A stretch of 34,562 nt of DNA, from positions 371 to 34,932 of the forward strand of contig JAPLKL010000076.1 of NCBI GenBank assembly GCA_026388095.1, given 5' to 3'. Source of the stretch: Elusimicrobiota bacterium. Its GTDB lineage: Bacteria > Elusimicrobiota > Elusimicrobia > UBA1565 > UBA9628. The position numbers were made by a program, and so were the translations under genes. Below, piece after piece: positions 1-34,562 of the stretch (its first letter is position 1; every line of letters starts with the position of its first letter). The notes beneath the pieces were generated by a model that worked only from the letters and a program-made list of their open reading frames with translations, was not told where the DNA came from and made no database searches.

Positions 1-201
1 CGCGACGCTATGCTTGGCCTGATTTTCGCGGTCCTTGGCATCGTCCCATTCGAAGTGGATCATGTGCAATTCCAGTATATCAGATATATGGCTAATGTGC
101 CATATCTAGATATGGCACAATCTGTTCGTGTGCGCCCTAACTCAGATTCTACGGAAACTGCATATCCTGGGAAACGGCATACTGGTATTTCGAATTATAC
201 T

Positions 202-399
202 TCATACTCCTGCCCTTATCACCAAGAATCCCGCAGTCATGATATACGGCATACAGGTCGGCCTTTTCTGGCCACATCTCATCAGGCGCAGGCCGGCCCC
301 GCAGAGCAGCAGGGCCATCAACTGCGGCGTGCCGCTCATGCATCCGAATATCGCGCCTGCCTCATCCTTGGTCAGGACCACGGGCAAGCGCACCCACAA
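202..399 (-). pseudogene. Tyrosine recombinase (integron-integrase type) remnant
   Basis: An open minus-strand fragment of about 65 residues. Its first 46 residues look like the middle of an integron-type integrase: an LPVVLTKDE segment, then LMALLLCGAGLRLM, where the Arg in GLR corresponds to the first catalytic Arg of the tyrosine recombinase family. After about position 262 the similarity stops, where family members normally continue with a VKDIDF-like strand. No N-terminal SAM-like domain and no downstream HxxR or Tyr motif can be found, so the fragment cannot be active. The match is from memory of the family pattern, not from a search. The rest of 1-477 contains no convincing gene. Confidence 0.6.
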
Positions 400-460
400 G
401 CCTGGAACTTTTTGAGGCCGGCCTCGTATATATGAGTGGGAGGGCCGCGCCGACCAAGCC

Positions 461-489
461 TTGATTAAACATCACATATGATGTATACT
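461..489 (+). promoter_or_regulatory. Sigma70-like promoter with dyad operator, toxin-antitoxin operon
   Basis: TTGATT (461-466), a 17-nt spacer and TATACT (484-489) make a good sigma70-type promoter. A dyad, ACATCA-CATA-TGATGT (469-484), fills the spacer, the classic place for an autorepressor such as the HigA-like antitoxin encoded downstream. The expected transcription start near 496 lies inside the annotated toxin start region, so either the toxin starts later (GTG at 511) or another promoter is used. Confidence 0.45.
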
Positions 490-846
490 GACGGCACCGA
501 GCACCAACTCGTGCTCTTCGAAGACGAGCACGGGAGCTGCCAGGTCCGCGATTATCTTCGCGGCCAGGACAAGCGGGTCCGCGGCCATGCCGGCTGGCTG
601 CTGCAGGTCCTGGAAGAACAGGGACACAGACTGGGCCGTCCGGCGGCAGGCCATCTGGAAGACGGCATCTATGAGCTCCGGGTCATCGTCGCAAGGCAGC
701 ATCATCGCCTACTGTTCTTTTTCGACCGTCGGTCCATCGTCGTCACGAACGCCTTTCTAAAGAAGACCGAAAAAGTCCCGGAAGCTGAGATAGCCAAAGC
801 CAAGAAGGCTCGCCTGGAATGGGAAAGTCAGAGGGGAAGCGCATGA
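478..846 (+). CDS. RelE/HigB-like toxin (phage Gp49-like family)
   Basis: A 122-residue protein with the layout of the Gp49-like/HigB branch of RelE toxins, which cleave mRNA at the ribosome. Visible family features: the early FEDEHGSCQVRDYL segment, L.DGIYELR around residues 60-66, a hydrophobic HHRLLFFFDRR strand, and NAFLKKTEKVPEAEI followed by a C-terminal helix. These correspond to the family pattern ELR...YRi.YF...hgF.KKt.ktP..ei. It overlaps the next gene by 4 bp (ATGA), so the two are translationally coupled. The order is toxin first, as in higBA. There are two adjacent ATG codons (478, 481) and no clear Shine-Dalgarno sequence. A GTG at 511 would remove the first beta strand and is less likely on protein grounds. 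Activity is inferred. Confidence 0.8.
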   Translation: MMYTDGTEHQLVLFEDEHGSCQVRDYLRGQDKRVRGHAGWLLQVLEEQGHRLGRPAAGHLEDGIYELRVIVARQHHRLLFFFDRRSIVVTNAFLKKTEKVPEAEIAKAKKARLEWESQRGSA

Positions 847-1160
847 AAGCCGACAAAAGAGGGATCCTCCTCAGGGATTTCCTGCGCGAGGAACTCCAGG
901 ACCCCGAGATCCGGTGCCACTACGAGGAGGTCCGGGCGGAATGGCTCGCCGCCCGCGCCGTGATTCGGGCCAGGACCGCGGCCGGACTCACCCAGGCCGA
1001 ACTCGCCAGGAAGGTCCATACCAGCCAGCAGTCCATCTCCCGCATCGAAGCCGGCGGACAGAACACCTCCGTGGCTATCCTGCGCAAGATCGGGCAGGCC
1101 CTGGGCATGGAGCTCCACATCGACTACAAACCCAAAGGCCTCAAGCTCAAGCATGCCTGA
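843..1160 (+). CDS. XRE-family antitoxin (HigA-like)
   Basis: A 105-residue protein from the ATG at 843, which overlaps the toxin stop. Residues about 40-95 form a helix-turn-helix of the Cro/C1 type: AGLTQAELARKVHTSQQSISRIE, then VAILRKIGQALGMELHI, the standard five-helix pattern. The N-terminal 35 residues (LLRDFLREELQDPEIRCHYEE) look like the arm that antitoxins of this type use to touch the toxin. It should neutralise the upstream toxin and repress the operon, plausibly at the dyad at 469-484. A start 24 nt upstream (819) is open but would lie wholly inside the toxin gene; the ATGA overlap is preferred. Confidence 0.82.
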   Translation: MKADKRGILLRDFLREELQDPEIRCHYEEVRAEWLAARAVIRARTAAGLTQAELARKVHTSQQSISRIEAGGQNTSVAILRKIGQALGMELHIDYKPKGLKLKHA

Positions 1161-1175
1161 CGCGCCCCATAAACG

Positions 1176-2192
1176 ATGAGCGAACCCTTCGATTCCGCGG
1201 TCTGCGCCAAGGCCACGCTGGACGACCTCAACTTCGACCAGATCAAGTGGTTCGTGTCCAGCGCCCGCCGCGCCCGCGGCACCTCCATCCCCAATGACGC
1301 AACCCCCCAGGACCTCCTTGAACGCCTCCACCTCATCCGCGACGGCCGCCTGACCAATGCCGCGCTCATCCTGTTCGGCCGCAAGCCGCACCTCACATCA
1401 CCCCCCGTCAAATGCCTCCAATTCCAAGGCACCACAGCCCAAACGCCCCTCATCCAACAGCACGACTGCGACGGCACCATATTCGAATGGCTGTTCCAGG
1501 CCGCCTTCTTCGCCCTCAAAGCCCTCAGCCGCCCTCCCGAGAGATGGGACCTGCCCCCCTACGAGATCCCCAAAGAGGCGGTCCAAGAGGCCGTGCTCAA
1601 CGCCCTGATGCACCAGGATTATTCCTCCAAAACAGGCATGCAATTGGCCCTCTTCTCCGACCGGCTAGAGATCTCCAATCCAGGCGCCTTGCCCCCTTCC
1701 CTTACTATAGACCAACTCCGCCAGCCGCACCCATCCGTGCCGGCCAACCCCTTGCTGGCCCAAGCCCTCTACCTTAACAAGAACGCCGAACTCAGCGGCG
1801 CCGGCACCATCACCATGATCGAGCTTTGCCGCAAGGCCGGCCTGCCTGAGCCCCAGTTCAAGCTCGCGGACAACGGTTTCCTGACCAGCCTGAGCCGCCG
1901 GCCTCAGCCGGCCTCCGCCCCGGATGGGGGGCAAGCCGGCGGGCAGGCCGCCCCCTCGGTCCCCCCGAATGTCCTGGAGCTGGTGCGCCTCCTTGGCCAA
2001 GCCGGCCCCTTGGGCAACGCCGAACTCCGCCAGCGCCTCGGACTCAAAGGCCGCAGCGACCTGCGCGAGCGCTTCGTATACCCGGCCTTGGACGCCGGAT
2101 TGATCGAGCCCACCATCCCGGACAAGCCCAACAGCCGCCTCCAGAAATATCGGCTCACCCCCAAAGGGACAGCCCTGCTGGCAGCTCTTTAG
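1176..2192 (+). CDS. ATP-binding transcriptional regulator-like protein lacking the AlbA_2 domain
   Basis: A 338-residue protein matching the C-terminal two thirds of the COG2865-type ATP-binding regulators. Visible: ATLDDLN near the start, LLERLHLIRDGRLTNAALILFGRKP (the usual linker segment, about residues 49-72), VQEAVLNALMHQDYS (GHKL ATPase N-box with Asn, about 138-152), LEISNPGALPPSLT and ELSGAGTITMIELCRKAGLPEP. A C-terminal winged-helix-like part follows about residue 265. Full-length relatives have an N-terminal AlbA_2/Schlafen-like domain; here the frame starts just after where it would end, and the toxin-antitoxin pair lies upstream. It is probably a truncated remnant or a naturally split form. 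Its start is 15 nt after the antitoxin stop, so the three genes may be co-transcribed. Confidence 0.7.
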   Translation: MSEPFDSAVCAKATLDDLNFDQIKWFVSSARRARGTSIPNDATPQDLLERLHLIRDGRLTNAALILFGRKPHLTSPPVKCLQFQGTTAQTPLIQQHDCDGTIFEWLFQAAFFALKALSRPPERWDLPPYEIPKEAVQEAVLNALMHQDYSSKTGMQLALFSDRLEISNPGALPPSLTIDQLRQPHPSVPANPLLAQALYLNKNAELSGAGTITMIELCRKAGLPEPQFKLADNGFLTSLSRRPQPASAPDGGQAGGQAAPSVPPNVLELVRLLGQAGPLGNAELRQRLGLKGRSDLRERFVYPALDAGLIEPTIPDKPNSRLQKYRLTPKGTALLAAL

Positions 2193-2199
2193 CGGCGGC

Positions 2200-2302
2200 G
2201 ACTGGACTGTTGACTGGACGGTCCGATTGGACTGGACGGTTGACTGGACTGTTTGACTGGACTTACAAATAAGTCAATCAAAATAAGGATAATCGACTGG
2301 AC
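2200..2302 (+). repeat. Cluster of six GACTGGAC direct repeats
   Basis: GACTGGAC occurs at 2200, 2212, 2230, 2242, 2255 and 2295, with start spacings of 12, 18, 12, 13 and 40 nt. The copies are often followed by TGTT or GGTT. The segment is intergenic, directly after the stop of the ATP-binding gene. The purpose is unknown: protein-binding iterons, a slippage product, or the edge of an inserted element. Confidence 0.8.
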
Positions 2303-2322
2303 TGGGCGCAAAGTGGGTGGCA

Positions 2323-2372
2323 AAGTGGGCGCCCACTTAAGGGGGAGTGGGCGCCCACCATGGGGGGCCCCA
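2323..2372. repeat. Three adjacent GC palindromes
   Basis: AAGTGGGCGCCCACTT (2323-2338) is a perfect 16-bp palindrome. Its 12-bp core GTGGGCGCCCAC is repeated at 2347-2358. TGGGG-GG-CCCCA follows at 2361-2372. They lie just upstream of the promoter of the amidase gene. They could be operator sites or a terminator-like block for the upstream gene, although no T-run follows. Confidence 0.8.
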
Positions 2373-2384
2373 CCAGTCAGTGAC

Positions 2385-2413
2385 TTGACGCAGTCCGGCC
2401 TTAAAAGTAAACT
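2385..2413 (+). promoter_or_regulatory. Sigma70-like promoter of the amidase gene
   Basis: TTGACG (2385-2390), a 17-nt spacer and TAAACT (2408-2413). The expected transcription start falls at or within a base or two of the ATG at 2420, so the mRNA would be leaderless. Confidence 0.6.
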
Positions 2414-2419
2414 CCGCCA

Positions 2420-3079
2420 ATGAACCGCAGCCTCGGCGCGGCCATCGCGCTGGCCGCCCTCATCTTCCCCGGCTTCGCGCAAGCCCTGCAGGTCAGCACC
2501 TACACCATCGTCAGCGAGCGGCGCCTGGAGCTGACCCGCAGCTACTGCAAGCAGCATTACGGCCTCGATTCCGCGGAGCTCAAATCGCCGCAGGTGGTCG
2601 TCATCCACGCCACTGAGCTCGCCACGCTCGCGGCCACCCTCAAGACCTTCAAGCCCGACACCATCGACCCCGGCCGCCGCTACCTGCGCCGCTTCGACCG
2701 GCTCAACGTGGGCGTGCATTTCGTGGTGGACACCAACGGCGACGTGTATTCTCTCCTTCCCTTGGATGTCATCGGCCGCCACGCCATCGGCCTCAACCAT
2801 GTCTCGGTCGGCATCGAGAACGTAGGCTTCTCCGAGCGCCTCACCCCCGAGCAGTTGGAGTCCGACGCGGCCTTGGTCGAGGACCTGGTCCAAAGACTGC
2901 CCAGCCTGCGCTACCTCATCGGGCACCACGAATATGCGGACAAGTCCCTGCCCCACTACGCCCTCTACAAGGAGCTCGCGCCCGGCTATAAGCCGACCGA
3001 AAAGAGCGACCCCGGGCCGGCTTTCATGAAGACCCTGCGCGAGAGGCTCGCGGCGCGGGGCATCCAGCTGGGGACCTAA
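2420..3079 (+). CDS. N-acetylmuramoyl-L-alanine amidase (Amidase_2/AmpD-like), exported
   Basis: A 219-residue protein with an N-terminal signal peptide (hydrophobic residues 5-20, likely cleavage near AQA at 20-22) and an Amidase_2 domain. This zinc enzyme family cuts the bond between N-acetylmuramic acid and L-alanine in peptidoglycan or its fragments. The expected zinc ligands are visible: His63 in VVIHAT, His169 in LIGHHEY and Asp197 in KSDPGPAF, the last two in the AmpD arrangement. VGIENVG around residue 135 is the family's central strand. The signal peptide places it in the periplasm, unlike cytoplasmic AmpD. No Shine-Dalgarno sequence precedes the ATG; the promoter position suggests a leaderless mRNA. 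The DUF1287 gene starts 4 nt after its stop, so the two form an operon. Confidence 0.85.
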   Translation: MNRSLGAAIALAALIFPGFAQALQVSTYTIVSERRLELTRSYCKQHYGLDSAELKSPQVVVIHATELATLAATLKTFKPDTIDPGRRYLRRFDRLNVGVHFVVDTNGDVYSLLPLDVIGRHAIGLNHVSVGIENVGFSERLTPEQLESDAALVEDLVQRLPSLRYLIGHHEYADKSLPHYALYKELAPGYKPTEKSDPGPAFMKTLRERLAARGIQLGT

Positions 3080-3083
3080 GCCC

Positions 3084-3746
3084 ATGAGGCCACTCCTCAT
3101 CGCCTGCGCCTGCGCCCTCGCCGCCGCCCCTTTGCGCGCCGAGCCCAGCCGGTCCCGCTTCATCGCGGATTGGCTGCGGCATTATGCGGTCGGCGCGGCC
3201 GCGGCAACGCCCGCGGACGCGGCCTCCGTCCGCAGCCTCTCGGATGCGGCGCTCGCGCAGACCAAGGTCTTGACCACCTACGACCCGGCCTATGTGCGGC
3301 TCGCTTATCCGGGAGGAGACGTACCCGCCTCCCGCGGGGTCTGCACCGACGTGCTCATCAGGGCCTATCGCAAGCTCGGCGTAGACCTCCAGGTGGACGT
3401 GCGGGAGGACATGAAGGCCGCCTTCCCGGCCTATCCCAAGCTCTGGGGGCGCCGGGAGCCGGACTCGAACATCGACCACCGCCGGGTCCCCAATCTCATG
3501 GTCTTGTTCAGCCGGCAAGGCGCGGCCTTGCCGCTCTCGAAGCGGGCGGCCGACTACCGGCCCGGCGACATCGTGGCCTGGGACCTGGGCGGCGGCGTCA
3601 CCCACATCGGCCTGGTCGTGGACCGCAAGAGCCAAGACGGCGCCCGCTTCCTCATCGTGCACAACATAGGGCCGGGCCCGCTCCTGGAAGACGTCTTGTT
3701 CGACTGGAAGATCATCGGGCACTTCCGCTACAAGCTGTCGCGATGA
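3084..3746 (+). CDS. DUF1287 family exported protein (probable NlpC/P60-like)
   Basis: A 220-residue protein with a short signal peptide (to about residue 19) and the DUF1287 pattern. Visible features: YDPAYVRLAYPGGDVP, then GVCTDVLIRAYRKLGVDLQ with Cys87, a DHRRVPNL segment, PGDIVAWDLGGGVTHIGLVVD with His174, and VHNIGPGP with His193. The Cys followed by a His in a GxxxHIG strand is the arrangement of papain-like NlpC/P60 peptidases, so a role in peptidoglycan cleavage is plausible. The family's biochemical activity is not established to my knowledge. It sits 4 nt downstream of the amidase, which supports a shared cell-wall job. It converges on the CapA-like gene, whose stop is 10 nt away; no terminator hairpin is seen between them. 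Confidence 0.8.
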   Translation: MRPLLIACACALAAAPLRAEPSRSRFIADWLRHYAVGAAAATPADAASVRSLSDAALAQTKVLTTYDPAYVRLAYPGGDVPASRGVCTDVLIRAYRKLGVDLQVDVREDMKAAFPAYPKLWGRREPDSNIDHRRVPNLMVLFSRQGAALPLSKRAADYRPGDIVAWDLGGGVTHIGLVVDRKSQDGARFLIVHNIGPGPLLEDVLFDWKIIGHFRYKLSR

Positions 3747-3756
3747 CGCCGCCCGC

Positions 3757-5379
3757 TCAGGGGCAGTCCGCCAAAGCGGCGCAGGGCTCTTGGACGGTCC
3801 GGACGGACTTGAAGCCGAAGTCGTCCCAGGCATAGGCGGCCGCGCGGCGGCGGCCTTCCGGCAGGGCTTCCAGCAGGACCAACTCCTCGCCCCCGGCCGG
3901 CCGCTTGCGGAATTCGAAGTCGAGGAAGGGATGCGCGAACTGCGAGCCCAGCCATTTGGGATAGAGCGCGGTCCCGGAAAGGGAGAAGACGAAGAGCCGG
4001 TTGTCCTCGACCGGATGGTAGCGGGTCTTCTTGCGCAGGCCCACGCAGAGCTCCGGGCGGCCGTCGCCGTCCACGTCCGCCAGCGCGAGCTTCCAGACCT
4101 TGTAGCGATGCCGGTCCAGGGCCGGCCTGCCGAACCGGCCCGCCAGCACCGGGACCACCACCAGCTGCCCCTCTTCCTCGCCCGGCGCGCCCAACACCCC
4201 GTAGAGCCTGGCGGAGCCCGAGCTGACCAAGACCTCGGCCAGCCGCAGCTCTTTGCCGCCGGGGAAGCTCAGGGAGTCCACGGCCGCTCCTGAGGGCCCG
4301 AGCAGTTCGATCGAAGCGGAGGTGGCCCTGATCGTGCCGTCGGCCGTCGCGGTCTCCAGGATGACGGCCGCGGCGGGCTCCAGCCGGACCCGGCCTCCTG
4401 ACGGCTCCGGCGCGAGCCTCACCCCATAGCCCCGGGAAAGCCTGCGCAGCCTGGCGATGATGGCCCGCGACTCTTCGGCAGTCGCGGGCCGCGGCTGATA
4501 ATGCTCCACGTAGACCGGCGTGAACCCGACGTTGCGGATCCCCCCGCTGTCGAACTCGCAGTCGAACACCAGGCTCTGGGAGCGGCTTTCCTGCTTCTGG
4601 TCGAACAGGAAATTGCCCAGGCTGTAGACGATGTACTTGCCGCGGTAGAGCTCGATGCTCTGCAGGACGTGGGGATGATGCCCGAGCACCAGGTCGGCTC
4701 CCGCGTCTATGAGGCGGTGGGCCTTCTCCACCTGGTTCCAGGTCGGCTCCTCCTGGAACTCCGCGCCCCAATGCTCGGAGACCACCACGAAGTCCGCGGA
4801 CCGGCGCGCGCGCTGGATGCTCGCCACCAGCTCCTCCACGCTCGCCGCGGCCGCGGCCGGACGGTCGGGGAGGCTCACGATCCCCTCCAGGAGCATGTCC
4901 TCATTGGCCAGGAAGGCGAAGGTGAGCCCGCCCTTCTTGACCATGACCGGCTCCTGGGCCTGCTTCTGGTCTGGCCCCGCGCCCAAGGGGACCATCCCGT
5001 GCTTGGCGATGTTGTCCTTGGTCTCCAGCAGGGCCTCGCGGCCCCAGTCGATGGAATGGTTGTTGGCCATGGAGACCAGGTTGAAGCCCGCCAGCCGCAG
5101 GGCCTCAAGGTATGCGGGCTTTGCGTGGAAGCTGTAGTTCTTGGGCAAGGGGCTGCCCGCGGCGGAGGCCGGGCACTCCAGGTTGCAGAAAGCCAGGTCG
5201 TGCCCGCGTATGAGGCCGGAGACGGCGCGCAGCGGCGCCTCGACGCCGTCCCTTTCGATGATCTTGCGCGGCTCGCGGTCGAGCAGCACGTCTCCGACCG
5301 CGCAGAAGCGCACGGGCGCGGCTCGCGTCAGGCCCGCGAGGCCGCAGAGCAGCAGCCCGGCGCACGCCAGCCTGCGCAT
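3757..5379 (-). CDS. CapA-family metallophosphatase-like protein with C-terminal Asp-rich repeat domain
   Basis: A 540-residue protein starting with a signal peptide (MRRLACAGLLLCGLAG). Residues 23 to about 290 carry the CapA/PgsA calcineurin-like fold signature: VGDVLL (Gly29-Asp30), NLECP, MANNHSIDWG (104-113), SEHWGAEF, GHHPH (233-237) and YSLGNFLFD. This family is linked to poly-gamma-glutamate or other capsule synthesis. The C-terminal half is unusual and contains LALADVDGDG with Asp435, Asp437 and Asp439, resembling an FG-GAP/VCBS calcium loop. A longer in-frame extension to 5550 exists, but it is Arg-rich, overlaps the upstream gene and would bury the signal peptide, so the ATG at 5379 was chosen. 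It lies 10 nt after the DUF3160 gene and is probably co-transcribed with it. Confidence 0.8.
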   Translation of the reverse strand: MRRLACAGLLLCGLAGLTRAAPVRFCAVGDVLLDREPRKIIERDGVEAPLRAVSGLIRGHDLAFCNLECPASAAGSPLPKNYSFHAKPAYLEALRLAGFNLVSMANNHSIDWGREALLETKDNIAKHGMVPLGAGPDQKQAQEPVMVKKGGLTFAFLANEDMLLEGIVSLPDRPAAAAASVEELVASIQRARRSADFVVVSEHWGAEFQEEPTWNQVEKAHRLIDAGADLVLGHHPHVLQSIELYRGKYIVYSLGNFLFDQKQESRSQSLVFDCEFDSGGIRNVGFTPVYVEHYQPRPATAEESRAIIARLRRLSRGYGVRLAPEPSGGRVRLEPAAAVILETATADGTIRATSASIELLGPSGAAVDSLSFPGGKELRLAEVLVSSGSARLYGVLGAPGEEEGQLVVVPVLAGRFGRPALDRHRYKVWKLALADVDGDGRPELCVGLRKKTRYHPVEDNRLFVFSLSGTALYPKWLGSQFAHPFLDFEFRKRPAGGEELVLLEALPEGRRRAAAYAWDDFGFKSVRTVQEPCAALADCP

Positions 5380-5389
5380 GGGCCGCGCC

Positions 5390-7804
5390 CTATGAGCCCG
5401 TGTCGTAATCGAGCGTCTTCCAGCCGGAATCCTTGCCGATGCGCTCGCGCACCACATCGTCATCGACGTAGGCCGGCTTGGGCTGCTCCACCGCCGTGTC
5501 GTTGCAGAACGCGTCCGTCCAGGAATCCCGCGGCGGCGCCTTGCCGGCATCGAGCATGGCCTGCCATTGCTCGTCCGTGAGCCTCTGGGAAAGAGGCCGG
5601 GTGAACTCGTAGTGGGTGAAGGCCGCTCCCCGGGTCAGCTTGAGCCTGCCCTCCAGCTCGACTACAGCGTATATCTCGGCCGCGTCGCCCACAGCTTCCT
5701 CCAAGGCCTCGTCCTGGCCGGTCCGGGTGTGGACATCCGCCACCAAAGCCGCGCGCTGCTTATCATCATCCAGCGGACCCTCCATGGCCATGTCGCCGAT
5801 GGATTTCGTGAGGCTCTGCAGCAGGCCGCCGAACCTGCGGATCTGCTCGTATTCGCCGAGGGTGAGGGGCAGACCGGCGAGCTCCTTGGTGGACACCGCT
5901 TCCAGGAAGGAGATGGTATCGGTCAGCCGGTCGAAGATGGACTTCATATCCCCATCGGGAAGACCGTATTTCTCAAGGCCTTGCTTGTTCTGCTTGAGCA
6001 GGTCCTTGAGCCGGCCGTAGAACTCCAGGTTCGGTTCCACGTAGCCCTTGGGCGGATCCGGTATCCAGGTCAGGCGCAGGTCCTCGTCGCCGCCGCCGCA
6101 TTCGAAGGCGCCGCTCTGCTTGGCGTACAGGATCGTGTCATGGCGCAATTCCGTCCAGCTCCCCAGCACGGTCTGCAGGCTCTTGGCCGGGTAGGCCTCG
6201 CTGCGCATGAAGAACGGGTACGGCGCCGAGAGCCTCGACACCAGCAAGGGCTTGAGGGTCCACAGCCAGCCGTAGTAGAGGTTCTGCCGCCAGTCCTCGG
6301 GCTTCAAGCCCGCGAAGAGCGCTTGGGTCTTCTTGAGCTCCTCGGGATAGGCCGGCCACTGCGCCCAGGTGTCCTTGTACCGGTCCTGCATCAGATCGGC
6401 CGCCAGCTCGCTGCCCAAGCCGGCCATGACGTCGAGCGCTTTGGGCATGGGACGGCTCATGTTGGTGAGCCGAGTGAAGATATCGGAGTCCGGGATGTAG
6501 CGCTGGCCCATGAACTTGAAGAGGACCAGCTTCTGCGCGGAGCCGGGGGCCAGCGAGCGGAGCTGGTCGATCTGGGCCAACTCCTCGGCGGCCTTGGCGA
6601 GCTTCTGGCGCATGTCCGCGAGCCTGGCCGGGTCGTGGAACTGGCCCCAGCCCGCGCCCGCGAAAGCCTGCGGGAGCGCCTTGAGGTACTGCTCCGGGCC
6701 GAGCTCGTCGGAGAGGCCGGCGTAGAAAGCCGTGGGCTCATACACCGCGCGCCAGAGCTCGATGAGGGGCTTCTCCCGGGATCTCATGTTCTGGAGCTGG
6801 TAGGCGATGAGCAGGCTCTGGGCCAGGCCCGTGTCGTCGTTGATGGGCAGGCCGTAGGTCCCGAACCACATCATGGCCTGGAAATAGGCCGTGAGCTCCT
6901 TGCTGCGGGTGTAGTGCCCCCTGGGGGTGAACTGCGAGTAGTCCACCCTGAGCGCCGGGTCGGACTTGAGGATGAGCGGGGAGTCCAGGCCTTGGTGCTT
7001 CTCGCAGCGGGCCGCCTCCTCGAGCACCAGCGCCTTGACCTCCGGGGCCACGGCGCCGGCGTCCTGGCCCTGGAGGAAATACAGGGGGACGCTGAAATAA
7101 GCCATGTTCCGGCGCGCCGCTTCCTTGAGGGCGGGGTCCTTGGTCTGGGAGTAGAGCGCGCTGGACTCGCCGAGCATGCGCTGGCAGAGCTCTTTCAAAG
7201 TCTGCGAGAGACGGCCTGCCTCGAGCCGGCGCAGGCTGGCGTCGAAGAACTCGTGATAGACCTGCAGGATGACGTCGGTGGTGACGAGGTTGGGCGCGCC
7301 CGAGTAGTCGTTCTGCTCCAGTATGTTGAAGAGCTGCTTGGACTTGGTGGGCAGGACCAGGAAGCCGTTGGCGGCCAGCAGGCCGGATTGGGCCTCGTTG
7401 AAGGCGGGGAACTGGAACTTGTTGAGCACGTTGCCGAGGGCGACCTTCTCCTTGCCGTTCTCCGTTATGTAGTCGCGCTTGGCCAGCTCTTTTTCCAGCC
7501 TTTCCAGGAGCGCGACGTTCTTGCGCTCCACGGGGGACAGGGACGCCTCGCTGTAGTCCTTCTTCGGCTTATAGCCTTTGCCCATGAAATAGGAGTGGAG
7601 CTCGTAGGTCTTGAAGGGCCGGCCGTGCCTGGCGAAGACCTCGTTGCGCATGAGCCAGAGCTCTTGGAGGGTCTTTCCGGACAGGTCCGATTCGGAGAGG
7701 AGCGCGGCCGCGGCTGCCGGGGTCTTCGTGGGCGCGGGCTCGGCGCAGCGGGCGGGGGAAACCGTCAGGAGTCCAAGGACGAGGGCTGGTAGGATCATGC
7801 GCAT
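5390..7804 (-). CDS. YARHG and DUF3160 domain exported protein
   Basis: An 804-residue protein with a signal peptide (residues 1-20). Residues about 40-103 form a YARHG domain: LSGKTLQELWLMRNEVFARHG (FARHG at 57-61), then the aromatic and basic KGYKPKKDYS and LSPVERKNVALL. The rest matches the DUF3160 family in layout: LVTTDVILQVYHEFFDASLRRLE, a long helical middle, AYFQAMMWFG, and a C-terminal part with GDAAEIYAVVELEGRLKLTRGAAFTHYEF. The function of DUF3160 is not known; the YARHG domain is thought to act extracellularly. The ATG at 7804 was chosen over the TTG at 7813 because it directly begins the signal peptide. It is upstream of, and probably co-transcribed with, the CapA-like gene. Confidence 0.8.
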   Translation of the reverse strand: MRMILPALVLGLLTVSPARCAEPAPTKTPAAAAALLSESDLSGKTLQELWLMRNEVFARHGRPFKTYELHSYFMGKGYKPKKDYSEASLSPVERKNVALLERLEKELAKRDYITENGKEKVALGNVLNKFQFPAFNEAQSGLLAANGFLVLPTKSKQLFNILEQNDYSGAPNLVTTDVILQVYHEFFDASLRRLEAGRLSQTLKELCQRMLGESSALYSQTKDPALKEAARRNMAYFSVPLYFLQGQDAGAVAPEVKALVLEEAARCEKHQGLDSPLILKSDPALRVDYSQFTPRGHYTRSKELTAYFQAMMWFGTYGLPINDDTGLAQSLLIAYQLQNMRSREKPLIELWRAVYEPTAFYAGLSDELGPEQYLKALPQAFAGAGWGQFHDPARLADMRQKLAKAAEELAQIDQLRSLAPGSAQKLVLFKFMGQRYIPDSDIFTRLTNMSRPMPKALDVMAGLGSELAADLMQDRYKDTWAQWPAYPEELKKTQALFAGLKPEDWRQNLYYGWLWTLKPLLVSRLSAPYPFFMRSEAYPAKSLQTVLGSWTELRHDTILYAKQSGAFECGGGDEDLRLTWIPDPPKGYVEPNLEFYGRLKDLLKQNKQGLEKYGLPDGDMKSIFDRLTDTISFLEAVSTKELAGLPLTLGEYEQIRRFGGLLQSLTKSIGDMAMEGPLDDDKQRAALVADVHTRTGQDEALEEAVGDAAEIYAVVELEGRLKLTRGAAFTHYEFTRPLSQRLTDEQWQAMLDAGKAPPRDSWTDAFCNDTAVEQPKPAYVDDDVVRERIGKDSGWKTLDYDTGS

Positions 7805-7855
7805 ACTATACAAAAGCCCTATCCATCCGTCCCTTCAGCGCCGCCAGATGGATCG

Positions 7856-8647
7856 TCAGCGCCTGGCCGTGCAAAGGCCGGCCTTGCTCAACTGCTCCGG
7901 TGTGAGCGAAACCCAGAAGAGCAGCGCGGCTTTTATAGCGGGGAGATTGCCCTCCTGTGAGTGGGCTCGCATCTTCCCTTCCGCATCCTTGGTCAACTCG
8001 ACCAGCTTGTCCCAGGGTTCCTTGCCGGGGAATTGGAATCCTATCGTGAATCGATCGATCTCGCGCTTCCCCGCGAGGTTGGCCACCGTGATCTTTGTCC
8101 CAAAGACTACGCCGTGCGGCGCGGACATGTCATCCGGCGACAGCCGGATCAGATCGAGCTGGCTCTGCGACATGCCGAAAAAACCCGGCCGGCCCTCCTG
8201 GTCGGCTGCGGTCATCACGGGCGTCGTGTCCTTGCCGATGCTGCCGTCCGGCCGGCGGGCAGGCCCGCCTTCCTTGCCTTGGACGCACACGACGAAGGCC
8301 TTCCCATGGGCGACAGCGACCAGAGTGTGGCCGTCATCGTAGCGCACATGGCCCTTGGGCAGGGAGACGCGGACAGGAATGGGATCTGCGACGGTCATGA
8401 TCGCTTGCGCGTTGTCCAGCATTTTGGCCGACCATTTCGGCTCCAGCGGACCATCATGGTAGTAATTCCCCTTCAACCCGAGCGCCAAATGAGGTTCCAC
8501 CTCGGCCAGGAACTGACTTGGGTCGGACGCGGGCTTCCAAGTCTGCAGTTCTCCCTGCCCGTCAGGCTTGCCGCCGCTGCCGGACTGCGCCGAAATAGGG
8601 AGAAGGGCAGTCAAGCAAAGCGCGCTTATCAGCATGCGTTTTCTCAC
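7856..8647 (-). CDS. Unknown exported protein
   Basis: A 263-residue protein I do not recognise. From the GTG at 8647 it begins with a basic then hydrophobic signal peptide (MRKRMLISALCLTALLPISA). A GGGAGG Shine-Dalgarno sequence lies 4 nt before the GTG, which decides this start over the ATG at 8635 and the longer frame reaching 8830. The mature part reads as a soluble, mixed alpha/beta protein with PVRVSLPKGHVRYDDGHTLVAVAHGKAFVVC and a C-terminal LLFWVSLTPEQLSKAGL. No catalytic motif is evident. The gene ends 51 nt upstream of the DUF3160 start on the same strand, so co-transcription is possible but not required. Confidence 0.65.
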   Translation of the reverse strand: MRKRMLISALCLTALLPISAQSGSGGKPDGQGELQTWKPASDPSQFLAEVEPHLALGLKGNYYHDGPLEPKWSAKMLDNAQAIMTVADPIPVRVSLPKGHVRYDDGHTLVAVAHGKAFVVCVQGKEGGPARRPDGSIGKDTTPVMTAADQEGRPGFFGMSQSQLDLIRLSPDDMSAPHGVVFGTKITVANLAGKREIDRFTIGFQFPGKEPWDKLVELTKDAEGKMRAHSQEGNLPAIKAALLFWVSLTPEQLSKAGLCTARR

Positions 8648-8816
8648 CAGGCCTCCCGGGAGTAATCCCGCGGATATCATATATATTACCGGAGGCTCGA
8701 TCCTTGTTAGCTCGACTTCACCCACTTTTCCTAAGCTGCGGATAGCAGCCCCCTGCCGTGCGACGGCGTTCTCCTTACGCACGGCACGCAGCGCGGAAGA
8801 GATTGTTTCTTGGACA

Positions 8817-8886
8817 CTGTGTCCGGACACAGCCGTCGGGCGCTGACCTTCGGTCAGCGCGGGTTTGGCGGCTGCGCCGCCAAACC
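8817..8886. repeat. Palindrome plus two tandem hairpins between divergent genes
   Basis: CTGTGTCCGGACACAG (8817-8832) is a perfect 16-bp palindrome. GCGCTGACC-TTC-GGTCAGCGC (8840-8860) is a 9-bp stem with a 3-nt loop. GGTTTGGCGGC-TGC-GCCGCCAAACC (8862-8886) is an 11-bp stem with a 3-nt loop. The 435-nt stretch 8648-9082 between the divergent genes contains nothing else I can name. No T-run follows the hairpins on the plus strand (CTCTAAAAAG), and neither neighbour ends here, so REP-like elements or remnants fit better than terminators. Confidence 0.85.
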
Positions 8887-9066
8887 TCTAAAAAGAATGC
8901 CTGGTCCCCAGGGTAGACGATCTTCTCTTGCCTTTCACCGACCATAAGGCGGCCGACGGCTTTGCGCGGTCAAGTCCGTAAGAGCCCGCCTCAAACGTCG
9001 GGGCGTCGAGGTCGTGTTCGTCATCATAAAGATCCGCCGCCACATGCCGCCCGTCCGGCCCTATGG

Positions 9067-9072
9067 TATGAT
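9067..9072 (+). promoter_or_regulatory. Candidate -10 box, Cys-rich secreted protein gene
   Basis: TATGAT at 9067-9072 lies 10 nt before the GTG start at 9083. No good -35 box is visible and there is no Shine-Dalgarno sequence. Confidence 0.35.
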
Positions 9073-9082
9073 AGCCGAAGCG

Positions 9083-9883
9083 GTGAAGCTCACGAAAACG
9101 TCCGGCCTGTCTCTTGGAAACCAGCTCATCCTGCCCGCGATCCTGGCGGCTCTGGCCGGAGCGCCGCCGGCCTGGAGCAGCCCGCAGGACGACTGCCCCG
9201 CCCGCTACCAGGATTCCTATGCGGATTCCTGGCGCCTGACCCGCGAGTCCTGGAACGCCTCCTGCGCGGACCAGTTCAAGCCCGAAGACATCCTGGCCAA
9301 GACCCAGCAGACTTTCATCAGCGCGTGCCGGGAACGCTTCAAATCGATCGTCGAGCAGAAGCGCACCGTGGATGCCACCATCTGGGGCTACTGCGCGCAA
9401 GGCCGTCCAGGCGAATCCCGCTTGGAGACCATGTTCGACCTCCCCCCGGTCCCCGCGCCGGCCGCCGCCCCCGCGGCCCAGCCCGCCAGCCCCGCCCCGG
9501 CCAAGAAGGGCCGCGCCGCCGGACGGTTCTATGACCTCGTCCGCACCAAGGGACACCGCTACCGCGGCACGCCCATAGACGGCTACCTCTACGGCAACGG
9601 CATCTTCGTGGGCGAGTATCATGACAAGGCGGTCCCGCCCTACTGCAAGCTGGAATTCCTGGCCTACTGCGACGGGCTCGACAAGGATAAGAAATGCCAC
9701 ACCGTGCGCCCAGGCAGGATCACGGACAAAGGCTGCACCGGCCGCGTCGAGGACATGGACATCGAGTGGGACGGCGGAGCGACCATGTCCTGCGGCGAGA
9801 AGCCGGCGCAGTGGGAACAGGCGCAGGTGGACGCCGTCTTCGACTTCGCGATCGCCACCGTCGAGATCGGCTGCGGCAAATAG
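9083..9883 (+). CDS. Unknown Cys-containing exported protein
   Basis: A 266-residue protein that I do not recognise. The GTG at 9083 was chosen because it gives a normal signal peptide (MKLTKTSGLSLGNQLILPAI, then LAALAG and a cleavage site near AWSS) and sits just after a -10 box. Upstream in-frame ATGs at 9050 and 9068 are open but place charged residues before the signal. The mature protein has about nine cysteines, including CPARYQDSY, SCADQF, SACRERF, WGYCAQG, YCKLEFLAYCDG, KKCHT, KGCTG, MSCGEK and IGCGK, suggesting disulfides outside the cytoplasm. A Pro/Ala-rich linker near residues 122-146 separates a helical N-terminal part from a C-terminal part that is probably beta-rich. It converges on pgl with 25 nt between the stops. 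Confidence 0.65.
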   Translation: MKLTKTSGLSLGNQLILPAILAALAGAPPAWSSPQDDCPARYQDSYADSWRLTRESWNASCADQFKPEDILAKTQQTFISACRERFKSIVEQKRTVDATIWGYCAQGRPGESRLETMFDLPPVPAPAAAPAAQPASPAPAKKGRAAGRFYDLVRTKGHRYRGTPIDGYLYGNGIFVGEYHDKAVPPYCKLEFLAYCDGLDKDKKCHTVRPGRITDKGCTGRVEDMDIEWDGGATMSCGEKPAQWEQAQVDAVFDFAIATVEIGCGK

Positions 9884-9908
9884 GCGCCGCCCCGCCAGCC
9901 GGTCATCA

Positions 9909-10613
9909 CTACTGAGATGTCGGTGCGACGCGGCAAGCGGCTTCCTGGTCGATGAGGAACACCCCGCGGCCTTCGCCGTGCCAGACCATCTGCGCCGGCA
10001 GCAGCGGCGGGTCGGCGACCGGACCCAACACCGCCTTCACCACGGCGGACTTACCCCGACCGCACGCCAGCAGCAGCCTCAGCCTGGATCCCAGGAGCAC
10101 GGGCATCGTCAGCGTGAGCCGGTCAGCCACCCCTTTGGGAGAGCGCGACGCCGCCACCCAGCCGTGCCTCTCCGCCAGCTCCGGCCCCCCCGGGAATAGC
10201 GACGCCGTGTGCCCATCCTCGCCCAGCCCCAGCAGACACAGATCGAAGCTCGGCCAAGACTGGCCCGGGAAGCGCCCCCTGAGCAGAGCCTCATAGGCGG
10301 CCGCATCGCGGGCCGGGTCCCCCGAGCCCGTGGGCATCGGATGGATGCTCTCCTTGAGGATCGGGACCCGGTCCAGCAGCGACTCGCGCGCCAGGCGATA
10401 GTTGCTCTCCTGGTCATCGTAGGGGACATAGCGCTCATCCACCCAGAACACCTCGGTCTTCTCCCAGGGCAGACTCTGGAAGCGCTCTTCGGTCAAGAGA
10501 CCAAACAGCAGTTCCGGGGTCCTGCCGCCGGAAAGGGCGACGCGGAACACGCCCCGGCTGCCGCTGGCTGTCCGGGCCTGCTGAGCCCACAGCTCCGCCG
10601 CCGCCTCGGCCAC
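9909..10613 (-). CDS. pgl: 6-phosphogluconolactonase
   Basis: A 234-residue protein of the SOL/DevB type. It hydrolyses 6-phosphoglucono-delta-lactone to 6-phosphogluconate, the second step of the oxidative pentose phosphate pathway, in the cytoplasm. Family motifs are clear: VALSGGRTPELLF, VFWVDERYVPYDDQESNYRLARESLLD, CLLGLGEDGHTASLFPG, and a C-terminal segment around residues 205-225. Length is normal for the family. The start is uncertain: GTG at 10613 gives 234 residues, but the frame stays open upstream into zwf and no Shine-Dalgarno sequence is well placed, so translation may be coupled to zwf. It is the last gene of gnd-zwf-pgl. Confidence 0.9.
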   Translation of the reverse strand: MAEAAAELWAQQARTASGSRGVFRVALSGGRTPELLFGLLTEERFQSLPWEKTEVFWVDERYVPYDDQESNYRLARESLLDRVPILKESIHPMPTGSGDPARDAAAYEALLRGRFPGQSWPSFDLCLLGLGEDGHTASLFPGGPELAERHGWVAASRSPKGVADRLTLTMPVLLGSRLRLLLACGRGKSAVVKAVLGPVADPPLLPAQMVWHGEGRGVFLIDQEAACRVAPTSQ

Positions 10614-10642
10614 GGCCGCGGCGCCCCGCTCCTGTCGGAGTT

Positions 10643-12100
10643 CTATGGCCGCCTCCAGGCCCGGCCCTCGTCCTCGAGCAGACGGTCGGCCTCGGCCGGC
10701 CCCCAGGCTCCCGGGCCGTAGGAAGCGAGGGGCAGGTCGGCTCCGAGCAGCGGCGCGATGAAGCGCCAGGTCTCCTCCAGCGCGTCCTCGCGCGGGAACA
10801 AGGTCTGGTCGCCCAGCATCACGTCGAGCAGCAGGCGCTCGTAGGATTCCGGGGGATTCTCCCCGAAGGCCTTGGCGTAGTCGAAGTCCATGGTCAAGGT
10901 CCCGATGCAGGTCTTGGGCCCGGGCTTCTTGGCCTGGATGGCCAGCGACATCCCCTCCGCCGGCTGGATGCGGAAGACCAAGGTGTTGGCCTCCAGGTTG
11001 GACGGCACGAGCGGCCTGAACATGGAGTGCGGCACGTTCTTGAAGACCACCGCGATCTCCGCGCTGCGCTTGGCCAGGCTCTTGCCCGTGCGCAGGTAGA
11101 AGGGCACGCCCTCCCAGCGCCAGTCCTCGACCTCCACGCGCAGCGCCGCGTAGGTCGGCGTCTTGGAGGCGGAGGCGACCCCGGGCTCGCCGCGGTAGCC
11201 CGCGTACTGGCCCAGCACCACCCCCTGGCCCGGCGCGGCCGGGTCCAGGGGTTTGAGCGCGCGGAACACCTTGATCTTCTCGTCGCGCACACGGTCCGCC
11301 GCGAAGCTCGAAGGCGGCTCCATGGCCACCAAGGCCAGGAGCTGCAGCATGTGGTTCTGGAACATGTCGCGCAGCACGCCCGAGCGGTCGTAGTAGCCGG
11401 CGCGGTGCCCGACCCCTTCGCTTTCCAGAACCGAGATCTGCACGTGGTCGATGTAGGTCCGCTTCCAGATCGGCTCGAAGATCGCGTTGGCGAAGCGGAA
11501 CATCAGCACGTTCTGGACCGTGTCCTTGCCCAGGTAATGGTCCATCCGGTAGACCTGCGGCTCCTTGAGATGGTCGCGGATCTCTCCGGCCAAGGACAGG
11601 GCGCTGGCCAGGTCGTTGCCGAAGGGCTTCTCGAAGACCACCCGCGACCAGCGGCCCGGGCCCTCATCGAGCAGGCCGGCCTCGCCGAGCTTGTGCGTCA
11701 CCGGGTGGAACAGGTCCGGGGGCAGGGCCAGGTAGAAGATGACGTTGCCCCGGGTGCCGTGCTGGGCGGAGAGCTCCTGGAGCCTGCGGCCCAAAGCCGC
11801 GAAGGTCTCGGCCGCGCCGTAGTCGCCCTGCAGGTAATAGAGGTTCTTGACGCCGGGCGCCTGGGCGCGCCACGCGGCCTCGTCCATCGGCGCGCGGCCC
11901 AGGCCGAGCACGAAGAAATCCTCGGGCAGAAGCCCCCGGGAGCCCAGGCCCTGCAAGGACGGCAGGATCTTGCGCGCGACCAGGTCTCCGGAGGCGCCGA
12001 AGAGCACCAGGCCGCAGGGATCGGGCTTGTTCTCGAGGCAGAGGCCCTCGTGGATGCTGAACTTGAGCCCCGGCCCGTGGCGCAGTTCGTCCTCGCTCAC
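10643..12100 (-). CDS. zwf: Glucose-6-phosphate 1-dehydrogenase
   Basis: A 485-residue protein of normal family length. It oxidises glucose 6-phosphate to 6-phosphogluconolactone with NAD(P)+. The nucleotide-binding motif GASGDL is at 35-40. The substrate motif RMDHYLGK is at 185-192, with FEKPFGNDL before it. AKRSAEIAVVFKNVPHSMF and QPAEGMSLAIQAKKPG in the C-terminal half are also typical. The GTG at 12100 has a GGAGG Shine-Dalgarno sequence upstream and overlaps the gnd stop by 4 bp (GTGA), so the two are translationally coupled. The same frame stays open through gnd up to 13018, but that extension is a low-complexity shadow of gnd. Confidence 0.95.
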   Translation of the reverse strand: MSEDELRHGPGLKFSIHEGLCLENKPDPCGLVLFGASGDLVARKILPSLQGLGSRGLLPEDFFVLGLGRAPMDEAAWRAQAPGVKNLYYLQGDYGAAETFAALGRRLQELSAQHGTRGNVIFYLALPPDLFHPVTHKLGEAGLLDEGPGRWSRVVFEKPFGNDLASALSLAGEIRDHLKEPQVYRMDHYLGKDTVQNVLMFRFANAIFEPIWKRTYIDHVQISVLESEGVGHRAGYYDRSGVLRDMFQNHMLQLLALVAMEPPSSFAADRVRDEKIKVFRALKPLDPAAPGQGVVLGQYAGYRGEPGVASASKTPTYAALRVEVEDWRWEGVPFYLRTGKSLAKRSAEIAVVFKNVPHSMFRPLVPSNLEANTLVFRIQPAEGMSLAIQAKKPGPKTCIGTLTMDFDYAKAFGENPPESYERLLLDVMLGDQTLFPREDALEETWRFIAPLLGADLPLASYGPGAWGPAEADRLLEDEGRAWRRP

Positions 12101-12996
12101 TTGGCCCTCCGGACCGCGTGCCCGCCGAACTCCTGGCGCAGGGCGGCCAGGACCTTGTCCTGGAAGGAGTCGTTCATCCGGGACCGGAAGCGCTCGAAGA
12201 GGGACAGGGTGATGGTCGGCGCGGGTATCCCGAGCTCCACGGCGTCGAGCACGGTCCAGCGGCCTTCGCCCGAGTCCGCCACCCAGCCGCGCAGGCTTTT
12301 GAGCGTCGGGTCCTTGCGCAGGGCCTCCTCGGCCAGCTCCAGCAGCCAGGAGCGCACCACGCTGCCTTGGTTCCAGAGCCGGCACACGCCGTGCAGGTCC
12401 AGCGGGAAGGGAGAGCCGCGCAGCAGGGCCAGGCCCTCGGCGTAGCCCTGCATCAGGGCGTACTCCACGCCGTTGTGCACCATCTTGGTGAAATGCCCGG
12501 CTCCGGTCGGGCCCACCAGCGCGTAGCCGTCCTTGGGGGCCAGCGTCTTGAGCGCCGGCTGCAGGCGCCGGAAGTCCTTGGCCGCGCCGCCGGCCATGAG
12601 GCAGTAGCCTTCCTTCAGGCCCCAGATGCCGCCGCTGACGCCCACGTCCATGAAGGCCGCGCCGCACCGGGCCAAGGTCCGGTCGTGGCGGGCGGCGTCC
12701 TTGTAGCGGGAGTTGCCGCCGTCGACCACCAGGTCGCCGGGGCGCAGGAGGCCGGCCAAGGCGTCCACCGCGTCCCAGACCGGCTGGCCCGCCGGGATCA
12801 TGAGCCAGACCACGCGCGGGGCCTTGAGCTGGCGCACCGCGTCTTCCAGGGACGAAGCCTTGCGCAGGCCCGAGCGCGCGGCCCGGGCGCGCGCCGCCGC
12901 CGAGGGGTCGAAGCCGACCACCTGATGCCCGCCCTTGATGAGTCGCACCGACATGTTGAGCCCCATGCGGCCCAATCCGACCATGGCTAGACGCAT
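12097..12996 (-). CDS. gnd: 6-phosphogluconate dehydrogenase, decarboxylating, short form
   Basis: A 299-residue protein, the short type (about 300 residues) rather than the about 470-residue GndA type. It converts 6-phosphogluconate to ribulose 5-phosphate and CO2 with reduction of NAD(P)+. The dinucleotide-binding GLGRMG is at residues 7-12. VVDGGNSRYKDA, FMDVGVSGGIWGL and the substrate/catalytic segment GHFTKMVHNGVEYALMQ (Lys171, Asn175) are family hallmarks. The ATG at 12996 was preferred to the GTG at 13002 because a GGAGG lies 5-6 nt upstream and the GTG falls inside that site. It is the first gene of gnd-zwf-pgl, with its own promoter. Confidence 0.93.
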   Translation of the reverse strand: MRLAMVGLGRMGLNMSVRLIKGGHQVVGFDPSAAARARAARSGLRKASSLEDAVRQLKAPRVVWLMIPAGQPVWDAVDALAGLLRPGDLVVDGGNSRYKDAARHDRTLARCGAAFMDVGVSGGIWGLKEGYCLMAGGAAKDFRRLQPALKTLAPKDGYALVGPTGAGHFTKMVHNGVEYALMQGYAEGLALLRGSPFPLDLHGVCRLWNQGSVVRSWLLELAEEALRKDPTLKSLRGWVADSGEGRWTVLDAVELGIPAPTITLSLFERFRSRMNDSFQDKVLAALRQEFGGHAVRRAK

Positions 12997-13017
12997 AAGC
13001 ACCTCCGGAGTCCTGCA

Positions 13018-13046
13018 ATTATAGACCTAAAGGCGCGGGCAAGCAA
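13018..13046 (-). promoter_or_regulatory. Sigma70-like promoter of gnd-zwf-pgl
   Basis: On the minus strand, TTGCTT (13046-13041), a 17-nt spacer and TATAAT (13023-13018). The expected start near 13011 leaves a leader of about 15 nt that contains the GGAGG of gnd. Confidence 0.65.
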
Positions 13047-13059
13047 CGGGGTCGGGCTG

Positions 13060-13088
13060 TTGCCGAGGAGCGAAAAAGGCGGTACTAT
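13060..13088 (+). promoter_or_regulatory. Sigma70-like promoter of the small Cys-rich gene
   Basis: TTGCCG (13060-13065), a 17-nt spacer and TACTAT (13083-13088), divergent from the gnd promoter. The leader of about 32 nt includes AGGAG before the ATG at 13128. Confidence 0.5.
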
Positions 13089-13127
13089 CTGTATGAGTGG
13101 CGCGGCGTTGCGCGCAGGAGAAAGCCC

Positions 13128-13487
13128 ATGTGCCTGAGAACACCAGCAGCCGATCCCAGCGAGTGCGACTGTTACGAATGCGTCGAGGCCCGCAGAAAAG
13201 CCGCGGCCCAGAGCCAAGGCGCGCAATGCTGCCAGCCGCAGCCCGCGCAAGAGCCGGACGTGCTGGAATCCTGGCGCGGCGCGTTCCAGGAGGCCTACCG
13301 CGAGGTCCAGCTGGAGATCTTCAAGGCCAAGATCAAGAAGGACCTGTCCAAGACCATGGAGAAGACGGCGGCCTTGGTCATGGAGACCATGATCACCGAG
13401 ATCCGGGAGGCCACCCGGCGCGAGCATTCCCAGAAGGACCTGCGCGAGAAGCTCACCAAGATCATCGAGTCCGCCGGCGGCGACTGA
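13128..13487 (+). CDS. Small unknown protein with Cys-rich N-terminus and helical tail
   Basis: A 119-residue protein I do not recognise. It starts 7 nt after an AGGAG Shine-Dalgarno sequence and is followed by a good intrinsic terminator, so it looks like a real single-gene unit. The N-terminus has Cys2 and a CDCYEC cluster, then a CC pair near residues 34-35, which could bind a metal. Residues about 45-115 are charged and strongly helical (WRGAFQEAYREVQLEIFKAKIKK and further heptad-like stretches). There is no signal peptide, so the product is likely cytoplasmic. It is divergent from the gnd operon with 131 nt between the starts. No function can be assigned. Confidence 0.65.
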   Translation: MCLRTPAADPSECDCYECVEARRKAAAQSQGAQCCQPQPAQEPDVLESWRGAFQEAYREVQLEIFKAKIKKDLSKTMEKTAALVMETMITEIREATRREHSQKDLREKLTKIIESAGGD

Positions 13488-13508
13488 GTCCTCGCGGCGT
13501 CACGGAGT

Positions 13509-13547
13509 GAGGCCCTCCTGATCTTTTTTTGGGGGGCCTCTTTCTTT
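13509..13547 (+). terminator. Intrinsic terminator after the small Cys-rich gene
   Basis: GAGGCCCTCC (13509-13518) pairs with GGGGGGCCTC (13531-13540) in a 10-bp stem with one G-T pair, followed by TTTCTTT. It lies 22 nt after the stop at 13487. Confidence 0.7.
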
Positions 13548-13673
13548 AGCCCGGAATAATCAGATGGCGCCTGCTGGAGAAGGGTCTCCCTTGCGAGCAC
13601 GAATGAGGCGCAATCGAGCGCCATACGAGGGCAGCCGGCCTACGTTTTTAAAAAAATAACGTTGAGAATATCG

Positions 13674-13709
13674 GCGCTATTCACATCGCGCGCGCGATGT
13701 GAATAGCGC
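13674..13709. repeat. 36-bp perfect palindrome
   Basis: The arm GCGCTATTCACATCGCGC (13674-13691) is followed directly by its exact reverse complement (13692-13709), with no spacer. It lies in the 586-nt gene-free stretch 13488-14073, which also holds the terminator at 13509, an AT-rich patch just upstream (13643-13660) and the inverted repeat at 13858-13950. No convincing gene is present there. Confidence 0.9.
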
Positions 13710-13857
13710 TGCAAAATAAAGAACAATTTTTTAAGAAACGGAGGGAAACGAAAGCCCGTCAAAGAAATCAGAAGCCTGCCGAAGAAGGCGGAAGGCCGCC
13801 AAGACCGGCTGACCATCTGAAAAAACACACATAGGGAGCCCATTGAAGTTGAAAACT

Positions 13858-13950
13858 GGCGGCATATGCGCTTGGGTCGCTCAATCCGAGTCTATCCGAG
13901 AATCTGCGAAGTGAAGCCTCGTCCGAGGTGAGCAATGTGCATATGCCGCC
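13858..13950. other. Candidate structured element bounded by 12-bp inverted repeats
   Basis: GGCGGCATATGC (13858-13869) and GCATATGCCGCC (13939-13950) are exact reverse complements, 69 nt apart. Between them lie two TCCGAG copies and a small hairpin, CCTCG-TC-CGAGG (13917-13928). It could be a small RNA or a tiny non-autonomous mobile element; no promoter or terminator is clear. Confidence 0.4.
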
Positions 13951-14073
13951 TGCGCTGGCGGCAACATGAGGAAAAACTGGTTATTTTCAAGCACGAACAA
14001 TTCTCTAAGTCGCCATCATCCCAAAAGCCCGACTGAATGATCCAGGTCAGTGAGGAGGGGCTGTCGGCGGAGA

Positions 14074-15207
14074 CTACGGGGCGGGCAGGCCGGGCGGAGC
14101 CACGGCCGGCGCGGTGGAGACTGCGGGCGCGGCTCCGGAGATCGTGCCGCTGGATACGCCGGGCAGGACCGGCACCGCGACCGTGGGGCTTGAGACCGCG
14201 GGCGGCGGAGACTGGACGGTGGAGGTGGAGAGCGCCGGCGCGGCTGCCGAGATCGTCCCGGTGGATACGGCGGGCAGGGCCGGCGCGGTGATTGTCGCGC
14301 TGGAGACCGCAGTCGGGGCCGTGGCCGTGGAAACGGCCGGCGGCAAAGCGAAGGACCGCGTCCCGGTCGAGACCGCCGGCCTCGGCATGCCTGCGGCCGT
14401 CCCGGTGGAGACGGCTGTGCCCAGCGCCTGCGCGCCGGGATGCAGCGAGGCGTAGAGGCTGGCGGAGATCTTCGACGCCAAAGCGGGCACCAGCGCCTTC
14501 CAGCGGTCCAGGAGCTGCTGAGGCAAGGTCTCGAACTCGTAGAGGGTGCGGGCGCTGGCCGGGTCATCGGCCTGGTCCTCGTGCTTCCAGAGCGGGTGCA
14601 TGGTCTGGCAGCGGAACATCCGGCTGGTGGCGTTCAGCGTGGGAATCATGTTGCCGTCGTCGTCCGCGGACAGCAAGGGGAGCAGGTTGACCTCCAGGAC
14701 CAAAGCGTCGTCCCAGGCCAGGAACCTCGAGTAGTCGCGCGGGTGCGGCAGCGCGGGATTCGGGCTGATGTACCTGTTCTGCCAATCCAGCACGTCGCTG
14801 GAGCGGTTCCAGCCGCGCAGGGTCGCGGTGTCCGCCTCCGCCTCCGCCACCGGGATGAAGCGTCCCGGGAAATCGGTCTTGGCCAGCTCCTTGAGCAGCG
14901 CGGCTTCCAGCAGGTCCCGGGACGGCCAGCGGGGGACGTATTTGGCGAGGGTGTCGGCGGCGGCCTTGTAGCGGTCCTCCTGGAAGGACGAGACCGCGTA
15001 GCTGATGCCCGGCAGCATCTTGGCCGCGGCCTCGGCCTTGGACTCGCTGTCCGTGATCACCCACGGGGCCGGCGCCGGGTAGACCAGCAGGATGGTGCGC
15101 TGGCTCTTGGCGATGGCCTGCGGCACCAGGACGGGCTCGCCGACCGACACGCAGGCGCCGCAGCAGAGCGCCAAGCCCGGGAGCCAGAGCCTTCGTATTG
15201 TCGCCAT
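14074..15207 (-). CDS. Candidate lipoprotein with a repetitive Ala/Val/Ser/Thr tail
   Basis: A 377-residue protein, not recognised. The N-terminus is a signal peptide ending in CGAC (Cys19), an imperfect lipobox, so it is probably a lipoprotein. Residues about 20-260 are a normal globular sequence with SQRTILLVYPAPAPWVITDSES, RDLLEAALLKELAKTDFPGRF, LAWDDALVLEVNLLPLL and LLDRWKALVPALASKISASLY; this layout suggests a GNA1162-like or lipoprotein-type domain, unproven. Residues 262 to the end contain about nine copies of a short A-V-S-T/S-x-T unit separated by Pro/Ala, a likely flexible or glycosylatable tail. The start is only 24 nt from the divergent HEAT-cyclophilin gene and has no Shine-Dalgarno sequence. 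Confidence 0.7.
   Translation of the reverse strand: MATIRRLWLPGLALCCGACVSVGEPVLVPQAIAKSQRTILLVYPAPAPWVITDSESKAEAAAKMLPGISYAVSSFQEDRYKAAADTLAKYVPRWPSRDLLEAALLKELAKTDFPGRFIPVAEAEADTATLRGWNRSSDVLDWQNRYISPNPALPHPRDYSRFLAWDDALVLEVNLLPLLSADDDGNMIPTLNATSRMFRCQTMHPLWKHEDQADDPASARTLYEFETLPQQLLDRWKALVPALASKISASLYASLHPGAQALGTAVSTGTAAGMPRPAVSTGTRSFALPPAVSTATAPTAVSSATITAPALPAVSTGTISAAAPALSTSTVQSPPPAVSSPTVAVPVLPGVSSGTISGAAPAVSTAPAVAPPGLPAP
14090..14420 (-). repeat. In-frame degenerate repeats of the lipoprotein tail
   Basis: About nine degenerate units coding for A-V-S-[TS]-x-T with Pro/Ala spacers. In the plus-strand DNA they appear as repeated GGTGGAGAC, GGTGGATACGGCGGGCAGG and GCGCTGGAGAC segments. 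Unit spacing varies, so copy number may vary between strains. Confidence 0.7.
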
Positions 15208-15226
15208 TGGGGTAAGGATATATAAT
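15198..15226 (+). promoter_or_regulatory. Sigma70-like promoter of the HEAT-cyclophilin gene
   Basis: TTGTCG (15198-15203), a 17-nt spacer and a perfect TATAAT (15221-15226), only 5 nt before the ATG at 15232. The -35 box lies inside the first codons of the divergent lipoprotein gene. A leaderless mRNA is expected. Confidence 0.65.
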
Positions 15227-15231
15227 TTCGC

Positions 15232-17178
15232 ATGCGCCTTCTAATACCAGCCGGGCTCTGGCTCATCCTCGTCGGCGGCGCCCAGGCGGCGCCGAAGACC
15301 GCCCATCAGCGGCACAAGAACGCGCCGGCGCCGGCAGGGCCGGCCGTGAGCGAGGCCGCCATCAGGCGCGAGGCCGACCTGCGCGCGGCCGATTCGGAGG
15401 TCCTGCGCCGGGCCGCGCGCTCCGGCCCGGGCCGGCTGCGCCGCGAGGCGTTCCGGGCCATGGGGCGCATCCAGTCGCCGTCCTATGCCGACGACCTCGC
15501 GGCGGCGCTGTCCTCCGGCGACCCGGAGACGCGCTCCGAGGCGGCCTTCGACCTCGGGCAGCTGGCTTTGCTGGAGCCGGTCGACGCGGATGAGGCTGAC
15601 GCGCAGAGGCTGGGAGAGCTGCGCGGCCGCGAGGCCGCGGCCCTCCTGCCGTCGCTGAAGACGGGGTCCCGGGAGCTGCGCTGCGCCGCGGCCGAGGCTT
15701 TGGGCAAGGCCGGAGGCCCGGGCGTGGAGAAGCTTTTGGTCGAGGCCTTGCGCGACGACGCGGCGTGCCTGCGCGGGGAGGCGGCGTTGGGCCTGTTCCG
15801 CCTGCGCTACCTCAAGCGCATCCCGGAGTACTCTTCCGCCGCCGCGGCCGGGCTGGCCGCCGCGGTGCGGGCTCCGGACCCGGAGCTGCGCTGGAAGGCG
15901 GCTTTTGCGTTCTCGCGCTGGCCCGAGCCGCGCGCCGCCCAGGCTTTGAGCGCCGCGGCGCATGACGACGACGCGCGCGCGAGGCTCTTCGCGATCCGGG
16001 CTTTAGGCCTGCTCAAGGCCGCCGCGCCGGCGGATGTCCTGCGCGCGGCGCAGAAGGACCCGGACGCGATGGTCCGGCGGGAGGCCGTGGCCGCGCTGGG
16101 AGCCGGCGGCCAAGCGGGCCTGCTGGATGAGGCGGTCTTCCACGACCCCTCCGCGCACGTGCGCGCCGCGGCGGCGGAGGCCCTCGCCGACCCGGCCCGG
16201 CTCGACGCTCTGCTGGCGGACGCTTCGCCCATGGTGCGCGCGGCAGCGGTCCTGGCGGTGCCCAGACTGCGCAAGGATGCGGCCGCGGTCCTGGCCAAGG
16301 AGAAGGCCTCCCCGCATTGGTGGGTCAAGTCGCGGGCCTATCTGGCCATGGCCGAGGTCCCGGGCTCGCGGGCGGATCTCTTGGAGGGTCTCAAGGACCC
16401 GGACCCGCGCGTGGCCGCCGCGGCCCTGGAGGCCGTGGCCAAGTCCACCGAGGCCTTCGTGGTCCCGATCCTGGACCGCATCTTGCGCGATCCGGAGTCG
16501 GCCCTGGAGCTGCGCGGAACGGCCGCCGACGCCGCGGGAGAGCGCAAGAGCGCCCTGTTGCTCGACGCTCTGGAGGCGGCCTGGAAGAACTCCCAGGGCC
16601 GCGAGTGGCCCGAGATCCGCGACAGCATCAAGCGCGCCGCGCAGGAGGCCATGGCCCAGCCCGGCTACGCGGGGCGGCCGTATTTCTTCTCCGAACCGCC
16701 CGCGCGCGCCACGGCCTCGCCGTACCTGGGGGAGAAGCCGGCGCCGGCCTCGGTGGTGCTGGAGACGGAGAAGGGGGACATCGAGCTCGCCTTGGCCGTG
16801 GAGGAGGCGCCGGTCCATGCGGCGGCCTTCCTGCACAGCGTGAGCTCCGGCCTGTACAACGGCCTGACCTGGCACCGGGTGGTCTCCGGTTTCGTCATCC
16901 AGGGCGGCGACCCGCGGGGCAGCGGCTGGGGCGACGCGGGCTTCTTCCTGCGCGACGAGATCAGCCCGCTGCGCTTCGAGAGGGGGACGGTGGGCATGCC
17001 CAAGGCGGGCAAGGACACCGGCGGCTGCCAGCTCTTCGTCACGCACGTGCCCACGCCGCACCTGGACGGCCGCTACACGGTGTTCGGGCGGGTCGTGCGC
17101 GGCATGGACGTGGTGGACCGCATCGAGCCGGGAGACAAGATCGTCAAGGCGCGCCTCTCGGCCCAGCCGAGCCCTTGA
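15232..17178 (+). CDS. Exported HEAT-repeat protein with C-terminal cyclophilin-type PPIase domain
   Basis: A 648-residue protein. A signal peptide (residues 1-19, cleavage near AQA) is followed by about 450 residues of HEAT-like helical pairs, such as RREAFRAMGRI, ELRCAAAEALGKAG, MVRREAVAALGAGG and HVRAAAAEALADP. Residues about 505-640 are a cyclophilin domain: VVLETEKGDIEL, LTWHRVVSGFVIQGGDPRGSG, RGTVGMPK, GGCQLFVTHVPTPHLDGRYTVFGRVVRGMDVVD. The catalytic Arg in WHRV and the FVIQGGD segment are present; the usual SQFFI is GCQLFV. A peptidyl-prolyl isomerase joined to a protein-binding solenoid suggests a periplasmic folding factor. No Shine-Dalgarno sequence is present and the -10 box is 5 nt from the ATG. 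Confidence 0.85.
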   Translation: MRLLIPAGLWLILVGGAQAAPKTAHQRHKNAPAPAGPAVSEAAIRREADLRAADSEVLRRAARSGPGRLRREAFRAMGRIQSPSYADDLAAALSSGDPETRSEAAFDLGQLALLEPVDADEADAQRLGELRGREAAALLPSLKTGSRELRCAAAEALGKAGGPGVEKLLVEALRDDAACLRGEAALGLFRLRYLKRIPEYSSAAAAGLAAAVRAPDPELRWKAAFAFSRWPEPRAAQALSAAAHDDDARARLFAIRALGLLKAAAPADVLRAAQKDPDAMVRREAVAALGAGGQAGLLDEAVFHDPSAHVRAAAAEALADPARLDALLADASPMVRAAAVLAVPRLRKDAAAVLAKEKASPHWWVKSRAYLAMAEVPGSRADLLEGLKDPDPRVAAAALEAVAKSTEAFVVPILDRILRDPESALELRGTAADAAGERKSALLLDALEAAWKNSQGREWPEIRDSIKRAAQEAMAQPGYAGRPYFFSEPPARATASPYLGEKPAPASVVLETEKGDIELALAVEEAPVHAAAFLHSVSSGLYNGLTWHRVVSGFVIQGGDPRGSGWGDAGFFLRDEISPLRFERGTVGMPKAGKDTGGCQLFVTHVPTPHLDGRYTVFGRVVRGMDVVDRIEPGDKIVKARLSAQPSP

Positions 17179-17204
17179 GAGCGGCTCGATCTTTGCGGTA
17201 GAAT
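17175..17204 (+). promoter_or_regulatory. Sigma70-like promoter of the beta-barrel candidate
   Basis: TTGAGA (17175-17180), an 18-nt spacer and TAGAAT (17199-17204). The -35 box overlaps the stop codon of the HEAT-cyclophilin gene. The short leader contains a G-run that can serve as the ribosome binding site. Confidence 0.55.
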
Positions 17205-17226
17205 CTGGGCGTTCCGGGGGGGGATC

Positions 17227-18123
17227 ATGAAAAGGTTGAGCATCGTCGCCGCGGCCGTTCTCCTGTCGTCCGTGCCGGCCTCGGCCTACTGGCTGAGCGC
17301 CGGAGCCAGCGAGGCGCGGGGGACGCAGAACTACAACGGGGTCAACGCCTTCGGCCAGGCCGGCACGGACGCCTTCAGCCTCAAGCCGATGTTCCAGTCC
17401 TTCCACTCCGACGTGTCCGGAGGCGCCTTCAACACCTACTCCCTGCGCGTCGGCTACGACTCCCAGCTCCTCGCCCTGGGCCTGACCGGCGGCGCGACTC
17501 CCAGGGTCAACGGCTACGACAACCAGTTCGGCGCGGTGGACGCGACCCTGAGCCTGACTCCCACGGGCGAGGGCGCGCGCCAGCGCATCAACGGCCGCCC
17601 GCAGGTCCAGGGGCCGGCGGAGGGCGCGGGCCTGGCCCGCATCGACATCGGCGGCAGCGCCGTTTACACCCGGCACTCGGAGCGCGTGGGCTCCGCCGGG
17701 CAGGCCTTGGGCTCGGCGACGCGCCTGGGCCAGACCGACCTGACGGCCTCGGCGGGCGTGGCGCTGCTGACCAGCCTGCTGAGCGTCGATATCACGAAAT
17801 CGGTCTACGACAAGAAGCCCGCGGACCTGGACATGCGCGCGCCGCGCGTGGAGAACATCGTGGGCTTGGCCCAGGTGGCGCAAGGCTTCCCCAACAGCAG
17901 CGTCAACGCCAAGGTGATCTTCGGGCTGATCCCTTTCGTCAAGCCCTACGCGGGCTACACGCGCACGACCTTCATGGCGGGGGTGCCCAGCTCGCAAGCC
18001 TACACGGCCGGGCTCACGGTCCCGCTCGGGATCGTGGCGGTCTCCGCCAACTGGGAGCACTACGTGCAGGCCGGGCAGAGCAACCGTGATTTCTTCGGGT
18101 TTGGGGCCGGCCTGAGGTTGTAG
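17227..18123 (+). CDS. Probable outer-membrane beta-barrel protein
   Basis: A 298-residue protein without a recognised family. It has a clean signal peptide (MKRLSIVAAAVLLSSVPASA, cleavage before Tyr). The mature part is rich in Gly, Ser, Thr and aromatics with alternating strands: FNTYSLRVGYDSQLLALGLTGG, LTASAGVALLTSLLSVDITKSVYD, NAKVIFGLIPFVKPYAGYTRTTF, YTAGLTVPLGIVAVSANWEHY. It ends in FFGFGAGLRL, close to a last barrel strand although not ending in Phe. These suggest an outer-membrane barrel of about 10-12 strands; function is unknown. It has its own promoter and a G-rich ribosome binding site. Confidence 0.65.
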   Translation: MKRLSIVAAAVLLSSVPASAYWLSAGASEARGTQNYNGVNAFGQAGTDAFSLKPMFQSFHSDVSGGAFNTYSLRVGYDSQLLALGLTGGATPRVNGYDNQFGAVDATLSLTPTGEGARQRINGRPQVQGPAEGAGLARIDIGGSAVYTRHSERVGSAGQALGSATRLGQTDLTASAGVALLTSLLSVDITKSVYDKKPADLDMRAPRVENIVGLAQVAQGFPNSSVNAKVIFGLIPFVKPYAGYTRTTFMAGVPSSQAYTAGLTVPLGIVAVSANWEHYVQAGQSNRDFFGFGAGLRL

Positions 18124-18146
18124 CGCGGGCGCCTGAAAGATCGCTC

Positions 18147-18175
18147 TTGACAAAACCCGAAACTCCTGCAATAAT
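18147..18175 (+). promoter_or_regulatory. Near-consensus sigma70 promoter
   Basis: TTGACA (18147-18152), a 17-nt spacer and AATAAT (18170-18175), upstream of the gene at 18220, with a leader of about 38 nt. Confidence 0.7.
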
Positions 18176-18204
18176 CTAGTCCGCGCCGAGGAACGCTAAG
18201 CCGA

Positions 18205-18219
18205 GGAGGGACTCCCTCC
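18205..18219 (+). promoter_or_regulatory. Shine-Dalgarno sequence inside a hairpin next to the start codon
   Basis: GGAGGG (18205-18210), loop ACT, then CCCTCC (18214-18219), directly before the ATG at 18220. The only strong ribosome binding site of this gene is one arm of this perfect 6-bp stem, so translation initiation could be limited by folding. Confidence 0.6.
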
Positions 18220-19050
18220 ATGACGGCCGCAATCCTTGGCCTTTTTCTTTTCTGGGCCGGCAGGCCCGCTTCGGGACAGGTCGCCATGCTGCAGGTGCTG
18301 CCCTCGGCCCGGCCCGCGCTCAAGATCCCGCACCGGCAGGTCCTCATGCTGGGCCGCAAGATCTGGTACAACGAATGCCGCGGCACCTACGCCGGCCTGA
18401 CCTCCTGGAACCAAGGCGAGGAGTTCGCCTCGCTGGGCATCGGCCACTTCATCTGGTACCCGGAGGGGCAGCACGGCCCCTTCCAGGAAAGCTTCCCCAT
18501 GCTCCTCGACTACCTCCAGCGCCACGGCGAAGTCCTGCCCGAGTGGCTCACGGTCGCCGTGGGCTGCCCCTGGGAGAGCCGCGAGGCCTTCCTGGCCGAC
18601 ATCCATTCCGAGCGCATGCGCGACCTGCGCCGCCTGCTCACCTGGACCATGCCCCTGCAGGCTCGCTTCATCGTCGAGCGCCTGGGCGCCGCCTTGCCCA
18701 AGATGCTCTCGGGCCTGCCCCGCGCCGAGCGCAAGCGGGTGCGCTTCCAGTTCTATCGCATGGCCAAAAGGCCGGCCGGGATCTACGCCTTGGTGGACTA
18801 CGTCAACTTCAAGGGGGAGGGCCTCAAGGGTCAGGAGCGCTACAACGGCCAGGCCTGGGGCCTCCTGCAGGTCCTGCAGGGCATGACCGGCACGACGTCG
18901 GGTCAGGCCGCCCTTGACGAGTTCGCCGCCTCGGCGGACCGCGTGCTCACCCGCCGCGTCCTGAACGCTCCGCCGGAGCGCCACGAGGCCCGCTGGCTGC
19001 CCGGCTGGCGGCATCGGCTGCGCACCTACGCCCGCAGCACAGACTCCTAG
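18220..19050 (+). CDS. Conserved exported protein of unknown function
   Basis: A 276-residue protein with a signal peptide (MTAAILGLFLFWAGRPASG). I recall similar unnamed proteins in Gram-negative bacteria that share the pattern IWYNECRGTYAGLTSWNQGEEFASLGIGHFIWYP, then FPMLLDYLQRHG, PEWL, PWESREAFLAD, a YALVDYVNFKGEG segment and ERYNGQAWGLLQVLQGM, ending in PPERHEARWLPGW. The conserved Glu in NEC and the SWNQGEEFASLGIGH stretch resemble lysozyme-like folds, but this is only a guess. The promoter at 18147 and the hairpin-masked ribosome binding site show it is a separate transcription unit. The next gene starts 9 nt after its stop. Confidence 0.7.
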   Translation: MTAAILGLFLFWAGRPASGQVAMLQVLPSARPALKIPHRQVLMLGRKIWYNECRGTYAGLTSWNQGEEFASLGIGHFIWYPEGQHGPFQESFPMLLDYLQRHGEVLPEWLTVAVGCPWESREAFLADIHSERMRDLRRLLTWTMPLQARFIVERLGAALPKMLSGLPRAERKRVRFQFYRMAKRPAGIYALVDYVNFKGEGLKGQERYNGQAWGLLQVLQGMTGTTSGQAALDEFAASADRVLTRRVLNAPPERHEARWLPGWRHRLRTYARSTDS

Positions 19051-19059
19051 AGCAGGCTC

Positions 19060-20079
19060 GTGCGCCTGATCCAGACGCTGTGCGTCGTCCTCGTCGGGCT
19101 GCTCTCCGCCGCGCAGGCGCTCGACCAGGGCCGGAGCCCGTATTGGGCCGCCTTGCAGCGCGATCCGCAGGATGCCCAAGCCAATCTCCTCTATGGAGAG
19201 GGCTTGGTCGACGACGGCGCCTATGCCAAGGCCATCCCGTATCTTCAAAAGGCCAGCGCTCTCGACTCGCATGGAGCATGGATCCGGGCGTGGGCCCTGA
19301 ACTATCTGGGCAGATGCTACTTCGCTGCCGGGGACTATGCCGGGTCCAGGAAAGCCCTTCTTGAGAGCGCCCGCATGGGGGCTACCGAGAATGTCACGAA
19401 GAAGTCCAATTGGTATCTGCACCTGTTCGGGATGGATGACCTGTTCAAGACCTGGGATGTCCAAGCCAGCGAGCATTTCATCTTCCACTTCCAGACTCCT
19501 TCGGTACTCGCCGACCATGCCGACTTCATCAAAGAGCGCGAAGACGCCTTCGCCGCCATCGCGGCTTTCTTCGACGACACCCGGCTCCCTCTCAAGATCC
19601 ACTATTTCGTCTGGAACTCCAAGGCCGATGCGCGCAAGAGCGTGGGGTTCGAGCTGGGGTTCGCCGTTCCCGAGCACGGCGTCATCCAGACCAGCTTCGA
19701 CAACGAGACGCCCGGGCACGAGACCACGCATATCATCGCGCACTATTTCGCGGGCGCCCCCAAACGGACGATGTTGATCAACGAGGGCATCGCCGTCCAT
19801 CTGAACCAGAAGCACTGGGACAATCTGGAGCTGGCCAGGAAGCGCTGGCGGTCGGACCCGAAGGGGCGGGCCTCCATCAAGGATCTTTGGAGCGGCAAGC
19901 CGTTGGACTCCTATCACTACCCGCTGGCGGGAGCATTCGCGGCCCACCTGCTCCAATGGGGCGGGAAAGAGAAGTTCCTGAACCTGATCCGGCATCAATC
20001 GTACGAAGATGCTCTCAAGATCTATGGCCCCGGACTGGACACGGCGATCCATGATTTCGAGGCGAAGCTTCGCCGCTGA
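19060..20079 (+). CDS. Exported TPR protein with gluzincin-type metallopeptidase motif
   Basis: A 339-residue protein from a GTG start. A signal peptide (about residues 1-20) is followed by TPR-like helices (residues about 27-110: QANLLYGEGLVDDGAYAKAIPYLQKA, ALNYLGRCYFAAGDYAGSRKALLESA). The C-terminal part carries HETTH at 220-224 (HExxH zinc motif) and Glu242 in LINEGIAVHL, 18 residues further on, as in gluzincins of the M1/MA-like clan. The nearest pattern is the peptidase-MA-like family found with TPRs. It probably cuts peptides or proteins in the periplasm; the substrate is unknown. It lies 9 nt after the previous gene and is probably co-transcribed with it. The Shine-Dalgarno sequence is weak. 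Confidence 0.75.
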   Translation: MRLIQTLCVVLVGLLSAAQALDQGRSPYWAALQRDPQDAQANLLYGEGLVDDGAYAKAIPYLQKASALDSHGAWIRAWALNYLGRCYFAAGDYAGSRKALLESARMGATENVTKKSNWYLHLFGMDDLFKTWDVQASEHFIFHFQTPSVLADHADFIKEREDAFAAIAAFFDDTRLPLKIHYFVWNSKADARKSVGFELGFAVPEHGVIQTSFDNETPGHETTHIIAHYFAGAPKRTMLINEGIAVHLNQKHWDNLELARKRWRSDPKGRASIKDLWSGKPLDSYHYPLAGAFAAHLLQWGGKEKFLNLIRHQSYEDALKIYGPGLDTAIHDFEAKLRR

Positions 20080-20090
20080 CGGGAAGATGG

Positions 20091-20096
20091 TATAAT
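20091..20096 (+). promoter_or_regulatory. Extended -10 promoter of the nucleotidyltransferase gene
   Basis: TGG followed by a perfect TATAAT (20091-20096) makes an extended -10 element; no good -35 is visible. There are 15 nt from the box to the ATG at 20112, so the leader would be about 9 nt without a Shine-Dalgarno sequence. Confidence 0.55.
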
Positions 20097-20111
20097 CCTG
20101 GGCACCCGGCT

Positions 20112-20663
20112 ATGGATTTCGAGCGCGTCCTAAAGACCCTCCTGGAGGAGTTCGACGAGAAGCGCGTCCGCTACGCCCTCATGGGCGGAGTCGCCCTCGG
20201 CGTCTGGGGCGCGCCGCGCACCACCCTCGACATCGACTTCCTCGTCCACCACGACGACCTCGACGCCCTGCACGAGGCCATGCACGCCTTGGGCTACGAT
20301 CGGGTGGTCTTGACGGAGAACGTCTCCCAATACCATCACGAGGCGCCCGGCTTGGGGTACGTGGATTTCGTGCACGCCTTCCGGCGCATCTCTTTGGAGA
20401 TGCTGGGCCGGGCCGTCGAGCGGCCCGTCTTCGGCGGGACGCGCCAGGTGCGCGTGCTGCCGCCCGAGGACGTCATCGGCCTCAAGGTCCAGGCCATCGT
20501 CAACGACCCCGAGAACCGCAAGGCCAAGGACTCCGCCGACATCGAGGCGCTCATGGAAGCCCGAGGCGCCGAGCTCGATTGGGAGCGCGTAGAGGAATTC
20601 TACCAGCTGTTCGCGCTGGAGCAGGAGGCGCGGCGCCTGCGGGAGCGTTTCGACCATGCTTAG
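20112..20663 (+). CDS. Nucleotidyltransferase superfamily protein
   Basis: A 183-residue protein with the polymerase-beta-like nucleotidyltransferase signature near its N-terminus: MGGVALGVWGAPRTTLDID, with Gly25-Gly26, Asp40 and Asp42 as the expected metal and nucleotide ligands. A third acidic position may be in LGYVDFVHA (Asp near residue 79). The C-terminal half has LPPEDVIGLKVQAIVNDP and KDSADIEALME, typical of AbiEii/DUF6036-like relatives. Such proteins often act with a partner, as toxins or RNA/protein modifiers. The next gene, a 68-residue protein, overlaps by 8 bp, suggesting a functional pair. Activity and target are not shown by the sequence. Confidence 0.8.
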   Translation: MDFERVLKTLLEEFDEKRVRYALMGGVALGVWGAPRTTLDIDFLVHHDDLDALHEAMHALGYDRVVLTENVSQYHHEAPGLGYVDFVHAFRRISLEMLGRAVERPVFGGTRQVRVLPPEDVIGLKVQAIVNDPENRKAKDSADIEALMEARGAELDWERVEEFYQLFALEQEARRLRERFDHA

Positions 20664-20862
20664 CGACGCGCACAAGAAAGAGCTCCTGGAGATGGCCGCC
20701 TCGGACCAGCTGCGCCGGGACTTCCGGAATCTTAGGAAAGGGGCGCGGCCCGCGGACCTGGACCTCGACGCTCTGCTGCGCTTCCTCACGGGCGCCCGCC
20801 GCTTGGCGCCCGCCAAGCGCGGCCGCCGCTCCCGCCCCGCCTACACCAAGGCCCTGCTCTAG
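20656..20862 (+). CDS. Small partner protein of the nucleotidyltransferase
   Basis: A 68-residue basic protein whose ATG overlaps the nucleotidyltransferase stop by 8 bp, so the two are translationally coupled. It reads as two or three helices: HKKELLEMAASDQLRRDFRNLRKG, then DLDLDALLRFLTGARRL, and ends with a basic tail (AKRGRRSRPAYTKALL). I recall small proteins with a similar L...S..LR.D...LR....DLD....FL pattern next to nucleotidyltransferases, but have no family name. It may be an antitoxin or an adaptor. There is no signal peptide. Confidence 0.65.
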   Translation: MLSDAHKKELLEMAASDQLRRDFRNLRKGARPADLDLDALLRFLTGARRLAPAKRGRRSRPAYTKALL

Positions 20863-20942
20863 ATTCCCTGTCAGGCGCGGCCTTCCATAAACGAGCTTTG
20901 TGCCCTGGAATGTCCAATGTCAAGACCTGACCCCCAAATTGG

Positions 20943-20948
20943 TACAAT
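20943..20948 (+). promoter_or_regulatory. Candidate extended -10 box before the AHSA1-type gene
   Basis: TTGG followed by TACAAT (20943-20948), 15 nt before the ATG at 20964, the same spacing as for the nucleotidyltransferase gene. No clear -35 and no Shine-Dalgarno sequence. Confidence 0.4.
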
Positions 20949-20963
20949 GAGTCTCGCGATCCT

Positions 20964-21434
20964 ATGCATTCCCGGGACATCGATATCCAGATCCTCATCG
21001 CCCGGCCCATCGACAAGGTCTTCGAGGCCTGGATCAAGCCCGAGCTCCTCGAGCAGTGGCTGGCGCGCAGGGCCCGCGTCGAGCCGTCGGCCGGCGGCGC
21101 CTACGAGCTCTTCTGGGACCCGGAGAAGCCGGACATCAACAGCACGAAGGGCTGCACCATCTCCAGCATCGTGCCCAACGCGGAGCTCAGCTTCAACTGG
21201 AAGGGGCCCGAGCCCTACTCCGACGTCATGGGCGACGCCACCCGGGTCTTCGTGCGCATGGAGCGCCAGGGCGCCGGCACCTTGCTGCGCTTCGTGCACA
21301 CCGGCTGGGGCAAGGGCGCGCGCTGGGAGGAGGCGCGCCTCTGGCAGGCCAACGCCTGGCGCCAAGCCATCGATAACCTCAAGAACTTCCTGGAGACCTC
21401 CGAGAAGCTCCTCGGCGGCCTGTCCATGAACTGA
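20964..21434 (+). CDS. SRPBCC/AHSA1-family protein
   Basis: A 156-residue protein of the START-like AHSA1 (Aha1 C-terminal-like) group. Typical features: RDIDIQILIARPIDKVFEAWIKPELLEQWL at the N-terminus, GGAYELFW, a central SIVPNAELSFNWKGPEPYSDVMG strand pair, GAGTLLRFVHTGWG and a C-terminal helix (WRQAIDNLKNFLE). The fold makes a hydrophobic cavity that binds small molecules; bacterial members are mostly without known ligands. No signal peptide is present, so it is cytoplasmic. secA starts 13 nt after its stop, so the two are probably co-transcribed. The link with SecA is positional only. Confidence 0.85.
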   Translation: MHSRDIDIQILIARPIDKVFEAWIKPELLEQWLARRARVEPSAGGAYELFWDPEKPDINSTKGCTISSIVPNAELSFNWKGPEPYSDVMGDATRVFVRMERQGAGTLLRFVHTGWGKGARWEEARLWQANAWRQAIDNLKNFLETSEKLLGGLSMN

Positions 21435-21447
21435 GGCGTGTGAAACC

Positions 21448-24174
<2,727 letters not shown>

Positions 24175-24178
24175 CCGC

Positions 24179-25819
24179 ATGAAAACGACCCTTCTGCTCC
24201 CGCTTTGCGCTTTATGGCTCGCAGCCGCTCCGGCGGCCGCGCAGGCGCCCGTCGTGCCGGGGCAAGGCTCGGGCGCGGCGGCGCTGGGCGCCGCTTCCGT
24301 CGGGCAGGCGCCCACGGCCTCCCCCGAGCAGCTCGAGCTCACCAAGATCACCGCCGAGAACATGATCTCGGACCAGAAGACCAAGAAGAAGCTGCAGCAG
24401 CTCAACGATGAGAAAGAGGGTCTGCGCGTGCAGTACGACCTCTTCGTGCAGAAGCAGAAGCTCAAGAACTCCGAGCTCGAGGTGGAGCTGGACCGGCTGA
24501 CCAACACCAACAAGCTCTCCGCGCAGAAGCACCAGCAGGACCTCGATGCCACGCAGGCCGCGGTCGACAAGCTCGCGACGGAGAACGCCCTGGCCAAGGA
24601 GCAGCACCGGCGCGACCTCGACGCGCTGCAGACCGCGCTGGACAAGGCCGCGACGGAGAACGCGCTGGCCAAGGAGAAGCTCAAGACCGACGTGGCCGCG
24701 CTCGACGCGGAGTACGAGAAGCTGGCCGCGCAGGACCGCCTCAACGACGAGCGGCTCAAGGCCGAGACTTCCAAGTCCTCGGCCGAGCTGCAAAAGCTCG
24801 CCCTGGAGAACAGCCTGGCCGGCGAGCGCAACAAGCAGGGCCTGCTCGCGCTGGCCCAGCGTCTGGACAAGTCCAAGCTCGAGAACGACCTCAAGGCCGA
24901 GGAGGAGCGCGCGGCGACCCTCTCGGACGAGAAGGAGAAGCGGGGCATCGACCTGGCGCTCAAGCGCATGGAGCTGGAGGAGCGCAGGATCAAGTTCGAG
25001 GCCCTGAGCATGGACAGCCGCATGGCCAAGCTCAAGAGCGACCTGGAGCTGCGCGACAAGAGGTGGGAGTGGAAGAAGGAGGCCAACACGGAGCCGGTCT
25101 ACACGACCGAGCCCTTCCGAGACGGGCGCCTGATCGTCAGCGACCGGCGCGTCCCGCTCAACGGCCCCATCTTCACGGGCGTGGCGACCTACGTGACCGA
25201 CCGCATCCACTACTTCAACAACATCTCCAGCGCGCCCATCTTCATCGTCATCGACCGCTGCCCGGGCGGCTCGGTCATGGAGGGCTACCGCATCATCAAG
25301 GCCATGCAGGCGAGCCAGGCCCCGATCTACGTGGTGGTCAAGTCCTTCGCGGCGAGCATGGCCGCGGTCATCACCACCATGGCCGACAGATCCTACGTCT
25401 ATCCCAACGCCATCATCCTGCACCACCAGATGTCCACCATGAACTGGGGCAACATGACCCAGCTCAAGGAGCAGCTGGAGCTGGCCCGGGAGTGGGAGAA
25501 GCGCCTGCACGCGCCCGTGGCCAAGAAGATGGGCGTCTCCCTGGAGGAGTTCCGCAAGAAGATGTACGAGAAGAACTCCGACGGCGACTGGGAAGAGTTC
25601 GGCGACAAGGCCGTGGGCTACCACTGGGCCGGCGGCGTGGTGCACGAGATCGACGAGACCGGCTTCCTCAAGAACCCGGACTTCGACGTCAAGCCGGCCA
25701 AGCCCGCCTTCTGGCTCGACGAGAAGACGGATGAGAAGGGGTCGCGCTACGTGTCGCTGCCGCGGCTGGACCCCTTCGACTTCTACTTCATCTACAACCC
25801 GGACCGGTACTACCGGTAG
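24179..25819 (+). CDS. Exported coiled-coil protein with ClpP-like serine protease domain
   Basis: A 546-residue protein. Residues 1-22 are a clear signal peptide (cleavage near AQA). Residues about 55-300 are highly charged, heptad-like coiled coil with partial internal repeats (ENALAKEQHRRDLDALQTALDKAA and similar). Residues about 310-500 resemble ClpP: APIFIVIDRCPGGSVMEGYRIIKAM, SFAASMAAVITTMADRSYVYPNAIILHHQMS, and NSDGDWEEFGDKAVGYHWAGGVV. Aligned by eye with E. coli ClpP, the triad is Ser393, His416 and Asp470, all conserved, with a two-residue deletion between Ser and His. ClpP is normally cytoplasmic and works with Clp ATPases; here a signal peptide and a coiled coil replace that setting. 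It follows secA after 4 nt. Substrate and oligomeric state are unknown. Confidence 0.8.
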   Translation: MKTTLLLPLCALWLAAAPAAAQAPVVPGQGSGAAALGAASVGQAPTASPEQLELTKITAENMISDQKTKKKLQQLNDEKEGLRVQYDLFVQKQKLKNSELEVELDRLTNTNKLSAQKHQQDLDATQAAVDKLATENALAKEQHRRDLDALQTALDKAATENALAKEKLKTDVAALDAEYEKLAAQDRLNDERLKAETSKSSAELQKLALENSLAGERNKQGLLALAQRLDKSKLENDLKAEEERAATLSDEKEKRGIDLALKRMELEERRIKFEALSMDSRMAKLKSDLELRDKRWEWKKEANTEPVYTTEPFRDGRLIVSDRRVPLNGPIFTGVATYVTDRIHYFNNISSAPIFIVIDRCPGGSVMEGYRIIKAMQASQAPIYVVVKSFAASMAAVITTMADRSYVYPNAIILHHQMSTMNWGNMTQLKEQLELAREWEKRLHAPVAKKMGVSLEEFRKKMYEKNSDGDWEEFGDKAVGYHWAGGVVHEIDETGFLKNPDFDVKPAKPAFWLDEKTDEKGSRYVSLPRLDPFDFYFIYNPDRYYR

Positions 25820-25926
25820 CCGGCGCTCTTGTCCGTGCTGATGAGTCGGTGTCCAGTGCGGCGGCGCGTTTCGGGCGGCGACCTCTATTGCTAAAAGTCA
25901 TTATTTTTCAAATAGAATTTGAATCA

Positions 25927-25946
25927 AACCTCCAGCGCTGGAGGTT
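25927..25946. repeat. 20-bp perfect palindrome
   Basis: AACCTCCAGCGCTGGAGGTT at 25927-25946 is its own reverse complement. It lies in the gap between the ClpP-like gene and lnt, after an AT-rich patch. No T-run follows on either side, so it is more likely a protein-binding site or a weak terminator stem than a standard intrinsic terminator. Confidence 0.85.
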
Positions 25947-26022
25947 GCGAAGGAAAAGGATAGTCGCTGTAAGCGGAATTCGTTATTGGGGTCTCCGTTT
26001 CGGCCGCGGGACGGGTCCCTGA

Positions 26023-27546
26023 ATGGGGTTCGATATCCTGCTGGTCATGCTGTGCGGCGCTCTGACCGGACTCGCCCTCCCGAGATCGAGCCTTTGTCTC
26101 GTAGCTTGGTTCTCCTTGGCTCCTCTCTTCGCAGCCTGGCGCCGCAGCAAGAGTTGGCGGGGGGCGGCCGTCTTGGGGTTCTGCGCAGGATTCGGGTTTC
26201 ATGCGACGGTCCTCTATTGGATCTACGACACCTGCCGTTTCGCGGGGCTCCCGGTGCCGGTCGGCCTCATCGCGTGGGGAGCCCTGGCCGCTTTCATGGG
26301 GCTCAACTGGGCGCTCATCGGAGCCCTGGGCCAGCGCTTCGCCGAAGGCCGGGGCGCCTGGCGGCCCTGGGCCTGGGCGGCGCTGTGGACCGCGGTCGCC
26401 TTCTTCTGCGAGCGCTGGACGCCGCGCCTGTGCACGGACCTGCTCGAATACACCCAGGGACGCCACTTGGCCCTGCTGCAGGTCTCCAGCCTCGCCGGCC
26501 CGCATTTCCTGGGCTTCCTCATCGTGGCGGCCAACGCGGTCCTGGAGCAGGCTTGGGCCGAGTCCGGGGGGCGCCCGCGTCAGGCCGCGACCGCGTCGAA
26601 CCTGGCCGTGGTCCTGGCCTTGCTCGCCGGGTCCTGGGGCTACGGGGTCTTCGAGCTGGCCCGGCGCGACGCCGAGGCGCGCGGGCCGGCGGCGCGGGTG
26701 GAGTTCCTGCAGCCGGCCGTGGACCAGTACGAGAAGTTCGACGCGCAGCACGCGCGCGACATCATCGCCAACTTCGATGAGCTGCTCTCCCGCCCCCGGA
26801 CCGCCCCTCCGGTCCTGGTGATATGGCCGGAGACCTGCCTGCCCTACGTGGTGGTGGGCAAGGGCCTGCTGGAGCCCGCGGCCTGGGGCCGCAAGCTGGG
26901 CGCCTGGCAGATCGTGGGCGCGGTGTCCCAGATCGGCGCGGACATGCGCAACTCGGCCTTCCTGCTGGCGCCTTCGGGCGAAGAGGCGGGCGTCTATCAC
27001 AAGCGCCAGCTCGTGCCTTTCGGGGAGTTCCAGCCCTTCCCGTTCCTGGGGCGGTTCATCGGCCTGCTGAACCAGCTCGGCGGGCTCACGGCCGGCTCGC
27101 CCGAGCAGGCCTTCTTCGACACCCCCCTGGGGCTCATCGCGGGCAGCATCTGCTACGAGGCCATGTTCCCGCGCTTGGCGCGGGCCGACGCGGGCCGCGG
27201 CGCCCGGCTCGTGGTCAACGTCACCAACGACGGCTGGTACAAGGACACCTGGGGCCCCTATCAGCATTTCGAGGTGAACCTGTGCCGCGCCATCGAGAAC
27301 CGGGTGACCGTGCTCCGCGGCGGCAACACCGGCATCTCGGGCGTCATCGACCCCTGGGGCGTGGTCACCGCGCGGCTGGACTTGAACGAGCGGGGGCGGC
27401 TCGACGCCGAGGTGCCTCTGGCCGACCCCTTCCCGCGGCGGTCCTTCTACGCGCGGCACGGGGACTGGTTCGGGGCCCTGTGCCTGCTCGCCGCGGCGGG
27501 CCTGGTCGTCCTCGGCCTCAGACAAGGCCATAAGGGAATTTCGTAG
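26023..27546 (+). CDS. lnt: Apolipoprotein N-acyltransferase
   Basis: A 507-residue inner-membrane enzyme that adds the third acyl chain to the N-terminal Cys of lipoproteins, the last step of lipoprotein maturation in didermic bacteria. The N-terminal half has several hydrophobic segments (LLVMLCGALTGLALP, AAVLGFCAGFGFHATVLYWIY, LIAWGALAAFMGLNWALIGALG). The C-terminal half is a nitrilase domain with the Glu-Lys-Cys triad: Glu270 in WPETCLPY, Lys327 in YHKRQLVPFGE and Cys377 in GSICYEAMFP. VVNVTNDGWYKDTWGPYQH and the RAIENR...RGGNTGISGVIDPWG segments are typical. The presence of Lnt supports an outer membrane and lipoproteins. It is 203 nt from the previous gene; no promoter was identified. 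Confidence 0.93.
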   Translation: MGFDILLVMLCGALTGLALPRSSLCLVAWFSLAPLFAAWRRSKSWRGAAVLGFCAGFGFHATVLYWIYDTCRFAGLPVPVGLIAWGALAAFMGLNWALIGALGQRFAEGRGAWRPWAWAALWTAVAFFCERWTPRLCTDLLEYTQGRHLALLQVSSLAGPHFLGFLIVAANAVLEQAWAESGGRPRQAATASNLAVVLALLAGSWGYGVFELARRDAEARGPAARVEFLQPAVDQYEKFDAQHARDIIANFDELLSRPRTAPPVLVIWPETCLPYVVVGKGLLEPAAWGRKLGAWQIVGAVSQIGADMRNSAFLLAPSGEEAGVYHKRQLVPFGEFQPFPFLGRFIGLLNQLGGLTAGSPEQAFFDTPLGLIAGSICYEAMFPRLARADAGRGARLVVNVTNDGWYKDTWGPYQHFEVNLCRAIENRVTVLRGGNTGISGVIDPWGVVTARLDLNERGRLDAEVPLADPFPRRSFYARHGDWFGALCLLAAAGLVVLGLRQGHKGIS

Positions 27547-27549
27547 AAT
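27544..27549 (+). promoter_or_regulatory. Candidate -10 box of prfB
   Basis: TAGAAT (27544-27549), overlapping the lnt stop codon, lies 6 nt before the prfB ATG at 27556; no clear -35 is seen. If used, prfB mRNA would be leaderless. Read-through from lnt is the alternative. Confidence 0.4.
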
Positions 27550-27555
27550 AGGGCC

Positions 27556-28698
27556 ATGGACCCACTTTTCGAGGAACTGGCCCGGAAGATGGAGGCGTCT
27601 TCCGTGAAGCTGGCCCAGGTCGCCAAGCTGCTCGACCTGCCCAAGCTGCGCAAGAGCGTGGCCGAGCGCGAGGCCGAGGCCGCCGGGCCCGCCTTCTGGC
27701 AGGACTCCAGCCTGGCCAAGAAGAAGTCCAAGGAGCTCAACGACCTCAAGAAGCTCGTGGCCTTCTACGAGAAGGCCGACCGGACCCTGGGCGACCTCAA
27801 GGCCCATCTGGAGCTGGCCAAGGAGGTCGGCGACGTGGGCGAGCTTAAGGAAGTCCAGAAAGGCCTGAGCACCGCCGAGCGCCTGGTCCAGGACATGGAC
27901 GCCCGCCTGAAGCTCTCCGGCCAGTTCGACCACGACGACGCCATCGTCAGCCTGCACGCGGGCGCCGGCGGCACCGAGGCCTGCGACTGGTGCGAGATGC
28001 TCCTGCGCATGTACTCGCGCTGGGCCGAGACCCACGGCTTCGAGCTCGCCATCACCGACATACTCAAGGGCGAGGGGGCGGGGGTGAAATCCGTCACCGC
28101 CTTCGTGCGCGGGGATTGCGCCTATGGCTACCTCAAGAGCGAGATGGGCGTGCACCGCCTGGTGCGCATCTCGCCTTTCGACGCCAACAAGCGCCGCCAC
28201 ACCTCCTTCGCCTCCATGGACGTGCTCCCGGACATCGAGCAGGAGATCGACATCCAGGTCCCGGACTCGGACATCAAGCTCGACACCTTCCGCGCCGGCG
28301 GCCACGGCGGGCAGAACGTTAATAAGGTAGAGACCGCGGTGCGCATCACCCACATCCCCACGGGCATCGTGGTGGGCTGCCAGGTCGAGCGCAGCCAGCT
28401 GCAGAACCGCCTCAACGCCATGAAGCTGCTCAAGGCCAAGCTCTACCAGATCGAGCTCGACAAGAAGCGCTCGGCCCTGGAGCGGCACTACGACGGCATG
28501 GGCGACATCGCCTGGGGCCACCAGATCCGCTCCTACGTCTTCATGCCCTACCAGATGGTCAAGGACCTGCGCACCGGCGAGCAGTCCTCCCAGATCCAGT
28601 CCGTGATGGACGGCGACCTGGACCCCTTCATCCAGGCCTACCTCGGCTGGCAGGCCGCCGGCTGCCCGCCCCGGGTCAAGGACTCCCCGGACGAATAG
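27556..28698 (+). CDS. prfB: Peptide chain release factor 2
   Basis: A 380-residue protein that releases the peptide at UAA and UGA codons. The GGQ motif that works at the peptidyl transferase centre is at 251-253 ([11 protein letters not shown]). The tripeptide that recognises the stop codon is the RF2 type SPF ([16 protein letters not shown]), which separates it from RF1 (PxT). The N-terminal helical domain is complete, with [23 protein letters not shown]. The gene reads in one frame from ATG: the programmed frameshift with an early in-frame UGA found in many bacteria is absent. It starts 9 nt after the lnt stop; no Shine-Dalgarno sequence is visible. Confidence 0.93.
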
Positions 28699-28707
28699 CC
28701 GCAAGTC

Positions 28708-28736
28708 TTGACAAATCGGGGAAGTGGACTTACACT
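28708..28736 (+). promoter_or_regulatory. Sigma70 promoter with terminator-containing leader downstream
   Basis: TTGACA (28708-28713), a 17-nt spacer and TACACT (28731-28736). The expected start near 28743 gives a leader of about 93 nt before the ATG at 28836. Confidence 0.7.
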
Positions 28737-28763
28737 TCCTACATAGGCCGACCCCAGTTGTAC

Positions 28764-28825
28764 CCCGAGGCCTTGTAGCGGCGCGTCGGCTTCTGCCTCG
28801 GGCATAAGCCGGCGCCGTTGTTTTT
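28764..28825 (+). terminator. Candidate attenuator: terminator hairpin interleaved with a second stem
   Basis: Stem B: 28779-28792 pairs with 28806-28817 (12 bp, two-nt bulge; CGGCGC and CGGCTT against AAGCCGGCGCCG), followed by TTGTTTTT (28818-28825), the form of an intrinsic terminator. Stem A: CCCGAGGC (28764-28771) pairs with GCCTCGGG (28795-28802). The arm order is A-B-A'-B', so the two stems exclude each other or form a pseudoknot. The terminator lies just before the CGGAGG ribosome binding site of the gene at 28836, after its promoter. It may also stop read-through from prfB. Confidence 0.6.
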
Positions 28826-28835
28826 CGGAGGCCCT

Positions 28836-30902
28836 ATGAAACGCATCGCACTCTGCCTGGCCGCGCTGTCGCTGTGCTCGCCCCTCTGGGCCGCCGAGGC
28901 CCCTGGCCGGTGCCCCGGCCTGGGCAAGGCTTCGGCCGACGAGCTGAATCAGTGGGCCAATCTCAAAGTGTGCGACCATGCGGTCTGGGCCCTCGTCTAT
29001 TACAGCAACCCGCGCAACGCCGCCGCCAAGAACGCCTATCTGAAGGCCACCAACAAGAGCGCCATCCTGACCGCGGCGTCCACGGTGTTGGGCAAGACGG
29101 ACGCCAAGATGGCGGCGCTCATCGAGGCCGGGGACGCCGTCCTGTCCACCGCGGCGGCTCTGGGCTTGATCACGAAGCTCGACAGCCAGCCCCTGGCCGT
29201 CCACGTGCCGGCTGCGCCGGACAAGGCCAGCGCCGTCCTCACGGCGCAGAAGTTCAAGATCGCCGCGTTCGCGGCCGGAGACCCCCAGGCCGACAAACTC
29301 GACCCCGCGCAGGGCGTGGTGATATTCGGCCACCTGCTCAGCGCCGGGAAGGGCAAGGCCGTGGCCCCGGGCCAGCTGCTCCAGGACTTCAACAAGGCCG
29401 TGGTGGCCCTCAACAACCAGATCTCCAACCTGATCCAGTACAAGGTCTTCAAGGACCTCAAGACGAATCTGAGGCCGGGGGAGACCCCCGCAGTGCCGGC
29501 GTCTTGGGCGGCTTCCATGGAGAAGTCCCAGAAGCTGGCCGAGGACCTCGCCGGCAAGGCCGAGCCCGCCGGCGACTTCCTCAAGGCCCTCCAGAACATC
29601 TCCGACATGGACATGGACAAGGCCGACAACATCAAGGACCTGCCCAAGAAGCCCATCATGAGCTTCCTGGACCCGGTCATGCGCAACGCCCTGCGCGTGC
29701 AGTCGCTCCAGGTGGGCAAGGCTTTCGAGCAGGCCAAGCTGTCCCTGAAGGGGAAGACGGTCGGCGAAGCCACCGAGGCCCTTAAGAAGAAGACCGAAGA
29801 CCGCCGCGCGGAAGAGGCCCGGCAGGCGAAGATCAGCGCCAACACCACGGCCATAGCCGAGAAGATGGCGGGCCTGCTCAACGAGCAGCGGACCGCCGGC
29901 GCGCTCCCGGACGCCTCGGGCCCGATCACGGTGACGGCGGGGCCCCAGGGCACTGACAAGAACCAGACGGTGTTCACCGCTACGGACGGGAAGGGCACCA
30001 AGGCGGTGCTCAAGACCGTCCCGACCACGGATATCGAGAAGGAGGCGACCCCGGCCGCGGCCGCGGAGAAGCTCGGCACGGTGGCGGCCGCGGACATCCT
30101 CAACGGGAACTTCCGCGCCGCCCGCGCGACGGCTCTCAAGGAGGCCCTGACGCCGGAACTGGCGCCGGGCGCCGACGGCAAGGTCCCGCCTCCCGCGCTC
30201 CCCAAGGGCGGCGTGCTGGGGCCCGGCGGCATGATGGGCGGCGAACCCGGTTGCGATGCGGCCGGGGGCGACTCCCTGGCCGATTACAAGAAGCGCCTGG
30301 CTGAGGACGCCAAGAAGAAGAGCGCGCAGACCAGCGCCGCCCGGCAGAAGCTGGAGGCGGGCTACGACCAGAAGTACCGGGAGATCATGGACAACAAGAT
30401 CATGACCGAGCCCGAGAGGACCGCGGCCTTGGCCGAGCTCGACAAGCCCTATCCCGCGGCGTCCCAGGCCTTGTCCACGCAGGAGTCCGACAATCAGGTG
30501 GCCCAGTTCGAGGCGTCCATGCGGGCCGAGAGGCAGCTGCGCGCGCAGACCGCCCAGCGCGTCGAGACGGTCCGCGACTCCTGGCAGAAGGACGTGAAGT
30601 TGGCCCAGAAGTATTACTCGGGAGGCGAGAACCTCGCGCAGTTCCTGACCCCGGCGCTGGTCAAGGCCTACTTCAACGAGCAGTGGGCCGCGGGGAGCTC
30701 AAAATACGATGACAACATGACCGCCGCCGTCGGCCAGGTCAAGTTCAACAACCCCGCCTCGGTCGACGAGTTCATGGGCAAACACCTGGCGGGCTGGTGC
30801 AAGGACCGGAAGGTGGTCAACGCTCCGGCCACCGCCACGGACCTGAAGCGCGCGGCCGAGCTGCGGCGGCAGGCCCTGTTGAAGCCGGCGCCGGCGAAGT
30901 AG
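28836..30902 (+). CDS. Large exported protein of unknown function
   Basis: A 688-residue protein with a signal peptide (MKRIALCLAALSLCSPLWAA) and no family that I recognise. The ATG at 28836 is preferred to an upstream in-frame ATG at 28818 because GGAG lies 5 nt before it and the signal peptide begins there. The mature chain is Ala/Lys-rich and mostly helical, with long charged stretches (EALKKKTEDRRAEEARQAKI, ADYKKRLAEDAKKKSAQ). A Gly-rich hinge, GGVLGPGGMMGG, falls near residues 460-471. No catalytic motif is visible. Expression is probably controlled by the leader hairpins. The RDD gene starts 10 nt after its stop. Confidence 0.7.
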   Translation: MKRIALCLAALSLCSPLWAAEAPGRCPGLGKASADELNQWANLKVCDHAVWALVYYSNPRNAAAKNAYLKATNKSAILTAASTVLGKTDAKMAALIEAGDAVLSTAAALGLITKLDSQPLAVHVPAAPDKASAVLTAQKFKIAAFAAGDPQADKLDPAQGVVIFGHLLSAGKGKAVAPGQLLQDFNKAVVALNNQISNLIQYKVFKDLKTNLRPGETPAVPASWAASMEKSQKLAEDLAGKAEPAGDFLKALQNISDMDMDKADNIKDLPKKPIMSFLDPVMRNALRVQSLQVGKAFEQAKLSLKGKTVGEATEALKKKTEDRRAEEARQAKISANTTAIAEKMAGLLNEQRTAGALPDASGPITVTAGPQGTDKNQTVFTATDGKGTKAVLKTVPTTDIEKEATPAAAAEKLGTVAAADILNGNFRAARATALKEALTPELAPGADGKVPPPALPKGGVLGPGGMMGGEPGCDAAGGDSLADYKKRLAEDAKKKSAQTSAARQKLEAGYDQKYREIMDNKIMTEPERTAALAELDKPYPAASQALSTQESDNQVAQFEASMRAERQLRAQTAQRVETVRDSWQKDVKLAQKYYSGGENLAQFLTPALVKAYFNEQWAAGSSKYDDNMTAAVGQVKFNNPASVDEFMGKHLAGWCKDRKVVNAPATATDLKRAAELRRQALLKPAPAK

Positions 30903-30912
30903 AGGAGCGGCG

Positions 30913-31743
30913 ATGGAAGAGTCCGTCCCGGAAGAGGCGCAGGAGCCGTCCGAAGTCGGCGCCGAGCCGCAGGAGTTGGCGGCTTTCAGCGAGCGGGTGG
31001 TGGCCTTCAGCCTGGACGTCGCCCTGTTCGTGGCCTGCTACTACGTCTCCTTGGCCCTGGTGTTCCGGAAGCAGCCGGTGGCCTTGAACCCCTACACCGG
31101 CCAATGGTCCCTGCTGTGGACCGGCTTCTTCCTCCTCTATCAGGCCTATCTCTCCTGCGAGGGGCGCCGGTCCTTGGGCAAGGCCGCGCTGGGCATCCGC
31201 GTGGTCGACCGCTCAGGCGAGGCTCTGGGGCTGGGCGCGGCGGCGCTGCGCTCCGCGCTCTATGTGGCGAGCTCGATCATGAACCTGGGCTTCCTGTGGG
31301 CGCTCTTCAATCCGGCGCGGCGCTGCTGGCACGACCTGGCGGTGGGAAGCCTGGTGGTCAGGGACACCGCGAGGCCGGGGGGCGCCCGTCCCCTGGTCCG
31401 GCTGGCGGCCGCCGGCTGCATCGCGGTCTTCCTGGGCGTGGTGGCCTGGAAGCACGTCATCGGGCCCCGCTACCAGCGCAACATGGACATCGCCTACGCG
31501 CGCGTGGGGGTCATGGAGATCGCCAAGCTCGAGACCATCCATCACCGCAAGTTCGGCGTGTACGCCAAGGACCTCCTGGCGCTGGCCCCGCTCTCCGGGG
31601 CTCCGGATGCCTTCATGCGGGACATGGCGAACCTCCTGGACGTGGATTCCGGCATCCGCATCGAGGCGGATGCCAAGGGCTACACGATCACGGCGCGGGC
31701 GACCGACGACCGCAAGACCCTGATCATCCAGAAGGGATCCTAG
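30913..31743 (+). CDS. RDD-family membrane protein with a C-terminal pilin-like domain
   Basis: A 276-residue protein, ATG 5 nt after an AGGAG. Residues about 22-150 are an RDD domain: ERVVAFSLDVALFVACYYVSL, then YLSCEGRRSLGKAALGIRVVDRSGEAL, and NPARRCWHDLAVGSLVV, with three hydrophobic segments. A fourth (VRLAAAGCIAVFLGVVAWKHV, about 157-178) leads to a C-terminal part that resembles the mature end of type IV pilin-like proteins: ARVGVMEIAKLETIHHRKFGVYAKDLLALAPL, with the Y/F...G.Y...L..L pattern, then short beta strands ending in TLIIQKG. RDD proteins are poorly understood membrane proteins; the added pilin-like part would be periplasmic. Function is unknown. Confidence 0.7.
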   Translation: MEESVPEEAQEPSEVGAEPQELAAFSERVVAFSLDVALFVACYYVSLALVFRKQPVALNPYTGQWSLLWTGFFLLYQAYLSCEGRRSLGKAALGIRVVDRSGEALGLGAAALRSALYVASSIMNLGFLWALFNPARRCWHDLAVGSLVVRDTARPGGARPLVRLAAAGCIAVFLGVVAWKHVIGPRYQRNMDIAYARVGVMEIAKLETIHHRKFGVYAKDLLALAPLSGAPDAFMRDMANLLDVDSGIRIEADAKGYTITARATDDRKTLIIQKGS

Positions 31744-31766
31744 AACGATCGAGGGGCGGACGGACT

Positions 31767-31798
31767 GCGGCCCAGACAGGAGGACCTGTCTGGGCCGC
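31767..31798. terminator. Strong hairpin between convergent genes
   Basis: GCGGCCCAGACAGG (31767-31780), loop AGGA, then the exact reverse complement CCTGTCTGGGCCGC (31785-31798): a perfect 14-bp stem. It separates the plus-strand RDD gene from the minus-strand rplA. There is no U-run on either side, so it is probably a bidirectional terminator stem of the Rho-helped type. Confidence 0.65.
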
Positions 31799-31815
31799 GC
31801 GTGTTCCGGGCCGGA

Positions 31816-32499
31816 CTAGAATTTTTGCGACGGGTCGAGCTTGACCCCGGGCCCCATGCTCGAGGACAGGGTCACGCTGATGAGGTAGATGCCCTTGGAG
31901 GACGAGGGCTTGGCCTTGATGAGCACCTCCATCACCGCCTTGACGTTGCCGGTGAGCCGCGCGGGCTCGAACGAGGCCTTGCCCACCGGGACGTGGATGA
32001 TGCCGTAGTCGTCCACCTTGTACTCCACCCGGCCGGCCTTGAGCTCCTTGACGGTCTTGCCCACGTCCATGGTCACGGTGCCGCTCTTGGGGTTGGGCAT
32101 GAGGCCCTTGGGCCCCAGGATCTTGCCCAGCTTGGAGAGGTCCTTCATCATGTCCGGGGTGGCCACGAGCACCTCGAAGTCCAGGAACCCCTTGGAGATC
32201 TGGTCCACGAGCTCGGCGCCTCCCACGATGTCCGCGCCGGCCGCGGTGGCGTCCTTCTGCTTCTCGCCCTGGGTGACGACGGCGACTTTCTTGGATTTGC
32301 CCAGGCCGTGGGGCAAGCCCACGGTGCCGCGCACCTGCTGGTCCGCCTGCTTGGGGTCGACGCCCAGCCGCGCGTGCAGCTCCACCGTCTCGTCGAATTT
32401 GGCGGTGGCGCACTTCTTGACCAGCGCCACGGCCTCGTCGAGATTGTACGTCTTGGAGAGGTCCAAGTCCTTGGTGAGATTCACGATCCTTTTGCCCAT
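31816..32499 (-). CDS. rplA: 50S ribosomal protein L1
   Basis: A 227-residue protein of normal length that binds 23S rRNA at the L1 stalk and helps remove the E-site tRNA; L1 often also binds its own mRNA. Typical segments: [47 protein letters not shown], and the signature [17 protein letters not shown]. An AAGGAGG Shine-Dalgarno sequence sits 4 nt before the ATG at 32499. It follows rplK by 54 nt. The usual next genes, rplJ, rplL, rpoB and rpoC, are not downstream. Confidence 0.97.
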
Positions 32500-32553
32500 A
32501 CCGCCTCCTTGACCTGTTGGCGTCCAGCTCGGCTGGACTCGGTCCGCCTTCGT

Positions 32554-32982
32554 TTATTCCGCGATCTCGATGCCCATGGACCGCGCCGTGCCCTTGACCA
32601 TCTGCAGGGCGCTCTTGAGGTCCTTGGTGTTGAGGTCCGGCATCTTCTGCGTCGCGATCTCCTCGGCCTGCTTGAGGGTGACCTTGCCCACCTTGTTGCG
32701 GTTGGGCTCGCCGGAGGCCTTGGCCAGGCCGGCCGCGCGCTTGAGCAGCGAGGCCACGGGCGGCATCTTGGTGATGAAGGTGAAAGAGCGGTCTTCGTAC
32801 ACCGTGATGACCACCGGGATGGTCATGCCCGCCTCCATCTTGCGGGAGCGGTCGTTGAACTGCTTGCAGAAATCCATGATGTTGACGCCGTGCTGGCCCA
32901 GCGCCGGGCCGACGGGCGGGGCGGGGTTGGCGGCGCCCGCCGGGATCTGCAGCTTGATCTGGGTCTTTATCTTCTTGGCCAT
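32554..32982 (-). CDS. rplK: 50S ribosomal protein L11
   Basis: A 142-residue protein of normal length, part of the GTPase-associated centre of the 50S subunit and of stringent-response sensing by RelA. Clear motifs: [40 protein letters not shown] and the C-terminal RNA-binding domain ending [21 protein letters not shown]. The ATG at 32982 follows an AGGAG and lies inside the end of the upstream membrane-protein gene (16-bp overlap), so translation is coupled to it. The same frame is open further upstream but that part is a shadow of nusG. Confidence 0.97.
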
Positions 32983-33272
32983 AGGTTTCTCCTCAAAAAA
33001 AGCCTCGAGATCACGTCCACCGCGAGGAACAGGACAACGATCTTCCAGAAAACGACGCGTTGGGCCCCGAACACCCAGGCCGTGAAATCCGGGCTGAACA
33101 CCAGCGGCCAGACCAAGGACGCGATGAGGGCCGCGACCAAGGTCCGGCCGAAGAGGGCTATGAAGCCCACCGCGAAGGCCGCCGCCACGGTCAGCAGCGC
33201 CAGCACGGCGCCGAACCAGCCCGGCGCGCGGGCGCCCGCGACGTGGATCCGGGGCTCGTGCTGCGGCGGCAT
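32967..33272 (-). CDS. Small membrane protein inserted between nusG and rplK
   Basis: A 101-residue protein that I do not recognise. It has two or three hydrophobic segments: [40 protein letters not shown] and [19 protein letters not shown], and a basic C-terminus (LRRNLWPRR). The ATG at 33272 has a GGAG 3 nt upstream and lies 17 nt after the nusG stop; a GTG at 33287 is an alternative. Its end overlaps the rplK start by 16 bp, so it is translationally tied to the ribosomal-protein operon. In most bacteria nusG is followed directly by rplK. It could relate to SecE/translocon function, but this is only positional. Confidence 0.65.
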
Positions 33273-33289
33273 GATCTCCGCTTCGACCA

Positions 33290-33841
33290 CTACAGCTTCT
33301 CGACCTGCAGGAAATCGAGCTCGACCGGCGTGGGCCGGCCGAAGATGGTGACCATGGCCTTGATCTTGGCCTTGGCGTCGTTGACGTCCTCGACCACGCC
33401 CGTGAAGTGCCGGAAGGGCCCTTCGATGATGCGGATGCCCTCGCCCTTCTCGAATTGGACCGCCGGCCTCGGCTTGCCGCCGGCAGTGGAAGCGGAGAGC
33501 TCGATGATGCCCTGGATCTCGGCCTCGGGCAAGGGCGTGGGACGCGGCTCGCCCAGGAAGTGGCTGACCCCGGGGATGCCTTTGACCATCCAATAGGTGA
33601 TCTCATCGACCTTCATGTCGATGAGCACGTAGCCCGGGAAGAACTTGCGCTTGGAGACCCGCTTCTTGTTCTTCTTGACCTCGACCACGTCTTCGGTCGG
33701 GATGAGCACGGAGTAGACCTTGTCGGTCAGGCTTTCCAGGGCGACCTTGGTCTCGATGGCGTTCTTGACCCGGTCCTCCCAGCCCGACTGACAATGCACG
33801 ACGTACCAGCCGCGTTCCAAGGTCGAAGTAGGGGTGATCAT
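33290..33841 (-). CDS. nusG: Transcription termination/antitermination factor NusG
   Basis: A 183-residue protein of normal length. It binds RNA polymerase and links it to Rho or the ribosome. The NGN domain shows [22 protein letters not shown] and [18 protein letters not shown], and the C-terminal KOW domain shows [24 protein letters not shown] followed by the family's [14 protein letters not shown]. The ATG at 33841 lies 1 nt after the secE stop, so translation is coupled. Confidence 0.97.
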
Positions 33842-33842
33842 T

Positions 33843-34031
33843 TTACCTTCCCAGTATGGGCCCGATGAGGAAGTTGGTGAGGACGAAATCGATGCAGGCC
33901 ACGTAGATGGCCACGAGCATCACGATGAGGAGGACCGCATACGTGGACTGCACGGCCTCCTGGCGGGAGAGCCAGGTGGATTTCTTGAGTTCGTAGTACG
34001 CTTCTCTGACGAATTGGATGGCGATGTTCAT
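33843..34031 (-). CDS. secE: Preprotein translocase subunit SecE
   Basis: A 62-residue protein of the short single-membrane-segment type. It holds SecY together in the SecYEG channel. The cytoplasmic amphipathic part FVREAYYELKKSTWLSRQEAVQST is typical, followed by the membrane segment VLLIVMLVAIYVACIDFVL. The ATG at 34031 was chosen because the longer frame (to 34055) adds residues unlike the family. It lies between tRNA-Trp and nusG, a very common order. Confidence 0.95.
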   Translation of the reverse strand: MNIAIQFVREAYYELKKSTWLSRQEAVQSTYAVLLIVMLVAIYVACIDFVLTNFLIGPILGR

Positions 34032-34059
34032 GGACGCCTCGATAGAGCACGGCACCCTG

Positions 34060-34132
34060 CGGGGGTGCTAGGACTCGAACCTAGATCAGCGGTTTTGGAG
34101 ACCGCCGTCCTAGCCAATTGGACGACACCCCC
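34060..34132 (-). tRNA. tRNA-Trp (CCA anticodon)
   Basis: On the minus strand, the 7-bp acceptor arm GGGGGTG (34132-34126) pairs with CACCCCC (34067-34061), with discriminator G at 34060. The anticodon stem GCGGT/ACCGC encloses the loop CTCCAAA, so the anticodon is CCA (Trp). The T arm contains the usual GGTTCGAGTCC. The 3'-CCA is not encoded (CAG follows). It lies between rpmG and secE, as in many bacteria. Confidence 0.95.
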
Positions 34133-34163
34133 AAAGGGCCGCCGGAAGGCCGTCGGCATACGG

Positions 34164-34319
34164 CTACTTCACTTCCTTGTGCGGGGTCTGCTTGCCGCAG
34201 GCTTTGCAGAACTTGCTCAGCTCCAGCTTGAAGTCCTTCTTCTTGCCGCGCTGGAAGTGATAATTCTTGTCCTTGCAGACCGTGCAGCCCAAAGTGACGA
34301 TGACGCGTTTGTCAGCCAT
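34164..34319 (-). CDS. rpmG: 50S ribosomal protein L33
   Basis: A 51-residue protein, the zinc-containing (C+) type of L33, with CTVC at 12-15 and CKAC at 38-41 for zinc binding. RVIVTLGC at the start and the basic middle (GKKKDFKLELSKF) are typical. It is the usual gene between tuf and tRNA-Trp/secE. It ends 31 nt before the tRNA. It lies 3 nt after the tuf stop, so it is probably in the same transcript. Confidence 0.95.
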   Translation of the reverse strand: MADKRVIVTLGCTVCKDKNYHFQRGKKKDFKLELSKFCKACGKQTPHKEVK

Positions 34320-34322
34320 GGG

Positions 34323-34562
34323 CTAGTCCATTATGTCGCTGACCACGCCGGCGCCGACCGTGTGGCCGCCTTCGCGCACGGCGAAGCGCAGCCCCTTCTC
34401 CATCGCGATCGGGACGATCAACTCCGCCTCGATGTCGATGTTGTCGCCCGGCATGATCATCTCCACGCCCGGAGGCAGCGTCACCGCTCCCGTCACGTCC
34501 GTGGTCCGGAAGTAGAACTGCGGCCGGTAGCCCTTGAAGAACGGCGTGTGCCGCCCGCCCTC
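34323..34562 (-). CDS. tuf: Elongation factor Tu, C-terminal part
   Basis: The last 79 residues of EF-Tu, cut by the window edge, so the start is outside. EF-Tu delivers aminoacyl-tRNA to the ribosome. This part is domain 3: [53 protein letters not shown] and the ending [14 protein letters not shown] Val is often Thr/Ile at some positions; nothing is out of the family range. It precedes rpmG. Confidence 0.97.

Follow-up and report, generated by a model that had tools for sequence, protein, structure and literature searches.

What do the overlapping hairpins do that lie between prfB and an operon for an exported protein and an RDD-family membrane protein? The question arises in a window of 34,562 nucleotides, meaning the whole stretch of DNA that was analysed, from an Elusimicrobiota genome of 4.6 Mb that is 98% complete. 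A first-pass annotation, made from the letters of this DNA, had described pairing arms in the order A-B-A'-B', with a terminator in the leader of the exported-protein gene, and had compared the arrangement to attenuators and riboswitch expression platforms.

Layout of the leader

All features lie on the plus strand. The near-consensus promoter reported ahead of the hairpins is confirmed by promoter search as TTGACA-17-TACACT (28708-28736), the sole promoter-like match in 28600-29000, where shuffles give 0.0; it is conserved in 10/10 copies of the leader, with TACAAT in G036. The leader RNA (28743-28835) is delimited from the sequence and from matches of the models R1, R2 and R3 described below, and runs from the predicted transcription start, placed 7 nt past the -10 box, to the base before the ATG at 28836.

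At the predicted start of the transcript stands a hairpin, P1, which the first-pass annotation overlooked. Its 5' arm AGGCC (28745-28749), recovered by RNAalifold both on alignment A6 and on A7, which was aligned by sequence only, pairs with GGCCU (28769-28773), identified by RNAalifold and pair counts, and its loop contains ACCCC (28751-28755), present in 9/10 copies. Arm A, CCCGAGGC (28764-28771), shares its last three bases with the P1 3' arm. Arm B (28779-28792) forms the 5' side of a terminator-like hairpin, for which the window copy offers alternative registers, and pairs with arm B' (28806-28817) on the 3' side; arm A', GCCTCGGG (28795-28802), lies in the loop of this hairpin B. In the window, A and A' form 8 perfect pairs, and B and B' form 12 pairs with a 2-nt bulge. 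The T tract TTGTTTTT (28818-28825), which corresponds to a U-rich stretch after the hairpin in most copies, is followed by CGGAGG (28826-28831), including the Shine-Dalgarno sequence GGAGG (28827-28831).

The four arms, the T tract, the ribosome binding site and the promoter were thus all found where they had been annotated. The 2-nt gap claimed between the terminator and CGGAGG does not exist, as the T tract directly adjoins it. The proposal that either stem A or the terminator forms holds in that the two are mutually exclusive, but not by base overlap, since A and B share 0 nt; A:A' excludes hairpin B through topology, because A' lies in the B loop, and through P1.

Folding of the single sequence gives a modest signal. 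Set against dinucleotide shuffles, the window transcript as far as the T tract has the better fold in 198/200 cases (z -2.45) and that as far as the ATG in 199/200 (z -2.32), while the wider stretch 28740-28850 reaches a z of only -1.33, and a generic terminator scan of the window leaves hairpin B unflagged. This signal alone is insufficient to settle whether the hairpins are real; the decisive evidence, drawn from sequence comparison, is their conservation across genomes.

Distribution of the leader

Ten copies of the leader were identified in nine genomes, or eight without the window's own, which belong to three families within one order of Elusimicrobia: one copy each in the window genome (G000), G001, G002, G016, G017, G022, G036 and G041, and two in G003 (a and b). 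Model R1, built from the window and G001 copies, was searched in 44 family genomes and matched G017, from another genus (E 6.4e-11), G002 (1.8e-9) and G003 (1.7e-5 and 0.0115), and these hits are independent of the model; the matches in G002 and G003 stand ahead of non-orthologous genes. Model R2, which uses sequence only, gave the second G003 copy an E-value of 8.3e-22, having been built including that copy, and added copies in G022, G016, G041 and G036. Because hits of earlier models went into R2 and R3, the E-values that these two give for such copies lack independence. Matches of R2 and R3 with E-values above about 1e-5, mostly to the promoter alone, were left out of the count. When R1 was searched, with filters off, against loci stripped of the promoter, 10/10 copies were recovered.

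R3 found no additional full copy across 341 genomes of the phylum. A pattern scan of 84,980 genomes returned 35 hits, with the leader context only in four Elusimicrobia records that the models had already found and the rest attributable to chance, as were all three hits in viral contigs. In G020 (L144, near 7436-7554), a weakly matching stretch that includes a GCGCATCGGTT-type hairpin lies ahead of an exported ankyrin-repeat-like protein; it is a possible divergent copy and was not counted.

In a comparison with a same-genus relative, whose exported-protein ortholog is 66% identical, the leader shows 85% identity over 94 columns and the coding sequence of the exported-protein gene 74%.

Genes downstream of the leader

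Downstream of the window leader lie the gene for the exported protein of 688 aa (28836-30902) and, as the conserved second gene of the operon, that for the RDD-family membrane protein (30913-31743), assigned by Pfam and gene order. Six of the ten copies (window, G001, G017, G022, G016 and G041) precede orthologs of this operon, whose exported protein measures about 700 aa, and the order of exported-protein gene and RDD gene is common to G001, G017, G022, G016, G041 and G032. The window protein has no Pfam domain above the cut-off and no relative in the PDB, and its predicted fold, with a mean pLDDT of 40.8, is uninterpretable. It evolves fast, with about 20% identity between genera, yet its operon with the RDD gene is conserved.

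The other four copies precede different exported proteins. The G003b target carries an FGE-sulfatase domain (E 1.5e-48), the G002 target shows a weak YadA-head repeat match under the cut-off, and a domain search returned no domain for the targets of G003a and G036. Orthologs in genus g9 keep the same promoter with a very short leader that lacks the element, which makes the leader element a separable module.

Several other loci resemble the leader in part. In G003:C69, near 3754-3794 (L146), a relic of the promoter with CATAGGCCGATCCC follows prfB, and the whole exported-protein/RDD operon is absent. At G003:C58:18421-18476 (L117), the same promoter and CATAGGCCGACCCCAG are followed immediately by the start codon, as in a truncated leader, and the N-terminus of the exported protein (SVPxxW) resembles those of the G002 and G003b targets. 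In G032 (L145, 2322-2436), another leader stands ahead of the orthologous operon: near its 5' end it carries GCCGACCCC, the perfect complement of GGGGTCGGC, which is located directly ahead of the ribosome binding site. Loci L112, L088 and L092 (in G057, G031 and G030) have the same promoter type, then GGAGGCCNACCCC and a start codon, and there AGGCCNACCCC coincides with the Shine-Dalgarno sequence.

Conservation and covariation of the helices

Three helices emerge from the comparison: P1, hairpin B, and A:A', which links the P1 loop region to the B loop. Conservation and covariation of the stems in relatives had been named as the check on the original annotation, and both are present. RNAalifold finds P1 without being supplied with it and, on the sequence-only alignment, recovers P1 together with outer B, there without a favourable covariation term for either. 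Pair counts were made with hand-fitted arms taken as verbatim pieces of the sequences; since such fitting favours structure and the copies are related, the figures that follow are supportive and are not probabilities. Hairpin B has 94.4% of its cells paired and 18 two-sided changes, with a covariation of 0.627 against 0.230 in shuffled alignments (0/500 as high), and compensatory changes strongly support it. A:A' has 90.3% paired and five two-sided changes, with a covariation of 0.228 against 0.141 (0/500); its compensatory changes are A-U to G-C in G022 and G016 and G-C to C-G in G041. P1 has 88.6% paired and a covariation of 0.187 against 0.106, a value reached by 16/500 shuffles. All three helices exceed every slid register in both cells paired and covariation score.

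The support for A:A' thus appears real and weaker than that for B. In a cross test, the mean best match of arm A was 7.07 to its own loop and 6.76 to the loops of other copies. Compared with shuffled loops, G017, G022 and G016 each show a convincing A:A' on their own, the window and G003a a marginal one, and G002 none. P1 draws its support mostly from sequence conservation: its sequence is near-invariant, every copy has it at the start site, and its loop is strictly conserved.

Order of folding and terminator features

Folding was followed step by step by equilibrium calculation, which describes neither kinetics nor pseudoknots. As the transcript lengthens, P1 is followed by A:A' and then by P1 together with hairpin B; early P1 is weak in G003b. 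The computed probability of A:A' reaches at least 0.5, before B' is complete, in 6/9 copies that possess A' (window, G017, G003b, G022, G041 and G036), and drops to 0.00 with the completion of B' in all copies but G003b, where B is weak. In G001, other local pairings are preferred to A:A', and G002 lacks A'. Hairpin B alone has a folding energy of -24.5 kcal/mol in the window and -23.4 kcal/mol in G001; the low scores of the outer B pairs in these two copies reflect only the use of a different register within that hairpin.

At least five U residues occur in the 8 nt 3' of the hairpin in 7/10 copies, compared with 0.75% of windows in the GC-rich sequence of the analysed stretch. A G+C-rich hairpin is followed directly by a U tract in the window, G001, G017, G002 and G003a, with G016 intermediate; G022, G041 and G036 combine a strong hairpin with a weak or displaced U tract, and G003b has a weak hairpin. 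The distance from the end of hairpin B to the start codon is 16-23 nt outside G036, whose ATG lies far downstream.

A candidate transcription attenuator

A:A' and P1 plus hairpin B would be natural, mutually exclusive alternatives, because A overlaps the P1 3' arm and B encloses A'. The best explanation is that the leader is a cis-acting transcription attenuator, terminating by default and answering to a putative factor or ligand, a proposition for and against which we find the balance about even. Transcription from the strong promoter would first produce P1 at the 5' end. On emergence of A', A:A' would displace P1 and enclose arm B within its own loop; once B' is out, an unstabilised A:A' would refold into P1 and hairpin B, and the U tract after hairpin B would stop transcription just ahead of the Shine-Dalgarno sequence. 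A trans-acting factor or ligand that stabilises A:A', or that opens P1 through its sequence-conserved loop, would permit read-through; if it stabilised P1 instead, transcription would be forced to stop. The earlier comparison with an attenuator or expression platform therefore stands as regards the conserved leader, the covarying B, the mostly U-rich 3' side, the competing A:A' and the switch-like order of folding, while termination, A:A' as the read-through state, and a ligand are what we infer from them. Weighing against the attenuator are the small number (ten) and the relatedness of the copies, the weak or displaced T tract in 3/10 (G041, G036 and G022), the missing A' of G002, the weak B of G003b, the other local pairings preferred in G001, the remote ATG of G036, the hand fitting of the arms behind the pair counts, and the absence of a favourable covariation term on the sequence-only alignment.

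A more specific reading is rather unlikely: that the leader belongs to an orphan class of riboswitch or protein-sensing RNA peculiar to Elusimicrobiota, with the loop of the 5' hairpin pairing with that of the terminator hairpin, as a kissing contact or pseudoknot, and coordinating the synthesis of a regulon of exported proteins. A fixed H-pseudoknot in which every A and B pair forms was rejected, as in several copies a loop of only about 3-5 nt separates A' from B'; A:A' and B may coexist in part through a kissing contact.

Alternative explanations

The 5' UTR of ompA has a hairpin at its 5' end and a second hairpin ahead of the Shine-Dalgarno sequence. A leader of this type, with its second hairpin just before a U-rich single-stranded stretch and a strong Shine-Dalgarno sequence, would stabilise the mRNA and enhance its translation, keeping abundant mRNAs for exported proteins long-lived without any switching, and for the present element it is an explanation of limited likelihood and one of the two main rivals. 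The two-hairpin arrangement on an exported-protein mRNA, the only aspect compared, is shared, and the position of P1 at the predicted transcription start, the 16-23 nt spacing of hairpin B outside G036, the strong promoter, the exported targets and the retention of the U-rich stretch even where it is detached from the hairpin (G022) all agree with it. The ompA mRNA is stabilised by its own 5' UTR, according to literature cited in PMC7509114. In the present leader, however, a conserved competing pairing connects the two hairpins, and a U tract comes after the second; a stabiliser leaves unexplained both the compensatory changes in A:A' and the strict conservation of the P1 loop sequence, and orthologs in a sister genus lack the leader. 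Given a helix that competes and a P1 loop that is invariant, we infer that a switch is favoured over a stabiliser.

A switch could also act on translation, with the P1 arms or nearby C-rich segments pairing with or freeing the Shine-Dalgarno sequence and the U tract serving only as a spacer; this is the other main rival, which we regard as improbable. The full-length fold of the window does pair GGCCUU (28769-28774, in the P1 3' arm region) with GAGGCC (28828-28833) at the Shine-Dalgarno sequence, and P1 loses probability in the full-length leaders of the window, G002, G022 and G041, but the pairing is not conserved, P1 persists in the full-length folds of G017, G003a and G016, and the start codon of G036 is distant from the element. 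Added translational control in the window copy, through pairing of the P1 3' arm with the Shine-Dalgarno sequence, is possible. Still less can be said for a DNA operator, in which the TAGGCC...GGCCTA inverted repeat just 3' of the promoter would bind a repressor and hairpin B would be incidental: a near-invariant P1 at the start site of every copy suits this very improbable reading, but the distance between half-sites varies from 16 to 21 nt, ill-suited to a fixed DNA-binding dimer, and hairpin B, beyond the repeat, covaries strongly. Finally, a fold only modestly better than shuffles and the silent terminator scan might suggest an ordinary fortuitous hairpin in GC-rich DNA, an idea that ten homologous copies with compensatory changes, ahead of several gene families, refute and leave scarcely credible.

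Relation to known regulatory RNAs

The first-pass annotation had recognised no known riboswitch, and Rfam 15, at gathering and at permissive E-values, gave no match for the window and eight other copies, the only weak hit over a leader having an E of 0.59, far under its gathering score. Like leaders controlled by CsrA, most copies have GGA or GGGA in a hairpin loop and at the Shine-Dalgarno sequence, but the window loop has GGGC, not GGGA, and a CsrA gene was detected in 0/12 genomes, with the positive control detected in three known genomes, so this class is disfavoured. A search for ANTAR proteins gave 0/12 genomes, but its positive control was silent everywhere, which makes the zero uninformative. 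A leader-peptide attenuator was also set aside, as inspection of the ten leaders by eye revealed no conserved short frame; the frame ATG-TAT-CCC-GAG-GCC-TAG of G017 lacks its start codon in G001, G002, G016 and G022.

The leader shares with transcription attenuators and terminator-type riboswitch platforms a promoter, a short leader, competing helices, and a terminator-like hairpin with a U tract, followed by the ribosome binding site. It differs in having no conserved leader peptide and no recognised aptamer or factor, in the non-uniform U tract, and in that sequence conservation centres on a 5' hairpin which shares bases of its 3' arm with the competing helix. In orphan RNA motifs such as crcB and pfl, described in PMC2864571, terminators overlap the conserved motif; the present leader resembles them as a conserved small RNA of the 5' UTR that comparative genomics brought to light and that overlaps a predicted terminator, but in the genomes searched it is confined to one order of Elusimicrobiota, and its targets are exported proteins of different families, not metabolic genes. 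A literature search, confined to freely accessible papers without their supplements, found no report of an Elusimicrobiota leader RNA. The kind of element, an attenuator-like cis-regulatory leader, is known, and the leader RNA itself appears undescribed.

The leader is an RNA element outside Rfam, in a phylum with little RNA biology. It joins several unrelated exported proteins of unknown function in one candidate regulon, and these target genes give no hint of a ligand. If the leader senses something, the ligand or factor would tell when these bacteria deploy their surface proteins.
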